64,000 nt of DNA, taken from positions 36,397 to 100,396 of the forward strand of contig CAIYHG010000124.1 of assembly GCA_903925975.1 (NCBI GenBank). The letters run 5' to 3'. Positions 1-64,000 of the stretch are shown one piece after another (within the stretch, counting starts at the first letter, position 1; each line of letters begins with the position of its first letter). Under the pieces are notes generated by a model. It was not told the DNA's origin. It worked only from the letters and a program-made list of their open reading frames with translations, and searched no databases. This DNA comes from an uncultured Acidobacteriia bacterium. Its GTDB lineage: Bacteria; Acidobacteriota; Terriglobia; Bryobacterales; Bryobacteraceae. Both the position numbers and the translations under genes were made by a program.

Positions 1-299
1 CGCAGGCGGCGCCTTACCCCGGAGCGAACCTGTTCTCCCTCGCCAGCGGAGGCGCCATCTACATCCGCGACCCGCATCAGAAGGTGGTGGAGCGGCAGTT
101 GAACGGCGGGGTGTTCTGCCCGCTCACGGATAAGGACTGGCGGCTGATCCGCCCCTACCTCGAAGAGAACGAGCGGCTCTTCGGCGTCAAGGTGCAGGAT
201 CTGCTGACCGTGGACGGCCAGCTCCGCGAGCCGCAGAGCGTCTACCGCAAGGTGGGGGCCGTGTCGCTTTCGATATTGGCCGGGGAGAAGAAGAAATGA
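1..299 (+). CDS. GXGXG-domain protein (glutamate synthase-type), C-terminal end only
   Basis: The reading frame is open from the first bases (first full codon at base 3), so the gene starts before the window; the GTG at 84 in the ORF track is internal. The visible end contains GGAIYIRDP and an LTDKDWRLIRPYLEENERLF segment. These resemble the C-terminus of GXGXG proteins, the beta-helix domain of the glutamate synthase large subunit that also occurs as a stand-alone archaeal-type subunit. The stop overlaps the start of the downstream hdrC by ATGA, so it belongs to the same operon. It may be one of several split GltB subunits that work with the GltD-like part of the HdrA fusion; that link is inference. 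Only about 98 residues are visible and none are catalytic. Confidence 0.55.
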   Translation, partial: QAAPYPGANLFSLASGGAIYIRDPHQKVVERQLNGGVFCPLTDKDWRLIRPYLEENERLFGVKVQDLLTVDGQLREPQSVYRKVGAVSLSILAGEKKK

Positions 300-868
300 C
301 GGGCGGGATGGCTCCATCAATCGAGATCGAGAGCATCGGCGGCAGTCTGGCGGGCGATGTGCAAGCGCGCAGCGGGACCTCGCCGATGAGCTGCTTTCAG
401 TGCGCAAAATGCTCCAGCGGTTGCCCGGTTGCCGCCCGCGCCGATATCAAGCCGCACGAATTGGTACGCATGGTGCAGATGGATCAGCGCGAGGCGGTGC
501 TCTCCAGCCGCTTCATCTGGGAGTGCACGTCCTGCCAGACGTGCGCCACGCGATGCCCGCAGAACGTCAGCGTTGCCGGCATGAATGACGCCTTGCGCGC
601 CATGAGCCGCGCCGCCGCGGCGCCTGCCCCGAGCACCGTGCCCGCGTTTACCGAGGTCTTCCTGGACGCCGTACGCAACCGCGGACGCGTATCCGAGCTG
701 GCTCTGATGATCCGCTACAAGCTGCGTACGGGGCGGTTCTTTGAGGACGCGGACAAAGCGCCGGTGATGTTGAAGAAGGGCAAGCTGCCGCTGTTCGGAA
801 CGCAAGTGGGCGGCAAGAGCGAGCGCAAGGCTCTGTTTGCGCGCGCCGCCAAGGGAGGCGCGAAGTGA
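296..868 (+). CDS. hdrC: Heterodisulfide reductase subunit C-like iron-sulfur protein
   Basis: A 190-residue cytoplasmic ferredoxin-like protein that should carry electrons between HdrA and HdrB. Two classical [4Fe-4S] motifs are visible: CFQCAKCSSGCP at about residues 33-44 and CTSCQTCATRCP at about 77-88. This is the HdrC arrangement, and the length is normal for the family. It has no membrane helix, so it is the soluble HdrC type rather than the membrane HdrE-linked or DsrK-like form. The start overlaps the upstream stop by 4 bases (ATGA), and its own stop overlaps hdrB by 4 bases, indicating translational coupling. The tail after residue 140 is variable and basic. Confidence 0.9.
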   Translation: MTGGMAPSIEIESIGGSLAGDVQARSGTSPMSCFQCAKCSSGCPVAARADIKPHELVRMVQMDQREAVLSSRFIWECTSCQTCATRCPQNVSVAGMNDALRAMSRAAAAPAPSTVPAFTEVFLDAVRNRGRVSELALMIRYKLRTGRFFEDADKAPVMLKKGKLPLFGTQVGGKSERKALFARAAKGGAK

Positions 869-1737
869 GTTACACATTCTTTCCAGGCTGCTCGCTCGAA
901 GGCTCGGCCAAAGACTTCCACAGCTCCACCATGGCCGTCGCGGCGAAACTGGGTCTGGGCCTGCCCGAACTGAAGGATTGGATCTGCTGCGGCTCTACCG
1001 CGGCTCACGCAAGCGACCCGCTGCTGGCCGACGCACTTCCCGCGAAAAGTCTCTCGGCCGCGGGCGGCGCCACCGTAGCGGTGGCCTGCGCCGCCTGTTA
1101 CTCCCGCCTCAAGACGGCGAACCATCACATAGCCTCCGATGCCGCGCTACGAGCCAAAGTCGCCGAAGTTGTGGGGCGCGACTACGACGGCCGCACGCCC
1201 GTGCTGCACATGCTGGAGATTCTTTGCCGGGACGTAGGCCTCGACCGAATCGCGGCGGCCGTCAGCCGTCCGCTGTCCGGGTTGAAAGTGGCTTGCTACT
1301 ACGGCTGCCTGCTGGCGCGTCCGCCAGAGATCACGAACTTCGATGACGCCGAGAACCCCACGCTGATGGACAAGCTCATGGAGGCGGCCGGGGCAGAGCC
1401 AGTCGATTGGCCGTACAAAACTGAATGCTGCGGAGCGAGCGCGTCCATCACGGATTCGAGCATCGTGCTCGATCTGGGCAACAAGATCTTGGCGATGGCC
1501 CAGACGGCCGGCGCCGATTGCATCGTGACGGCGTGCCCTCTGTGCCAGTTGAACCTGGACCTTCGGCAGAAGGACATGGAAGCCAGATTCGGGCGCACGT
1601 ATAACCTGCCGGTGTTCTACTTCACGCAGTTGCTGGGCCTGGCCATGGGCTGCCCGGCGGACAAACTATCGCTGGCAAGTTTGGTGGTGGAGCCGCAGGC
1701 GTTGCTCCAAGCCAAGGGAATCGGCGCTGAGGCATGA
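865..1737 (+). CDS. hdrB: Heterodisulfide reductase subunit B (CCG domains)
   Basis: A 290-residue protein with two cysteine-rich CCG domains, the family that binds the two non-cubane [4Fe-4S] clusters where disulfides are cleaved in archaeal HdrB. Visible ligands are FPGCS near residue 9, ICCGS near 41 and CAACYSRL near 76, then CYYGC, ECCGAS and ACPLCQLN in the second half, so both CCG motifs are intact. Substrate cannot be read from sequence: in bacteria HdrB paralogues serve varied partners. It starts GTG at 865 inside the hdrC stop and overlaps the hdrA-fusion start by 4 bases. Confidence 0.92.
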   Translation: MSYTFFPGCSLEGSAKDFHSSTMAVAAKLGLGLPELKDWICCGSTAAHASDPLLADALPAKSLSAAGGATVAVACAACYSRLKTANHHIASDAALRAKVAEVVGRDYDGRTPVLHMLEILCRDVGLDRIAAAVSRPLSGLKVACYYGCLLARPPEITNFDDAENPTLMDKLMEAAGAEPVDWPYKTECCGASASITDSSIVLDLGNKILAMAQTAGADCIVTACPLCQLNLDLRQKDMEARFGRTYNLPVFYFTQLLGLAMGCPADKLSLASLVVEPQALLQAKGIGAEA

Positions 1738-4700
1738 CTATGATCTCGAAGAAGGAGAATGCGCATCACGCGCCTGAGGCTGTGGGCGCGGTGTTGGTCT
1801 GCGGCGCGGGCATCGCCGGCATCCAGGCGTCTCTCGATCTCGCCGAGAGCGGCTTCAAAGTCTACCTCCTGGATTCTTCCCCCGCCATCGGCGGGCGGAT
1901 GGCCCAGCTCGATAAGACGTTCCCCACCGGCGACTGCGCCATGTGTACGCTCTCGCCCAAGCTGGTGGAGTGCGCGCGGAACAAGAACATCGAGATCATC
2001 ACGCTCGCCGATGTGCAGGAAGTCTCTGGCGAGCCGGGCAATTTCAAGGTCAAGATCCGGCAGAACCCGCGCTACGTGGATCTGAGCAAGTGCAACGCGT
2101 GCGGAGACTGCACCGACGCCTGCCCCGTGGATCTTCCCAACGAATTCGACCGCAAGTTGGGGACGCGGAAGGCCATCTTCCGCCCCTATCCGCAAGCCAT
2201 TCCGAACGTCTTTGGAATCTCGAAGGCCGAAGGGCGCGCGCCGTGTAAATCGGAGTGCCCGGCCGGCGTGAATGCGCAGGGCTACGTGGCCCTGGTGGCC
2301 GCCGGCAAGTTCAAGGAAGCTTACGACCTGATTCGCGAGCGCTGCCCTCTGCCCGCCGCGTGCGGGCGCGTATGCCAGCACCCTTGCGAGGAGAGTTGCA
2401 ACCGCGGCGAGATCGATGAAGCCGTTTCCGTCCGCAATCTGAAGCGCTTCGTGGCCGATTACATTCACGCCAACCCGGAACAGTATCCGGCCGCCAAGCC
2501 GCGCGCATCGAAGCAGACCGCGAAAGTTGCCGTGATCGGCGGCGGCCCCGCCGGGCTGACTGCCAGCGCGGATCTGGCGCTGCTGGGATACGGCGTCACG
2601 CTCTTTGAAGCGCAGCCCCATCTGGGCGGCATGCTGCGTTACGGCATTCCCGCTTATCGCCTGCCCAATGACGTGCTGGATAAGGAAATCCAGTACATTC
2701 TCGATCTCGGCGTGGAAGCCAGAACGAACGCGCCCGTGGCCGATCCGGCAAGTCTCTTGCAGTCCGGATTCAACGCGGTGTTCGCTGCGCCCGGCGCCTG
2801 GATCAGCCGCAAGCTGGGCATCGCGGGCGAGGATGCGCCTGGCGTATGGGCCGGCCTGGATTTCCTGCGCGACGTCAACAGCGGCAAGACGCCGGTGATC
2901 GGTCCGAACGTAGTCGTGATCGGCGGCGGCGACGTGGCCATGGATGCGGCCCGCTGCGCTCTGCGCATGCCCGGCGTGAAGACGGTGCGCGTGGCGTGTT
3001 TGGAGAGCCGCGCCGAGATGCCGGCCCACTCCTGGGAAGCGGCCGAGGCGCTCGAAGAGGGCGTGGTCTTCCACAATGGCCTGGGCCCCGTACGCATCGA
3101 GATAGTGGGCGGCAAGGTCGCCGGAATTTCTTTCCGCGCCTGCACCAGCGTGTTCGACGAGAGTAAGCGGTTCAATCCCAAGTTCGACGATTCCAAAACG
3201 AGTTCACTGGCGGCCGATACCGTGATCGTGACCATCGGCCAGGGTATCGATTCGGCCGGGTTGGGCGTGGCCACCGGTCCCGGTGGACGGATCGGCGCCG
3301 ATAGATATTCCCAAGCCACGAACGTTCCTGGAATTTTCGCGGGCGGCGACGCGGTGCTGGGGCCGGCATCCATGGTGGATGCGATGGCGCAGGGGCACCG
3401 GGCGGCCGAATCCATCGACGCCTATTTGCGCGGCGCCCGGGCGGCGCAGGCGCCGCTATTGAACACGCTTCCGGAAAAGGCTCCCAATCCCCGGCCTGAC
3501 GCTCCCCGGCAGGACCGCGTGGCGATGCCGCATTCCGCTCCGGCGGCGCGCCTGGGAAGCTTTACCGAAATCGACCTGGGCTACAGCCCGGAGCAGGCTA
3601 TCGCCGAGGCGCGGCGCTGCCTGGCTTGCGGCGGGTGCAGCGAGTGCATGCAGTGCGTGAAGGCCTGCTCGGCAGGGGCCGTGCGGCACGATCAACTGCC
3701 GGGCGAGCGCGAGATCGCCGTGGGCAGCGTGCTCCTCACGCCCGGTTTTGAGACGTTCCAGGCATCGCTCCGCGGCGAGTTCGGCCACGGGCGCTACCCC
3801 AATGTTCTTTCGAGCATTCAGTTCGAGCGCATGCTCTCGGCTGCCGGTCCAACGGGCGGCCACGTGCAGCGTCCCTCGGATGGCGGCGAAGTTAAGAAGA
3901 TCGCGTTCATCCAATGCGTGGGCAGCCGCGACGCGGCGCGGGGCAATAATTACTGCTCGTCCATCTGCTGCATGAGCGCCACCAAGGAAGCCATGGTGGC
4001 GATCGAACACGCGCAGGGAAAGGAGATGGAAGTATCCATCTTCTGCATGGACGTGCGCGCGTTCGGCAAGGACTTCGATAACTACGTCAACCGCGCCCGC
4101 GACGAGAACGGCGTGAAGTACATACGCGCGATTCCCTCCCGCGTGATCGAGACGCCCGGTTCGAAGAACCCGGCGGTTCGCTACTTCGACCAGAGCGGCT
4201 CCGAACAGCAACAGGAGTACGACTTGGTGGTGCTCAGCGTGGGGATGCGCGTTCCCGCCGAACTGCGGCAGTTAGCCGCCCGGCTGGGCGTGGAGCTCAA
4301 CGAATTCGGTTTTGCGCAAACGGGGCGACTCGCTCCGCAGGAAACTTCCCGGCCCGGCATCTATGTGGCAGGGGCGTTCCAGGAGCCCAAGGACATTCCC
4401 GAAGCCGTGGCGCAAGCCTCGGCGGCGGCCGTGTGCGCGATGGACCGGCTGGCCCAATCTCGCGGCACGATGATCCAGCGGCGCGAGTACCCTTGGGAGC
4501 GCGACATCACGGACGAAGAGCCGCGCGTGGGCGTATTCATCTGCCACTGCGGCAGCAATATCGCCTCGGTGGTGGATGTGGAGAAGGTGGCCCAATCCGC
4601 CGCGCGCATGCCCAACGTTCTGCATGCCGAAGCGAGTCTTTACACCTGCTCGGATACGAACCAGCAGCACATCAAGGACATGATCAAGACGCACCGGCTC

Positions 4701-6206
4701 AACCGGTTGGTCGTGGCCTCGTGCTCGCCGCGCACGCACGAAGTACTGTTCCAGGAGACGCTGCGCGATAGCGGACTGAATCAGTACCTGTTCGCGATGA
4801 CCAATATCCGCGACCAGGATTCCTGGGTTCATAAGACCGACCACGTTGCCGCGACCGAGAAGGCCGTGGACCTGATGCAGATGGCCGTGGCGCGCGCGTG
4901 GCATCTGAAGCCGCTGCAAACCGGCCAACTGCCCGTGACCGCTTCGGCGCTCATCATCGGCGGCGGGTTAGCGGGTATGACGGCGGCGATGGCCATCGCC
5001 GGCCAGGGCTTCGCAGTGCATCTGGTGGAGAAGGAGGCGGCTCTCGGCGGCCTTCTGCGCGGCATCCACAACACGCTCGATGGCGCGGATGTGCAAGCCC
5101 ACCTGAAGCAACTCGTCGCCAAGGTGCAGGCGAATTCCAAGATCCGCGTGTACTTGAATGCCACCCCGGCCAGCATTAAGGGCCATGTGGGCAACTTCAA
5201 GAGCGTGCTGAACGTGGCGGGAACGGAGACGCCCATCAGCCACGGAGTTGTGATCATCGCCTCCGGCGGGCAGGAACGAACGACCGAACTTTACCTGCAC
5301 GGCAAGAACCCGCACGTGACCACGCAGTCGAAGCTCGAAGCCGCGCTGGCGGGCGGAAAACTGCCGCCCGAACTGGCGGGCAAGCAGTCTCCCACGGTGG
5401 TGATGATTCAGTGCGTGGAGAGCCGTAACGATAAGAACCCTTATTGCAGCCGGGTCTGCTGTTCGGAAGCGGTGAAGAACGCGCTGGAGATCAAACGGCG
5501 GCTGCCGCAGGCCAGAGTGGCCGTGCTGGGCCGCGACATCCGCACCTACGGATTCCGCGAGCTGCAATTTGAAGCGGCGCGCAAGGCCGGGGTGCTGTTC
5601 ATCCGCTATCCGGAGAAGAGCGACCCGGTGGTGACCGAAGAGAACGGCCAGCTCAAGGTGACGGTCCATGACGTGGCGAGCAATCGCGAAGTCACGCTGC
5701 GGCCGGACCTGCTGACGCTCTCGACCGGTATTGCTCCGGCGGCTGACAATCCGATACTTTCGGGGCTGCTGCGGAGCGCGTTAACGGCGGATGGCTTCTT
5801 TCTTGAAGCGCACCCGAAACTTCGCCCGGTGGACCTTGCCAATGAAGGCGAGTTCCTCTGCGGCGTCGCGCACTCGCCCAGATCCATCGACGAGACCATC
5901 GCGCAGGCGCAGGCGGCCGCGGGGCGGGCCACCACGATACTCTCCAAGACACACCTGGAGATTCCCGGACAAGTGGCGCGCGTCAACACCGAAGACTGCG
6001 TCGCGTGCGCCACGTGCGTGAAGGTTTGCCCGTACGGCGCGCCGATGATCAACAGTCTCAAGAAGGCGGAAATCCAGGGCGCCAAGTGCATGGGCTGCGG
6101 AAGTTGCGCGGCGGCCTGCCCGGCCAGGACCATCACCCTCCAGCACCAGGAAAGCGAGGCCGTGGTGGCGATGCTCGATGAGTTGCTCGTGGGAGTGAAC
6201 GCATGA
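1734..6206 (+). CDS. hdrA: HdrA-GltD-HdrA fusion flavoprotein (electron-bifurcating type)
   Basis: A 1490-residue multidomain FAD and iron-sulfur protein, over twice a normal HdrA. Order: HdrA flavin Rossmann domain (LVCGAGIAGIQ, about 21-31); a [4Fe-4S] motif CNACGDCTDACP at 120-131; then a GltD/NfnB-like module inserted in the HdrA ferredoxin insertion, with an N-terminal cysteine domain (C171-C222), an FAD Rossmann motif at 267-272 (VIGGGPAG) and an NAD(P)H Rossmann motif at 395-405 (VIGGGDVAMD). The second HdrA ferredoxin motif (CLACGGCSECMQCVKAC, about 629-645) and the rest of HdrA follow to about 905. A second HdrA begins with VGVFICHCGSN (932-942), has its own flavin site (1073-1080) and ends in two [4Fe-4S] motifs (1422-1433 and 1452-1463). 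Overlaps on both sides place it at the core of a complex with HdrBC and MvhD. The NAD(P)H role is inferred from the domain. Confidence 0.9.
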   Translation: MTMISKKENAHHAPEAVGAVLVCGAGIAGIQASLDLAESGFKVYLLDSSPAIGGRMAQLDKTFPTGDCAMCTLSPKLVECARNKNIEIITLADVQEVSGEPGNFKVKIRQNPRYVDLSKCNACGDCTDACPVDLPNEFDRKLGTRKAIFRPYPQAIPNVFGISKAEGRAPCKSECPAGVNAQGYVALVAAGKFKEAYDLIRERCPLPAACGRVCQHPCEESCNRGEIDEAVSVRNLKRFVADYIHANPEQYPAAKPRASKQTAKVAVIGGGPAGLTASADLALLGYGVTLFEAQPHLGGMLRYGIPAYRLPNDVLDKEIQYILDLGVEARTNAPVADPASLLQSGFNAVFAAPGAWISRKLGIAGEDAPGVWAGLDFLRDVNSGKTPVIGPNVVVIGGGDVAMDAARCALRMPGVKTVRVACLESRAEMPAHSWEAAEALEEGVVFHNGLGPVRIEIVGGKVAGISFRACTSVFDESKRFNPKFDDSKTSSLAADTVIVTIGQGIDSAGLGVATGPGGRIGADRYSQATNVPGIFAGGDAVLGPASMVDAMAQGHRAAESIDAYLRGARAAQAPLLNTLPEKAPNPRPDAPRQDRVAMPHSAPAARLGSFTEIDLGYSPEQAIAEARRCLACGGCSECMQCVKACSAGAVRHDQLPGEREIAVGSVLLTPGFETFQASLRGEFGHGRYPNVLSSIQFERMLSAAGPTGGHVQRPSDGGEVKKIAFIQCVGSRDAARGNNYCSSICCMSATKEAMVAIEHAQGKEMEVSIFCMDVRAFGKDFDNYVNRARDENGVKYIRAIPSRVIETPGSKNPAVRYFDQSGSEQQQEYDLVVLSVGMRVPAELRQLAARLGVELNEFGFAQTGRLAPQETSRPGIYVAGAFQEPKDIPEAVAQASAAAVCAMDRLAQSRGTMIQRREYPWERDITDEEPRVGVFICHCGSNIASVVDVEKVAQSAARMPNVLHAEASLYTCSDTNQQHIKDMIKTHRLNRLVVASCSPRTHEVLFQETLRDSGLNQYLFAMTNIRDQDSWVHKTDHVAATEKAVDLMQMAVARAWHLKPLQTGQLPVTASALIIGGGLAGMTAAMAIAGQGFAVHLVEKEAALGGLLRGIHNTLDGADVQAHLKQLVAKVQANSKIRVYLNATPASIKGHVGNFKSVLNVAGTETPISHGVVIIASGGQERTTELYLHGKNPHVTTQSKLEAALAGGKLPPELAGKQSPTVVMIQCVESRNDKNPYCSRVCCSEAVKNALEIKRRLPQARVAVLGRDIRTYGFRELQFEAARKAGVLFIRYPEKSDPVVTEENGQLKVTVHDVASNREVTLRPDLLTLSTGIAPAADNPILSGLLRSALTADGFFLEAHPKLRPVDLANEGEFLCGVAHSPRSIDETIAQAQAAAGRATTILSKTHLEIPGQVARVNTEDCVACATCVKVCPYGAPMINSLKKAEIQGAKCMGCGSCAAACPARTITLQHQESEAVVAMLDELLVGVNA

Positions 6207-6682
6207 TTCAAACGGATCGAGAAGAAACCACGGCGACTGTTGCCGGCGCCTGGGAACCGCAGGTGATCGCTTTCTGCTGCAATTTCTGCGCGTATGCGGC
6301 GGCCGATCTGGCGGGCGCGAAACGCATGCAGTATCCCGTAAACGTGCGGATCATCCTTACGCCGTGCACGGGCAAGATCGAAATGGAACACATCCTCGAT
6401 GCCTTCGAAAAAGGTATCGACGGAATCCTGGTGGCGGGGTGCCTCGAAGGCGGCTGCCACTTCATCGAGGGCAACCTGCGGGCGCGCAAGCGCACCGACC
6501 GTATCCGCGAGATGCTCGACGAAATCGGCGTTGGCTCGAAGCGGCTGAAGATGGTGAATTTCTCGGCCGCCGAAGCGCCGGCCTTCGTCAGGCACGTTAC
6601 CGAGATTGTCGAAACCGTTCGTGCGCTGGGTCCGAATCCCCTGAAAAAGTCATCGCAGAAAGAGAGCGCGGTAGAAGCATGA
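6203..6682 (+). CDS. mvhD: MvhD-like hydrogenase iron-sulfur subunit (electron transfer to HdrA)
   Basis: A 159-residue protein of the MvhD/FrhD delta family, which carries a [2Fe-2S] cluster and docks electron donors on HdrA. The conserved FCCNFCAYAAADLAG start, the PCTGKIEMEHILDAF segment and the GCLEGGCHFIEGN motif are all present. No hydrogenase genes lie in the window, so the donor is probably not an adjacent hydrogenase. In acetogens such as Moorella, MvhD works without hydrogenase inside a MetFV-HdrABC-MvhD complex, which fits the metV-like gene next door. It overlaps both neighbours by 4 bases. Confidence 0.9.
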   Translation: MIQTDREETTATVAGAWEPQVIAFCCNFCAYAAADLAGAKRMQYPVNVRIILTPCTGKIEMEHILDAFEKGIDGILVAGCLEGGCHFIEGNLRARKRTDRIREMLDEIGVGSKRLKMVNFSAAEAPAFVRHVTEIVETVRALGPNPLKKSSQKESAVEA

Positions 6683-7347
6683 TAGTCGCCACCCCCAAAT
6701 CCGTTACCGAACTGAAGAACACGATTGCGCAGCACGGCAAGGTCCTGTTTGTGGGCTGCGGCACGTGCGTTACGGTGTGTCTGGCCGGCGGCGAGCGCGA
6801 GGTCGGCATCGCCTCCTATGCCGTGCGCATGGCGCGCAAGATTGAGGGCAAGCCGCTCCAGCTTTCGCAGATGACGATTGAGCGCCAGTGCGAAAACGAG
6901 TTCATCAAGGATGTGGCGGAGGAAGCCGCCAAGGTGGACGCCATCGTATCGTTCGCCTGCGGCGCCGGCGTGCAGGCGATGGCCGAGCGCTTCCCCGGCA
7001 AGCCGGTCTACCCCGCGCTGAACACGCAGTTCCTCGGCATTCTGGAAGAGCAGGCCGTCTGGACGGAGAAATGCCTGGGCTGCGGCGATTGCATGCTGGC
7101 GCAATTCGGCGGCATATGCCCCGTGACCAGATGCGCCAAACGCATGCTGAACGGCCCCTGCGGCGGCTCCACCGAAAAGCACTGCGAAGTGTCTGCCGAC
7201 CGTCCCTGCGCCTGGCAGTTAATCTACAAGCGCCTGGAGAGCGTCGGCCAACTAGACCGGTTAGACGCCATCATGCCCCCGAAGGACTGGAGCACCGCGT
7301 GGTACAGCGGCGCGAGGCAGGTTGTGAGAAAAGATCATCGGGTGTAA
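6679..7347 (+). CDS. metV: MTHFR C-terminal zinc/iron-sulfur domain protein (MetV-like)
   Basis: A 222-residue protein of the methylenetetrahydrofolate reductase C-terminal family (MetV), the iron-sulfur partner of MetF in acetogen-type reductases. Visible cysteines are GCGTCVTVC near residue 27, CLGCGDC near 132, then CPVTRC and NGPCGGS with downstream cysteines. The track begins this ORF at 6364, but the ATG at 6679 overlaps the mvhD stop (ATGA) like every other junction in the operon, and conserved sequence begins there. MetF itself is not in the window; it could lie upstream of base 1. Last gene of the operon; a hairpin follows at 7383. Confidence 0.85.
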   Translation: MIVATPKSVTELKNTIAQHGKVLFVGCGTCVTVCLAGGEREVGIASYAVRMARKIEGKPLQLSQMTIERQCENEFIKDVAEEAAKVDAIVSFACGAGVQAMAERFPGKPVYPALNTQFLGILEEQAVWTEKCLGCGDCMLAQFGGICPVTRCAKRMLNGPCGGSTEKHCEVSADRPCAWQLIYKRLESVGQLDRLDAIMPPKDWSTAWYSGARQVVRKDHRV

Positions 7348-7382
7348 GGGCCCGCGCAATCCTCGTGCGACTCGAGAAACAA

Positions 7383-7404
7383 AGCCGGTCATTGCTGACC
7401 GGCT
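7383..7404 (+). terminator. Hairpin after the hdr operon
   Basis: A perfect 9-bp inverted repeat, AGCCGGTCA-TTGC-TGACCGGCT, sits 36 bases after the metV-like stop. No run of T follows, so it is either a factor-assisted terminator or an mRNA 3' stabiliser. It is the only strong stem in the gap before the next gene. Confidence 0.45.
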
Positions 7405-7460
7405 GTCTGAGTCTCCCGTGCGGACAGGGGACTGAAGTCTCGGGCATACCGGTCAGCAAG

Positions 7461-7487
7461 GTGGGGCCTAGCTACGATTCAGGCCTA
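7461..7487 (+). repeat. Possible GTGG-headed palindromic repeat
   Basis: GTGGGGCCT followed ten bases later by AGGCCT forms a short GTGG-headed hairpin, similar in layout to the repeats described at 15.6, 41.5 and 60.9 kb. The stem is only 5-6 bp, so the assignment is weak. The rest of the 7348-7556 gap holds nothing else recognised. Confidence 0.25.
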
Positions 7488-7556
7488 CTTGTGCGACGAA
7501 CCCCGGACTAGCTCCAAGCGCGCTACCATTGATTTCTGCCGCTGCAGCGTCTTAGG

Positions 7557-8159
7557 GTGAACATGTTCCACAGTCCTTACCTCCGTTGCCCCGCGTGCGG
7601 GATTCTGGTATGCGACCCCACCTTCGATTTGGTGAGAGTAGATAACCCGGCGCCATGTTGTGGTGCGCACGGAGAATCTCGCAGCATCTGGCCCGGCCTC
7701 CAAGCAATCAAACTGCTGGAAATAGCACAAGACCAAGATCAGGAGTCGCCGGAGGGCCAACGAATATCGGTACTCTTCTTAGCCTCAGCCCTTGAATTGA
7801 TGCTAGAGGACGTTCTCGTAGAACTGCTCCAGCAGCACACAAATTCAGAGGCACTGCGGGAGGCAGTTCTGGACGCCCATCAGGGCGTTGAGCGGCGTCG
7901 CACCCTCTTTACTAAGCTCAATCGTGCGTCTCTCGGCGAGGTGTTAGCAGAGCAGTGGGGGAAGGAATTCTTGCAGGACTGGAAGACGCTAGCCGAGCGC
8001 AGGAACAAGATCGCACACGGCAAGTACTATTATCGAGACTCGAATGACTTGGAACTCGTTCGCAGGATAAGTAGTGGCCTTCTCCGCGCCTTCGTCGAAG
8101 TTCACAATCATGTAACGCGGCAGATGGCTGTTGATTCCGCTTGCGGTCCTACCCAGTAA
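7557..8159 (+). CDS. HEPN-like protein with N-terminal zinc ribbon, function unknown
   Basis: A 200-residue protein not matched to a named family. The N-terminus has a short cysteine cluster (CPACGILVC, then CCGAH), suggesting a metal-binding ribbon. The C-terminal half is helical and ends in ERRNKIAHGKYYY, an R-x4-H motif typical of HEPN domains, many of which are RNases in toxin or defence systems. The start is GTG 7557 or ATG 7563; the latter has a poorly spaced AGGGTG upstream. Base use is more AT-rich than in the flanking operons, a hint of transfer. No nucleotidyltransferase partner lies beside it, so it may act alone. Confidence 0.6.
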   Translation: MNMFHSPYLRCPACGILVCDPTFDLVRVDNPAPCCGAHGESRSIWPGLQAIKLLEIAQDQDQESPEGQRISVLFLASALELMLEDVLVELLQQHTNSEALREAVLDAHQGVERRRTLFTKLNRASLGEVLAEQWGKEFLQDWKTLAERRNKIAHGKYYYRDSNDLELVRRISSGLLRAFVEVHNHVTRQMAVDSACGPTQ

Positions 8160-8301
8160 GGATTCTCCGGATTACTGCCCCGTCAGGCGGCGAGGGACGG
8201 CGGACAGTAACCAATCACTCCAATTCCGTTGAGAGTGCGCGGATCGCAGCGCTCAGCGGTAAGCGTCCCGCAGATTCTTCAATCCACGTCACAAACTGCT
8301 T

Positions 8302-8670
8302 ATGCCGCAGTGCGGTATACTCCGAGAAGTGGACGATGCACGCGAGATCACGGTTTATCAGCTCCCGAAGTTCAAGGCTGAGGCGACGGAGTTGATGGGC
8401 GCCGATGGCATTGAGGCGCTGGCGATTTATTTGATTGACCATCCCGATGCCGGCGACGTGATGCCCGGGTCGGGTGGAGTCCGGAAGCTGCGATGGGCAG
8501 CGAAGGGCAAAGGGAAGCGCGGCGGCGCCAGGATCGTTTACCTGTACGTCGTGATTGCCGCCAGCGTTTACCTGATTCGTTGTTACGCCAAGAACGTCAA
8601 GACGGATCTGACCGCGGACGAGAAGAAACAACTACGGCAAATCGCGGCCCATCTGAAAGGAGCGCACTAG
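8302..8670 (+). CDS. RelE/HigB-family toxin (COG4737-like)
   Basis: A protein of up to 122 residues of the RelE-type mRNA interferase family, subfamily with the GSGGVRKLRWAAKGKGKRGG core and the YLIRCYAKN strand. Toxins of this group cut mRNA on the ribosome and are paired with an HTH antitoxin encoded downstream, as here (1-base gap). The ATG at 8302 adds an N-terminal extension with no family match. A GTG at 8329 gives 113 residues, closer to the usual length, and a TATACT -10-like box at 8316-8321 would then lie just upstream. The real start may therefore be 8329 on a leaderless or short-leader transcript. Confidence 0.8.
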   Translation: MPQCGILREVDDAREITVYQLPKFKAEATELMGADGIEALAIYLIDHPDAGDVMPGSGGVRKLRWAAKGKGKRGGARIVYLYVVIAASVYLIRCYAKNVKTDLTADEKKQLRQIAAHLKGAH

Positions 8671-8671
8671 A

Positions 8672-8983
8672 ATGCCCAGGAAGACCGGCGCGAAGAAGGC
8701 TACATTCGGCGCGGACTTGATCGAGGGAATGGGACTCGTACTGGCTCACCAGAGGGGCAAGGTGGAACTGGAGCAGGCCTGGCCGAAGCCGATCGATGTC
8801 AAAGCAATTCGCAAGCGGGTGAAAATGTCCCAAGCCGAATTCGCGCGGGCGTACGGCCTCAGCAAGCGAGCCTTACAGGAGTGGGAGCAGGGCGGCAGGC
8901 AGCCCGATTCGGCAGCGCGGGCCTACCTGACGGTGATCGCGAAGGAGCCGGCGGTAGTGCGCCGGGCATTGGCTAGCGAATGA
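8672..8983 (+). CDS. HTH-type antitoxin (NadS/HigA-like)
   Basis: A 103-residue XRE-family DNA-binding protein. The HTH is visible at about residues 50-80 (MSQAEFARAYGLSKRALQEWEQGGRQP), preceded by a linker that likely binds the toxin. It follows the RelE-like toxin after one base, the reverse order (toxin first) normal for this subgroup. It should neutralise the toxin and repress the shared promoter. Paired function is inferred from the family and the adjacency. Confidence 0.85.
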   Translation: MPRKTGAKKATFGADLIEGMGLVLAHQRGKVELEQAWPKPIDVKAIRKRVKMSQAEFARAYGLSKRALQEWEQGGRQPDSAARAYLTVIAKEPAVVRRALASE

Positions 8984-9135
8984 ACAGGAGGCCCGTTCGC
9001 TCCGTTCTCCGCTCCCTGCGGAACGCGGCCAGCGGAGAGTCAAATTCGCGCTTGAACGCGCGGCTGAACGCCGCCCCGGATTCATCGCCTACGTCGCCGG
9101 TGATCTCCGTAGCGCTGACAGCTTGCGTCGGTGAC

Positions 9136-12100
9136 TCAGTGAAAGTCGTGCGATTCCGGCGCAGCCCCCGCTCGCAGCGGCTCGATCCGCGCGGCTTTTA
9201 CTGACACTACGTTGTCTACGTTTTGTAAGGCGCCGTCGATTATGAGGAATGTTTCCGAAAGCACTTCGGCTTTATAACGCTCGAAGGTGTCCGGAGTGAC
9301 GATGGCGTTCATGAGGCCGGTTTCGTCTTCCATGCTCAGGAACACGAACCCGTGGGCGGTGCCCGGGCGCTGGCGGACGATTACCGCCCCGGCGATGCGC
9401 ACCACGCGGCCGTTGCGAAGCTTCGTGAGATCGATGGCTCGCGTAACGCCGCGCGCGTTCATCTCATCGCGCCGGTACGCCATGGGGTGCTTGCCAATAG
9501 TCAGGCCGACGCCGCGATAGTCTGCCCCGAGGCGCTCTTCATCGGTCATGCGCGCGAGCGGCGACGCTTGGCCCTTCTCTTCCAGGAACTCGAGCAGCGG
9601 GCCAACCGGCAGTGCGGCCCGCTGCGTCTGCCAGAGCGCATCGCGGCGGTGCATGCGGTCGAGCGAATTCAATGCGCCGATTTCGGCAAGACGATTCAAT
9701 TCGTCTTTGCGCAGTTCGGGGACGCGCAGCGCGAGGTCGTCAATGCTGGTGAACGGGCGCGCGCGCAGGATGGCGCGCCCGGCTTCGGCGCGGAGGCCTT
9801 TTGCGTAGCGCAGGCCCAGGCGCAAGTGGGGCGGACCCCCTGGTCCGCGCGGGTCCCCCTGGACCCGCTGCCCAGAGGCTGGCGCAAGCTTCTCTGGCCG
9901 GCCAGGGGGTCGGCCGCGGACCAGGGGGTCCGCCCCGCCAGGCTCCAGCGTGCAATCCCAATCGGAGCGCTGCACATCTACCGGCAGCACGTGCAGGCCG
10001 TGGCGCTGGGCATCTTTGATGAGGATGGCGGGAGCATAAAAACCCATGGGCTGGTTATTCAGCATGGCGCAGGTGAACGCGCCCAGGTAGTGGCACTTCA
10101 AATACGCGCTGGCATAGGCAATCAGCGCGAAACTGGCCGCGTGGGATTCGGGAAAACCGTAGAGCGCGAAGGCGGTGATCGAGTGAACGACGGCGTCCTG
10201 CGTCGCGCCCGTGATCCCATTGCGTTCCATGCCCGCGCGCAGTTTCACTTCGATATCGGCCATGCGTTTTTCCGAGCGCTTGAAGCCGAGCGCGCGGCGC
10301 AATTCCTCCGCCTGGCCGCCCGTAAAGCCGGCCGCGATCATGGCCATGCGCAGCAACTGCTCCTGAAACAACGGCACGCCGAGCGTCCTTCGCAGCACGG
10401 GTTCGAGCGAGGGATGCAGGCAATCCGGCCGCTCCCTTCCCTGCCGCCGGTTTAGATACGGGTGCACCATTTTCCCCACGATGGGCCCAGGCCGAATGAT
10501 CGCCACCTGCACGACGATGTCGTAGAACCGCTCCGGCCGCATGCGCGGCAGCGTGGCCATTTGCGCGCGGCTCTCCACCTGAAACATGCCCACGGTATCG
10601 GCCTTTTGCAGCGCTCGATAAACCGCGGGATCGTCCGGCGGCAGATGAGCCAGGTCCACTTCTTCGCCATAGGATGCGGGAATGAGCGTCAGGCAATCTT
10701 CGAGCACGGCCATCATGCCCAGGCCGAGCAGGTCCACCTTGATGATGCCCATATCGGCGCAGTCTTCCTTATCCCACTGCACCACCACGCGCCTGGGCAT
10801 CGCGGCCGGTTCGAGAGGCACTACCGAATCGAGCTGCCCCTGGCACACCACCATGCCGCCCGAATGCTGCCCGAGGTGGCGCGGCAGGTCTTGCGCCATG
10901 CGGTATAGCTCGAAGAATTTGCGCACGCGCGGGTGATTGAGGTCGAAGCCCGCATCGCGGAATTGGGCTTCGGTAGTTTCCTTGGGGTCTTTCCATTCCC
11001 ACGCGCGCGCCAGGCCGGAAAGTTTTTCGAGCGTGGTGATTTCGAAGCCGAGCGCCTTGCCGATCTCGCGTGCGGCGGAGCGCCCACGATAGGTGATGAC
11101 GTTGGCCGTCATGGCCGCTCCGAGTTTTCCGAAGCGCTCGTAGACGTACTGGATGGCGCGCTCGCGCTTTTCGCCGCTGGGGAGGTCCATATCGATATCC
11201 GGCCACTCACCGCGCTCTTCGGAGAGGAAGCGTTCGAACAGCAGTTCCATGCCTACGGGATCGACGGCCGTGATTCCCAGGGCGTAGCAGACGGCGCTGT
11301 TGGCCGCGGACCCGCGCCCCTGCGCCAGAATGTTGTTCTCGCGGCAGAAGCGCACGATATCCCAAACGATGAGGAAATAGCCGGCCAGCTTCAGTTTTTC
11401 GATCAGCGCCAGTTCGCGCTCGATCTGGCGCCGCGCGCGCTCGTGATACGGGCGGTAGCGCCATCGCGCGCCCTCGTCCACGCGCTTGCGGAGAAAAGCG
11501 ATCTCCGTCTCGCCACCGGGCGTCGAGTAGCGCGGAAATTCGTAGCCCAGGTCGGCGAGCGTGAAGCCGAGGCGCGCTGAAATTTCGCGCGTATTGGCAA
11601 TGGCCTGCGGGAGATCCGCGAACAGGCGCGCCATTTCGGCGGCGGGCTTCACGTGGCGTTCGGAGTTTTGTTCGAGCAGGCGCCCGGCTCGGGCGAGCGT
11701 TGTTTTGTGGCGCACGCAGGCGAACGCATCCAGCAGTTCGCGTTGGGGTGGCGTCGCGTAGGCCACGGCGTTGGTCGCCACCCGAGGAATGCCGAGCCGC
11801 CGCGCGCGCTCCACGATTTCCTGGTTGCGCGCTTCCTCATCGCGGCGGTAATGGCGCTGCAATTCGGCATAGACATTTCCGCTTCCAAAGATATCGAGCA
11901 GGCGCTCGTCCGGGCGCCGGGTAATGCAAATGAGGCCGCGCGCAAATTCGGCGAACTCATCCAGCGTCGCGGCCCCCTCGCCTTTTTTCGCGCGCAGCTT
12001 CATCCGCGTGATCAGGCGGCACAGGTTTTGGTAGCCCTCGCGCGTTTCCGCGAGAAGCGGATACGAGATGCCGTTTGTGCAACTGACTTCCGCGCCGACG

Positions 12101-12291
12101 TGCGCGCGGATGCCCGCCTTTTGCGCGGCCATGTGAAAGCGCGGCGCGCCGTAGAGGCCGTTGCGATCCACCAGCGCCATGGCCGGCATGCCCAGCGCTG
12201 CGCAGGCGCCCGCCAGTTCCTCAGGAACAGCGGCGCCTTCCAGAAAACTGAAGCCGGAGCGGGCGTGGAGTTCGACGTAGGCCTCAGTCAT
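9136..12291 (-). CDS. dnaE2: Error-prone DNA polymerase III alpha subunit DnaE2
   Basis: A 1051-residue C-family polymerase used for translesion synthesis with ImuA and ImuB. The N-terminal PHP domain starts ELHARSGFSFLEGA, the palm has the catalytic PDIDMDLPSG, and GRGSAANSAVCYALG is intact. The track starts at 12468, but the first 59 residues there are low-complexity read-through of imuB; the ATG at 12291 overlaps the imuB stop (ATGACTGA) and begins the family sequence. At about residues 786-821 there is an extra Gly/Pro/Arg-rich stretch between DWDCTLE and LRLGLRY, which are normally almost adjacent. It is encoded by a 109-bp palindromic element and the frame is kept. The insert may sit in a surface loop; activity cannot be judged. 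Confidence 0.93.
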   Translation of the reverse strand: MTEAYVELHARSGFSFLEGAAVPEELAGACAALGMPAMALVDRNGLYGAPRFHMAAQKAGIRAHVGAEVSCTNGISYPLLAETREGYQNLCRLITRMKLRAKKGEGAATLDEFAEFARGLICITRRPDERLLDIFGSGNVYAELQRHYRRDEEARNQEIVERARRLGIPRVATNAVAYATPPQRELLDAFACVRHKTTLARAGRLLEQNSERHVKPAAEMARLFADLPQAIANTREISARLGFTLADLGYEFPRYSTPGGETEIAFLRKRVDEGARWRYRPYHERARRQIERELALIEKLKLAGYFLIVWDIVRFCRENNILAQGRGSAANSAVCYALGITAVDPVGMELLFERFLSEERGEWPDIDMDLPSGEKRERAIQYVYERFGKLGAAMTANVITYRGRSAAREIGKALGFEITTLEKLSGLARAWEWKDPKETTEAQFRDAGFDLNHPRVRKFFELYRMAQDLPRHLGQHSGGMVVCQGQLDSVVPLEPAAMPRRVVVQWDKEDCADMGIIKVDLLGLGMMAVLEDCLTLIPASYGEEVDLAHLPPDDPAVYRALQKADTVGMFQVESRAQMATLPRMRPERFYDIVVQVAIIRPGPIVGKMVHPYLNRRQGRERPDCLHPSLEPVLRRTLGVPLFQEQLLRMAMIAAGFTGGQAEELRRALGFKRSEKRMADIEVKLRAGMERNGITGATQDAVVHSITAFALYGFPESHAASFALIAYASAYLKCHYLGAFTCAMLNNQPMGFYAPAILIKDAQRHGLHVLPVDVQRSDWDCTLEPGGADPLVRGRPPGRPEKLAPASGQRVQGDPRGPGGPPHLRLGLRYAKGLRAEAGRAILRARPFTSIDDLALRVPELRKDELNRLAEIGALNSLDRMHRRDALWQTQRAALPVGPLLEFLEEKGQASPLARMTDEERLGADYRGVGLTIGKHPMAYRRDEMNARGVTRAIDLTKLRNGRVVRIAGAVIVRQRPGTAHGFVFLSMEDETGLMNAIVTPDTFERYKAEVLSETFLIIDGALQNVDNVVSVKAARIEPLRAGAAPESHDFH
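9828..9936. repeat. 109-bp palindromic element inserted in frame in dnaE2
   Basis: A perfect 22-bp inverted repeat bounds the element: the left arm starts GGGGCGGACCCCCTGG at 9828 and the right arm is its exact reverse complement at 9915-9936, with a 65-base centre that is itself partly palindromic (GGTCCCCCTGGACC). The left arm is preceded by GT, giving a GTGGGGCGG head as in other repeats in this window. Read on the coding strand it encodes roughly GGADPLVRGRPPGRP...GGPP with no stop; two other frames are open too. Confidence 0.85.
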
Positions 12292-13552
12292 AACTGCCCT
12301 CCACGAACCAGCCGCGCGGATTGCAGTAGATGCGGTAGAGCGCGCCGTCGCTGAGGGCGATATCCCACTCGTCGCGCGACCACGGGTCGGGCGTCCACCA
12401 ATCCCCCGAAGTCCGCCACGGCCCGGCCAATTGCAGCACCTCGCCGCGAACGCCTTCGGCCGCGACAAACCGGGGGCGCCCGGAATCGATTCTCACGCGC
12501 GCCGCACGCGCGGGGCGGAATACGCGGAATGCCAGACGGCAGGCGCCCGCGCCCCTAGCGGTTGGCGGCGGATTTCTGGACGGGCAAGCTAAAGCATGCC
12601 CCACCAAGGCCTCGGCCATCCGAAACGCCCCCGGCCGATGCGTATCCGGCAGTTCCGGAGAACCCACGTTGCCTTCGCCCACAATGGCCCTGATGCGCGC
12701 CAGAGTGATTTCGAGTTTGACTGGCTCAGGGGCCGCGGGAAGAAACAGGCCGCCTTGCGCCGGGCGCGGCTTCACCGGGTTCATTCCCAGCCACACCGCG
12801 ATAATCGCGCGGGCAGGCGGATGCGCAGCCAGATCCAGTTGCAGCAGCTTCAAAAACGATTTGGAATCGAGCGCCGGCGCGGGCAGCCGCAGCGTGCGCT
12901 CATGCGCCGCGCGGTTTTCCAGTTGCAGCCGGAGCCTCAGTTCGTCGGTGGCGAGCGCGCGCGTCGCCAGGCGCGTGCACAACCCGTTCAATAAACGCGC
13001 CAACAGAAATGACAGCGGCTCCAGCAGGTCCACCGGATACTCCAGCTCGATCTCGTCCTCGTAACGCGCCGGTTCTTCAATGGGCCGCAGTTTGCGCTCG
13101 GCCTCGCCGCGCGCCAGTTCCCGAAGGCGCAATCCTTCCGGGCCGAGCCGTTCGGCGATTCCCAGCGGCGGCAGCGCGGCAAGTTCCCGAAAACGCCGGA
13201 TGCCCCATCGCTCCAGCGTTTCCAGCAATGCGGACGAGGGGTCAAGCTGTTCGAGCGGCAATTCCCCTAGAAACTTGGCTTCATCGCCGTGGGGCACGAT
13301 GTTGATGCCCGCAAATCCCCGCGCCGCGCAGATTGCCGCATCGGGGTTGGAGGCGAGCGCAATGCGAACGCGGGCGCCGGTTTCGCCGGCCCGGCGCGCG
13401 ATGGCCGCCGCCACATCGTGCGGCAACCCGAAAAGGCGGTCGAGGCCAGAGGCATCGAGGGTAACGGTTTGGGGACCGGTCTGCTCCACAACGGGGGAGA
13501 ATTCCAGGGCCAAAGCGGCGAGATTTCCGGTTCCGTGCAGGCACGCGAACAT
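12284..13552 (-). CDS. imuB: ImuB-like Y-family polymerase homologue (short N-terminus)
   Basis: A 422-residue catalytically inactive Y-family homologue that links ImuA, the sliding clamp and DnaE2 in mutasomes. The track begins at 14014 but that frame overlaps imuA; family sequence begins MFACLHGTGNLAALALEFSP at 13552, 3 bases after the imuA stop. Compared with typical ImuB it lacks about 80 N-terminal residues of the palm, so there is no DxD region at all. The little-finger region (about 190-330) and C-terminal tail (WWTPDPWSRDEWDI, YCNPRGWFVEGSYD) are present. Near residues 310-335 it reads VGHALACPS, an extra stretch encoded by a short palindromic repeat between DTHRPGAFRM and the FRVFRPARAARV motif. 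Confidence 0.85.
   Translation of the reverse strand: MFACLHGTGNLAALALEFSPVVEQTGPQTVTLDASGLDRLFGLPHDVAAAIARRAGETGARVRIALASNPDAAICAARGFAGINIVPHGDEAKFLGELPLEQLDPSSALLETLERWGIRRFRELAALPPLGIAERLGPEGLRLRELARGEAERKLRPIEEPARYEDEIELEYPVDLLEPLSFLLARLLNGLCTRLATRALATDELRLRLQLENRAAHERTLRLPAPALDSKSFLKLLQLDLAAHPPARAIIAVWLGMNPVKPRPAQGGLFLPAAPEPVKLEITLARIRAIVGEGNVGSPELPDTHRPGAFRMAEALVGHALACPSRNPPPTARGAGACRLAFRVFRPARAARVRIDSGRPRFVAAEGVRGEVLQLAGPWRTSGDWWTPDPWSRDEWDIALSDGALYRIYCNPRGWFVEGSYD
12583..12605 (-). repeat. GTGG-headed palindromic repeat inside imuB
   Basis: On the coding strand the sequence is GTGGGGCATGCTTTAGCTTG followed by CC, a hairpin with the GTGG head shared by the repeats at 14.06, 15.66 and 41.47 kb. 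It is read in frame as part of VGHALACPS. The insertion limits beyond the hairpin cannot be fixed without a repeat-free homologue. Confidence 0.55.
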
Positions 13553-13554
13553 AG

Positions 13555-14301
13555 CTACTCCCGAGTGCGGACCAAAAACGAAGCGTTTACCGCGGGGCCG
13601 GGCTTGCGGCGCGCCGTGTGAACGCGAACGCCGTCGAGTAGCCGGGCATGGGCCGGAATCGCCGGAGCGCCGCGCCAAAGCGTGCTTTCGCGGGCGCATT
13701 CGAGCGTGAGCGAGGAGCAGGTTTTCGCGTTCGATTGCCGTGACACGGCCAGCAGCACGGCCGGCGTATGCTCCACAGCCCGTCGCAGCCGGAACCACGA
13801 AGTGAGCGAGATACGCCGCGCCATCTCGGGCGGCGTATCGCCCAAATCCATCGCCACCATGCCGAACCCGCCGCCCTGCAACAGCAGATCGGCCGCCTGA
13901 AGCGCGTGCTCGGCATTGTGCCCGCAACGAACCCAGAGAAGGCGTTCCAGGCGGACGCCGGCCGCGGCGGCGGAGGCGGGGTCGAAGGCGTCCTCGGCGT
14001 CTATGAGGGCGCAAAATTCCGGTGGGGAGGGGAACTGGGCAGCCCTGCCGGACTGCCCAAGGCAGGCCAGGAGGCCTACCCCACTGGTCGCTTCCGCGAG
14101 AACCGCAATCAGCAGCGCCGTTCTGCCGGAGGAAGCCGGGCCCACGATTTCCGTCAGCGCGCCGCGTGGCAGGCCGCCGATGGCGCGGTCAAGGGCGGGC
14201 ATACCGCTCGAAATAACCTGCGGGGCGGGCCGGGACTGCCACTCCAGGGAATCGCCCAGGACCGTTTCGAACCGCCGTTTCAAGACCGTCGCCGTACCCA
14301 T
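13555..14301 (-). CDS. imuA: ImuA, RecA-like cell-division/mutagenesis cassette protein
   Basis: A 248-residue RecA/SulA-like protein that is first in the imuA-imuB-dnaE2 cassette and supports damage-induced mutagenesis. The region ISSGMPALDRAIGGLPRGAL followed by VGPASSGRTALL is the RecA-like P-loop segment; EFCALIDAEDAFDPASAAAAGV and LLWVRCGHNAEHALQAADLLL are the conserved core. About 22 residues (SGVGLLACLGQSGRAAQFPSPP) sit between ATS and EFCALID, which are nearly adjacent in relatives, and correspond to a 66-bp palindromic repeat. A 21-bp palindrome overlaps the likely -10 upstream. The gene may be SOS controlled. Confidence 0.88.
   Translation of the reverse strand: MGTATVLKRRFETVLGDSLEWQSRPAPQVISSGMPALDRAIGGLPRGALTEIVGPASSGRTALLIAVLAEATSGVGLLACLGQSGRAAQFPSPPEFCALIDAEDAFDPASAAAAGVRLERLLWVRCGHNAEHALQAADLLLQGGGFGMVAMDLGDTPPEMARRISLTSWFRLRRAVEHTPAVLLAVSRQSNAKTCSSLTLECARESTLWRGAPAIPAHARLLDGVRVHTARRKPGPAVNASFLVRTRE
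14021..14087. repeat. Palindromic REP pair inserted in frame in imuA
   Basis: The segment starts GGTGGGGAGGGG and ends GGCCTACCCCACTGG, so two GTGG heads face each other in a BIME-like layout, with an internal CCTGCC...GGCAGG stem. The right half, GGCAGGC-N6-GCCTACCCCAC, matches GGCAGGC-N6-GCCTGCCCCAC at 15.66 kb. The length is about 66 bp, a multiple of three, and imuA stays open. Confidence 0.65.
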
Positions 14302-14320
14302 GTATTCGCCTTTTATTCGC

Positions 14321-14341
14321 CCTGTACTATACTTTTACAGG
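14321..14341. promoter_or_regulatory. 21-bp palindrome overlapping the imuA promoter (candidate LexA-type operator)
   Basis: CCTGTA-N9-TACAGG lies 20 bases upstream of the imuA start, and on the imuA strand it overlaps a TATAGT -10-like box. imuA cassettes are LexA-controlled in many bacteria, and a dyad in this place fits a repressor site. The spacing is not the E. coli SOS box, and the LexA site of this lineage is not known to me, so the protein is unassigned. A TATTCGCC direct repeat lies between it and the start. Confidence 0.4.
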
Positions 14342-14409
14342 ACGGGGCGGGTAGGTGTCAAGGAGGGCCTTTAATCGGCAGTTGGAATGATAACGTGCAT
14401 AATACCTAT

Positions 14410-14715
14410 ATGGAGAATGCGACGTTTTGCGTGCCGGAACAGGCCTTAACCGAGTTCTGTTTACGCAACGGGATACGCAAACTCTCACTTTTCGGCTCAG
14501 CGCTTACGGATCGCTTTCGGCCAACCAGCGATGTAGATCTCCTGGTGGAGTTTAAGCCGGAAATTCGTGTGGGTTACTTGAGAATGGCCGCTATGGAGCG
14601 CGAACTTTCGGCGCTTTTCGGCCGCGAAGTCGATTTGCGCACTCCCGATGAACTCAGCCCCTATTTCCGGGAGGATGTAACTCGGTCGGCACGCACTCAA
14701 TATGTCAGTTCCTGA
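14410..14715 (+). CDS. mntA: MntA-type minimal nucleotidyltransferase (antitoxin of HepT)
   Basis: A 101-residue nucleotidyltransferase. The motif LSLFGSALTDRFRPTSDVDL gives the G-S-x8-S-D-x-D active site of the MNT fold, followed by VEF. In type VII toxin-antitoxin systems MntA AMPylates the HEPN toxin HepT to inactivate it. The track's frame starts at 13768, inside imuA on the opposite strand; the ATG at 14410 is the only sensible start and gives the normal length. Its 3' end overlaps the HepT-like gene by 14 bases. Confidence 0.85.
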   Translation: MENATFCVPEQALTEFCLRNGIRKLSLFGSALTDRFRPTSDVDLLVEFKPEIRVGYLRMAAMERELSALFGREVDLRTPDELSPYFREDVTRSARTQYVSS

Positions 14716-15043
14716 CACGATTCGACTCCGCCACATGCTCGACGCGGCTCGCGAAGCCGTCGGGTTCGGGGCAGGAAGCACGACGCCAGAGCTACTTCAG
14801 AATCGCATGTTGGCGTTGGCGATCATCCGGTGCATAGAAATCATCGGGGAGGCTGCTTTTAAGGTCAGTCCGGAAACTCGCGCCCGGCATCCGGAAATCC
14901 CGTGGGTAGACATCATCGGAATGCGTCACCGGCTCGTTCACGCCTATTTCGATGTGGACCTCAACCGCCTTTGCGACACGATTTCAGAAGACCTGCCGCC
15001 TCTGATCGCGATGCTTGAAGCGATCTTGCCTTCTGCGGCCTAG
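14702..15043 (+). CDS. hepT: HepT-like HEPN RNase (DUF86 family toxin)
   Basis: A 113-residue DUF86/HEPN protein, the toxin partner of the upstream MntA. The catalytic R-x4-H is visible in GMRHRLVHAYFDVD, including the tyrosine after the histidine that MntA modifies in characterised pairs. ALAIIRCIEIIGEAA and PETRARHPEIPW are further family marks. The start overlaps mntA by 14 bases, so the two are translated together. Confidence 0.88.
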   Translation: MSVPDTIRLRHMLDAAREAVGFGAGSTTPELLQNRMLALAIIRCIEIIGEAAFKVSPETRARHPEIPWVDIIGMRHRLVHAYFDVDLNRLCDTISEDLPPLIAMLEAILPSAA

Positions 15044-15170
15044 TATCTGCCTCATAACAACGTAAAAGGAATTGCCACAGGCCAGTGCGGCGCCTAGTAG
15101 TCTTCGAAATCGTTATTACGGTGGCGTTTGGCCGTTCCGTGAGTTAGAGTTATGCAGCATAAGGAGTCGC

Positions 15171-15638
15171 ATGGCCAAGACTGCAAGTGCGGGCAAAACG
15201 GCGCCGGCCGCCGAAACTCTTGCCCCAAACGCATTCATCGGCAAAACCAGTGCGCCTGATGACGCCGACCTCGCCCGTGCGCTGGGTTCGACAAAACCGC
15301 TATGGGATCAGATCGTTGCGGTCCTGGAGGAAGAGCACGGGGTCGCGATACGGGAGTGGAACTCCTACTCGCCGAAAGCGGGGTGGGCGCTGCGATTGAA
15401 ACGGAAGAAACGAACCATCGTCTGGATGAGCCCGTGCAATGGCTGCTTTCGGGTCACGTTCATTTTGGGCGGCAAAGCAGTAGCGGCAGCGCAGCAAAGC
15501 AAGCTGTCGTCCCGCGTCCTGCGTATGATTGACGAGGCGCCGCAATACCCTGAAGGAAGAGGCATCCGGTTCCAAGTTGACGGGCCGAAAGAGATAATTA
15601 TTGTTAAGCAACTGGCCCAAATCAAGCTGGAGAACTAG
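15171..15638 (+). CDS. DUF3788 family protein
   Basis: A 155-residue protein of the DUF3788 family, function unknown. The marks are TKPLWDQIVAVLEEEHG, EWNSYSPKAGWALRL, a KKRTIVWMSPCNGCFRVTF core and ILGGKAV. The track starts at 15072, but the ATG at 15171 has a perfect AAGGAG four bases upstream, whereas the longer form adds unrelated sequence. Its stop codon lies inside the left end of the repeat element at 15637, so that element inserted exactly at the gene's end or supplied its stop. Confidence 0.75.
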   Translation: MAKTASAGKTAPAAETLAPNAFIGKTSAPDDADLARALGSTKPLWDQIVAVLEEEHGVAIREWNSYSPKAGWALRLKRKKRTIVWMSPCNGCFRVTFILGGKAVAAAQQSKLSSRVLRMIDEAPQYPEGRGIRFQVDGPKEIIIVKQLAQIKLEN

Positions 15639-15767
15639 GAGCTCGTTGAAAAATCCATGGCAGGCGAAACCGCCTGCCCCACCTGGCCGCGCAAGTGCTT
15701 GAGAGTGGTGGCGCAGGCGGTTTCACCTGCGGTCCCCGATGAGAACAGGCTTTTTCAACAAGCTCCT
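15637..15767. mobile_element. 131-bp MITE/BIME-like element with terminal inverted repeats
   Basis: Terminal repeats AGGAGCTCGTTGAAAAA (15637) and TTTTTCAACAAGCTCCT (15751) match at 16 of 17 positions as inverted copies. Inside lie two facing 24-bp GTGG-headed hairpins: on the minus strand GTGGGGCAGGCGGTTTCGCC (15683-15660) and on the plus strand GTGGCGCAGGCGGTTTCACC (15707-15730), agreeing at 21 of 24 positions over their full length. There is no ORF. It is a non-autonomous element, either a MITE carrying a REP pair or a REP pair caught between TIRs. Confidence 0.75.
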
Positions 15768-15799
15768 AAGCTCCAACATCCCTGCCTGACGGCGCGCTT

Positions 15800-16468
15800 A
15801 TGAAGAAATGGACAGTGGTCGAAAGAACGCTTACGCCCGACGGCCAAGCCATCTCGCTCGATGAGCATGACGGCAGCTATGCCATTCGGGTCGGCAGCGC
15901 GCAGCTCATGTCGACGCGCCAGCACGCCTCCGAAGAGAAGCTCGCGGCACTGGCTTGCGCGCATTTGGAAGGGAAACGCGGCGCCCGCGTTCTGATCGGC
16001 GGACTGGGTTTCGGCTTTACTTTGCGAGCTTCGCTATCGGCTCTTGCGTCTGACGCCACCGTGGTTGTGGCCGAGATCCTGCCCGCCGTCATCGAGTGGA
16101 ATCGAAACCCGGTCTACAAACTCGCCGGCGATGCCATGGCCGACCAAAGGGCGACCGTTCTGCAACAGGATGTATGGGACGTGATTCGCGTGGAGCGGAT
16201 GGGCTTTGACAGCATCATTCTGGACGTGGATAACGGGCCGGCCGCGCTGACCACTGGCGGCAATGAACGCCTCTATGAGGAACCAGGGTTGAAACTGGCG
16301 CGGGGCGCCTTGCGACCGGCGGGCTGCCTGGCATTCTGGTCCGCGGCCGCCGATCCGGAATTCGAAAGACGCTTGGCCCGCGCGGGGTTCACAGTCGAAG
16401 TGCACCTATCCCGGGCGCGCCCGAATTCCGGGAGCCGCCACACGTTGTTCCTCGGGCGGCTAAAATAG
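15800..16468 (+). CDS. Spermidine synthase-like SAM-dependent protein
   Basis: A 222-residue Rossmann-fold protein resembling the spermidine/spermine synthase family. GARVLIGGLGFGFTLRA is the glycine-rich nucleotide loop, VVVAEILPAVIEWNR the acidic strand end, and DSIILDVDNGPAAL the catalytic-loop region. It is shorter than true SpeE (about 280) and no SpeD partner is near. Annotators usually call such proteins spermidine synthase-like or SAM methyltransferase; the substrate is unknown. The downstream ArsC-like gene starts 8 bases after its stop, suggesting one transcript. Confidence 0.7.
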   Translation: MKKWTVVERTLTPDGQAISLDEHDGSYAIRVGSAQLMSTRQHASEEKLAALACAHLEGKRGARVLIGGLGFGFTLRASLSALASDATVVVAEILPAVIEWNRNPVYKLAGDAMADQRATVLQQDVWDVIRVERMGFDSIILDVDNGPAALTTGGNERLYEEPGLKLARGALRPAGCLAFWSAAADPEFERRLARAGFTVEVHLSRARPNSGSRHTLFLGRLK

Positions 16469-16476
16469 ACGCTTCC

Positions 16477-16833
16477 ATGGCGAATATCCAGGTCTTCGGC
16501 GTGAAGAACTCGCAGGCGACGCGCGCGGCGGAGCGCTTCTTCAAGGAGCGGCGCGCGGCGATTCAGATGATCGACCTGAAGAAGAAGGCCATCGCCCCCG
16601 GCGAAATTAGACGGTTCGTCGAACGCTTCGGCTGGGCCGGATTGCTCGATTCCGAGGGCAAGGCCTACATCGAAGGCGGGCTCAAGTACCTGAAACTCTC
16701 CGAATCCGAACTGCTGGCGAAGATCGAGCGGGACCCCGCATTACTGCGTCTCCCGCTGGTCCGCGGCGGCAAACTGGTCAGCATCGGCCACGACGAAGCC
16801 GCCTGGAAGGCCATGCTCGCCCCGCCCGCCTGA
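16477..16833 (+). CDS. ArsC/YffB-family thioredoxin-fold protein lacking the catalytic cysteine
   Basis: A 118-residue ArsC-like (Spx/YffB) protein. The fold marks are a first strand IQVFGV, helix RAAERFFKERRA, and the late LRLPLVRGGKLVSIG segment with the cis-proline. The usual catalytic Cys after the first strand (N-C-x-T) is replaced by KNSQATRAA, and there is no cysteine anywhere in the protein. Redox or arsenate reductase chemistry is therefore unlikely; a structural, regulatory or glutathione-binding role is possible. Confidence 0.8.
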   Translation: MANIQVFGVKNSQATRAAERFFKERRAAIQMIDLKKKAIAPGEIRRFVERFGWAGLLDSEGKAYIEGGLKYLKLSESELLAKIERDPALLRLPLVRGGKLVSIGHDEAAWKAMLAPPA

Positions 16834-16965
16834 GGCGGTCGGTTATCCAACGATTGGGGAAGGTACATCCCGTAATCAGCCGGGTCAGGCCGTGCAGAAG
16901 ATCGGAAAGCGTGGCGCGGCCCGGAGGCTTATTCTTTACACCCGAACGCGGCTCGCGTCCGGCTC

Positions 16966-18609
16966 TTAGGCTTCCACCCAGTTGCGGCGGTCGATGATGG
17001 TATGGGGTTCGTAGCTCTTCCCGGCTTCGAGGCGCTTGTCTTCGCGGCGGCTGGTCCACCAGAGAACCGGCCCGAGAACGCGGCTGGCGGTGGCGGCCAC
17101 AATTCCGAACTCCTGCTCGATTTCCTTGCGCAGGGTGCGAATATGGGCGGACACCTCGCCGTTGACCTTCTTCAGGCGGCGCTCCATGGCCCAGAGCATG
17201 GCGGGGTATGCATGTCGCAGCAGGTGCGATTCGCGATGGATGCGCTCGCGCACACGCTTGTCGGCATGGTTCTTATACCGCTTCCAGCCTTCGAAGCTCG
17301 TGCGGCAGATGCGGAACAGGCTCGGACCGTTGCGCTCGAAATCCCAGCGGAACGCGCGATTCAGAAGCTCGCCCGATAATTCCCGCGAGATTGCCGCGTG
17401 TTGGAAATTGAAGGAGTCCTGCCCGTGGATATCAGCCAGATCCACATCGAGCAACCTGCCCTGCTCCTCCATCTCCTGGTAGAGCGGAGTTCCGGGTACG
17501 GGCGTGTACAGCATGAACTGATGCAGATCGGTTTCGTGGGAGACGGCGTGCTCGATTTCCTCTTCGATGTTCTCGGGCGTGTGGTGTTCGAGGCCGATGA
17601 TGGTGGAGCCCAACAGCACGATGCCATGCTCGCGCAATTCCCTCGTCAGTTGATGGGTATCCGTGCCCTCAAGCTTGGCGTATCCCGCGCGCGGCGATTC
17701 CAGGCCGAGCCAGATGGTAGAGATTCCCAACTCGATCAGTTCGTCGTAGGTGTATTTCTTGATCGCGTTGGCGGAGGAGAAAATATGGAATGCCCAGCTC
17801 TTCCCGGCGGCCTTCATCCTCGCCAGCAGATCGAGCGCCCGCTGGCGCTGCAGCAGGAAGTTCTCGTCCATGATGAAGAAGGAGCGTACGTGCCGTTTGG
17901 TCTCGACTTCCTCCATCAGCTCAAACAGTTCGTCGCCGGTGGAGTACCAGTTCAGAATCTTTCCCTTGCCCCCGAAGAATGCCGACGTAGTGCAGAAGTT
18001 GCAGCCCATCGGGCAACCGACTGAGCTTATGATCGTGGCCGTGGAATCCAACCCGTCTGGAATCCTGACGCCCATCACGCGCAGGTCGAATCCGGATGAG
18101 AGTTCGGGATGGCGGATGGGCGCGTCTACGTCTTCGCCCAGATACCGCCGCATCCACTCAATGCCATCGCCCTTGACAATATGGTCCGCATCCAGGAGAT
18201 GCTCCACGCCGGGTATTGCGGCCACGTGCCCGCCCACGACGATTGTCGATTGGGGAGAAATCTGGCGGACCATCCGGCACATTTCGCGCGCCTTGCCCAC
18301 GTTCACGATGATCGAGGAGATGCCGACGATGTCGTAGTGATTGGCCTTCAGTTCTTTGGCAAAGGCTTCGCGAGTGGGGAAGTCGAGCACCGAGCACGGC
18401 GCCGAGATGTTCTCCTGGATCATGAGGATGCCCCAGGAACGATGGAAGCGCCGCACGGAAAATGCGCCCTGCAGCTTGGTTACCTGGTTATGGTAAAGCT
18501 CCATGGGGTTCATGGTGCGGCTGCCGAACTCATCGTTTTGCGCGTAGGGGCCGAAGACAGACGAGAGGAGCACGCGGGCCTGCGCGCCCTTCGGATGTTT
18601 ATCGATCAT
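16966..18609 (-). CDS. Cobalamin-binding-domain radical SAM protein
   Basis: A 547-residue radical SAM enzyme. Residues about 80-175 form a B12-binding-like Rossmann domain (YDIVGISSIIVNVGKAREM, TIVVGGHVAAIPGVEHLL), but the DxHxxG motif for base-off cobalamin is not seen. The radical SAM core starts with SSVGCPMGCNFCTTSAFF (CxxxCxxC) and continues through IWLGLES and LGSTIIGLEHHTPENIEEE. About 150 helical, basic residues follow at the C-terminus. The architecture is that of lipid-modifying enzymes such as HpnR, Tes and Mss and also of many uncharacterised methylases. A role in membrane lipid modification is a guess. It is monocistronic and convergent with the ArsC-like gene. Confidence 0.75.
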   Translation of the reverse strand: MIDKHPKGAQARVLLSSVFGPYAQNDEFGSRTMNPMELYHNQVTKLQGAFSVRRFHRSWGILMIQENISAPCSVLDFPTREAFAKELKANHYDIVGISSIIVNVGKAREMCRMVRQISPQSTIVVGGHVAAIPGVEHLLDADHIVKGDGIEWMRRYLGEDVDAPIRHPELSSGFDLRVMGVRIPDGLDSTATIISSVGCPMGCNFCTTSAFFGGKGKILNWYSTGDELFELMEEVETKRHVRSFFIMDENFLLQRQRALDLLARMKAAGKSWAFHIFSSANAIKKYTYDELIELGISTIWLGLESPRAGYAKLEGTDTHQLTRELREHGIVLLGSTIIGLEHHTPENIEEEIEHAVSHETDLHQFMLYTPVPGTPLYQEMEEQGRLLDVDLADIHGQDSFNFQHAAISRELSGELLNRAFRWDFERNGPSLFRICRTSFEGWKRYKNHADKRVRERIHRESHLLRHAYPAMLWAMERRLKKVNGEVSAHIRTLRKEIEQEFGIVAATASRVLGPVLWWTSRREDKRLEAGKSYEPHTIIDRRNWVEA

Positions 18610-18704
18610 GTAGGGAATTCCAAACGCGGAGGTCCAGGTGCGGAGGTCCGCTGAACTACTTCAGTGTAACAGTTAGGACGGTTTCGCGCTTGGGACGGCT
18701 CCAG

Positions 18705-19244
18705 CTAGCGCGCCGGAACCGTCCAAAGAAAGATTTTGTTGCCGTCCACGGTTTCCACCTTGTCCGGTTTCCAGTCGCCCATGTCGAAGCTGTGGGAAAC
18801 GATGCGCGTGCCGGGCTTGAGTTCTTTCAGCAACTTGGGGCGAAGGCGCAGATTGACGTCGGGAAGCAGGTATAGCATCACCACGGTGGCATCGTGGATA
18901 TCGGCCGCAAACAGATCGTTGACCTCAAAACGGACGAGGGGTTCCACGCCAGCGGCCTTCGCGCCGGCTCGCGCTTCGGCAATGCGGACAGGATTGTTGT
19001 CTATGCCCGTTCCATGGGCGCCGTACTGCTTCGCCGCGGCGATCACCACGCGGCCGTCGCCGCACCCGAGGTCGTAGACCACGTCGTTCTTCCCCGTGCC
19101 GGCCAGCTTGAGAATGGCGTTCACAATCTCTTCGGGCGAGGTCACGTAGGGGGCGTTGATGAATATCTCGCCCTTGTCTTGGGCGGCGGCAACGCTGGCG
19201 AGCAGGGCGATCATTAGCGGGAGAATTCGCGGCATAAACTTCAA
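18705..19244 (-). CDS. Exported SAM-dependent methyltransferase-like protein
   Basis: A 179-residue protein with an N-terminal signal peptide (MKFMPRILPLMIALLASVAAAQ) followed by a class I methyltransferase domain: VVYDLGCGDGRVVIAAAK is motif I and GTGIDNNPVRI motif II. A periplasmic methyltransferase is odd because SAM is cytoplasmic, but this family (signal peptide plus small MTase) recurs in Acidobacteriota and some proteobacteria. The substrate is unknown. Upstream, 96 bases separate it from the radical SAM gene on the same strand. Confidence 0.75.
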   Translation of the reverse strand: MKFMPRILPLMIALLASVAAAQDKGEIFINAPYVTSPEEIVNAILKLAGTGKNDVVYDLGCGDGRVVIAAAKQYGAHGTGIDNNPVRIAEARAGAKAAGVEPLVRFEVNDLFAADIHDATVVMLYLLPDVNLRLRPKLLKELKPGTRIVSHSFDMGDWKPDKVETVDGNKIFLWTVPAR

Positions 19245-19264
19245 TTTTAACCGGCTGCGGTCAG

Positions 19265-19299
19265 TGGTAGAATGGTATATATAAGGTGTTCTTCTACCA
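19265..19299. promoter_or_regulatory. Inverted repeat operator/promoter of vapBC
   Basis: TGGTAGAA at 19265 and TTCTACCA at 19292 form an 8-bp perfect inverted repeat with 19 bases between, enclosing TATATATA. The right arm abuts the vapB ATG. VapBC complexes repress their own promoters through such dyads; a site covering the -10 and start fits this. Confidence 0.5.
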
Positions 19300-19571
19300 T
19301 GGCGCTGAACATCAAGAATGCGGACGTGGAGCGGCTGGCGAGTGAAGTGGCCAGAATCTCCAATGAAACCAAGACCGAGGCCATTAGGCGTGCGCTATTG
19401 GAACGGCGGATTCGGTTGCAGGCGCGCATCGGAAAGGCCGGAACTCGCAAGAGCCTTCGCGATCACCTGGAGCGGAATGTCTGGCCTCTGGTACCCCAGG
19501 GCGAACTCGGGAGAGTTCTCACCCGCGAAGAGGAAGATCGCATTCTGGGCTACGGCCCCGAGGGCTATTGA
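19299..19571 (+). CDS. vapB: VapB-type antitoxin (PSK antitoxin family)
   Basis: A 90-residue ribbon-helix-helix-like antitoxin: MALNIKNADVERLASEVA and ETKTEAIRRALLERR are the signatures of the Rv0623/PSK antitoxin family. It binds and blocks the VapC RNase downstream and the promoter dyad upstream. The track starts at 19272; the ATG at 19299 begins the conserved sequence. Three bases separate its stop from vapC. Confidence 0.88.
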   Translation: MALNIKNADVERLASEVARISNETKTEAIRRALLERRIRLQARIGKAGTRKSLRDHLERNVWPLVPQGELGRVLTREEEDRILGYGPEGY

Positions 19572-19574
19572 GCC

Positions 19575-19961
19575 ATGGTCCTGGACAGTTCGGCGATTGT
19601 CGCGATCCATTTGAAAGAACCGGGGTGCGACCGGCTGATCGAAGCCATCGAAAGTGCGGAAGTGGTGGTGGTGGGCGTTCCGACGCTGCTCGAAAGCGCG
19701 TTGGTGCTCTCGAACCGTCTGGGTCAGGACGCGCGCCCGCTGCTCTATGGCTTCATCCGGCGCCTGGGAGTTGAAGTCGTCCCATTCAACGAAGACCATC
19801 TGGACGCGGCCATGTCCGCTTTCCTCCGATACGGGAGAGGGCGCCATGCCGCGGGCCTCAATTTCGGCGACTGCATGTCTTACGCAGTGGCGGACGTTGC
19901 CGGCATGCCCCTGCTATTCATCGGCGAAGACTTCGCCCGGACCGATCTTCCGAGAGCCTAG
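19575..19961 (+). CDS. vapC: VapC-type PIN-domain RNase toxin
   Basis: A 128-residue PIN domain. The acidic metal ligands are visible: MVLDSSAIVAI (Asp4), TLLESALVLSN (Glu about 41) and LNFGDCMSYAVA (Asp about 97), with a further Asp in GEDFARTDL. The family cleaves tRNA or rRNA. Length and pairing with vapB are typical. Confidence 0.9.
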   Translation: MVLDSSAIVAIHLKEPGCDRLIEAIESAEVVVVGVPTLLESALVLSNRLGQDARPLLYGFIRRLGVEVVPFNEDHLDAAMSAFLRYGRGRHAAGLNFGDCMSYAVADVAGMPLLFIGEDFARTDLPRA

Positions 19962-19988
19962 AAGGGCTCATCGCACGCCGTTCCCTGC

Positions 19989-20399
19989 TCAGTACATCGC
20001 CGGATAGGCCAAGCGCATTTCGCCGGCTCGGTTTCGGGCGGTCTCAATCTTGATCAGTGGGCCCGCGTCCATCCCGGGGCAGTAGCCGGCGGCCTTGCGC
20101 CATTCGCGGCGGCTCTCCACCAGTTCCGGCCAGAAGGGGAAGACGCGGCACTGCGTCGGTTTCGCCTCGTGGATCGAGCAGCCCTCGTCCGTCAGGAAGC
20201 TGCACTGCGATTGGCGGGGCACGCGGAGGCGCAGCCGGTTGCGCGTGCGGTAAACGTACCGGCGTTCGAATTCGCGCTTCGTCACGTGGAGAAACTCCGC
20301 TGCCCGCTCCAAATCTTGCTCTGTCAGATAGACGAAGCCGGGTTGCCGGCAGCAGACCGTGCAACCGCGCTGGCATGCGAATCGCAACCCCTGCGGCAT
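19989..20399 (-). CDS. YkgJ-family cysteine cluster protein
   Basis: A 136-residue protein of the YkgJ/UPF0153 zinc- or iron-chelating family. The cluster is FACQRGCTVCCRQPGFVYL at residues 8-26, with CSFLTDEGCSIHEAKPTQCR further on and a final Cys in GYCPGMD. Biochemical function is unknown; members are proposed Fe/Zn chelators and some are linked to flagellin lysine methylation. It stands alone between convergent and divergent neighbours. Confidence 0.85.
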   Translation of the reverse strand: MPQGLRFACQRGCTVCCRQPGFVYLTEQDLERAAEFLHVTKREFERRYVYRTRNRLRLRVPRQSQCSFLTDEGCSIHEAKPTQCRVFPFWPELVESRREWRKAAGYCPGMDAGPLIKIETARNRAGEMRLAYPAMY

Positions 20400-20485
20400 G
20401 AATCTATTATCGCTGAGAACGGTTTCGGTCTTTACTTATCCACCGGTTGTGGTATATTTCATCCACCAATGACGGGGAGGCACTC

Positions 20486-20914
20486 ATGTCCCTTGTGCGT
20501 GATATCGTTGACGAGCGAATGCTCTTTTCTGTGGAGGAGCAGCAGACGGTCACACAGGTTGCGGCGCGGATGACGGAGCTCAATGTGGGCGCCATTGTTG
20601 TGCTTAGCAGCGGCCAACTGAGCGGTGTCTTCAGCGAGCGCGACCTGATGCGGCGGGTTTTGCTGGGCAGGCTCGATCCGGATCATACGCCGGTCAAGGA
20701 AGTGATGACCCGGGAACTGGCCACGATCGAAGACTCCGCCAGCGTGGAGCAGGCGGAGGAGGCCATGCGCGTGAATAACTGCCGGCACCTTCCCGTGCTA
20801 CGGAACGGGCGGCTCACCGCTTTCCTCTCCATGCGGGACCTGCTGAACTACGAACTCGCCCGCAAGACGGAGGAACTCCATCACATGCGGGCGTATATTC
20901 AAAGCAACACGTGA
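20486..20914 (+). CDS. CBS-domain pair protein
   Basis: A 142-residue protein of two CBS domains (about 7-60 and 72-125), a module that senses adenosine nucleotides. VGAIVVLSSGQLSGVFSERD and NCRHLPVLRNGRLTAFLSMRD are the two signature strands. The track begins at 20447, but the ATG at 20486 has GGGGAGG five bases upstream and begins normal family sequence. No effector domain is attached. The downstream CbiX-like gene starts within its stop (GTGA), so the two are co-transcribed. Confidence 0.88.
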   Translation: MSLVRDIVDERMLFSVEEQQTVTQVAARMTELNVGAIVVLSSGQLSGVFSERDLMRRVLLGRLDPDHTPVKEVMTRELATIEDSASVEQAEEAMRVNNCRHLPVLRNGRLTAFLSMRDLLNYELARKTEELHHMRAYIQSNT

Positions 20915-21279
20915 GTTCAGGCATTGTAGTCTTCGCCCACGGCTCTCCCCTGGAGCCGGCTAATGAGGGAGTGCGCGCGACGGCGCGCCAACTGGCGCTG
21001 GCCGGCGGCTTCCCGCACGTCGAGGCCGCCTTTCTCGAACGGGGCGAACCGGACTTGGCCGGGGCCGTTGCCCGGTTATGTGCGCTCGGCGTTACGCGGG
21101 TAGTGGTTCTTCCCTACTTCCTGACGCTGGGGATACACCTGGAGCGCGATCTGCCCCGCCTTGTGGCTGCTATCTCAAATGAACATAAAGGGTTAAGCAT
21201 AGAGGTAGCCAGTCCGCTGGAGGGCCATCCAGGGCTGGTATCGGCGCTGCTGGACAGGGCCGGAGAAATGAAGGCGTAG
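20911..21279 (+). CDS. CbiX/SirB-like sirohydrochlorin chelatase, short form
   Basis: A 122-residue chelatase of the small CbiX type, which acts as a homodimer to insert Co or Fe (or Ni) into sirohydrochlorin for B12, sirohaem or F430. GIVVFAHGSPLEPANEG carries the first metal-binding His (10) and LPYFLTLGIHLERDLP the second (about 76). It begins at GTG 20911, overlapping the CBS-gene stop by 4 bases. No other tetrapyrrole gene lies in the window, so the product pathway is open; the B12-type radical SAM at 17-18.6 kb is a possible consumer. Confidence 0.85.
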   Translation: MSSGIVVFAHGSPLEPANEGVRATARQLALAGGFPHVEAAFLERGEPDLAGAVARLCALGVTRVVVLPYFLTLGIHLERDLPRLVAAISNEHKGLSIEVASPLEGHPGLVSALLDRAGEMKA

Positions 21280-21286
21280 CCCCTCC

Positions 21287-21307
21287 ATTGAGTCCTTCAC
21301 ACTCAAG
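21287..21307. promoter_or_regulatory. HAIR element (HspR operator) upstream of dnaK
   Basis: ATTGAGT-CCTTCAC-ACTCAAG matches the HspR-associated inverted repeat CTTGAGT-N7-ACTCAAG at 13 of 14 fixed positions. It ends 6 bases before the -35 box of the dnaK promoter. The hspR gene is the third gene of this operon, giving a closed autoregulatory loop. Confidence 0.88.
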
Positions 21308-21313
21308 GATTTC

Positions 21314-21342
21314 TTGACAATCACCTACTAAGGTTTGATAAT
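21314..21342 (+). promoter_or_regulatory. Near-consensus sigma70 promoter of dnaK
   Basis: TTGACA at 21314-21319, a 17-base spacer, then GATAAT at 21337-21342. Transcription should begin near 21349, about 84 bases before the dnaK ATG. A strong housekeeping promoter held down by a HAIR repressor is the classical HspR arrangement. Confidence 0.85.
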
Positions 21343-21355
21343 GGTTATGGACTAA

Positions 21356-21375
21356 TGCCGCCCTCATTGGCGGCA
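21356..21375 (+). promoter_or_regulatory. 5' UTR hairpin of the dnaK mRNA
   Basis: TGCCGCC-CTCATT-GGCGGCA forms a perfect 7-bp stem starting about 7 bases after the predicted transcription start. It lies far from the ribosome site (GGGAGG near 21417-21422), so it more likely protects the 5' end than controls translation. Confidence 0.5.
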
Positions 21376-21432
21376 CGCCATAAAACTTAGGAAAACCGCA
21401 CTACCAGCGAGAACGAGGGAGGCTTTTTAGCA

Positions 21433-23355
<1,923 letters not shown>

Positions 23356-23383
23356 GCACTACGGCCAGGGCTCGAATCGCGGG

Positions 23384-23427
23384 CCGGAGCCGGGCAAGCG
23401 CACGCGCGCCGTTTCGCCCGGCTCCGG
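23384..23427 (+). terminator. Strong dnaK-dnaJ intergenic hairpin (attenuator or processing site)
   Basis: CCGGAGCCGGGC and GCCCGGCTCCGG pair perfectly over 12 bp with a 20-base loop. No T run follows. Placed between dnaK and dnaJ, it could partly terminate or stabilise the dnaK message, giving the excess of DnaK over DnaJ seen in most bacteria. Confidence 0.5.
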
Positions 23428-23453
23428 GGCCGCAATGCGCCCGAGAGGTTTCT

Positions 23454-24653
23454 ATGGCAGCGCCTAAACACGATTACTACGAAACGCTGGGAGTGGAGCG
23501 GAAGGCTTCGTCAGACGATATCCGCAAGGCCTACCGGAAGCTCGCGCGCAAGCACCATCCCGACTTGAACCCGGGGGATCAGTCCTCCGAGGACCGCTTC
23601 AAGAACGTGCAGGAAGCTTACGACATTCTGAGCGATTCCAAGAAGCGCCAGATGTACGATCAGTTCGGGTTCTACTCGGACGCAGGATTCCCCGGCGCGG
23701 GTCCCGGGCCTCAGGGCGGCCCCGGTCCGCAGCCTGGCATGGATTTCAACGGTTTCGATTTTTCCGACTACTTCGGCGGGGCGGGAGCGCCCGGCGGCGG
23801 TGGGGGGGCTGGCCGGCGCAGGCAGGATCAGGCGTCGGGCGGGCGGTTCCAGGATATCTTTTCGCAGTTCTTCGGCGGCCGCGGGGCCGGCGCGGCTCAG
23901 CCCGAGCCACAGAAGGGCAGCGATCTCGAATACGCGATGGATATCGGCTTCTGGCAGGCCATCAAAGGCACCCAGGCCCGGCTGAACATCACGCGCTACG
24001 AAGTTTGCGATACCTGCCACGGTTCCGGCGCAACGGGCGCCAATGAAGTGGCCTGCCCCGAGTGCAAGGGCAGCGGCCAGGTGAGCCAGATGGCGGGCGC
24101 CATGAAATTCAATATCACCTGCCCCCGCTGCGGCGGCGGCGGAAGGCTGCGGAACGCGTGCCCCACATGCGGCGGCGATGGCCGGGTGGCCCGCACGGAA
24201 GCCGTGGAAGTGCGTATCCCTCCCGGAGCCCGCAATGGGTCGCGCCTGCGCGTGCCCGGAAAGGGCAACGCCGGCACAATGGGGTCGCCGGCCGGTGACC
24301 TCTATATCACCACCAGGGTGGAAGATCACCCGCTATTCCACCGCGAGGGCGACAACATTGAAATCAAGGTTCCGGTAACCGTGTGGGAGGCCGGCCTGGG
24401 CGCGAAGATCGAAGTTCCCACTATCGATGGGCGTACCCAGCTCAAGATTCCGCAGGGCACCAAGAACGGCCAGCGCTTCCGGTTGCGCGAAAAAGGCGTG
24501 CTCAATTTGAGAACGAACCAGCGCGGGGATCAGATTGTGGAGGTAGCCATCGAGGCTCCCGCACCCCGCGACGAGCGCACCAAAGAGCTGCTGCGCGAAC
24601 TGGCGTCGCTGCACACCGAGGATCCGCGCGCCGGCATCTGGACAGACGTCTGA
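23454..24653 (+). CDS. dnaJ: Co-chaperone DnaJ (type I)
   Basis: A 399-residue type I DnaJ. The J domain (about 5-70) has the HPD motif in [10 protein letters not shown], followed by a long Gly/Phe-rich linker (about 75-150). Four CxxCxGxG-type zinc repeats follow: [24 protein letters not shown] and CPTCGGDG; the last is degenerate in its final positions. The C-terminal substrate domain ends at about 385. It stimulates DnaK ATPase and delivers substrates. The extended G/F linker ([15 protein letters not shown]) is a little longer than usual. Confidence 0.96.
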
Positions 24654-24664
24654 GGAGAGTCCCC

Positions 24665-25078
24665 ATGGCGAAAGCGAAATCCAAAGCGGCCTACATGATC
24701 TCGGCGGTGGCGGAGCAGTACGCGATTCATCCGCAAACGCTCCGCCTCTATGAGCGTGAGGGACTCCTCAAGCCTTCCCGCAGCGAAGGCAATACCAGGC
24801 TCTTCACGGATGGCGACCTGGAGCGGCTCGAGGTGATTCTGCACCTGACTCGCGATCTGGGCGTCAATCTTGCCGGCGTCGAGATCATTCTGAACATGCG
24901 CGAGAAGATGGGCGAGATGCAGACGCAGATCCAGGAGTTCATCTCCACGCTCAACCGCGAACTCGCGGCCCGCACCACGCGGCCGCAGGAAAGCGCGGAG
25001 CGCAATTCGCTGATTCCCGTGGTGAACCTGCGGGCCCCGGCGGGCTCATCATCGTCCGGGACGCGGCGTTCGCGCTAG
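24665..25078 (+). CDS. hspR: HspR, MerR-family heat shock repressor
   Basis: A 137-residue MerR-type regulator. The HTH lies in AYMISAVAEQYAIHPQTLRL followed by YEREGLLKPSRSEGNTRLF, the HspR pattern, then a dimerisation helix (GVNLAGVEIILNMREKM). HspR represses dnaK operons by binding HAIR sites and needs DnaK as co-repressor. The track frame starts at 24383 inside dnaJ; the ATG at 24665 lies 12 bases after the dnaJ stop, with AGGAGAG upstream. The HAIR site before dnaK supports the name. Confidence 0.92.
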   Translation: MAKAKSKAAYMISAVAEQYAIHPQTLRLYEREGLLKPSRSEGNTRLFTDGDLERLEVILHLTRDLGVNLAGVEIILNMREKMGEMQTQIQEFISTLNRELAARTTRPQESAERNSLIPVVNLRAPAGSSSSGTRRSR

Positions 25079-25153
25079 CGCTGTCCCGCTCCGGAGTTAC
25101 CGCAAACGGCCATCCGCATCAAGCTATGATGTGTATTCAGGCCTTCCTGCTGC

Positions 25154-25840
25154 ATGAGCACTCAAGCCCCAGCCGCGCGCAATCTAACCTTGGCGTACGT
25201 AGCGCCATTCGTGGTGTTCGTGGTCGCGATGGGCCTGGAGCGCGCGTTTTCGCTGCCGTCGGCAGTGTACTATCCCCTGCGGTTCATCCTGGTCTGCCTG
25301 GTGCTGATTGTTGTGTCCCGCCGGGTGATTCCGTTGCGCCCGTCGGCGCCGCTCGCGAGCATTGCCATAGGGATCGCGGTGTTTCTGATTTGGATCGGTC
25401 CCGACGTGATCTTCGGTCCGGCCTATCGCCATCACTGGATCTTCGAGAACGCGATTCTCGGCCAGGCGGCCAGTTCGGCCGGGAGCGGCCTCCGCGGGAA
25501 CGTGCCATTTATCGTCGTGCGCACGCTCAGTTGCATGATCACCGTTCCCATTCTGGAGGAACTGTTCTGGCGCGGCTGGTTGCTGCGCTGGCTGATTGGC
25601 CACGAGTTCACCAAGGTTCCAATCGGCGCATACACGGTTTCCGCCTTTTGGATGGTAGCCCTGTTGTTTGCTTCCGAACACGGGCCTTACTGGGAAGTCG
25701 GCCTCGCCGCTGGTCTCATTTACAATTGGTGGCTGGTTCGAACTAAGAATCTGGCCGATTGCATTGTGGCGCACGCCGTCACCAACGGCGCTTTGTCCGC
25801 CTACGTTCTACTCACGGGAAACTGGCAATACTGGCTATAA
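25154..25840 (+). CDS. CPBP-family intramembrane metalloprotease (CAAX protease-related)
   Basis: A 228-residue membrane protein with about six hydrophobic segments. The ABI/CPBP motifs are visible: LEELFWRGWLLRW (EExxxR), ASEHGPYW (His) and DCIVAHAVTNG (second His). The N-terminal YYPLRFILVCLVLIVV and the FLIWIGPDVIF segment resemble the CAAX protease-related subfamily associated with PEP-CTERM/exosortase genomes. No exosortase gene is near. Possible roles are immunity, prenyl-protein processing or surface-protein sorting. Confidence 0.8.
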   Translation: MSTQAPAARNLTLAYVAPFVVFVVAMGLERAFSLPSAVYYPLRFILVCLVLIVVSRRVIPLRPSAPLASIAIGIAVFLIWIGPDVIFGPAYRHHWIFENAILGQAASSAGSGLRGNVPFIVVRTLSCMITVPILEELFWRGWLLRWLIGHEFTKVPIGAYTVSAFWMVALLFASEHGPYWEVGLAAGLIYNWWLVRTKNLADCIVAHAVTNGALSAYVLLTGNWQYWL

Positions 25841-25973
25841 CGGAATTCCGGCGAGACAACACAATCCACCGATCTGCAAAGGCTTCGATTCCAACTGAAG
25901 TTTGCATTTCAGATAAAGGAGTGCCATTATCTGAACCGGAGGCCGACGTTCCGGGGACTCATAGGACAGAATC

Positions 25974-26597
25974 ATGATGACGCCAAGAGTCGCGGTTCTA
26001 TTGCTTGGGCCACCCGATTGCGGAAAGGGAACTCAAGCCGATCAACTGGTGAGCCGTTTCCCCCTGAAACATATCAGTAGCGGCGAAGCCTTAAGGGCAA
26101 TAGCGAAACAGCAAACCGAGCTCGCCGATCGCGTCCGCCAGCAAATGCTTGGCGGTGGCCTGGTGAGCGACCAGGTAGTCAACGACGTGGTGGTTCAAGC
26201 GCTGGCTACGATAGGCGATGGCCAGTCTCCTGTCCTTGACGGGTATCCACGCAACCCCGACCAGACCGTCATTATCTTGAAGGCCCTGGCCGACTTGGGC
26301 TATGGCAAGGTAATAACAATTTACCTCGACGTTCCCCCGGAGATTTGCAGGGACCGGTGGCTGCATCGCTGCCACAGAACCCACGCGCAAGGAACGCTGC
26401 GGGAAGACGATGCGGCGGGCGAAGAAGTCTTCCATCAAAGGATGGCTACCTTCGAGGAGCACACCATCCCGGCGTTGAAGTGCCTTCAACAAAGCACGGA
26501 AGAATTCCGCATTGACGGCAGCCCCGCGGTAGAAATTGTGGCGGATGCCATTGCTAACTGCTTAAGCAAGTTCCTGCCGGCGTGCACGCGCGCGTGA
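25974..26597 (+). CDS. Adenylate kinase-like nucleoside monophosphate kinase
   Basis: A 207-residue P-loop kinase. LLLGPPDCGKGTQADQL is the adenylate kinase Walker A, HISSGEALR the NMP-binding strand, and VLDGYPRNPDQT the conserved DGYPR motif. The LID region is short and divergent (RWLHRCHRTHAQGTLREDD) and lacks the four-cysteine zinc site; the RxxG that normally opens the LID is not obvious. It is probably a second, specialised kinase and not the main Adk. Codon use is less GC-biased than that of its neighbours, suggesting transfer. ATG at 25974 or 25977. Confidence 0.75.
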   Translation: MMTPRVAVLLLGPPDCGKGTQADQLVSRFPLKHISSGEALRAIAKQQTELADRVRQQMLGGGLVSDQVVNDVVVQALATIGDGQSPVLDGYPRNPDQTVIILKALADLGYGKVITIYLDVPPEICRDRWLHRCHRTHAQGTLREDDAAGEEVFHQRMATFEEHTIPALKCLQQSTEEFRIDGSPAVEIVADAIANCLSKFLPACTRA

Positions 26598-26642
26598 TGG
26601 CGCTCCCGGCCGCAGACGACTGCGCCGAGCAATCGTTGCGTT

Positions 26643-26697
26643 CCGCGAGCCATCCAGAGGAGCTTCGCCGGTGAGGCGCAACCGCATTGGCGCGGTC
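26643..26697. repeat. 55-bp direct repeat, copy 1
   Basis: Starts CCGCGAGCCATCCAGAGG and ends GCGCGGTC. It matches the segment at 27504 at about 44 of 55 positions in the same orientation. The two copies bracket the nucleotidyltransferase gene and its small partner. Nothing else was recognised in the 26598-26753 gap. Confidence 0.6.
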
Positions 26698-26753
26698 ACG
26701 GCGACGCGTTCCGGTCTCGGCGGAGGCGCGCCGCCGGCAGCCAGATCAGCCCG

Positions 26754-27269
26754 TTACCGACCAGGCTCGGTTGGAGCCGGTTCCGGCGGATTCTTCCGTG
26801 CGCCCTGTGCTTGCGCTTCCGCGGTTTTGCGGAGCGCATCCACGTCGGCGATATCCTGCGGGCGTCCTGCCGCCAGCTTCGCTGCCACTAAGTCGGCGGC
26901 GGAAATGAAATACGCATTAAGTCCGGTGGCCGCATCAATCAACCCTTCCACCCTGCGCTCCCATGCGGCGTCAAAATCAACGCCGGGAAGATCGGGGAGA
27001 ATATCGAAGCCTCGCGGATCGCGTCCAAAACGAAAAAAGCTGCCGCGGTCCGCAAACTCTTCCGGGCTAACGCCTTCAAGCGCTGCGCCAAATTCGGCAA
27101 GCGCGGCATACACCGCTTGGGCGTTAGCGTGGTCCGCTTTTATGAAAAGGTCGATATCCTTCGTAAAACGAGGCTGGGCGTGAAAGATGACAGCGTAACC
27201 GCCGACAATCAAGTACCTAACGCCATGGGCATTGAAGGCGGACAAAAGGTCTTTGTAGTCTTGGTACAT
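26754..27269 (-). CDS. DUF6036/AbiEii-like nucleotidyltransferase
   Basis: A 171-residue nucleotidyltransferase-fold protein. GVRYLIVGGYAVIFHAQPRF followed by TKDIDLFI gives the GG...DxD active site seen in AbiEii-type and DUF6036 proteins. A later helix region, ISAADLVAAKLAAGRPQDIAD, matches the usual LIxxKxxxxRxxDxxD motif. The Pro-rich tail is poorly conserved. It follows a 68-residue partner whose 3' end it overlaps by 53 bases. Such pairs behave as toxin-antitoxin or abortive infection modules, but which protein is the toxin is not known here. Confidence 0.8.
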   Translation of the reverse strand: MYQDYKDLLSAFNAHGVRYLIVGGYAVIFHAQPRFTKDIDLFIKADHANAQAVYAALAEFGAALEGVSPEEFADRGSFFRFGRDPRGFDILPDLPGVDFDAAWERRVEGLIDAATGLNAYFISAADLVAAKLAAGRPQDIADVDALRKTAEAQAQGARKNPPEPAPTEPGR

Positions 27270-27423
27270 CCGGCTCCATTTCCCAACCTTTGAGTGCGTA
27301 GGCGGTCTCGATCATTTCCTCAACCGCGTCAATCCGCTCGTGCACAGGCCGACTCTGCCAGTACCGATACTCGTCGGCCTTCATCTCGTCGAGGTTGGCG
27401 TACCTGCGAATGATCGGACCCAT
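27217..27423 (-). CDS. Small conserved partner of the nucleotidyltransferase
   Basis: A 68-residue protein containing DEYRYWQSRPVHERIDAVEE and a helical tail. I recognise the pattern as a small protein commonly encoded just before DUF6036-type nucleotidyltransferases; no function is established. It overlaps the downstream gene by 53 bases, an unusually deep overlap that implies coupled translation. Possible antitoxin. Confidence 0.7.
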   Translation of the reverse strand: MGPIIRRYANLDEMKADEYRYWQSRPVHERIDAVEEMIETAYALKGWEMEPDVPRLQRPFVRLQCPWR

Positions 27424-27503
27424 GCCTTGTTTGTAACATGCGAAGCGTGGCGCTTCAACTCGGAGCGACCAACTGCCCCGCCCGAATCCAGGGTCATAGG
27501 CTC

Positions 27504-27558
27504 CCGCGAGCCTTCGAGAGGATCTTCGCCGGCGTGGCGTAACCGGGCCGGCCCGGTC
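27504..27558. repeat. 55-bp direct repeat, copy 2
   Basis: Starts CCGCGAGCCTTCGAGAGG and ends GCCCGGTC; see copy 1 at 26643. This copy contains the palindrome ACCGGGCCGGCCCGGT. The outer ACCG...CGGT pairs are kept in copy 1, although the centre differs. Confidence 0.6.
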
Positions 27559-27636
27559 TCGATTGAGATTTCGGTTTCGACGGGGTCATGCGCCAAGCAG
27601 CGTTGCCTCGCCTGCCGCTAAAATAGCGGGTAGCCA

Positions 27637-29562
27637 ATGATTCAACTCACCGGGGCGGGGAAGCGCTACGGCCCCAGAATCCTGTTCGATAACGCCGACT
27701 GGCTTGTCACGCCGAATGATCGCACCGGCATTGTGGGCGCCAATGGAACGGGCAAATCGTCCATCCTTAAAGTCCTGGCGGGGATCGAAGGTCTCGATTC
27801 CGGCACGATTGCCGTCCAGAAGAGCGTCGATATCGGCTACTTGCCGCAGGAAGGGCTTTCGCTTTCGGGCCGCACCGTATTCGCCGAATGCATGACCGTC
27901 TTCGCGGCGTTGCGGGCGCTCGAAGAGGAGCAGGAAGACTTGGCTCACCGCATGGCCGAGCTCGATCCGAACGGGCCCGAGTATGCGCAGGTGGCGAACC
28001 GGTTTCACTGGGTGGAAAACGAGTTCCGCGCGCGCGATGGCTATGCCGTGGAATCGCAAGTGGGCATGGTTCTCTCGGGCCTCGGTTTTCCGCAGCGCGA
28101 ATGGAAGAAACACACGGAGGAGTTCTCCGGCGGCTGGCAAATGCGCATCGCGCTGGCGAAGCTCCTGCTGCAGAAACCCAATCTTCTGCTGCTCGATGAG
28201 CCGACCAACCATCTCGACCTCGAAGCGCGCAATTGGCTGGAGGAGTACCTCGGCGCGTATCCGTACGCTTTCGTGCTGGTGTCGCACGACCGCTACTTCC
28301 TGGACACCACCGTGCGCAAGATCGTCGAGATCTGGAATAAGGGACTGCACGTCTATACCGGCGGCTTTTCGCGTTACGAGCAACTGAAGGACGAGCGGCG
28401 CGCCCAGCTTCAGGCGGCGTACGACAATCAGCAGGACAAGGTGAGGCAACTGGAAGCGTTCATTAGCCGCTTCCGTTACCAGGCCACCAAGGCGAAACAG
28501 GTACAGAGCCGAATCAAGGAACTGGAACGCATCGAGCGGATCGAGATTCCGCCCGACGAGAAATCGATTCACTTCAGCTTTCCCCAGCCGAAGCCGAGCG
28601 GACGCGTGGTGGCCGAGTTCCGCAAGGTCTCGAAGAGCTACGGCGACCACCTCGTCTTTTCGGACGCGGATTTCTACATCGAGCGCGGCGACCGCGTGGC
28701 GCTGGTGGGCGTGAACGGCGCGGGAAAGTCCACCATGATCAAGATTCTGGCGGGCGTTGAGGCGGTAAGCAGCGGCGAATACATTCTGGGCCACAACGCC
28801 GAGCCGGATTATTTCGCGCAGGACCAATACAAAGAGATGGATACCGCCGCGCGCATGATCGACGACCTCGCCACCGTGGCGCCGCGCGCGACCAACACCG
28901 AACTGCGTTCGATCCTCGGGTGTTTTCTATTCTCCGAGGACGACGTCTTCAAGACTATAGGCGTGCTCTCGGGGGGCGAGCGGAACCGTTACGCGCTGGC
29001 GCGGATGCTGATGCAGCCCTCGAACTTCATGCTGCTCGACGAGCCCACCAACCACCTGGATATACGCGCCAAGGACGTGCTGCTTACCGCGCTTCAGGAA
29101 TACGCCGGAACCGCCGTCTTCGTCTCGCACGACCGCTATTTCATCGACCGGCTGGCCACGCGCATTATTGAGGTGGAAGATGGCCGCGTGCACGTCTACC
29201 CCGGCAACTACGAGGATTACCTCTGGAGAAAGCAGGGCGGCGGCGCCCCGCAAGCCGCCGCAGCCGCGTCCGAAACGGAGTCGAGAGCCGCGGCGCCCGC
29301 CGCGGACGAGCAGGCTGCAAAGCAGGAGAAGCGCCTCAACCCGATCAAGCTGCGCCAGATGAAGGAACGCCAGGATTCGATCGAGGAAGAAGTTGCCCGG
29401 CTAGAGACGGAAATCGCCGACTACGAGGCGGCGCTGGCGAGTTTTGTCAGCGTCGAAGAGACTTCGCGTGTTTCCGGATTGCTCGATGCGCGCCGCGCCG
29501 ACCTGGAGGCGCTGCTGGGAGAGTGGGAGGAAGTGTCACAATCTATCGAAGCCAACTCGTGA
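27637..29562 (+). CDS. ABC-F family ATPase (ribosome-associated)
   Basis: A 641-residue soluble protein with two ABC domains and no membrane segment, the ABC-F type that acts on the ribosome E site. First domain: GIVGANGTGKSS, FSGGWQMRIALAKLL, LLLLDEPTNHLD. Second: ALVGVNGAGKST, LSGGERNRYALARML, MLLDEPTNHLD. The inter-domain linker (about 240-310) is charged and helical, as in the translation-factor group. An Ala-rich spacer and a coiled-coil tail (about 560-641) recall Uup/YheS. Exact subclass (Uup, YheS or YdiF) is not settled. Confidence 0.93.
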   Translation: MIQLTGAGKRYGPRILFDNADWLVTPNDRTGIVGANGTGKSSILKVLAGIEGLDSGTIAVQKSVDIGYLPQEGLSLSGRTVFAECMTVFAALRALEEEQEDLAHRMAELDPNGPEYAQVANRFHWVENEFRARDGYAVESQVGMVLSGLGFPQREWKKHTEEFSGGWQMRIALAKLLLQKPNLLLLDEPTNHLDLEARNWLEEYLGAYPYAFVLVSHDRYFLDTTVRKIVEIWNKGLHVYTGGFSRYEQLKDERRAQLQAAYDNQQDKVRQLEAFISRFRYQATKAKQVQSRIKELERIERIEIPPDEKSIHFSFPQPKPSGRVVAEFRKVSKSYGDHLVFSDADFYIERGDRVALVGVNGAGKSTMIKILAGVEAVSSGEYILGHNAEPDYFAQDQYKEMDTAARMIDDLATVAPRATNTELRSILGCFLFSEDDVFKTIGVLSGGERNRYALARMLMQPSNFMLLDEPTNHLDIRAKDVLLTALQEYAGTAVFVSHDRYFIDRLATRIIEVEDGRVHVYPGNYEDYLWRKQGGGAPQAAAAASETESRAAAPAADEQAAKQEKRLNPIKLRQMKERQDSIEEEVARLETEIADYEAALASFVSVEETSRVSGLLDARRADLEALLGEWEEVSQSIEANS

Positions 29563-29718
29563 GACCGGCTTAGATTCAAGACGCCGTCGCCGGGACGTGT
29601 GAGCAATCCTCTGGACCCATCTCTCAAAAATTGAACGGCTTCGCCGCGTAAGCGCTGCCGGTCTGGCGTGCGGTCCTGGGTTCGAACTGGCCCCGAAAAC
29701 GCCGGGCAGGGCGGAATC

Positions 29719-29949
29719 CTACTCCTGAGCCGGCATTTGCTGCTCGATCTCCCGCCAGGCGCTGACCTTAAGGCGGCGGCACACCCAGCAGAGCGATTCA
29801 TTGCCGGTCATCAAGAGTTCCGTATCGGCCCCGCAGACGACGCACTTCACCGTCTTCTTCAGGCTGTCCTCGGAAATCGACCGTTTTGCCTGCTCCAGGA
29901 TTTCTTCCGGAACTACCCGGTCCGGTCTTGCCTGCGCCTTTCGTTTCAT
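29719..29949 (-). CDS. Small zinc-ribbon protein
   Basis: A 76-residue protein with CVVCGADTELLMTGNESLCW followed by VC, two CxxC knuckles 15 residues apart, typical of a small zinc ribbon. The N-terminal 30 residues are basic and helical. No family name is known to me. A second small zinc-ribbon ORF lies upstream on the same strand with a 78-base gap. The 29563-29718 gap has no other gene. Confidence 0.6.
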   Translation of the reverse strand: MKRKAQARPDRVVPEEILEQAKRSISEDSLKKTVKCVVCGADTELLMTGNESLCWVCRRLKVSAWREIEQQMPAQE

Positions 29950-30027
29950 TGATCCCCAGTTCCGATTTCACTATGGCAGAAACCGCGCCCTGGGACAATG
30001 CCCAGCCCCCCTTGGTACGTACCAGGC

Positions 30028-30210
30028 TTACGCCGCTTCCGGAATCTGTACTACGGCAGCTACATCCAGAGCCGAAGCGCATCTCGGGCACTTTTGGCCC
30101 GCCGCCACCCTCGCTCTGCTTCCCCTCAAATCGATTGCCGCCGGTACGGTATGGGTGCAAATCGGGCAATACGCCAGCCCCAGTGGTCCATTCTGTGACA
30201 GTGCTTTCAT
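30028..30210 (-). CDS. Small zinc-ribbon protein
   Basis: A 60-residue ORF (MKALSQNGPLGLAYCPICTH, later QKCPRCASALDV) with two CPxC knuckles, a zinc ribbon with no known partner. The track extends to 30309, but the ATG at 30210 has GAGGCGG upstream and begins plausible sequence. Gene status rests on the spaced cysteines. Confidence 0.5.
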   Translation of the reverse strand: MKALSQNGPLGLAYCPICTHTVPAAIDLRGSRARVAAGQKCPRCASALDVAAVVQIPEAA

Positions 30211-30366
30211 CTGTACCGCCTCACTACATCGGACGTAAGAATAACAGCATGGGTTGTAGAAAGATCGTAAATATTGTTGGATCGAACAGTACATATAGAT
30301 GTACGGCAAAGCCTGGGGCAGCAGGCCAGCCGGAACCCGGTTTCGGGGGGTGGTACGCTAATTCGT

Positions 30367-30660
30367 ATGCAGCAGCCCCCCGCACCCAATATCCATCTCG
30401 TCCAGACGCCCGATTATAGAGAGAATTACGCGAATAGCGTCCAGATCCGCGTGAGCCTGTGGGATTTCGTGCTGATGTTCGGCCGTATCGATCAGACCGC
30501 GCCCGATCACGTTACGATCCAGAATTTTCAGGGAGTTTATCTCAGCCCGCAACAGGCCAAAGCGCTGCTGAACGTGCTGACGCAGAACGTCACGCAGTAC
30601 GAGTCGGCATTCGGCGAAATCCGGCTGGAGCCGCAGGCGGCCAATAGCAGCGTGCAGTAG
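30367..30660 (+). CDS. DUF3467 family protein
   Basis: A 97-residue protein of the DUF3467 family: YANSVQIRVSLWDFVLMFGR and YLSPQQAKALLNVLTQNVTQYE are the conserved strands. Function is unknown; related proteins are widespread and short. The ATG at 30367 begins the match; the track's 30274 start adds unrelated residues. Five bases separate it from the glycosyltransferase gene, so the two may be co-transcribed. Confidence 0.82.
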   Translation: MQQPPAPNIHLVQTPDYRENYANSVQIRVSLWDFVLMFGRIDQTAPDHVTIQNFQGVYLSPQQAKALLNVLTQNVTQYESAFGEIRLEPQAANSSVQ

Positions 30661-30665
30661 GGGTC

Positions 30666-32201
30666 ATGACCGCGCCCGGAACCCGGCCGCGCCGCATCGG
30701 CGTAGGCGTCTATCTGTTCTTCCTGGCGGCTTTCGCCCTCGTGCTCTTCCTGGGACACGCGCCCTTCCTGGCGCTGCCCTACTATTGGGACGAGGTCGGC
30801 CAATTCATCCCCGCGGCGCTCGACTTTTCCCACGGCGTCTGGATTGCGCATTCACCCAGCCTGCACCCTCCGGCCGTGGCCGCCTATCTAGCGGGCGCGT
30901 GGGCGGTGGCTGGCTCCACGCCGGTGGCTACGAAGGCCGCCATGCTACTGGCGGCCTCATTCGGAGTGCTGGCCGCGTTTCTGCTGGCGATCGAGCTTTC
31001 GAAACGCGCCCGGAATAAGCCCGCGCTGCTGGCCGTGGGGTTGCTGTGCCTCTCGCCGGTGTTCTTCTCCCAATCGATGCTGGCGCAGTTGGACGCCCCG
31101 GCGATGCTGTTCGCGTCGCTGGCCCTGCTGTGGTTTCTGCAGAATCGCATGGCGCTGGCCGGCGCAGCCTGCCTGCTCTTGGCGCTGACCAACGAGACGG
31201 GCCTGATCGTGCCGCTTGTATTCGCGGGCTGGCTGGCTTATGAGCGCCGCTGGCGCGACATGGCATGGTTCGCCCCAGCCGTGCTGGCGCTCGGCGCCTG
31301 GGCCGCTGTGTTGAAACACGCTACCGGGTACTGGGGCGGGAGCGCGGAGTTCCTCCGCGCCGGCCTGACTTTGAATCCCGCGGAGATCGGAATCACTTTC
31401 GTTCGCCGCGCGTATTACCTGTTTGTCGCGAACCTGCACTGGATCGGAACGGCGGCGATGATATACGCGTGGCGGAAGAGCGCGCTCTTTCAAAGCCGCG
31501 CGTGGCGCATCGCCTGGGCGCTAATCGGCGCGCACATCGTTTTGCTCGGCTTCAGCGGAGAAGCGGCGCTCAACCGTCATCTGCTCCCGGTTCTCCCCAT
31601 CCTCTACGCCGCCATGGCCGGGAGCCTGATGGAGTTCCCCAAGATCCCGCGCATCGCCTATTCCGCGGCGCTGCTGGCGGGCCTTGCGGCGTGCAATCTG
31701 ATTAATCCGCCGTATCCGTTCCCGCTTGAGGACAATCTGGCATTCTCGGATTTCGTCCGCCTTCAGCGTGACGCGGCGGACTACCTGCAGCGTAACTTCC
31801 CGCAAGCGCGAGTTTCCACGGTATGGCCGATGACGGTAGAGCTGGCGCAGCCGGAACTGGGCTACGTGAAGCGCGCCATGGCTGTGCGGAACATCCACGA
31901 TTTCTCCAAGGCCACTCTGGATTCGACAGCCTGGGGCGCCTCCGACGTGGTCGTGGTCTATTCCCGAACATGGGATCCGGCGCGCAGCCTGATGCGCTGG
32001 AATTGGGTGAGCGCCTTGTGGACGCGTTGGTACGGCCCGCTCGGCGATGATGGGCTGGCGGATGTGGAATCGAGGATTCCGTTTCCCTCGTTGCAGCGGT
32101 TGGAACTAGGCGGCCAGTGGATTCAGATCTACGCGAACAGGCGCCGGGGTCACGCGCCCTTCGGATGGCCCGCCGCGCCGGCAGCCGGTTCCCGGTTCTG
32201 A
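30666..32201 (+). CDS. ArnT/PMT-type membrane glycosyltransferase (GT39-like)
   Basis: A 511-residue polytopic protein with about 10-12 hydrophobic segments. Near residue 38 YYWDEVGQFIPAALDFSHG has the acidic residue of the first periplasmic loop typical of GT-C enzymes (PMT_2/ArnT). These transfer a sugar from a polyprenyl-phosphate donor to lipid or protein on the outer face of the inner membrane. The C-terminal soluble part (about 380-490) is variable. Acceptor unknown; no other sugar genes are adjacent. Confidence 0.8.
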   Translation: MTAPGTRPRRIGVGVYLFFLAAFALVLFLGHAPFLALPYYWDEVGQFIPAALDFSHGVWIAHSPSLHPPAVAAYLAGAWAVAGSTPVATKAAMLLAASFGVLAAFLLAIELSKRARNKPALLAVGLLCLSPVFFSQSMLAQLDAPAMLFASLALLWFLQNRMALAGAACLLLALTNETGLIVPLVFAGWLAYERRWRDMAWFAPAVLALGAWAAVLKHATGYWGGSAEFLRAGLTLNPAEIGITFVRRAYYLFVANLHWIGTAAMIYAWRKSALFQSRAWRIAWALIGAHIVLLGFSGEAALNRHLLPVLPILYAAMAGSLMEFPKIPRIAYSAALLAGLAACNLINPPYPFPLEDNLAFSDFVRLQRDAADYLQRNFPQARVSTVWPMTVELAQPELGYVKRAMAVRNIHDFSKATLDSTAWGASDVVVVYSRTWDPARSLMRWNWVSALWTRWYGPLGDDGLADVESRIPFPSLQRLELGGQWIQIYANRRRGHAPFGWPAAPAAGSRF

Positions 32202-32226
32202 ACTTCAGGCCGGCGTGGCGCGTTTG

Positions 32227-32275
32227 TGGCGTGGGCCTCCAGGCCTGCGGAGTCGAGATTCGTCTCGACTTTTTC
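32227..32275. repeat. Dispersed tandem-hairpin repeat with TTCG loop, copy 1
   Basis: The 45-base core (GGGCCTCCAGGCCTGCGGAG onward) matches the copy at 57245 with two differences. It contains GGCCT-CC-AGGCC and AGTCGAGA-TTCG-TCTCGACT followed by TTTTTC, so on the plus strand the second stem with a TTCG tetraloop and T tail has the form of an intrinsic terminator. Here it lies between convergent genes and could end the glycosyltransferase transcript. Confidence 0.8.
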
Positions 32276-32316
32276 AGCGGGTAGCGTCACCCTGCCCGCA
32301 GCCGCGAACCCGCCGA

Positions 32317-33495
32317 TCACCGTCCCGCAGCTGGCCCCGCGGCCGGAGGCCGCCGTTTCAAAGGGTCTCCGTGCAGATACGAGATCAGGTCGGCCATCTC
32401 AGATCCGCTGAACCGCGGCCACGAAATTCCCTTTAGCCGCATGCGGTCGAGCATCACGGGGCCATGCTTCCAAAGCGCCGCCGCCATGCCAAATGATGTG
32501 ATCGTCCCCGCCATCGCCGCGCGGCTCGGCGCACCGCTCGAAGCGTCGTCATGGCACGCGCCGCAGCGCTTCCGGGCAAACACCTTCCCGCCCTGCGCGA
32601 CGTCGCCGCGTTCTTCGAAAAACTGCATGGAGATCAGGTAGCCCACTACCCGGCGCATTTCCTCCTGCGTGAGCGGCGCCGGATCAACCCGCGTTCGCGT
32701 GGCGTGGTTCCACATGGCCGCGGCAAACTCGGTAAGGCTGTAACGGGTAGGCTGGGCTTCCAGGGATAACTCGCCCGTATGGCAGCCTGCGCAGCCCTTC
32801 GAGGTGAATAGCTGCTCTCCCGACTCCGCCGGGCCGGGCTGAAACTCCACGGCGCGGTTCGATGTCTGCCGGGTTCGCACGTACGCCAGTAGGTCTGTCA
32901 ATTCCTGGCCGGAGAGCAGTGGATACGGAATCCCCACCCTGCCGAACGTGGGCTTCATGTCCCTGGAGTGGTTCCACATCTGCGCGGCCAATTCAATCGG
33001 GTTGGCAACTGCCTCCCAATTCGTCACCGGACGAATGCTGTCACCGGCCGCTGACCCAGTCCCGTGGCACTGCGCGCACTTCTTGGAGTCGAAGAGCCGC
33101 GCGCCCCGGCCGGCATCGCCCGGCTGCGCGAAATCGCGAACGGCAAAGAGGTAGACGAACAGGTCCGCCCCCTCCTGCTCGGCCAAGTCCGGCTTGGAGA
33201 TCGAGGCCTTCTCCATCGCCGCCCACATGACCGGGGCATGGCTCCACAACAAACCCGCCATTACCGACGGACTGAAGTTGCGGACGGCGCCCCGCCCGAG
33301 GTCTGGTGCGCGCTTGCCTCCCACCCCGTTAATGCTGTGGCATGCGCCGCAGTTGCGTGTCTGGAATACGGCCATACCGCGGTCCGCATCGCCGGGCGGC
33401 AAGATTCTGGTAGCGCCGCTCGCGGCGGCCCCTGCGCCGATAATAGCCAGCGCAATTTGTAGCAGCGTTCTCAGGTTGGCAGAGTGCAAGACCAA
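32317..33495 (-). CDS. Exported multihaem c-type cytochrome (four haem sites)
   Basis: A 392-residue protein with an N-terminal hydrophobic export segment (LLQIALAIIGAGAAASG) and four CxxCH haem motifs: CGACH, CAQCH, CAGCH and CGACH, each starting a cytochrome c domain of about 90 residues. Periplasmic electron carrier; each domain has distal Met candidates. A GLLWSHAPVMWAAM-like motif recurs between haem sites (MWNHSRDM, MWNHAT, LWKHGPVM), so the four domains arose by duplication. Redox partner unknown. Confidence 0.88.
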   Translation of the reverse strand: MVLHSANLRTLLQIALAIIGAGAAASGATRILPPGDADRGMAVFQTRNCGACHSINGVGGKRAPDLGRGAVRNFSPSVMAGLLWSHAPVMWAAMEKASISKPDLAEQEGADLFVYLFAVRDFAQPGDAGRGARLFDSKKCAQCHGTGSAAGDSIRPVTNWEAVANPIELAAQMWNHSRDMKPTFGRVGIPYPLLSGQELTDLLAYVRTRQTSNRAVEFQPGPAESGEQLFTSKGCAGCHTGELSLEAQPTRYSLTEFAAAMWNHATRTRVDPAPLTQEEMRRVVGYLISMQFFEERGDVAQGGKVFARKRCGACHDDASSGAPSRAAMAGTITSFGMAAALWKHGPVMLDRMRLKGISWPRFSGSEMADLISYLHGDPLKRRPPAAGPAAGR

Positions 33496-33510
33496 ATTCT
33501 AAACAGAATT

Positions 33511-33535
33511 AGCCCGGAAGTCATCCTCCCGGGCT
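33511..33535 (-). terminator. Terminator-like hairpin after the 33.6 kb gene
   Basis: On the minus strand AGCCCGG...CCGGGCT (7-bp stem, 11-base loop) is followed by AATTCTGTTT, and a second dyad AATTCT-AAAC-AGAATT lies directly after at 33495-33510. They sit just past the stop at 33586 and probably end that transcript before the cytochrome gene. Confidence 0.55.
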
Positions 33536-33585
33536 CAAGCAATTCGATCAAACGCGCAACTAAGCCAAGGCTTAGTCTCGCTTCG

Positions 33586-33978
33586 TCAGCGCATGGCGAG
33601 AACGACCGGCTGCGAGGCAGTCACTTTGCTCTTCTGCAGCTCGCGCTCCACTCGCGACATGGGCACGTTGGATTTGGACGCGCCGATCCATATCTGGGAA
33701 AGAAAATACTGGCTACCATAAGCGTTGAACACCAGTTTGTACTCCCCCGAGGAATTCTGGCTCTGGGGCCGCGCGTTCACAAAATAGGCAGCGCCTTGGT
33801 CAATGCTTTCGACCTTGAGGGCGGCCGATCCGGCCTCATACTTCATTTCGTATTGTCCGGCGGGAGCGGTCGTGCTGCCGATCGCGAACTCAAACGGGAC
33901 GCTAAACTTGGCGGTTTGTGCGCATAGCGGCAAGCTCAGAGCTGCCGTTGCGAGAACTGTAAGCAATAACTTCTTCAT
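33586..33978 (-). CDS. Small secreted protein, function unknown
   Basis: A 130-residue protein with a clear signal peptide (MKKLLLTVLATAALSLPLCA) and a mature part predicted as beta-strands (FSVPFEFAIGSTTAPAGQYE). This short FxVPFxFxxGxxxxPAGxY pattern recurs in many acidobacterial secreted proteins of unknown role. The track starts at 34068; the ATG at 33978 has GGGAGGGG four bases upstream. Its terminator-like hairpin and upstream gap suggest a single-gene transcript. Confidence 0.8.
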   Translation of the reverse strand: MKKLLLTVLATAALSLPLCAQTAKFSVPFEFAIGSTTAPAGQYEMKYEAGSAALKVESIDQGAAYFVNARPQSQNSSGEYKLVFNAYGSQYFLSQIWIGASKSNVPMSRVERELQKSKVTASQPVVLAMR

Positions 33979-34185
33979 GTTTCCCCTCCCAGGGTTGCGC
34001 TTGCCGGGCCAAAACGCGCGCGAGGTGTGGCGCCCGGAGGCTCCGGCTAAGTCTATTTCGGTTTCCATACTCTAAAGCTGAGTGTTGAGATCCAGTTTAT
34101 ACGGTATGGCCATGTACACAAGCTCCAAGTTCAGGAGCTAGTGTTCTTGCGCACGAGTGAAGATATTTTCTTGTTGACTAGTCTA

Positions 34186-34204
34186 AGTGCCGCTAAGCGC
34201 CACT
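34186..34204. promoter_or_regulatory. 19-bp near-perfect palindrome upstream of the secreted-protein gene
   Basis: AGTGCCGCTAAGCGCCACT reads the same on both strands except at the fifth position pair and the centre. It lies in the 33979-34437 gap, about 200 bases upstream of the gene at 33978. The gap has no ORF I believe in and is AT-richer than its surroundings; the dyad may be an operator. Confidence 0.35.
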
Positions 34205-34437
34205 GTGCAGTTATTGAATTACTCTCGGCGCTACTTAGTCGCTGGAATCGCTCTTCTTGTAGAATCCACTTGCTAGTGGGTGGTTAGGAGGAACTTCGCG
34301 GGTTTCCGAATTGACCTGCTGCCCTTTCAATGTGGCGGAGCAGGCCTGTTTCTTCCGGACGGATGCAAATACTCAGGTAGCTGGTTTCCGCAAACCCCGT
34401 CTTTGGGGCCTATGATCATTTCTCGCTGGCCAATGAA

Positions 34438-34836
34438 TCATGCCCCGGCGCTCACCGGGTGGCGTTGCCGCATGAGGAGCAGGCCGAAGGTTGCCGGTAT
34501 CAGCGTCAGCCATCCGGCCAAAATAGCGCCGGCCGGAGACCCCCAGATTGCGATTTGCTGCGCCCACACCATCAGCGCGCCCAAAACGTGCGCGGCCATC
34601 ATGGCACAACTGACCCGGCGCTGAATGCCAGGGTCCACGATCTCCCTGACAGCCAGAAGTAGCACGCCCACAAGAAAGAATCCTACACCGGCAAGCCGGA
34701 TCAGTGACCAGCTCCCAAAATCGTGATGTACGAACGTTCCGAAAAACGAGACGGAGTCCGGTCCGCGAAGCATCAGGAGAAGGCCCATAACACTCGCACT
34801 CCAGCCGTCAATTGACACAATCCGACGAAAGTTCAT
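34438..34836 (-). CDS. Small integral membrane protein, function unknown
   Basis: A 132-residue protein with four hydrophobic segments (about 12-27, 44-65, 78-98 and 100-120). No motif names a family. An opposite-strand ORF (34280-34624) is judged a shadow. The start at 34836 begins MNFRRIVSIDGWSASVMGLL. It is separated by 158 bases from prmC, where no gene was recognised. Confidence 0.6.
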   Translation of the reverse strand: MNFRRIVSIDGWSASVMGLLLMLRGPDSVSFFGTFVHHDFGSWSLIRLAGVGFFLVGVLLLAVREIVDPGIQRRVSCAMMAAHVLGALMVWAQQIAIWGSPAGAILAGWLTLIPATFGLLLMRQRHPVSAGA

Positions 34837-34994
34837 GCGGATATTCTAGAGCTTTCGGTTCGCGGACGCCACGGGTTACTTGCGAGAAAGCGGTCCGTAG
34901 CCCGCGTTGCTCCCCAGCGCCATATAAGTGGCCTTTCGGAAACCGTTAGCTTCTAGATCTCCGGCGCCGCTTGCCGCGCCATCCACCATCGCCG

Positions 34995-35822
34995 CTACCG
35001 CCTCGCTGCAATCACTCTCGGAATTCCAGCGAGGTCGGGCTCCACCTGAACGTCATTCCATCCGCCCAGCATGGCGCTGACCCGTTCGCAGCTTCCGAAA
35101 CCTAGTTCCATCACGAGCCAGCCGCCGGGGCGCAGCACGCGGGGGGCGTCCGCGATGATTCGCTCGTAGATCTCGAAACCCGTTTCGCCGCCGAACAGCG
35201 CCACGTGCGGCTCCCAGTCGCGGACTTCGCGCTGGAGCCCTTCGCGCTGTGTGGTGGGGACGTAGGGCGGGTTGGAAACGATCAAGTCCATTGCGGCAGG
35301 CGCTATGGACGCCATCAGGTCGCAAACGGCAAATTGCACGGCCGCACACAAACGGTGGGCGTTTCCCGCGGCTACGGCAACCGCGGCAGGCGAGATGTCC
35401 GTGGCCCAGGTCTCCGCTCCGGTTTCGAGCCGCAGGGTCACCGCTAGCGCGCCCGAGCCCGAGCCCACGTCCAGGATTCTAGCAGGCGCGCGCTCCTTCG
35501 CCAGATTGAGCGCCACTTCCACTACGTGCTCGGTTTCCGGCCGCGGGATCAGCACGTCGGAGGTAACGCGAAACTCACGGCCATAGAATTCCTGCCGTTG
35601 GGTGATGTACTGCGTGGGCTTGCCGTTGAGGCGTTCGTGCAGATAGCGGCCGTAATGAATCCACTCGACGCTGGTCAGTTCGTGCTCGGGATGCGCGTAG
35701 AGATAGACGCGTTCGCGGCCGAGCGCGTGGCAGAGCAGAACTTCCGCCGTCAGCCTGGGTGCGCCCACGCCGCCATCTTCCAGGAGTTGCACGCCCTGGA
35801 GCAGCGCCGTCCCGGCCGTCAT
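34995..35822 (-). CDS. prmC: Release factor glutamine methyltransferase PrmC (HemK)
   Basis: A 275-residue methyltransferase that modifies the Gln of the GGQ motif in RF1 and RF2. RILDVGSGSGALAVTL is the SAM loop and IVSNPPYVPTTQREGL the NPPY catalytic motif; RPETEHVVE is also typical. It lies 6 bases after prfA, its substrate's gene, the usual pairing. Confidence 0.95.
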   Translation of the reverse strand: MTAGTALLQGVQLLEDGGVGAPRLTAEVLLCHALGRERVYLYAHPEHELTSVEWIHYGRYLHERLNGKPTQYITQRQEFYGREFRVTSDVLIPRPETEHVVEVALNLAKERAPARILDVGSGSGALAVTLRLETGAETWATDISPAAVAVAAGNAHRLCAAVQFAVCDLMASIAPAAMDLIVSNPPYVPTTQREGLQREVRDWEPHVALFGGETGFEIYERIIADAPRVLRPGGWLVMELGFGSCERVSAMLGGWNDVQVEPDLAGIPRVIAARR

Positions 35823-35828
35823 CGTGGG

Positions 35829-36908
<1,080 letters not shown>

Positions 36909-36914
36909 GAAGAG

Positions 36915-37913
36915 TTACGCGATGACCAATTCTCCGCCCTGGGATTTCTCGAGTTCCATCGCGCCTTCGAGGGCGCGGATGGCCACGGCGGTTTGCGCAT
37001 CGTCGGGCGGTTTCGTAGTGATGCGCTGCAGCCAGAGGCCGGGGGCGGTGAGTCCGGCCAGAATAGAGCCGCGCTTCTTGGCGGCAAAACGGATCAGTTC
37101 ATAGCTCAGGCCAACTATGACTGGAAGCATTCCGATGCGTACCAGGAACTTGGCCCAAAAGCTTTGCACCGGAATCAACATATAGACAAGCATCGAGAGC
37201 ACCATCACCACCAGCAGAAAACTCGTCCCGCAGCGGGGATGGAAGGTGGTGAACTTCTGGGCGTTCGCAACGTTCACGGGCTTGCCCGATTCGAAGTTGA
37301 AGACTACCTTGTGCTCCGCGCCGTGGTATTCCCAGATGCGCCGCATGTCTTTCCAGCTGGAAACCGCGAACAGGAAGCCCAGAAAGATCAGGATGCGCAC
37401 TACGCCATCCACCGCATTGAACACGATCAAATTGTTCAGCGCGGGGAACGCCGGCTTCAGGCGCGTAACGGCGTAGAGCGGCACCAGCTTGTACATGAAG
37501 ATGAAGAACGCGAGCGAGAAGATCAGGCTTCCCGCCATGGCCCACTTAGGCGGTTCCTTGCCCTGGAGCTTCGGGTCCTCCGTCATCTCGTCTCTCATGG
37601 CCACGTCGGCCGAGAAGCGCAGGGCGCTGATGCCTAGTTTCATCGCCTGATAGAGCGTGCCGATTCCCCGCAAAACGGGGTGCCGGTAAATGGGATACAG
37701 CTCCGAGATGCGGCCGATGGGCTTCTCTTCCGTAACGATTTCGCCGTTCTTGCGGCGCACAGCCACGCAATAGCTGTGGGGCGCACGCATCATAACGCCT
37801 TCCATCACGGCCTGGCCGCCGACGAGGGTTTCCTCGCCGCTCTCCAGCGCGGGCAGCATTTGGGAATGCAGAAAGATGCGGAAACATCTACGCAGGGACA
37901 CCAAGATATTCAC
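36915..37913 (-). CDS. DUF1385 membrane protein (YqhQ-like)
   Basis: A 332-residue integral membrane protein of the DUF1385/YqhQ family. GGQAVMEGVMMRAPHSYCVA is the family start; YHGAEHKVVFNFE and TTFHPRCGTSFLLVVM are the conserved central motifs, the latter with His and Cys that may bind metal. The role is unclear; in Bacillus YqhQ affects stress fitness. The track begins at 38267, but the GTG at 37913 has AGAAGGAG four bases upstream. An ATG at 37859 has no ribosome site. A TATAAT box lies at 37931-37926, so close that the true 5' end needs mapping. Confidence 0.85.
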   Translation of the reverse strand: MNILVSLRRCFRIFLHSQMLPALESGEETLVGGQAVMEGVMMRAPHSYCVAVRRKNGEIVTEEKPIGRISELYPIYRHPVLRGIGTLYQAMKLGISALRFSADVAMRDEMTEDPKLQGKEPPKWAMAGSLIFSLAFFIFMYKLVPLYAVTRLKPAFPALNNLIVFNAVDGVVRILIFLGFLFAVSSWKDMRRIWEYHGAEHKVVFNFESGKPVNVANAQKFTTFHPRCGTSFLLVVMVLSMLVYMLIPVQSFWAKFLVRIGMLPVIVGLSYELIRFAAKKRGSILAGLTAPGLWLQRITTKPPDDAQTAVAIRALEGAMELEKSQGGELVIA

Positions 37914-37954
37914 TGTACTCCTTCTATTATACCGGGCGGGGAAGGGAAATACGC

Positions 37955-38845
37955 TCATGGGAGAAGACCTTCCAGTGCCGGGCCAAGTTCCGGGAATTGA
38001 AAGCGGAACCCCTCCCGTTCGGCGGCCTCGGGAATCGCGCGCTGGCTGCTCAGAAGAACTTCCGCCATATCGCCGAACGCCAGCTTCAGCGCGAGGCCGG
38101 GGACGGTGAACACGGCGGGGCGCCCAAGGGCAGCTGCCAGCAACTTCGTGAACTCGCCATTCGTTACCGGATGCGGGCTGCATGCGTTGAACGCGCCGGC
38201 GACGGGCTTTTCGGCGGCGAAGCGGAAGAGTTCCACCAGATCGGCCGCGTGGACCCACGGCATCCACTGGCGGCCTCCGCCGAGCCTGCCCCCGAGGCCA
38301 AGGCGGAACGGCAGCAGCATACGGCCGAGCGCCCCGCCCGAGGAATCGAGCACCACGCCGATGCGCAGGCGAACCACCCGGATGCCAAATGCCTCCGCCG
38401 CTTGCGCTTCCCGTTCCCAGGCTGCCGTGACCTCGGCGAGAAATCCGCTGCCCATGGCCGCGCTTTCGCTGAGGAGTTCATCGCCGCGCGAGCCGTAATA
38501 GCCCGCCGCCGAAGCGCAGACCAGCGCCGGCTTGCGCGGCAGACGGCCAAGCGCGCACACCAGATTGCGTGTGCCAATCACCCGGCTATCGAGAATGCGG
38601 CGCTTCACTTCGGGGCTCCAGCGCCGTGCGACGCTCTCGCCCGCCAGATGGATTACTGCGTCGATTTCGTGCAGCGCCTCTTCGGGCGGTTCGCCCGCCT
38701 GCGGGTCCCACTTCACGCCGGGGATGCCCCCGGGGCCGGGCGCGCCGCTGCGTCCCAAGGCAACAACGCCGTGGCCCGACGCAGTGAGCGCCCGCGCCAA
38801 TCGGCGGCCAATCAGTCCGGAAGCGCCGGTGATGGCGATGTTCAT
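37955..38845 (-). CDS. TIGR01777-family NAD-dependent epimerase (YfcH-like)
   Basis: A 296-residue SDR protein. MNIAITGASGLIGRRLARAL is the nucleotide-binding loop, VIHLAGESVA and ASAAGYYGSRGDELLSE carry the family motifs, and MPWVHAADLVELF is also diagnostic. Function is unknown in most bacteria; homologues associate with cell-division or envelope genes. It overlaps the photolyase stop by 4 bases; the track start at 39280 is a run-on through the photolyase. Confidence 0.9.
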   Translation of the reverse strand: MNIAITGASGLIGRRLARALTASGHGVVALGRSGAPGPGGIPGVKWDPQAGEPPEEALHEIDAVIHLAGESVARRWSPEVKRRILDSRVIGTRNLVCALGRLPRKPALVCASAAGYYGSRGDELLSESAAMGSGFLAEVTAAWEREAQAAEAFGIRVVRLRIGVVLDSSGGALGRMLLPFRLGLGGRLGGGRQWMPWVHAADLVELFRFAAEKPVAGAFNACSPHPVTNGEFTKLLAAALGRPAVFTVPGLALKLAFGDMAEVLLSSQRAIPEAAEREGFRFQFPELGPALEGLLP

Positions 38846-40224
38846 GCGCCCGCCCGCTTCCCCGATTTTGCCAGCGCCTCGATGCCTGCGATGTAAGCGG
38901 GGACGTCTGTCTTTCGATCCATCCCCGCGCGCGACATGGAGCGGATGGCGCCGTAGATGGGGCGCTGGGGCCAGGGCCGGTCGTGAAGGCCAAGGCACCA
39001 AAGGATGCTGGCGAACGATGCCGGGTTTTGCCCGTCGAGCGCGTACCGGTTGTTGAGGTAGAGCATTGTGCCGAGCGCCTCCTCCGGCGTGGCCGACCAC
39101 TCGAAGATCTTCTTTCCCCAGTACATCCGGTAGTAGCCGTGAATCTTGCCGCGTAACAGCAGCTCTAGCTGGGTAGCGTTCCAAAGAGCGTCGCCGGTCG
39201 AGGCGCTCTCGAACTGCTCCAGTGAATATAGCGCCTCGCGGCGGTCGCTGCGGTGGGCGTCGAGCGTCTTGCGCGCCCATGCGGGCAACGCTTCGAGCGA
39301 GTCGATAGACGGTGCGTAGCGTGCAAAGTTGAAGGCCAGTTCGCGGCGGACAATCATTTCTTCTAGAAATTCGTCTGCTATCAGTTTCTCCGCCCGCGCG
39401 CGTTCGCCGGCGGCCAGCGCGATCTCTAACGCCGAAACCACGCCCGAGCGCAGATACGGGCTCAGGTCCGACGTGGCGCGCGCGGCGGGGTCATTCTTCT
39501 GCTGGGAATAGCGCGCCAGGCCCGAATCCAGAAAAGCCGCCAGGCGGCGTAGAGCCTCGCGTCTGCCCCCGCGGAAGCCGAGCGCAGGCGCAACGCCGTG
39601 ATCGATCTCGCAGTCTGCGGCCAGCGCAGGCACATCGCCGGCGCGGATTTCGGTGTGGAACGGCGGCGTCTCGCCCGTGAAGCGGCGCCTTAGCTTCACC
39701 TGCGGAACCGGCGAGAGGTAGTGCGGCAACAGCCGGTGAATCTTGGGGCGGAGGGAGTACGCTGCATAGGACTGCGCGCCGATGGCGCCGGACGGTACGA
39801 TGCACATCGAATCCACGGCGAAGAATGCCGGAGCGGCGGGCGGCGCCGGAGCAGGCGAGAGTGTTTCCGGAACTTCGTCGGTCACCGCCGCGGCCGCCGC
39901 GGCGGCAAGCTCAGCGATGGGGTCGGGTTCGCCCCGCCGCCTAGCGAGGTGGAAAGCATATCCCGCACCGAGCCGCCGGAAAGCCGCGCCGGTTTCAGCG
40001 GCGGCTTCGAGCCGGAACGAATGCAGCCGGTCGCTGGCGTACGGGTAATCGCAAGAGAGGCCTTCGGCGGCGAGAAGGGGCAGGTCCAGGTGGTTGGCCA
40101 GGTCCGTGGCAAACGCAAGCGCGTGATTCGACTCCGCCCGGTGGGCGCTTCTCATCCAATAGAGGACGTACTTGCCCGTGGGTTGGGTATCGGCGCTGTT
40201 CAGTTTCCGGACACGGTGGTCCAT
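38842..40224 (-). CDS. phrB: Class II CPD photolyase
   Basis: A 460-residue DNA photolyase of class II, which repairs UV cyclobutane dimers using FAD. YVLYWMRSAHRAESNHALAF is the class II start (class I begins differently), the catalytic C-terminal part has SDLSPYLRSGVVSALEIAL and MYWGKKIFEW, and IHGYYRMYWGKK is typical. Class II enzymes use an 8-HDF antenna in some taxa; that is not visible here. Forms a two-gene operon with the TIGR01777 protein. Confidence 0.92.
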   Translation of the reverse strand: MDHRVRKLNSADTQPTGKYVLYWMRSAHRAESNHALAFATDLANHLDLPLLAAEGLSCDYPYASDRLHSFRLEAAAETGAAFRRLGAGYAFHLARRRGEPDPIAELAAAAAAAVTDEVPETLSPAPAPPAAPAFFAVDSMCIVPSGAIGAQSYAAYSLRPKIHRLLPHYLSPVPQVKLRRRFTGETPPFHTEIRAGDVPALAADCEIDHGVAPALGFRGGRREALRRLAAFLDSGLARYSQQKNDPAARATSDLSPYLRSGVVSALEIALAAGERARAEKLIADEFLEEMIVRRELAFNFARYAPSIDSLEALPAWARKTLDAHRSDRREALYSLEQFESASTGDALWNATQLELLLRGKIHGYYRMYWGKKIFEWSATPEEALGTMLYLNNRYALDGQNPASFASILWCLGLHDRPWPQRPIYGAIRSMSRAGMDRKTDVPAYIAGIEALAKSGKRAGA

Positions 40225-40306
40225 ATTCTATTGGATGCGGCAGCGCCGCGATGGCTTCGCGTGGCGCCGGTAAGTCAATGACGGGAAAGCCAAAGCACGC
40301 CGCGCC

Positions 40307-40813
40307 TCAGTTTGGCGGATTCAGAAACAGGATGACGCCATCACCACGGATCACCAGTTCCGCCGCTGCGCTTCCCGGGGCCGCGCCCGGCCGGGCTTCC
40401 ACCCGGCCGTAGATGACGGCCCAGCGGTCGTAGTCCGGGGTCCCGAAACGGAAATTGGCGAGGCTGGTCCGCTTTTTGACCTCGGCGAACTTGCGGTTTA
40501 GCTCGGCGCCATCGAGTTCGAAATCGCCGGGCGGCTTAGGGGCTGTCTTCCCATCCTCAACCAGGCGCATTTGCGCCGGCCGGTCCACCGCCGGGTCGCA
40601 GGCCTGCTCTCCCACCGAGCGTCCAGCCTCGCGAAACGAGTACCGCCCAAGCACGGGAAGGCTCTTGCCAACCTGTGCGGGCAAATCACGGACGATCTCA
40701 CAAACCGTCACGGGAATCAGCGGGGCTCCGGCGGGCAGGGCGCAACCGCAACAGAGGGCCAGCCCGAGCCCGGCCCCGTAGGCACGGCGGCCGATGGTCG
40801 TTTTCAAGCGCAC
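40307..40813 (-). CDS. Probable lipoprotein, function unknown
   Basis: A 168-residue protein with a hydrophobic N-terminal segment ending GLALCCGCALPAGAP, where LALC is a lipobox candidate. The mature part repeats small conserved motifs (PVTVCEIVRDLPAQVGKSLP, VIYGRVEARPGAA). Residues LGRYSFREAGRSVGEQACD may bind something, but no family name is known to me. Its gap to the photolyase is 82 bases. Confidence 0.6.
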   Translation of the reverse strand: MRLKTTIGRRAYGAGLGLALCCGCALPAGAPLIPVTVCEIVRDLPAQVGKSLPVLGRYSFREAGRSVGEQACDPAVDRPAQMRLVEDGKTAPKPPGDFELDGAELNRKFAEVKKRTSLANFRFGTPDYDRWAVIYGRVEARPGAAPGSAAAELVIRGDGVILFLNPPN

Positions 40814-40891
40814 TTATCCTTAACCTGAAATAGACTCACTTTGTTCGCGCCGCGTTTCGCGAAAAGGGGGCGAATGACTCGGGGCCTGCGT

Positions 40892-41347
40892 TTACTTCTC
40901 TTTCAGGTTGATCGTGCCGCGGCATCCGTGCGCGTTGCAGCAGCACCGCACGGATTCGATCTTATCCGAGAACCGGTAGTCCACCGTCAGTTCCTCTCCC
41001 GGCAGAATGATCCGCTTGCTCAGGTAGAGGATGTGCCCCTTCATGATGCAGGCGGTCAGATTCGGCTCACAGCTATGGTTAATGATCTCCGCGCCGCTGC
41101 CGCCGAAGGCGCCGTCGAGGGTCCAATAATCGTCCAGCGTGAAGAGATACGTCAGCGAGCCCTGCCCGCGGCGTTTTGTCTCCCGGCGGCTGATGCGCTC
41201 TCCGGTGTACTCGATCACCTTCCTCCGCGCTGGAATGCGTTCGAGTGCGTACACGCCTCGCCCATGAATGCGGGAAGTTCTGATCTCCATGCGGAACAAG
41301 GCATAACGCGGGTCGATGGATGGGGACTTAACCAGGGACGTGGCCAT
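40892..41347 (-). CDS. SET-domain protein methyltransferase-like
   Basis: A 151-residue SET-domain protein, a fold best known from histone lysine methyltransferases. IRTSRIHGRGVYALERIPAR opens the domain, GAEIINHSCEPNLTACIMKG is the NHSCxPN knot, EELTVDYRF the tyrosine motif and RCCCNAHGCRGTIN a post-SET zinc-binding tail. Bacterial SET genes are acquired; substrates include nucleoid or ribosomal proteins. The track begins at 41545; the ATG at 41347 is the last before the conserved start. Confidence 0.85.
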   Translation of the reverse strand: MATSLVKSPSIDPRYALFRMEIRTSRIHGRGVYALERIPARRKVIEYTGERISRRETKRRGQGSLTYLFTLDDYWTLDGAFGGSGAEIINHSCEPNLTACIMKGHILYLSKRIILPGEELTVDYRFSDKIESVRCCCNAHGCRGTINLKEK

Positions 41348-41467
41348 TTTTCGATGTGGTTCGATTTTATCGCAATGCCGCGGCTCCGCGCTCTTCGGCC
41401 ACCATCGGTGCGTAAGCTCTGAGTGCTGACCGGGCCCAGAACGGGACTTGGAAGAAGGCGCCCCCCA

Positions 41468-41487
41468 GTGGGGCGGGCACTCGTGCC
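41468..41487 (+). repeat. GTGG-headed palindromic repeat beside the RAYT remnant
   Basis: GTGGGGCGGGCACTCGTGCC is a hairpin with GTGG at its foot, like the copies in imuA, imuB and the 15.6 kb element. It lies 46 bases upstream of the decayed RAYT gene, the position expected for a REP repeat served by that transposase. Confidence 0.55.
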
Positions 41488-41533
41488 AGGAATTTTGGTG
41501 AGAACTTCGGCATGCCGCCTGGACAATGCTCTC

Positions 41534-41734
41534 GTGGCGTATCACCAGCCGCGTTTACCGCGCCTCGACGCAGTGGGCCGGCCGCTGTTTGTCACGTTCT
41601 GGCTGCATGGAAGCCTGCCCGCTCACCGCGCTTTCCCGCCCGCTGGCCTCATGAGCAGCGGCAAGGCATTCGCCGCCATGGACCGCTGGAAGGAGCCGAC
41701 GCCGGGCCGCTGGCAGGCGCGCAAAAGAAATTAG
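41534..41734 (+). pseudogene. N-terminal remnant of a REP-associated tyrosine transposase (RAYT)
   Basis: A 66-codon frame starts GTG and reads YHQPRLPRLDAVGRPLFVTF and then WLHGSLPAHRAF and AFAAMDRWKE, which I recognise as the start of acidobacterial RAYT transposases (Y1-HUH family). The homology is lost after about residue 52 and the catalytic HUH and Tyr regions are absent, so it is a decayed copy. The track's 41423 start is upstream sequence. A GTGG repeat lies just before it. RAYT enzymes mobilise REP repeats. Confidence 0.6.
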
Positions 41735-41770
41735 GCCGGCGGAACAGGATCCATCCGTGTTCCGCCGGCC
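41734..41770. terminator. 13-bp perfect hairpin after the RAYT remnant
   Basis: GGCCGGCGGAACA and TGTTCCGCCGGCC pair perfectly across an 11-base loop (41747-41757). No T tail. It is either a bidirectional terminator-like structure or the end of a repeat element. The rest of 41771-42033, before amtB, holds nothing else recognised. Confidence 0.5.
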
Positions 41771-42033
41771 CTCGGCTGCGGCTTGCCGTCGCGTACTCCC
41801 CGTGACGGCTGGTCCAACGCGCCGCGCCGGTCGTTCATTCCCTTCGTCCGACGCCCCGATTATAGGCGCGAATGCCAGCTTCGGACCCGATTTAATCTGC
41901 GCGGATGTGAAGCCCCGCACAACCCGGCCGCTTCCGGGATAAATAATTCCGATTCCTGCCATAGAAAGTTCTGTCTTGGGGCGGCCAAACCGGCGGGGGA
42001 CAATGTTTTTGGAAAGATTTCTATTTCGCGCTT

Positions 42034-43416
42034 ATGAAGCTTTTGTGTTGGCTCGTACTCTGTCTGTCGCCCGCGGCGTTCGCGGCGGAGCAGCTTCCGG
42101 ACGTTGCGGCCCGTCTCACCGCCGTCGAAGCCGCCGCTAGATCGGCCCAAAGCGCTGGCGATAACGCATGGATGTTGGTTAGCGCCGCATTGGTGCTGAT
42201 GATGACCGGCCCCGGTTTGGCCTTGTTTTACGGCGGGCTAGTGCGGCGTAAGAACGTGCTCGGCACGATGATGCACAGCTTTATTCTCATGGCCGTAGTG
42301 ACGGTGATCTGGGCGGTTTACGGGTATAGCTTCGCTTTCGGCGGATCTGGCTCCTTTTTCGGCAATTTTCAGTTCGCCTTCCTGAATAACGTCGGTGCGG
42401 CGCCCAACCCCGACTACGCTGCCACCATTCCCCATCAGACCTTCATGGTCTACCAGTTGATGTTCGCCATTATCACGCCCGCGCTGATTTCCGGGGCGTT
42501 TGCGGAACGGATGAAGTTCAGCGCCATGTTGCTCTTTACGGTCCTTTGGACCACGTTGATCTACTTCCCGATGGCGCACATGGTGTGGGGCAAAGGCGGC
42601 ATCCTGAACGCCTTTCTGGGCGGCGCCATCCCGTGTCTGGATTTTGCCGGGGGCACGGTGGTGCATATCACGTCCGGAGTGTCCGCCCTGGTTTGCGCCT
42701 TGTACCTTGGGCGGCGGGTCGGTTACCCCGGAGAGGGCTTCAAGCCGCACAGCCTTGTCCTCAGTTTTATCGGCGCCTGTCTGCTCTGGGTGGGATGGTT
42801 CGGATTTAACGCCGGCAGCGCGCTGGCAGCTTCCGGTCTGGCGACCAGTGCTTTCGTGGCCACTCACTTCGGCGCCGCTGCGGCGGCTCTGGGATGGATA
42901 GCGGCGGAGTGGATGCACACGGGCAAACCCAGTATTCTTGGCGGTATCTCGGGCGCAGTCGCCGGGTTGGTGGCGATCACCCCCGCCTCCGGGTTCGTGA
43001 AGCCCTTCCCGGCTATGGTTATCGGCCTCTGCGCCGGCGCGGTCTGCTATCTCATGGTGGTCCGCGTGAAACACATGTTTGGCTATGACGACGCGCTGGA
43101 CGCCTTCGGCGTTCACGGCGTCGGCGGCACCCTGGGCGCGATTCTCACCGGCGTATTCGCCACCAATGCGGTCAACGATGCGCTGAAGGATTCCGCTGGC
43201 AAGCCGCTGCCGCTCGGCCTCGTTGACGGCCACGCGGGCCAGATCGTCAACCAGCTTATCGGGTCGGCGATCGCCTGGGCATTGGCCATCGTAGGAACCT
43301 TGATCATCCTCAAGATCTGTGACGTTCTCGTCGGCGTGCGCGTGTCCAGGGAGCAGGAGATTGAAGGACTCGACCTGTCCATGCACGGTGAGGAAGGGTA
43401 TATTCTCGAATCGTGA
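42034..43416 (+). CDS. amtB: Ammonium transporter AmtB
   Basis: A 460-residue membrane channel for ammonium. The N-terminal signal-like segment ([20 protein letters not shown]) precedes about 11 helices. [20 protein letters not shown], the pore histidine in [13 protein letters not shown] and the second in [14 protein letters not shown] are visible. GlnB/GlnK binds its cytoplasmic face; the PII gene overlaps its stop by 4 bases, the usual amtB-glnK pair. The start at 42034 follows a 264-base gap after the hairpin. Confidence 0.96.
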
Positions 43417-43754
43417 TGAAAAAAATCGAAGCAATCATTCAGCCGTTTAAGCTCGACGAGGTAAAGGAGGCGCTCAAAGGCGCCGGCGTCGACGGCATGA
43501 CGATCACCGAGGTCCGCGGACACGGGCGCCAGAAGGGCCACAAGGAAGTCTACCGCGGCCAGGAATACAACGTCGATCTCCTCCCCAAGGTGAAGCTCGA
43601 GATGGTTGTGCCTGGAGCCCGTTGCGATGAAGTCGTGGCCATTCTGGCCAAGGCCGCACGCACCGGCAAGATCGGCGACGGCAAGATCTTCGTGTTTGAC
43701 GTTGCCGAAGCCATTCGCATCAGAAACGACGACCGTGGAGAATCGGCCCTCTAG
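43413..43754 (+). CDS. glnB: PII nitrogen signal protein
   Basis: A 113-residue PII protein. [18 protein letters not shown], the T-loop [20 protein letters not shown] with Tyr51 (uridylylation site) and [19 protein letters not shown] are all intact. It senses 2-oxoglutarate and ATP and, by pairing with amtB, is functionally GlnK-like. The downstream glnD, which modifies Tyr51, starts within it. Confidence 0.97.
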
Positions 43755-46137
43755 CCCCGACCCCAGAACCCGCCTTGGAGAGCGCTCCGGCCGCGTCGAT
43801 GCCTCCGTGCTCGAATCGGCCGTGGGCCTGCTTTCCGAAGGGCGTGGCGCGCGCTTCGCCCTGCTTGCCGTAGGCGGCTATGGGCGGCGCGAACTGTTTC
43901 CCCATTCGGATGTGGACTTGCTGCTGCTCACGCAAGCCGAAGAAGATGCGCGCGAATCGAAGCCCGCGATCGCCGCATTTCAGCAGCGGCTTTGGGACGG
44001 CGGGATGCAGGTCAGCCATTCGGTCCGCACCGTGGAAGAGTGCGTCCAAGTCCACGACGGCAACGTCGAACTGAATATCTCTCTCTTGGACCGCCGCTTT
44101 CTTGCCGGCAATCGCGAACTCTACAGCTCGCTCGAAGAGAAGTTTCCGCGCTTCCTGAGAGCCAGCCGGGACGTGCTTGTAGCCAACCTTTCGCGGTTGA
44201 CGCGAGATCGATACGCCAAGTACTCCGATACCTTCTACCACCTGGAACCGAACGTGAAGGAAACCCCGGGCGGGTTGCGCGACCATCACCTGATCTACTG
44301 GCTGGAATGTCTCCGCGGAAATCCCTGGCCCGAAGCCTCACCCGAACTCGCCCGCAGTTTCGAACACATGGCGCGCATCAGGCTCTGGCTCCACGACCAC
44401 TCCACCCGCGACCAGAACGCGCTCACATTCGATTTGCAGGACGCCATCGCCGAGGATTGGAACTCGGGCGACGCCGCCGGGTTCATGCGCGAGTATTACC
44501 GCCAGTCCCGAGCGGCCTATCGCGCGGCCACGCGGGAACTGGAATCGCTTGAGGCCAGGACCAGCGGCCTGCTCGCCAACTTCCGCGACTGGCGGTCGCG
44601 TCTGGGCAACGCCGATATCGCCGTCCGCAAGGACAGGGCGCACGTGCGCGAACCGCACCTGATGCAGCGCGACCCCGAACTCGCTCTGCGCCTGTTCGAG
44701 TTCACGGCCCGGCACGGAATTCCGCCATCGGTCGAAACCGCGCGCCGCATTGAAGCCTGCCTCCCGGCCTTCGACGCGCACTTCGGCGTGGAGCGGCCCC
44801 TGTGGCCGGCTTTGAGCCGCTTGTTCGCTCTTGAGCATGCGCCCATGGCGCTACGCGCCATGCACGAAACGGGCGCTTTGTATTCCTTCTTTCCGGAATT
44901 GAAGGGCATTGAGTGCCAGGTGATCCGCGATTTCTACCACCGCTATACGGTAGACGAGCACACCATTGTCGCCATTGAGACCCTGCGTTCGCCGCAAGGC
45001 TCCTACGCCGGCCTTCTGGCCGAAGCCGGCAACGTCCCCGCCATGATTCTGGCCACGCTGTTCCACGATGCCGGCAAAGGTGAAGAGGGAGAAGGCCACG
45101 TCACGGGCTCGGTCCGGCTCGCCGAAATCGCAATGGAGCGCATCGGCGTTTCGCAGCCGGAGCGGGAACTGGTGGTGTTCCTGATTGGCAACCATCTGGT
45201 GCTCTCGGCAGTGATGCAATCACGCGATGTGTTTGACCCCGAAACCATCCGCGAGGTGGTGGCGCAAATGGGAACCGTGGAACGCCTGAAGGGGCTCACG
45301 CTGCTCACTTATGCCGATATTTCGGCGGTTAACCCTTCCGCCATGACCCCATGGCGCGCCGAGCAACTGTGGCAGCTCTATCTGGCGGCCTACAACGAGA
45401 TCACCCGCACCCTCGAATCCGAACGCATCGATAGCGCCGTCGCCATCGCCGCGCACGCCGAATTTCTGGAAGGTCTTCCCATACGGTACTTGCGAACTCA
45501 CTCGGAAGCCGACGTCGCCAGCCACGTGGCGCTCGAAGAGAAAAGCCGCAAGAAGGGCGCCGCCGTCGAGATAGAACGGCTGGACGCTGCATGGCAGATG
45601 ACGCTCGTCGCCAAAGACCGTCCGGGCCTGTTTGCCTCCGCGGCTGGAGCGCTGGCCGGCTTCGGCCTCAACATCTTGCGCGCCGAAGCGTATACGAACA
45701 GCCGCGGCGAGGCGCTCGATGCCTTCGTGTTCGCCGATCCGCTGCGCAATCTGGACCTCAACCCCTCCGAAGTCGATCGCCTGCGCGCCACTGCCGAACG
45801 GGTTCTTTCGGGCCGCATGGATGTGAAGGAGTTGCTGAAAGGGCGCCCCAAGCCCGTTCTCCCCAGCCGCAAAGCGCACATTCCTTCGACCGTCAATTTC
45901 AATTCCAGCGCCAGCAAGACGGCCACGCTGATCGAAATTGTGGCCGAAGACCGTCCGGGGCTGCTCTACGACGTGGCCTCCACGATATCCTCCGAGGGCG
46001 GCAATATCGAGGTGGTCCTGATCGATACCGAGGCCCACAAGGCGATCGACGTCTTCTACGTCACCAAAGATGGCCGCAAGCTGGACGCCCCGGAGCAGGA
46101 CGCGATGGCCGAAGCGCTTCGCGCCGCCCTCGGCTGA
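43735..46137 (+). CDS. glnD: Bifunctional uridylyltransferase GlnD
   Basis: An 800-residue protein that adds or removes UMP on PII according to glutamine. The transferase motif [25 protein letters not shown] (GG-x-D-x-D) lies at about 45-65; the HD domain, which removes UMP, is at about 440-460 ([15 protein letters not shown]); two ACT domains follow (about 625-700 and 725-795). Slightly shorter than E. coli GlnD (890). The track start (43606) lies inside glnB; GTG 43735 overlaps glnB by 20 bases. amtB-glnB-glnD forms one nitrogen-control operon. Confidence 0.95.
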
Positions 46138-46233
46138 TCCCCCCCTCCAATTGCGCGCCTTCGCACGTTTTGCGGGTTAGCGCGTCGCCATCCTTGTAAT
46201 CGAAATTCGACAACGAACATCGATAGTTTATAC

Positions 46234-46551
46234 ATGGCGATGGATACCAAGCTGTGTTCCGGCCTGATCCGGATCCACGTATTGCACCGTGCCGCGGCGG
46301 CGCCCGTCTTCGGTCTGGGGATGATCGAGGAACTAGCGCGCCATGGTTACCGCATTAGTCCGGGAAGCCTGTATCCCATGCTTCACGGGTTAGAGAAGAA
46401 AGGGTATCTGCTGTCCACCGAAGAGCGGCGCGGAAAATCGCTCCGCAAAGTCTACCGGGCCACCGCGCTGGGGAAGAAAGCGCTGGCTTCGGCGAAACGC
46501 GGCGTTCGGGAACTGCTCCGGGAAATCATGCCGGAAGAATTAGGGCGCTGA
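46234..46551 (+). CDS. PadR-family transcriptional regulator
   Basis: A 105-residue winged-helix protein: VFGLGMIEELARHGYRISPG followed by SLYPMLHGLEKKGYL is the PadR motif; the C-terminal dimer helix is short (PadR-s1 type). It is first in an efflux operon (tolC-like gene 4 bases downstream) and likely represses it until an inducer binds. Acidobacterial genomes hold many such PadR-headed cassettes. Confidence 0.9.
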   Translation: MAMDTKLCSGLIRIHVLHRAAAAPVFGLGMIEELARHGYRISPGSLYPMLHGLEKKGYLLSTEERRGKSLRKVYRATALGKKALASAKRGVRELLREIMPEELGR

Positions 46552-46555
46552 TCGA

Positions 46556-47938
46556 TTGAGAAGAATGTATCGCGCGGCAGCGGCCGCCGCAATTCTGTTA
46601 GTGAGCCGCACGCTGCCGGCGCAGACCGCCGGCGGCCTCACGCTGGAGCAGGCCGTTCAGACAGCGCTCGCGCGCTATCCTTCCGTTCGCGTTTCGCAGG
46701 CGCAAATCGACGAGACCGCCGCAGCCATCTCCCTGGCGCGCGCCGCCTATCTTCCGCGCATTGACGCGGCCGCTCAGGTGAACCGCGCGACGCGCAACAA
46801 TGTCTTTGGCCTTCTGCTCCCGCAAAGCACGCTCCCTCAGATCTCGGGACCCGTGCTCGGAAGCAATAACTTCGGAAGCGTGTGGGGAAGCGCCATCGGC
46901 GCGCTGGTCACCTGGGAGCCTTTCGATTTCGGCCTTCGCTCGGCCAATGTAGGCTCGGCGGCAGCCGCTCGCGCGCAATCCGAAGCAGCGTTAAAGAAAA
47001 CCGAGTTCGCCTTGGCGGTCCAGGCCGCCGACGCCTACCTGACTCTCGCCGCGGCCCAGGCGACCGTGCGCGCCGCTCAGGCCGGCGTAGACCGCGCCGA
47101 AGTGGCTGCCCGTTCGGTGAAGGCTCTCGCCGACGCCGAACTTCGGCCCGGCGCGGACGTGTCGCGCGCCGAAGCGGAACTCGCGGCGGCCCGAACGCAA
47201 TTCATTCAAGCGGGGACCGCTGTCGAAATGGCCAAAGCCCTTCTCGCGGGCTTCACCGGCGGGGATCCCGGCCAACTGACGCTGGCCGCTCCCGCCTTCG
47301 AGCGCCTCCCGGCAGTACGGCCTCCCGAAACCGCCAACCTTGCCGCCAACCCCGAAGCGCTGGAGCGCCAGGCCGCCGTCGAACAGGCCCAGGCCCAGAT
47401 GCGCGCTCTCGAACGGTCGTATTTTCCCCGCTTCTATTTGCAGGCCGCAGCCTCGGCGCGCGGTTCCGGCGCGGAGGTGGACGGCACGCGTCTCGGTGGC
47501 CTCAATGGCCTTGCCCCCTCGGTGCAGAACTACGCGCTTGGCTTTAGCGTGCAGTTCCCCATCCTCGACTTCGTGGGTATTCGCGCCCGTATCGCGGCCC
47601 AAGCCGCTACGGTGCAGGAACGCGCCGCCCTGGCTGACCAGGTAGCCGTCGAACTCCGCGCGCGCTGGAATAGCGCGGTCGCCGAAATCAACGGCGCGCG
47701 TCAGGTGGCGGCCAACACGCCCGCCCAGGTCTCCGCTGCCCGCGACGCCGAGCGGCAGGCTTCGGCGCGCTACGAATCCGGCTTGGGGAGCATTGACCAA
47801 CTTGCCGAAGCGCAGCGCGTGCTCACGCAGGCTGAAATCGACGACGCACTCGCCCGGTTGGGCGTTTGGCGGGGCCTGCTGGGGATCGCCGCCGCTGCCG
47901 GGGACATCCAGCCATTCGTTGCCGAGGCCGCCCGATGA
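46556..47938 (+). CDS. TolC-family outer membrane efflux protein
   Basis: A 460-residue outer membrane factor with a signal peptide (AAAAAAILLVSRTLPAQTAGG) and two repeated OEP domains of long helices (ARYPSVRVSQAQIDETAAAI; LRARWNSAVAEINGARQVAA). Start TTG 46556 or ATG 46565; GAGAAG abuts the latter. It forms the exit channel for the RND pump downstream. Confidence 0.93.
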   Translation: MRRMYRAAAAAAILLVSRTLPAQTAGGLTLEQAVQTALARYPSVRVSQAQIDETAAAISLARAAYLPRIDAAAQVNRATRNNVFGLLLPQSTLPQISGPVLGSNNFGSVWGSAIGALVTWEPFDFGLRSANVGSAAAARAQSEAALKKTEFALAVQAADAYLTLAAAQATVRAAQAGVDRAEVAARSVKALADAELRPGADVSRAEAELAAARTQFIQAGTAVEMAKALLAGFTGGDPGQLTLAAPAFERLPAVRPPETANLAANPEALERQAAVEQAQAQMRALERSYFPRFYLQAAASARGSGAEVDGTRLGGLNGLAPSVQNYALGFSVQFPILDFVGIRARIAAQAATVQERAALADQVAVELRARWNSAVAEINGARQVAANTPAQVSAARDAERQASARYESGLGSIDQLAEAQRVLTQAEIDDALARLGVWRGLLGIAAAAGDIQPFVAEAAR

Positions 47939-47964
47939 GCTTGCACTGGGGAGGGAAATAACGT

Positions 47965-50900
47965 ATGCGCCTCGTCCTGGCTGCGCTTGGCCGGCCTCTC
48001 ACGCTCATCGCGGTTCTCATTGCGGTCGGCTTCGCCGCCGCGCTCGCCATCCACCGAATGCCCGTGGACATCTTCCCGCAAGTGGGCGACCCCGCCATCT
48101 ATGTCGCGCAACCCTATGGCGGCATGGACCCCGCGCAGATGGAAGGCTACCTCACCTATTACTACGAGTATCACTTCCTCTACATCACGGGGATCGACCA
48201 CGTCGAAAGCAAGTCCATCCAGGGCGCCGCTCTGATGAAGCTCGTGTTCCACGAAGGCACGAACATGAGTCAGGCGATGTCGGAAACGGTTGGCTACGTG
48301 AACCGCGCGCGCGCGTTCATGCCGCCGGGCACGGTGCCGCCGTTCATCACGCGCTTCGACGCGGGCAGCGTCGCCGTAGGCCAACTGATCTTCAATAGCG
48401 CCACGCGCTCTCAAGGCGAGCTTCAGGATTTCGCGCTCAACCGCGTGCGGCCCCTGTTCGCGACCATCCCCGGCGTCTCCGCGCCGCCACCCTTCGGCGG
48501 CAACCAGAGAACCATCGTCATAACCCTCGACCCCGATAAACTGCGCCAGCATGACGTCTCGCCCGACCAGGCCATCGCAGCCGTTTCCGCGGCTACGCTG
48601 GTGATGCCATCGGGAAATCTTTCTGCCGGGTCGGTCACCAGCATCGCCCGCACAAACGCCGCTCTCGGCGCCAATCTGTCCGAACTTCTCGATGCCCCTG
48701 TCCACCCGAAGTCTGGCGCCACGGTTACTTTGCGCGACATAGGAACCATCGAAAACGGGACCGATATCGTCACTGCCTACGCCCACGTGAACGGCAAGCG
48801 CACCGTCTACATTCCGGTCACAAAACGCTCCGACGCCTCCACGCTGGCAGTGATCAATGCCGTCAAGGCCGCTATCCCCGAGTTCAAGAAAGCCGTTCCC
48901 GATGACGTGGATGTGCGCCTTGAATTCGATCAATCCCCCACCGTCACGAATTCCATTCGCGGCCTCGTACTGGAAGGGCTGCTTGGCGCCGGGCTCACCG
49001 GCCTGATGGTGCTCCTCTTTCTCCGCGATTGGCGCAGCGCGCTGATCGTCGTAGTGAACATCCCATTCGCCTTGTTGGCGGCAGTCGCGCTTCTGTGGCT
49101 AACCGGCCAAACCATCAACATCATGACGCTCGGCGGGCTCGCGCTCGCCGTGGGCGTACTGGTGGATGAGGCCACGGTCGAAATCGAGAATATCCACACG
49201 GAGATGCGCTCTGGCATCTCGCCGGCGCGCGCCGTGGTGAACGCGGCGAGCAAGACGAACATGGCGCGCCTGCTTTCGATGCTCTGCATCCTGGCCGTCT
49301 TCGTCCCCTCGTTCTTCATGATCGGCGTAAGCCGGCAGTTGTTCGTTCCGCTCTCGCTGGCTGTAGCGTTTGCGATGATTGCGTCCTACCTGCTGTCGAG
49401 CAGCCTCGTACCCGTCTTCTCGGCCTGGCTCATGCGGCCCGTGCGGCACGAAGCCCCGGCGCGCGATGGCCACTTACGGCGGTTCTACAACAGCTACGTA
49501 GGTATCTTCCTTCGACTGCGATGGCCGGCTGCCATTGTGTACCTCGGCGTTTCGTTCGGCATCGTGGCGCTGTTACTGCCGCGCATGGGAACCGAGATCT
49601 TTCCCGATTCGCGCGCGCCGCTTCTGCGCCTGCGGCTTCGAGCCCCCGCCGGAACGCGCGTCGAAGAAACCGAACGCATCGTGCTCCGCGCTTTGGACGT
49701 GATCCGCCGCGAGGCCGGACCAGATAACATTCAGATCACCAGCGATTTCGTCGGCGTCGTGCCTTCGAGCTATCCCGTCGATCTGATCCATCTGTTTACG
49801 AGCGGACCGCAGGAAGCCATCGTGCAGGTTGCGCTCCGCCCCGGCGCCCCCGGCGGCGAGGACCTGCGCGAGCGCCTGCGCGGCGCGCTCCGGCGAGAGT
49901 TGCCGCAGCTTCAGGTGTCCTTCGAAGCGGGCGATATCGTGAGCCAGGTGATGAGCTTTGGCTCGCCCACCCCCATCGAAGTTGCAGTCCTCGGGCCGAG
50001 CTTGCCCGAACTCTACGCCTACGCCGCAAAGGTTCAAACCCGCATGGCCGCGCTCCCGTTTATACGCGACCTGCAGATTCCCCAGGAAGCGCGCTATCCG
50101 ACTCTCGACGTGAATATCGATCGCGAACGCGCCGGCCAGCTCGGCCTCACCATGGCCGACGTCGCGCGCTCCGTCGCGCCGGCCACCTCGTCGTCGCGTT
50201 TCACCCAGCCGAACTACTGGCGCGACCCGAACACCGGCAACGCTTTCCAGATTCAGGTGCAGTTGCCGCAATACCGCATGCAGGGGCCGGGCGAACTGGG
50301 CGGCATTCCCATCTCGAAGGACGGCCACTCCGCGGCGCTGCTCGCGGATGTGGCCGAGTTGAAGCCGGGCTTCATGCCGGGGATGATCGAGCGCTACAAC
50401 GGCAGGCGCGTGGTGAGCCTCACGGCCAACGTGCACGGCATGGCTCTGGGCGATGCCGCGCGGGAACTGAATCAGGCGCTCGCCAAGTTGGAAGCGCCGC
50501 CCCGGGGCATATCGGTGACGCTCCGCGGCCAGATTCCGCCTCTCGAAGCGACCATCTCGGGATTGCGCACGGGGCTGCTGCTGGCGGTTCTCGTAATCAC
50601 GCTATTGCTGGCAGCCAATTTTCAGTCCGTGCGTCTGGCGGCTGCAATCGCGCTCACCGTACCCGCCGTCACGGCGGGAGTATTGCTGGCACTTCGCCTT
50701 ACGGGCGCCACCTTGAACCTGCAATCCTTCATGGGCGCGATCATGGCCATCGGAATCTCTGTCGCGAATTCTATCCTGCTCGTCACCTTTGCCGAGCGAT
50801 TCCGCCACGAAGGCGCAACGCCGCTCGAAGCCGCGCGGCACGGGGCCGCCAGCCGCGTGCGCGCTATTCTGATGACCGCCTCCGCCATGGTCTTCGGCAT

Positions 50901-51105
50901 GCTGCCGATGGCCATTGGCTTTGGAGAAGGCGGCGCGCAAACGGCGCCCCTCGGGCGCGCCGTCATCGGCGGTTTGATCGCCTCCACGTTCGCCACGCTC
51001 ACCGTGCTGCCGGGAATCTATGCCATCCTGCAGCGCGGAGCATCGCCCCATTCCGCATCGCTAAACCCCAACGACCCCGGGAGCCGCTACTATGACCCTG
51101 CGTAA
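47965..51105 (+). CDS. RND-family efflux transporter (inner membrane)
   Basis: A 1046-residue transporter with 12 helices and two large periplasmic loops. Helix 4 carries GLALAVGVLVDEATVEIENI, where DE replaces the DD pair typical of AcrB; Asp is kept at the first position. The N-terminal MRLVLAALGRPLTLIAVLIA and C-terminal FASTLTVLPGIY are normal. Substrate (drug, solvent or metal) is not set by sequence; it lacks clear CzcA metal motifs. GGGAGGG lies a suitable distance upstream of the ATG. Confidence 0.95.
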   Translation: MRLVLAALGRPLTLIAVLIAVGFAAALAIHRMPVDIFPQVGDPAIYVAQPYGGMDPAQMEGYLTYYYEYHFLYITGIDHVESKSIQGAALMKLVFHEGTNMSQAMSETVGYVNRARAFMPPGTVPPFITRFDAGSVAVGQLIFNSATRSQGELQDFALNRVRPLFATIPGVSAPPPFGGNQRTIVITLDPDKLRQHDVSPDQAIAAVSAATLVMPSGNLSAGSVTSIARTNAALGANLSELLDAPVHPKSGATVTLRDIGTIENGTDIVTAYAHVNGKRTVYIPVTKRSDASTLAVINAVKAAIPEFKKAVPDDVDVRLEFDQSPTVTNSIRGLVLEGLLGAGLTGLMVLLFLRDWRSALIVVVNIPFALLAAVALLWLTGQTINIMTLGGLALAVGVLVDEATVEIENIHTEMRSGISPARAVVNAASKTNMARLLSMLCILAVFVPSFFMIGVSRQLFVPLSLAVAFAMIASYLLSSSLVPVFSAWLMRPVRHEAPARDGHLRRFYNSYVGIFLRLRWPAAIVYLGVSFGIVALLLPRMGTEIFPDSRAPLLRLRLRAPAGTRVEETERIVLRALDVIRREAGPDNIQITSDFVGVVPSSYPVDLIHLFTSGPQEAIVQVALRPGAPGGEDLRERLRGALRRELPQLQVSFEAGDIVSQVMSFGSPTPIEVAVLGPSLPELYAYAAKVQTRMAALPFIRDLQIPQEARYPTLDVNIDRERAGQLGLTMADVARSVAPATSSSRFTQPNYWRDPNTGNAFQIQVQLPQYRMQGPGELGGIPISKDGHSAALLADVAELKPGFMPGMIERYNGRRVVSLTANVHGMALGDAARELNQALAKLEAPPRGISVTLRGQIPPLEATISGLRTGLLLAVLVITLLLAANFQSVRLAAAIALTVPAVTAGVLLALRLTGATLNLQSFMGAIMAIGISVANSILLVTFAERFRHEGATPLEAARHGAASRVRAILMTASAMVFGMLPMAIGFGEGGAQTAPLGRAVIGGLIASTFATLTVLPGIYAILQRGASPHSASLNPNDPGSRYYDPA

Positions 51106-52186
51106 TCGCCTTCTTATCCTCTGCTCGGCCGCGCTCGCTAGCGCTTTACCGGTGCTCTCCCAACCCGCGTTTGTTGCCGTGATTTCACGCCCCGTATCCC
51201 GCACCGTCGATCTTCCGGGAGAGTTCGAACCGTATCTGAGCGTTTCGCTTCATGCGCGCGTGCCGGGTTACGTGGAGCGCGTGCTTGTGGATCGCGGCAG
51301 CGCCGTCAAAGAAGGCCAAGCCCTGATCGAATTGAGCGCTCCGGAAATGACCGCCCGCATCGCCGAAGCCGCCGCCAAAGCGCAATCCGCCGAGTCCGAC
51401 CGCGCGCAAGCCGAAGCGCGGCTCACCGGCGCCCGGAGCACGTACGACCGCCTGCGCAAAGCGTCGCAGACGCCCGGCGCAATTGCGGGCAATGAACTCG
51501 TGCAGGCGGAACAGGAGGTGCAGGCGGCCGAAGCTCTGTCGCGTTCGCGTGCCCAAGCCGTCACCGCCGCGCAGGCGAGCCAGCGCGCCTTGGAAGAACT
51601 CGAAACCTATTTGCGAATCACCGTGCCGTTTGATGGCGTCGTCACCGAGCGTCTGGTTCATCCGGGCGCGCTCGTGGGACCCGGTTCGGATACGGCCTTG
51701 CTGACCGTTCAGCAGATCTCGCGGCTGCGTCTGGTGGTGTCCGTGCCCGAGGAATACAGCGGAGACATCTCGGCCGGCGCCAAAGTCACGTTTCACGTTT
51801 CCGCATTTCCCGGTAAGGCGTTTACCGGCGCGGTCGCCCGCAGCGCGCACGCACTTGACCGCAGCTCACGCACGCTGCCTGTGGAACTGGACGTAGCTAA
51901 CAGCGATGGCGCGCTCGCTCCTGGAATGTATCCGCGAGTAAGCTGGCCGGTCCGCTCATCGGGCGCCGCGTTGCTGGTCCCGAAAACCGCGGTAGTCACC
52001 ACCACGGAACGCACCTTCGTGATTCGCGACCGCAACGGCGCTGCCGAGTGGGTGGACGTAGCGAAGGGCGCGGCCGATGGCGACCTCATCGAAATCCGAG
52101 GCGATCTACACCCCGGTGACAAAGTAGTCAGCCGCGCCACCGACGAAATCCGCAACGGTGCACGCCTGCAGGCAGCCGGCAAATAG
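51092..52186 (+). CDS. RND periplasmic adaptor (membrane fusion protein)
   Basis: A 364-residue HlyD-like adaptor with a signal peptide (LLILCSAALASALPVLS), a lipoyl half (VPGYVERVLVDRGSAVKEGQ), a helical hairpin (AEAAAKAQSAESDRAQAEAR) and a beta-barrel domain (LRLVVSVPEEYSGDISAGAK). It joins the pump and TolC. The start overlaps the pump stop by 14 bases. Gene order is outer factor, pump, adaptor. Confidence 0.94.
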   Translation: MTLRNRLLILCSAALASALPVLSQPAFVAVISRPVSRTVDLPGEFEPYLSVSLHARVPGYVERVLVDRGSAVKEGQALIELSAPEMTARIAEAAAKAQSAESDRAQAEARLTGARSTYDRLRKASQTPGAIAGNELVQAEQEVQAAEALSRSRAQAVTAAQASQRALEELETYLRITVPFDGVVTERLVHPGALVGPGSDTALLTVQQISRLRLVVSVPEEYSGDISAGAKVTFHVSAFPGKAFTGAVARSAHALDRSSRTLPVELDVANSDGALAPGMYPRVSWPVRSSGAALLVPKTAVVTTTERTFVIRDRNGAAEWVDVAKGAADGDLIEIRGDLHPGDKVVSRATDEIRNGARLQAAGK

Positions 52187-52297
52187 CGCTGACGGCCCGG
52201 CCGCGAGGGAGCGGTAGCGTGAATTATCCGCTGAACTTGATGCCGAGGCAACCCAATTGCCCCAAAGGGCCGAAGGCCCGAGTGGCTGCCCCGGCGT

Positions 52298-54556
52298 TTA
52301 CTTGATGACCGCCTTTTCCGCCGCCTCGTTCTCGTAATCGTCCTCGACGCGTACGGCAATCGTGTGCTCGCCGGGCGCTGCGTCGAGCGTCAACGCGTAG
52401 TCCAATTCGGAAGCATCGGAAAGCTTGGTTACCGGCGCGGCCATGGTCCAGTCGCCGCCGTCGAGCGAATATTCCGCCTGCGCGATATTGTTCAGCGCGT
52501 CCGCCGCGTGCCAGCGCGCCTCCAACTTTGCGCCATTCCGCGCGGCCGTGAGATTGGTGATTTTAGGCGCGGCGTTGTCGATGATGAATGGGTCGCCGAT
52601 TGTCACAGCCGAGAGCGCATCCGCGGGCGGATTGTCCGGCAGGTCCGAAACCGTTACGCGAAGCCGGTATTCGCCATCCGCGTACGCCGTGGAATCCCAC
52701 GAGTAGTATTTCTCTGAGAGCTTATCCTTCAGCGGCTTCCACTGAGTCTCGTTCTCGCCCTTGATTTCGAGCGTGTAGCTCATCTCGTCGCCGTTCGGGT
52801 CGAGCGCCAGCCAGCGCGCCCCCACGCAGCCCTTCGCGTAAGTCATCGCGGGCGTTATGGTGACAGTCGATTCCGCCGGCGGGGCCACAGCGGGGCGCGG
52901 CGCCGCGCGCGCCGTGAGCATCGGCAGCGTGACCGATGCAGGCGCGGGGGCCGCAGCCGCGGCGGGCGCGGGGAAGCGGAAATTCGGCGGCGTCATCTCG
53001 ATGCGGTCCACCCGAGGCTCCAGATTCTTCGGCAGGTAGGCCACGTCCACGTAGTCGAGTTCCGGCGACTCCCCGGATGCGCTGCTGGTCAGCGTGGCCT
53101 TCCATTGGACGAACCGCGCCGGGGGAGAACCGATGTGTCCGCCTTTCGGAACTGTAACCGGCGCCGACCACGCGCTCCAGTTCTGCTGCGGCGATTCCAC
53201 GTTGCCGCTGCGCGTCGCAATGGCCACCTGCCCGCCCTTCAACGCGCTGTCAAAACTCAAACGCCCCCACTGCGAATGCAAACCGCTATCGAACACATCG
53301 CTTTCGATCGTGCCTTCGCGCGCCACCCCCGGGCCTATCTCGTAAACCTTCCCGGTGTTTCCGGTGGCCGCATAGAGCTTTCCGTTGCTGCCCGTCTGGA
53401 ACGCCGTCACCTGGCCGGCCGGCTCGGTCAGCAGCGCCGTATATGTGGTCGGCGATTCGATGCGGTAGATATTTCCCTTGTTGCCCGCGCCCACCAGCGC
53501 CCGGCCGGCGTGGTCGAACGCGATCGCGTAAGCTACATCCTGAGCGTGGTTCCAAACGCGTCGCGGCGTTCCGTCCGCGTCAACGCGATAGACGTCGCTG
53601 CCGCCGGTAACTGCCGCCGGCGCCCCGGTTTGAGCGGGCGGAGCGGCCTGCCTCGGGGCCGCCGTGAGTTGCCCGGGAGCGGTCGGGTTGGCGACCGCGG
53701 CCGGCGCCGGAGCCGCCGCGGGCGCCGGCGCGGGCTGCGGAGCGGGCGCTGGCGCCGGGGCTTGCTTCAAACCCACCGCAGCCGCGTAGATGGCGCCGTC
53801 GGGAGCCACGGCCACCGCCGTCACTTCGCGTTTCGGAGTCTGGTAGAGCACGAAGCCCTGCCCCGCGGGCGAGACCCGCAGCACGATGCCTCCCGGTTCG
53901 GTCCCCGCGATCACCTGGTCCTGCCGGTCCACGGCGAGGGAGCGGATGTGCGTCTCATCCATGTGGAAGAACGCCGCGCCCTTGCCGTCGGGCATCACGC
54001 GATGGATATCGCCGTGATCCCCCGTAGCGATGTATAGATTTCCCTTGGAGTCAAACGCCATTCCCCAGATGTACTTGGCCTTAGGGTCATAGAATACTTC
54101 GGATTTCCCGGCGGGGTCCACGCGGTAAACGCTGCCGTCGGGAGAAGTGGCTACGTACACGCGGTCTTTCGAATCCACGGCGATGGCGTGGATTTCGAGC
54201 GCATCCCACTCCGCCAGCACACGCGCTTTGCCGTCCGGCGGAATGATGTAGAGCTTGGCGCCGGTGCCGCCGCCCGCGTAGAGATTCCCCTTCGAATCCC
54301 GCGCCAGCGCCCACAGATAGGCGTTTGAGGCGTCGAAAAGTTCCCGCGATTCGGGCGCCAGGCTCAGCAGCCCGTCGCTCCGCGAGGAAAGGTTCTTCAT
54401 GACGCCTTTTTCAAAATCCGCGTATTCGCCCTGTGTCCAGGTACGCGTTTCGCCGGCGTGCAATAGGGCCGCGGCGGGCAGCAGAAAAGCCGCCCAGCGT
54501 GTAACGGCGCGTCGCCGCCATAGGCGGGGCGCCGGGAAACTCGAAAGATTTCTCAT
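52298..54556 (-). CDS. Secreted beta-propeller protein with Pro/Ala linker
   Basis: A 752-residue exported protein. After the signal region (WAAFLLPAAALLHAGETRTW) are repeated blades such as DSKGNLYAGGGTGAKLYIIP and DSKDRVYVATSPDGSVYRVD, an NHL/SMP-30-like propeller (about 65-440) interrupted by a Pro/Ala linker (about 265-320). The C-terminal third has Ig-like or discoidin-type strands (YTLEIKGENETQWKPLKDKL, YALTLDAAPGEHTIAVRVED). Probably surface or periplasmic binding; ligand unknown. 15 bases after the S55-type peptidase gene. Confidence 0.75.
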   Translation of the reverse strand: MRNLSSFPAPRLWRRRAVTRWAAFLLPAAALLHAGETRTWTQGEYADFEKGVMKNLSSRSDGLLSLAPESRELFDASNAYLWALARDSKGNLYAGGGTGAKLYIIPPDGKARVLAEWDALEIHAIAVDSKDRVYVATSPDGSVYRVDPAGKSEVFYDPKAKYIWGMAFDSKGNLYIATGDHGDIHRVMPDGKGAAFFHMDETHIRSLAVDRQDQVIAGTEPGGIVLRVSPAGQGFVLYQTPKREVTAVAVAPDGAIYAAAVGLKQAPAPAPAPQPAPAPAAAPAPAAVANPTAPGQLTAAPRQAAPPAQTGAPAAVTGGSDVYRVDADGTPRRVWNHAQDVAYAIAFDHAGRALVGAGNKGNIYRIESPTTYTALLTEPAGQVTAFQTGSNGKLYAATGNTGKVYEIGPGVAREGTIESDVFDSGLHSQWGRLSFDSALKGGQVAIATRSGNVESPQQNWSAWSAPVTVPKGGHIGSPPARFVQWKATLTSSASGESPELDYVDVAYLPKNLEPRVDRIEMTPPNFRFPAPAAAAAPAPASVTLPMLTARAAPRPAVAPPAESTVTITPAMTYAKGCVGARWLALDPNGDEMSYTLEIKGENETQWKPLKDKLSEKYYSWDSTAYADGEYRLRVTVSDLPDNPPADALSAVTIGDPFIIDNAAPKITNLTAARNGAKLEARWHAADALNNIAQAEYSLDGGDWTMAAPVTKLSDASELDYALTLDAAPGEHTIAVRVEDDYENEAAEKAVIK

Positions 54557-54571
54557 TCTGTTTGTAAGCGG

Positions 54572-56407
54572 TTACTTCACTTGAATGCGAAGCGTGTAGC
54601 TGCCGGTCACCATATAGTCGAACGGAATCGCCATCTGTTCCGTGGCGGTTTCCGCCGACGTGACCATGGCGCGGCTCGGCGCGCGTCCTGCCTGCATCAC
54701 GTTCAACGCCGAAGAGGGCAGGCTCGGCAGGGTCTTGTCTTCGTAATACGCCGTGGTGCTCGAATCGATCAGCGAAACATACAGCTTGTTGTTGCTCCGC
54801 TCCTGGTTCAGCAGAGACACTGTTTCCGCGATGCCGATGAAGCGGTTCGCCTGGCCCGCCATGCTCTGCATCCGATTGGCCGTATCGGCGTCGCTCAGCA
54901 CGATGCGGTGCTCGCCCTTCGAAAGCCCCGACGGAATGTGAAGAGTGAACTCCTTCACGATGGGGTCGCCGCGATACGGGCGCAGCATCACCTTGAGCGC
55001 GGCGTCATCTCCCGGCCGCACGTCGGCGTTCGCCACCCAGGCGTTCTCAATCGTTGCCGCCCGGCGTTCGGGCAACAGGTCCACCGTAAGGTTCACGCTT
55101 CTTACGTCCGCGGTCTTCACGTTATTCAGGTACAGCCGGTTGAACTTATCGCCCCACCATCCGGCCAGCGCGACAGAAGGCGGAACCGGCACTTCGCCCG
55201 AAGTCTGCATGGTCGAAAGCGAAATATTCGAGGGCCCGCTCATCTCCACCTTCCCGCTCAGGCGGTAGGTGGCCTCGTCGGCGAAGTCGTTCATCTGCGA
55301 GAGCGAGTTATAGAGCGTCAGCATCATCAGGTAGGGCGTCCATTTCTGATGCACGAAGACGTTGAAATGGAAGTCCTGCTCGCGCAATACGGCGGCCTTG
55401 TCGTCGAGCGACCGCATCTTCATGGTCACCGGGATCATCGGAGATTCCTGCCCGAGCTCGCCCATGATGCCGCTGTGCCGGTCCTGGCGCAGCGCGCCCA
55501 CAATGTCCGTGGCATTGGCCATCTTGTTCGGCTGGAATGTCGAGGCCAGCGTGGTCAGCACTTCCCCCTTCGCCATGGGCATATCCACTGGCCCGAGGTT
55601 GAAGAACGAATGCCCGAAGGCGAGGATATTCTTGCCGTCGTTGTAGGTAACCGTGCCCAAGCCGGTCACGCTCATATCGCCATCCACCAGCACGCCCGCC
55701 ACCGTCTCGCCGGGGCTGAGCGATTGCTGCCACCCCGCCACGGGCTTGTTAGTCTTGATCGAACTGCCCGCGCCGCCGCCCTGCACGGTCGCGATGCCCA
55801 TCTGCTGGAAGATCGGGGCGAACTGCCGGATAGTTTCGTCGGTGAACCCGGAAAGCGAAACCGGGGTTTCAATCGGAACCATGAACGGCTGCGCCGAAAC
55901 GGGCTGCCCCAGCAACTCAGCCGGAACCGGGACGCGGTCGGCCGCGCGCGGCGCGTCGGGGGCGCGCGCGGTGTCCGGACGCGTTTGGTCCAGCTTATTG
56001 ATATCGAGCATCAACTCGATCGGCGTAATGCCGCAGATCGCGTCCGGGGAGAACTGGCTCAACCGCAGCGCCACCGCGCCAATCAACTTGCCGTCGATAT
56101 ATACAGGGCTGCCGCTCATTCCGCCGGCGACGTTCGTGCGGATCGCCTGCCCGCCCATCTTGGCGAGAATCACGTCCTGCTTCGGCCCCCACATGTCTTT
56201 CCAGCGGCCGATGATCTCAATTGGTACGGGCTCGGGCTCCGTTCCCTGGAAGACGGTCCAGGCTGTCCCTTGCATGCCGGGTTTGACCTGATCGAGCGGC
56301 ATGATTTCCACCTTGCCGGCCTTGGGGCGGGAAGGAAGCGCATCTGCCGCGTACCCAGTCGCGGCGGCCGCGAAACCGAAAAGAAACGCGGCGGTTCGCA
56401 GGTTCAT
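54572..56407 (-). CDS. SpoIVB-like (S55) exported serine peptidase homologue
   Basis: A 611-residue exported protein. VKPGMQGTAWTVFQGTEPEP and NVAGGMSGSPVYIDGKLIGA match S55 (SpoIVB) peptidases; the Ser of GMSGSP is the nucleophile. The NILAFGHSFFNLGPVDMPMA segment matches the GH motif expected to hold the catalytic His. The C-terminal 300 residues (S55-associated, beta-rich) end YMVTGSYTLRIQVK. SpoIVB acts in sporulation; this organism is probably not a spore former, so the target differs, perhaps the beta-propeller partner encoded 15 bases downstream. The 635-residue ORF on the other strand is a shadow. Confidence 0.8.
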   Translation of the reverse strand: MNLRTAAFLFGFAAAATGYAADALPSRPKAGKVEIMPLDQVKPGMQGTAWTVFQGTEPEPVPIEIIGRWKDMWGPKQDVILAKMGGQAIRTNVAGGMSGSPVYIDGKLIGAVALRLSQFSPDAICGITPIELMLDINKLDQTRPDTARAPDAPRAADRVPVPAELLGQPVSAQPFMVPIETPVSLSGFTDETIRQFAPIFQQMGIATVQGGGAGSSIKTNKPVAGWQQSLSPGETVAGVLVDGDMSVTGLGTVTYNDGKNILAFGHSFFNLGPVDMPMAKGEVLTTLASTFQPNKMANATDIVGALRQDRHSGIMGELGQESPMIPVTMKMRSLDDKAAVLREQDFHFNVFVHQKWTPYLMMLTLYNSLSQMNDFADEATYRLSGKVEMSGPSNISLSTMQTSGEVPVPPSVALAGWWGDKFNRLYLNNVKTADVRSVNLTVDLLPERRAATIENAWVANADVRPGDDAALKVMLRPYRGDPIVKEFTLHIPSGLSKGEHRIVLSDADTANRMQSMAGQANRFIGIAETVSLLNQERSNNKLYVSLIDSSTTAYYEDKTLPSLPSSALNVMQAGRAPSRAMVTSAETATEQMAIPFDYMVTGSYTLRIQVK

Positions 56408-56534
56408 TGGTTGAAATACTCCAGTTGCGTTTATTGTACTATGGCGGGCAAAAGCGCCATTCGAGAGCGTTTACAATCAATGATGTAATCGCTCTCGGTC
56501 TCTTACATAGACTCGTCCGCATCGATTTCGGTTT

Positions 56535-56744
56535 ATGGCTGCCACGCGAATTCTGCGCCACGTTCTCGGCTGGACCCTGCTTGCCGGCGGGGTGGCAGGT
56601 ATTCTGCTTCCAGTGATCCCCGGAATTCCGCTCCTGATCGCCGCGGCGGCGGTGCTCGGCTCAGACCACTTTCTGATTCGCCCGTGGAAGAAACACTTCG
56701 ACCGCTGGCGAGCGGAACGCAAGAAAACCGGCGGCCCGGAGTAG
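56535..56744 (+). CDS. Small membrane protein with PGxP motif (PGPGW/DUF454-like)
   Basis: A 69-residue protein with one hydrophobic hairpin: GWTLLAGGVAGILLPVIPGI and PLLIAAAAVLG. The GxxLLxxGxxGxxLPVxPGxPLL pattern is that of the PGPGW/DUF454 transmembrane group. Function unknown. It is divergent from the S55 gene. Confidence 0.7.
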   Translation: MAATRILRHVLGWTLLAGGVAGILLPVIPGIPLLIAAAAVLGSDHFLIRPWKKHFDRWRAERKKTGGPE

Positions 56745-56951
56745 ACGCTTCCCCCACCCTCACCCGCGAAAGCCATCCGAGCCCCGAGCGCCCAGCCAGG
56801 GGTGGCATCACCATCCAGATGGGCTCAGCGTTCGGCGCCTCGCGAAACCACGCAGTCACGGCCGTTCGCATCCCCCTAACTCGTTCATAAACAAAGCCCA
56901 CCGCCTCCGCACCTGGCTCACCGCGCGGTCTCGCCCAGCTACCATACGGAC

Positions 56952-57221
56952 GTGGAGCGCTTAACGAATGTGGACCGCGCCTGTTCCGTCGCCCTGGGGA
57001 TACTGGCCGCCGAACTCAATAGTGAATTGACCATTATTTTGGGGGGCATTACGGAAGCCGCCGCCCGGCTGGAGCCCGGCCATCCCGCGCGGAAGCGCCT
57101 CAGGGAAGCCCAAGGCGCCATCCAACGCAGCGCTCGCGCCTGTCTGTGTGTTCTGGATTTCCGCGCCCGCCACGGCCTGCGGTCCACCCGGGCCGCGCTC
57201 GAATCCGTGCTGGACGGATGA
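56952..57221 (+). CDS. Orphan dimerisation-helix protein resembling a histidine-kinase DHp domain without His
   Basis: An 89-residue ORF starting GTG at 56952. [20 protein letters not shown] recalls the HisKA H-box (HExxNxLxxIxG), but Asn/Glu stand where the phospho-His would be, and a second helix ([20 protein letters not shown]) completes a helical hairpin. No ATPase domain follows. The 56745-56951 gap holds nothing else. It may be a fragment or a real small protein. Confidence 0.4.
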
Positions 57222-57244
57222 AGCCGGTCGCGCCGCGTCGACCG

Positions 57245-57293
57245 TGGCGCGGGCCTCCAGGCCTGCAGAGTCGAGATTCGTCTCGACTTTTCT
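57245..57293. repeat. Dispersed tandem-hairpin repeat with TTCG loop, copy 2
   Basis: Same element as at 32227: GGGCCTCCAGGCCTGCAGAG then AGTCGAGA-TTCG-TCTCGACT and TTTTCTTT. Here it lies between the small ORF at 56952 and tsaD on the same strand, so it would terminate upstream transcription before tsaD. Confidence 0.8.
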
Positions 57294-57349
57294 TTGGGGT
57301 GATGCAGGAGCCCCTGAAGGATGTTCCGCACGCGTCATACTGTAAGTTA

Positions 57350-58429
57350 GTGCGCATTCTCGCCATTGAATCTTCCTGCGATGAGACCGCCGCCGCCGTG
57401 GTGGAAAACGGCGAGACGGTTCTCTCTTCCGTGGTCGCCTCGCAGATGAGCACCCACGGCAAGTACGGAGGCGTAGTGCCCGAACTGGCGTCGCGCGAGC
57501 ACCTGCGCGCCATCGTGCCCGTGGTGCGCGAGGCGCTGGAGCGCGCGGGAGTGGCGCTCGAAGACCTCTCTGCCATCGCCGCCACCGTGGGCCCTGGCCT
57601 GGTAGGCTCGCTGCTCGTGGGCCTGACCTACGCCAAGTCTCTCAGCTTCACTTCCGGGGTTCCGCTCATCGCCGTGAACCACATCGAAGGCCACATCCAC
57701 GCCGTCATCATGGAAGCCCGCCGCGCGGGCACTCCCGTCACTTACCCGGCTCTTGCTCTAGTAGTGAGCGGCGGCCACACGCATCTGTTTGAAGTGAAAG
57801 AGGGTTTCGAGTATCGCGTGCTGGGCCGAACTCGCGACGATGCCGCCGGGGAAGCCTACGATAAAGTCGCCAAGTTGCTCGGCTACAGCTATCCGGGCGG
57901 CCCGATTATCGATGCCCTGGCGCCCTACGGCAACCCCGCCGCCGTGCGTTTCACCTTCGCCAAGATGAAAGGCAACGCGCTCGATTTCAGCTTCAGCGGC
58001 CTCAAAACCGCCGTCCTGCGCTGGGTGGAGGCGCGCGATCTGGCAGCCGAAATCGCCGCCCGCCGTGCCTTGCAGCGCGAACAACCGTATCCCGCCACCG
58101 AAGACTGGCTGAAGATCACTCCGAAGGAAACACTCGACTTATTGGCTTCGTTCCAACGCGCCGTGATCCACGAATTGCTCACCCGGGCCGCCGCTTCCGC
58201 CGAAACCATCTCTGCCCGCGCGCTGATTATCTCGGGCGGTGTGGCCTGCAATTCCGGCCTGCGCGCCGCCGCGGCCGCCGCCGGCCTGCCCTACCCGGTC
58301 TACTTCCCGACGCATGGCCTCTCCACCGACAACGCCGCCATGATCGCCGCCGCAGCTTTCCCCAAGTTGGAGCGAGGCGAGTTCGCCGCCCTGGATATCA
58401 AGGCGCAAGCCAACCTGACCCTGGCCTGA
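57350..58429 (+). CDS. tsaD: tRNA N6-adenosine threonylcarbamoyltransferase
   Basis: A 359-residue TsaD that makes t6A37 in ANN-decoding tRNAs with TsaB, TsaC and Tsa[19 protein letters not shown], the iron-binding [10 protein letters not shown] and [12 protein letters not shown], and [20 protein letters not shown] are intact. GTG 57350 is the start that gives normal length; ATG 57302 in frame would add 16 residues and the track start (57146) runs through repeat sequence. Confidence 0.95.
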
Positions 58430-58438
58430 GGGGAGCCC

Positions 58439-59464
58439 CTACGCGCTGAGCTTTAGCTGGCCGCAGGCGGCATAGATATCCAGGCCGCGCGGCTTGCGCA
58501 GGAAGCAGGGCAGCCCGCGCCTCACGATCTGCTGGAAACTCGCCACTCGCTCCGGGGACGGCGTCTCGAACGGGATTTCCGGGCCGGCGTTCAGCGCAAT
58601 CAGGTTCACCTTGCAGTTCAGGTTTGCCAGCAACCGGACCACGCGCCGCGCGTCGGCGTCGGAATCGTTCACGCCCTTGAGCAGCACGTATTCGAAGCTC
58701 AGCTTCTCCCACGGGCGCAGCGGGTAGGCCTTGCACGCCGCCAGTAGGTCGCTCAGGCTGTACTTGCGCGTGACGGGCATGAGTTCCTGCCGCGTCTCCT
58801 CGGTGGAGGCGTTCAGCGAAATGGCCAGCTTCGGGCGCACCGGTTCGCGGCCCAGTTCGGCGATCTTGGGCACAATCCCCACCGTAGAAACCGTGACGCG
58901 CCGCGGAGAGAGCCCGAAGCCCGCCGGGTCAAGCAGAATGCGCGTGGCTTTCAAAACGCTGGGGAGGTTCAGCAGGGGCTCGCCCTGCCCCATCATGACG
59001 ATGTTCAGCCGGCCGCCCTCGCGCCGCAGGCCGTTGAGCTGCGAAATCAACAGCACTTGCGCCACAATCTCGCCCGCCGTCAGGTTGCGTTCCAGGCCCA
59101 AAAGGGCGGTCATGCAGAACGTGCAGCCCACGGCGCACCCAGCCTGGCTCGAAATGCAGATGGTGTCGCGCTCGCCTTCGGGCATGAGCACGGCTTCCAC
59201 CGTGCGCCCGTCATCCAGCCTCAGAAGATACCGGCGCGTGCCGTCGGTGGAGACGTACGTCTTGGCGGCCTCGGGCAGCCCGATCGCGTGGCTCTCGGCA
59301 AGCTGTCTGCGCAGTTCCGCCGGCAGCGCGGAAATCTGCATGAGCTCGCTCGCCTGGCCGTGATAGATGGCCTCGTAAAGCTGCTTCGCCCGAAATGAAG
59401 GTTGACCGGGGCCCAAGGCCTCGCGCAGTTCCGCGAGGTCCATGCCCACCAATGGCTGGGACAT
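58439..59464 (-). CDS. rlmN: 23S rRNA/tRNA adenine-C2 methyltransferase RlmN
   Basis: A 341-residue radical SAM methylase for A2503 of 23S rRNA and A37 of some tRNAs. [20 protein letters not shown] is the CxxxCxxC cluster, [11 protein letters not shown] the GEP motif, and the methyl-carrying cysteine is in IYAACGQLK at the C-terminus. ATG 59464 begins family sequence; the track start at 59548 does not. It is convergent with tsaD, separated by 9 bases. Confidence 0.95.
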
Positions 59465-59551
59465 CTGCTTCCAGTGTATGAAATGCGCCGCGGCTGTAGG
59501 GAGAGCGCCGCAAGGTATAATGAAGTCAGTCACATCGGCGCCATCCAAAGC

Positions 59552-60838
59552 ATGACATCATCCTTTACGCCCCTTAGGGACATCGAGACCACCATCCTCG
59601 ACAACGGAGTTTGCGTTATCACGGAGACCATGCCACACGTGCGCTCCGTCTCCGTCGGCATCTGGATCGGAGCCGGTTCGCGCCGGGAATCCGGCGAGCA
59701 GAACGGCATCTCGCACTTCATCGAGCACATGCTGTTCAAGGGGACCACGAGCCGGTCGGCCGAGGATATTGCCCGCTCTGTGGATTCCGTGGGCGGCAAC
59801 CTGGACGCCTTCACCGCCAAGGAACTGGTCTGCTTCAATACCAAGGTTCTTGACGAACACCTCTCGCTGGCGTTCGACGTTCTGGCCGATCTCGTGCTGC
59901 ATCCCATGTTTCGCGAGGAGGATATCGAGAAGGAAAAGGGCGTCATCCTCGAAGAGATCAAGATGGAGGCGGACAGCCCCGACTACTTGGTCCACGAAAT
60001 CTTCTCGGCCAACTTCTGGAAGGATCACCCTCTCGGCAAGCCCATCCTCGGCACGCGCGAATCCGTGAAGCGCTTCGACCAAGATAGGATTCGCGGCTAC
60101 TACTCGCAGGTCTATTCGCCGGCGAACATGCTCGTAACCGGCGCCGGGAACCTCACGCATGACAGGCTGGTAAAGCTGGTGCGGGAGCATTTCGCATCCG
60201 TGCCGGCGGGCGAACCGCAGGCGGTGGAGGCCATTCCCACCACGCACGCGCGGATTGCGCTGCGCAACAAGAAGTCTCTCGAACAGGTGCACATGTGCCT
60301 GGGCGTGCCGTCGTATCCGCTACCGCACCAGGAACGCTTCGCGTGCTACGTGCTGAACACCCTGTTGGGCGGCGGCATGAGTTCGCGGCTGTTCCAGAAC
60401 ATCCGCGAGCGGCAGGGATTGGCCTACGCGGTGTTCTCGGAGCTCAGCCCCTATCGCGATACGGGCTGCCTTTCGATCTATGCGGGAACGTCCGTCGAAT
60501 CCGCGCGCAAGGTGGTTGAGTCCATCATGAACGAGTTCCGGCAGCTCAAGAGCGAGCGCATTGCGGACGAGGAATTGCGGCGCGCGAAGGACCACCTGAA
60601 GGGTTCGCTCATGCTCAGCCTGGAATCCACGGCCAGCCGCATGTCCAACCTGGCGCGGCAGAAGATGTACTTCGGCAAGTTCTTCAGTCTCGACGAAGTC
60701 CTCGAAAGCATCGAATCCGTCAGCGCCGATGACGTGCAGCGCATCGCGCGGACTTTCTTCGACCCCAAGCAGATCGCGCTCACCGTGCTGGGCAACCTGG
60801 AAGATCTGAAGATCGGCCGCGAAGACCTGGCCTGCTGA
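59552..60838 (+). CDS. M16-family zinc peptidase (processing protease-like)
   Basis: A 428-residue peptidase. The inverted zinc motif HFIEH lies in [20 protein letters not shown], with the downstream Glu in [11 protein letters not shown]. It resembles bacterial PqqL/MPP-like enzymes that degrade or process peptides. The start ATG 59552 follows a divergent region shared with rlmN. The 225-base gap that follows contains a palindromic element (60856-60972). Confidence 0.92.
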
Positions 60839-60855
60839 CGGTAGCAGCTTCCTGC

Positions 60856-60972
60856 GTGGGGCGGCCAATCCTGGCTGCCGCCGGCTTTCGGCCGGCGTCT
60901 TCGAAGGACGAGACGCGTACCCGACGTCCGGACGCGCCGCCTGACGGCCGCGGGCTTCACATCCCGCCCCAC
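60856..60972. repeat. 117-bp palindromic element with GTGGGGCGG ends
   Basis: GTGGGGCGG at 60856-60864 and CCGCCCCAC at 60964-60972 are exact inverted copies; inside is CGCCGGC-TTTCG-GCCGGCG. The layout (two GTGG heads facing inwards) is that of a BIME. It fills half of the gap after the M16 gene and could fold as a 3' stabiliser. Confidence 0.65.
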
Positions 60973-61063
60973 ACCTCACCGCGCAGTTCGGCCCTACGTA
61001 TCCCGCGGCAGCATAGAGACTGCCGAGGAGATTCGGCGGCCGCGCCAGGTGCGCGCGCGTATC

Positions 61064-62470
61064 TTATTCGACGGCCCGTGTGCGCTCGAAGATCTGCGCT
61101 TCGAATACGTAGAGCGCCGCCTTCGGATCGCGCCACGCGTGCGGCGCCAGGCGGCTCTTGCGGGCCACCGCATCGAAAAACTCCTCTGCTCCCCAACCGC
61201 GCTCGGCCGCGACTTGCGGCAACAGCAGGCCCGAGTTCGCCCCCAGCTTCAGATAGAGACCGTGCCTCCCGGGCCGGCACTCCGATGCATCGCGGATGCG
61301 GCGGAAGGGGGTCAGGATCGAGATTTCGATATCAAGCGCGCCGGAAAGGGCCACCCCCGGCTTGAAGCGGCCGTCGTCCAGCGCGGCGGCCAGCGCCAGT
61401 TCCGCCGCCTCCTCGCGAAGCGGGCTGCGGCTTTCGCGAACGCCTATGCATCCCAGAAGCTCCTCGCCGCGGCGCAGGGTGACGAATGCGGCCCTCCACG
61501 AATCGAGCGCCTTCGTGCCGCCCACAGCCGGAACGGGAACCCGCCCGCCCAGCGCGCGCAGGCGCCCCAGAGTGGCGCCGACGCAATCGAGCAGCAGTTC
61601 GCCGTCACCCTCCGGCAGGTCGAACGCATTGCGCGGAAGATATCCCAATGCGGCGTAGCTCACCGAATGCCGGAAGTCGCCGGTGATTTCTCCCGAAGTC
61701 TGGTAATCGAGCGTGGCCGGCCACAGCCTGCCGTCGATGCGCCGCAGCGTTTCGATCAGCAGTGCGATCGGCCCCGTGCCGCAGACGGTCGCTCCGGTGC
61801 GGCTGAGGGCGTCGTGGAAGCGCGCGCTGCGAAGCGACCCCGCCGCGTCGATGCACTCGAAGTCGAGTTGTTCGATGCGCTCGGCGGTGTGCCGGTCGGC
61901 GGGGAAAGGCGTGAACCCAAACTCGCGGCCATAGTGCGTGAAATCGGATGAAGCCACGAACGCCACCCCGGGTTCCCAGAGCGCGGCCAGCGCATCGGCC
62001 GCCGCCTCACGCTCCTCCTCGCTCAAGCTGCCTACATAAAGCGGCGTGATGCGGGCGTGGGGCGCGGCGAGCTGCAGAAACGGGAGCTGTATCTCGAAGG
62101 AATGGTCGCACACGCGCGCTTCCGGGGCGAGAGGAAAGCCGCTCCATGCCGAATCGATTTCCACCGCGCCCAGAGGCGTCAATATCGCTTCCACATCCGG
62201 CGCCGACACGCCTTCGAAATGCCCGTGATGAGGAAAAGCGAGCAGCACAATCCGCTCCGGCGCCGTCTCGCGCAGGCTGCGGTAGGCCGACCAGGCCACC
62301 GCGCCCGAATACGCCGGCCCGGCATGCGGAACCACGAAGCCCAAAGCGCCGCCCAAAACCGAGGGCCGGCGAACGCGCGAGTCTTGTTCCTTCGATTCCA
62401 GCAGGCTGCGCAACTCCACTGCGCCGGCCGGGTACCAGTTGCCGCTGAACGGAGATACGTGGGTCAGCAT
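61064..62470 (-). CDS. MEMO1-AMMECR1 fusion (AmmeMemoRadiSam system B and A)
   Basis: A protein of up to 479 residues joining a MEMO1 domain (about 12-280) and an AMMECR1 domain (about 290-470), two families that with a radical SAM partner form the AmmeMemoRadiSam trio. MEMO marks: VVPHAGPAYSGAVA, LAFPHHGHF, SSDFTHYGREFGF and GTGPIALLIE (metal/dioxygenase-like His). AMMECR1 marks: LGGRVPVPAVGGTKALDSWR and LLGCIGVRE. The track starts GTG 62503; ATG 62470 begins the usual family start (FSGNWYPAG). System function is unknown, though MEMO resembles LigB dioxygenases. The radical SAM partner lies upstream, so the trio is one operon. Confidence 0.88.
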   Translation of the reverse strand: MLTHVSPFSGNWYPAGAVELRSLLESKEQDSRVRRPSVLGGALGFVVPHAGPAYSGAVAWSAYRSLRETAPERIVLLAFPHHGHFEGVSAPDVEAILTPLGAVEIDSAWSGFPLAPEARVCDHSFEIQLPFLQLAAPHARITPLYVGSLSEEEREAAADALAALWEPGVAFVASSDFTHYGREFGFTPFPADRHTAERIEQLDFECIDAAGSLRSARFHDALSRTGATVCGTGPIALLIETLRRIDGRLWPATLDYQTSGEITGDFRHSVSYAALGYLPRNAFDLPEGDGELLLDCVGATLGRLRALGGRVPVPAVGGTKALDSWRAAFVTLRRGEELLGCIGVRESRSPLREEAAELALAAALDDGRFKPGVALSGALDIEISILTPFRRIRDASECRPGRHGLYLKLGANSGLLLPQVAAERGWGAEEFFDAVARKSRLAPHAWRDPKAALYVFEAQIFERTRAVE

Positions 62471-62569
62471 ATTGCGTTCTATCGACACGACTGTCCGCGC
62501 CACAACCGCGTTCTTGCATCAATAACTTACTAAGTCAGCGCAAAACCAAGTGACATTGCGCTCATAGTC

Positions 62570-63682
62570 TCATCCACATCGAGTATGCAACAGGCCTTCG
62601 GGTTCCGGCGCCCGGAATTGCGGCGTGCGCCACACTCCGGGGATGTTCGCGCCGCAATCGGGGCAGCGGCCCGAAGAGTCAAGCGTGTTCCTCAAGACGC
62701 GGAAGCCGCGCCGCTCCACAATGGCGCGTCCGCATCCGGGGCAGTAGGTATTTTCAAGGCCGCTTGTCTCTCCCGGTAAGTTGCCCGCATACACGTAGCG
62801 CAACCCCGCAGCCTTTCCGATAGCGGCCGCGCGCAACAGCGTTTCCGGTGGCGTGTTTTCGGGTTTCTGCATCCTGTAATCCCGGTGAAAGGCCGTTACG
62901 TGCCACGGAATATCGCGGGAAATGCCCGCCAGGAACTCGGCCATGCGGCTGAGTTCGTCATCCGAGTCGTTGAATCCCGGTATCACCAGAGTCACCACTT
63001 CGAGCCAGAAGCCCATGGCGTGAATGCGCCGGATGGAGTCGAGTATAGGGCCGATCCGGCCGCCGAGTTCGTGATAACGCCGGTCCTCAAAACTTTTCAG
63101 ATCCACTTTATATAGGTCCACCCACGGCCGCAGGTATTCCAGAACTTCCGGAGTGGCATTGCCGTTCGATACAAAGCCGGTGAGCAATCCCGCCGCTTTG
63201 GCCTGGCGAAACACGGCCACGGCCCATTCGGCGGTGATGAGCGGCTCATTATAAGTACTGATCACGGCCGCCGCCCGGCTCCGTGTGGCCATTGCGGCCA
63301 GCCCGGCGGGGTCCGCGGGGGTGAAGTCAAGCGCTGACCTGACCTCCCGCAGCGCTTGGGACGAAACCCAGTTCTGGCAGTACCCGCAGTGCAGATCGCA
63401 CCCCAGCATCCCGAAGCTGAGGGCCGCGGCGCCGGGGACCGCGTGGAAGAAAGGCTTCTTCTCAATGGGGTCGCACTGTACCGAATTGACGTAACCGTAC
63501 GGGGCATAGAGCTTGCCGCCGCGATTGTAGCGGACCTTGCAAACTCCTGAAAATCCGGGCGTTATAGGGCATCGGTGGCCGCAGGCAAAGCACTCGACGC
63601 GGTTGCGGTCGAGAGGCCGATAAAGCTCTGCCTCACACACCTCACGCGCCAGCCGGCCAGCCAGGGTTTCCGTATCTGACAT
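62570..63682 (-). CDS. AmmeMemoRadiSam system radical SAM enzyme
   Basis: A 370-residue radical SAM protein, third member of the trio. LGCDLHCGYCQNWVSSQALR is the CxxxCxxC core. It also has two rubredoxin-like cysteine pairs, CFACGHRCPITPGFSG near the N-terminus and CPGCGRAIVERRG with CPDCGANIPG near the C-terminus. ATG 63682 begins MSDTETLAGRL; the track start 63703 adds seven residues. It is related to pyruvate formate-lyase activating enzymes (PflA-like), but the substrate is unknown. Confidence 0.88.
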   Translation of the reverse strand: MSDTETLAGRLAREVCEAELYRPLDRNRVECFACGHRCPITPGFSGVCKVRYNRGGKLYAPYGYVNSVQCDPIEKKPFFHAVPGAAALSFGMLGCDLHCGYCQNWVSSQALREVRSALDFTPADPAGLAAMATRSRAAAVISTYNEPLITAEWAVAVFRQAKAAGLLTGFVSNGNATPEVLEYLRPWVDLYKVDLKSFEDRRYHELGGRIGPILDSIRRIHAMGFWLEVVTLVIPGFNDSDDELSRMAEFLAGISRDIPWHVTAFHRDYRMQKPENTPPETLLRAAAIGKAAGLRYVYAGNLPGETSGLENTYCPGCGRAIVERRGFRVLRNTLDSSGRCPDCGANIPGVWRTPQFRAPEPEGLLHTRCG

Positions 63683-63764
63683 GAGTCGTTTCCTGGCTCT
63701 CATTTTAGTCCTTGGCTGGCCCTGATAAAGAAGCTAGGACGAACGGCCGAATTCCGGAGAACGG

Positions 63765-63827
63765 TACTAGTACTCTTTGGTAAAGCCCGGAATTCAAGCC
63801 CTTACACTGCAACAAGTTACTAGTACT
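63765..63827. repeat. Direct repeats TACTAGTACT at the window end
   Basis: The 10-base palindrome-containing word TACTAGTACT occurs at 63765-63774 and 63818-63827. TTGACTAG follows at 63856 and GGCTGCTGAAAA at 63868, the latter like the ends of some insertion elements. No gene is recognised in 63683-64000; the segment may continue into an element beyond the window. Confidence 0.3.
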
Positions 63828-64000
63828 GCATGACGTGATTTGTGCAGTAAATCTGTTGACTAGCAGGCTGCTGAAAATCCGCTGCTGACGAACCGGCGAC
63901 TCACTCCGTACGGTTCTTGGTGCGGTTTTGGGGGCATCCGGGGCTCATCCCCGTCGGCCCGTGCTGAAAAACGCCGCTTTTCGGCGTCTCCAGATACACG

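Follow-up and report, generated by a model that had tools for sequence, protein, structure and literature searches.

The imuB gene in the DNA analysed here, a stretch of 64,000 nucleotides from an uncultured soil bacterium of the Bryobacteraceae (Bryobacterales, Acidobacteriota; the window), contains a short GTGG-headed hairpin that is translated as part of the protein. How such an element came to lie within a coding sequence, and whether its location in the imuA-imuB-dnaE2 mutagenesis cassette is significant, was the question addressed. In a preliminary description, the hairpin had been regarded as the third copy of a single repeat in this cassette, which was considered either a hot spot of insertion or tolerant of inserts because it acts only under stress.

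The core of the repeat, GTGGGGCATGCTTTAGCTTGCCC, was located within imuB at positions 12582-12604 of the minus strand. Its earlier placement at 12583-12605 was one base off, but the reading VGHALACPS was right. Core and next four bases give GTG GGG CAT GCT TTA GCT TGC CCG TCC, which specifies VGHALACPS in frame as residues 317-325 of ImuB. On both sides sequences follow that are conserved among the ImuB proteins of relatives, DTHRPGAFRM and LAFRVFRP, and the segment is indeed inserted between two conserved motifs. The stem consists of 7 paired bases interrupted by one T-T mismatch and is closed by a TTTA loop (-6.7 kcal/mol and z -2.75, both for folding as DNA); of the stem types known from REPs, about 7-20 bp with a loop of 2-5 nt or two stems joined by a bulge, only the interrupted form is therefore present. 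Stop codons are absent from four of the core's six frames, so that in-frame survival should be easy for insertions whose length is divisible by three. The copy in imuB is identical to the consensus of its family, which suggests a young insertion. Searches of Rfam across positions 9000-16500 of the window and of PHROGs with ImuB yielded no match. The features of the region are listed in Table 1.

Table 1. Features in and next to the mutagenesis cassette (positions refer to the window)
Feature	Position	Strand	Basis or remark
dnaE2, 1051 aa, error-prone DNA polymerase	9136..12291	-	NCBIfam NF004225, 1194 bits, cut-off 939
dnaE2 beta-turn insertion, about 35 aa	9834..9939	-	inverted GGGGCGGACCCCCTGGTCC repeat
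imuB, 422 aa, inactive Y-family polymerase-like mutasome adaptor	12284..13552	-	homology and gene order
ImuB-C beta domain, residues 342-421	12290..12529	-	AlphaFold2
Predicted disordered linker, ImuB residues 294-338	12539..12673	-	pLDDT <50 and hypervariability
VGHALACPS codons and F1 core	12578..12604	-	GTGG head, imperfect stem, TTTA loop
Putative beta-clamp motif QGGLF (266-270) and RecA-NT-like helix (277-291)	12680..12757	-	
imuA, 248 aa, RecA-like	13555..14301	-	Pfam RecA 4e-16; NCBIfam ImuA below cut-off
imuA private insertion, 57 nt (19 aa)	14029..14085	-	absent in about 100 relatives
F2 REP GTGGGGCAGGCGGTTTCGCCTGCC, intergenic	15659..15682	-	class flanking the RAYT of the window's genome

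ImuB itself gave a Pfam IMS match below the cut-off (E 3e-4) and Pol IV-like NCBIfam matches; its gene lies between imuA and dnaE2, and the proteins of relatives are 50-79% identical. An AlphaFold2 model based on a 28-row alignment (mean pLDDT 80) showed a confident core and the helix 277-291, followed by residues 294-338 with pLDDT below 50 and by the beta domain 342-421, for which pLDDT is high save for residues 381-389. Three residues of the putative clamp motif, Q266, G268 and F270, are invariant. In mycobacterial ImuB, clamp motif, RecA-NT, linker and ImuB-C follow each other in this order, and the protein without ImuB-C still binds ImuA' (PMC11791113). Since QGGLF, helix, linker and beta domain are arranged alike here, the insert was assigned to the equivalent linker; according to the model, VGHALACPS lies inside a predicted disordered linker between the RecA-NT helix and the C-terminal domain. 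In the cassette of one relative (genome G113), ImuA and ImuB share a single uninterrupted frame that spans at least 586 aa, possibly a fusion or the result of a lost stop codon.

To describe the repeats, families were named F1 (imuB), F2 and F3 (imuA). The assembly to which the window belongs (G000) comprises 3.87 Mb and is 86% complete. In this genome, the F1 pattern GTGGGGCANGCNNNNGCNTGCCC has 49 exact matches and the reversed pattern none; with two mismatches allowed, the numbers are 95, a set that also counts opposite-strand readings of the same copies, and 1. The GTGG-headed element reading VGHALACPS is thus a real, dispersed repeat, much more frequent than chance would allow, inserted into imuB, as had been proposed. 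About 60 copies were inspected in their context. An alignment of 58 of them revealed a nearly invariant core including the GTGG head, each position of which is kept in 55 to 58 copies, and conservation drops fast outside. This agrees with REPs, in which a 5' GTAG or GTGG precedes the hairpin by 0-2 nt. Copies occur as singlets, in 9 head-to-head pairs and in 7 tail-to-tail pairs. Exact matches number 5, 1 and 0 in congeners and 20-77 in some other genera, from which the family appears to grow and decay lineage by lineage.

Coding regions were called by a codon-usage score trained on the window, and positives were also checked by family searches. A strict filter missed imuB with its atypical linker, and a looser one was used for counting intragenic copies. 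F1 was found inside genes at 4 of about 44 loci, compared with a coding fraction of the window of about 0.88. It is predominantly extragenic, as REPs are, and its scarcity in genes suggests that selection removes most copies landing there. Besides imuB, the search for other in-frame copies in the genome, which had been suggested as a check, led to murF, an MFS transporter gene with an inverted pair of F1 in the central loop, and a gene for a PotA-type ABC ATPase with F1 in the TOBE region on the opposite strand. MurF, an essential housekeeping enzyme, was recognized by TIGR01143 (402 bits, cut-off 288.6); the element is read in the same frame as in imuB and accounts for 11 extra residues that its relatives do not have. 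Among 55 copies of F2 and F3, the one in imuA is the only one confirmed as intragenic. Open frames across copies at two loci were left uncounted, their translations being of low complexity and not gene-like, and at two further loci the intragenic status is doubtful, as the copies look to be upstream of the true start codon.

F1 appears to be a REP of the type associated with REP-associated tyrosine transposases (RAYTs), because exact copies lie on either side of a RAYT gene in G113 and variants flank another one in G063. None of the three RAYT-like matches in G000, the 86% complete assembly, is flanked by F1; the F1 RAYT may be absent from the incomplete assembly, or F1 may have moved in trans. 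A cognate RAYT in the same genome is usual for REPs but not defining, and movement in trans is possible. The other families have comparable neighbours. F2 (GTGGGGCAGGCGGTTTCGCCTGCC), with 27 exact pattern matches in the genome of the window, borders this genome's own RAYT on contig C182 on both sides; the best model for this protein was NCBIfam NF047646, 'REP-associated tyrosine transposase' (E 1.6e-20, 73.5 bits, cut-off 80). F3 (GTGGGGTAGGCCTCCYGGCCTGC), the family of the imuA insert, has further copies in the genome and flanks a RAYT in G103. The RAYT open frame on C182 (L051, 2310-3014) includes, close to its N-terminus, an F2 REP read as VGQAVSPAV. Two intergenic units of 48 nt in the window, at 32226-32273 and 57244-57291, are 96% identical; in both, an F3-like GTGG hairpin precedes another one, GAGTCGAGATTCGTCTCGACTTTT, that has a T run, and they are possibly a mobile terminator.

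VGHALACPS was not detected in any other ImuB, neither in 103 distinct linkers nor in 35 more from named genomes, and the claim of an insertion stands. Within the set of 103, ImuB varies most in the stretch that joins DTHRPxAFRM to LAxRxFRP, which diverges too fast for an empty site in imuB to be defined at the level of bases. In several relatives other repeats are found there. The linkers of five relatives contain GGGGACAGACG...CGTCTGTCCCC palindromes, and those of two others GTGG-headed units. The GGGGACAGACG palindromes, which look unrelated to F1, F2 and F3, likewise flank a RAYT gene in G003 and, judged by coordinates, adjoin RAYT matches in G063, G103 and G002. The linker peptides PLPYGRGS and SRDREGAV, each present in two loci, are presumably repeat-derived as well. 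A stem score of at least 12 was reached by 8 of 44 ImuB linkers, but by only 1 of 504 windows of equal size from the rest of imuB and by 0 of 1266 in dnaE1; most relatives lack a strong palindrome in the linker. A GGGGACAGACGCATTT unit occurs in many places of G103 as inverted pairs, the ImuB linker among them, whereas in G004 this family has only 3 matches, of which 2 form the pair in imuB. The two genomes belong to one genus and may have an ancestral insertion in common.

The other two cassette genes carry inserts too, as the preliminary description had it. In imuA, the F3 core GTGGGGTAGGCCTCCTGGCCTGC at 14062-14084 and a second hairpin (fold z -3.0) lie in a stretch that measures 45 aa in almost all of the roughly 100 relatives and is 19 residues longer here. 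In dnaE2, the arms of the inverted repeat, 9828-9862 and 9902-9936, fall into a beta-turn between SDWxCTxE and LRLGLRYAKGL. A single family behind the three inserts was rejected, since F1 in imuB, F3 in imuA and the GGACCCCCTGGTCC type in dnaE2 differ; the element in imuB is not the third copy of one repeat, and three related GTGG-headed families are involved. At the DnaE2 turn, inserts of at least 6 aa were detected in 14 of 30 complete genes, with differing sequences, several of them GTGG-headed, compared with 0 of 33 genes at the homologous turn of DnaE1 (SDWSFTPDGQAIRFGLGAVKN; Fisher p 4e-6, shared ancestry ignored). Counts across relatives in general disregard shared ancestry, and the genomes are mostly MAGs. 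From these comparisons, the linker of ImuB and the turn of DnaE2 are recurrent acceptors and the imuA site is a one-off. Growth by tandem duplication, not REP insertion, was seen in the DnaE2 turn of one relative (G087), where the peptide repeat CTVEPCTVEPCTVEP is arranged in tandem. In another (G091), an insert ending VQGDPRGPGGPPH is located in the N-terminal part of ImuB, near residue 60; its peptide matches the DnaE2 insert of G000 (QRVQGDPRGPGGPPH), one element type in different genes. Beside the cassette, at 14400-15043, two small genes resemble by eye those for an MNT nucleotidyltransferase and HEPN/DUF86, likely a toxin-antitoxin pair of the MntA-HepT type.

Taken as a whole, it is very probable that the VGHALACPS segment represents a recent, in-frame copy of a RAYT-type REP in the ImuB linker, where it is tolerated. 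F1 would have been inserted recently into a flexible part of the protein, probably moved as single-stranded DNA, whether in cis or in trans, by a tyrosine transposase of the Y1/HUH type. Selection would purge nearly all genic copies, with those remaining that are in frame, stop-free and within loops or linkers, and VGHALACPS is most likely near neutral for mutasome function. Repeated insertion at the ImuB linker and the DnaE2 beta-turn would reflect the tolerance of both proteins for additional residues at these sites. Flexible loops and linkers are the factor common to the inserts. What fits less well is the lack of an F1-flanked RAYT among the three matches, the T-T mismatch in the stem, and the number of inserts, three per 5-kb cassette, which exceeds the expectation for uniform tolerance, although the families were partly picked there.

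That the cassette gathers inserts chiefly as a stress-only system under weak selection is the best of the other explanations, but doubtful. It would agree with the difference between the turns of DnaE2 and DnaE1 and with dN/dS values against congeners, about 0.14-0.26 for the cassette genes and about 0.10 for DnaE1. The cassette genes are under purifying selection, somewhat less constrained than the replicase; their values are still well below 1, however, the conserved segments are free of inserts, and housekeeping MurF bears F1 in the same frame. Tolerance as such gained support at two sites, the linker of ImuB and the turn of DnaE2, where different repeats are found in different relatives while the DnaE1 turn has none. 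Action under stress only is not required for it, as the copies in murF and in the MFS and ABC ATPase genes indicate, and is at best a partial cause; tolerance may be raised further by a mutasome under weaker constraint.

A true hot spot, in which REPs enter the cassette preferentially and beyond what protein tolerance allows, for example through transcription, SOS induction or single-stranded DNA, is improbable. Three different GTGG families within about 5 kb and inserts at the ImuB and DnaE2 sites in many relatives speak for it, and Di Nocera et al. (2013) considered REPs in repair genes including DnaE2 to be non-fortuitous (PMC3733652). Yet the inserts gather at two flexible sites and not cassette-wide, the one in imuA is confined to a single genome out of about 100, F1 is also present in murF, MFS and ABC genes, and two of the families came under study through their presence in the cassette. 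Insert positions track protein flexibility and not the locus, and the regional hot spot suggested before is not supported. Very little likelihood is also attached to the broader proposal that RAYT-mobilised palindromes preferentially enter or are retained in mutasome genes across the Bryobacteraceae and alter the induced mutation rate between species; if true, a selfish repeat would tune evolvability via the ImuB linker and the DnaE2 turn. Least credible is a palindrome kept for function, as an mRNA hairpin or as a linker peptide tuning ImuB or the mutasome: G004 and G103 retain long perfect linker palindromes despite differing stem sequences, and in G004 hardly any other family matches exist, but sequence, length and family of the palindromes vary by species, most relatives do without a strong one, and VGHALACPS is private to the species of the window.

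The paralogues DnaE1 and DnaE2 together with the ImuB linker allow tolerance to be told from targeting, and they provide a clean comparative test of the non-fortuitous presence of REPs in repair genes, a claim open since 2013. The insertions also mark natural permissive sites in ImuB and DnaE2, and annotators should be aware that VGHALACP-like peptides in these genomes derive from repeats.

RAYT-associated GTAG/GTGG REPs and REPINs have reportedly been described by Nunvar in 2010 and by Bertels and Rainey in 2011. F1 is similar to RAYT-associated REPs in its GTGG head, the short hairpin, tens of copies, the occurrence as singlets and inverted pairs, the mostly intergenic placement and the flanking RAYT in relatives; it differs as a new family of the Bryobacterales with an imperfect stem and without a cognate RAYT in an incomplete genome. 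GTGG heads are known, as are Acidobacteria with high-copy atypical hairpins (Quentin 2018, PMC6006769). REPs within genes, many of them for DNA synthesis and repair including dnaE2, were reported by Di Nocera et al. (2013), who proposed that flexible linkers could account for neutrality and speculated that the hits in repair genes were not due to chance (PMC3733652); neither ImuB nor the word stem 'imu' occurs in the text of that paper. Those elements and the one described here are alike as short palindromes translated in frame in repair genes, and here, too, the REP is wholly inside the open reading frame, in frame and absent from shorter homologues. The present case differs in that one ImuB linker is reused by different families across many genomes, with DnaE1 as a control. 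Rickettsia palindromic elements (RPE) are also in-frame palindromes in many unrelated proteins; RPE-1 is a longer palindromic insertion, and RPE-4 and RPE-6 are among CGTC repeats without a transposase (PMC3733652). F1 is set apart from the RPE, by description only, in being GTGG-headed and RAYT-linked. The VGHALACPS insertion is thus a well-documented instance of a known phenomenon and not a new system; new are ImuB as a REP target, a single linker entered again and again by different families, and the use of DnaE1 as control.
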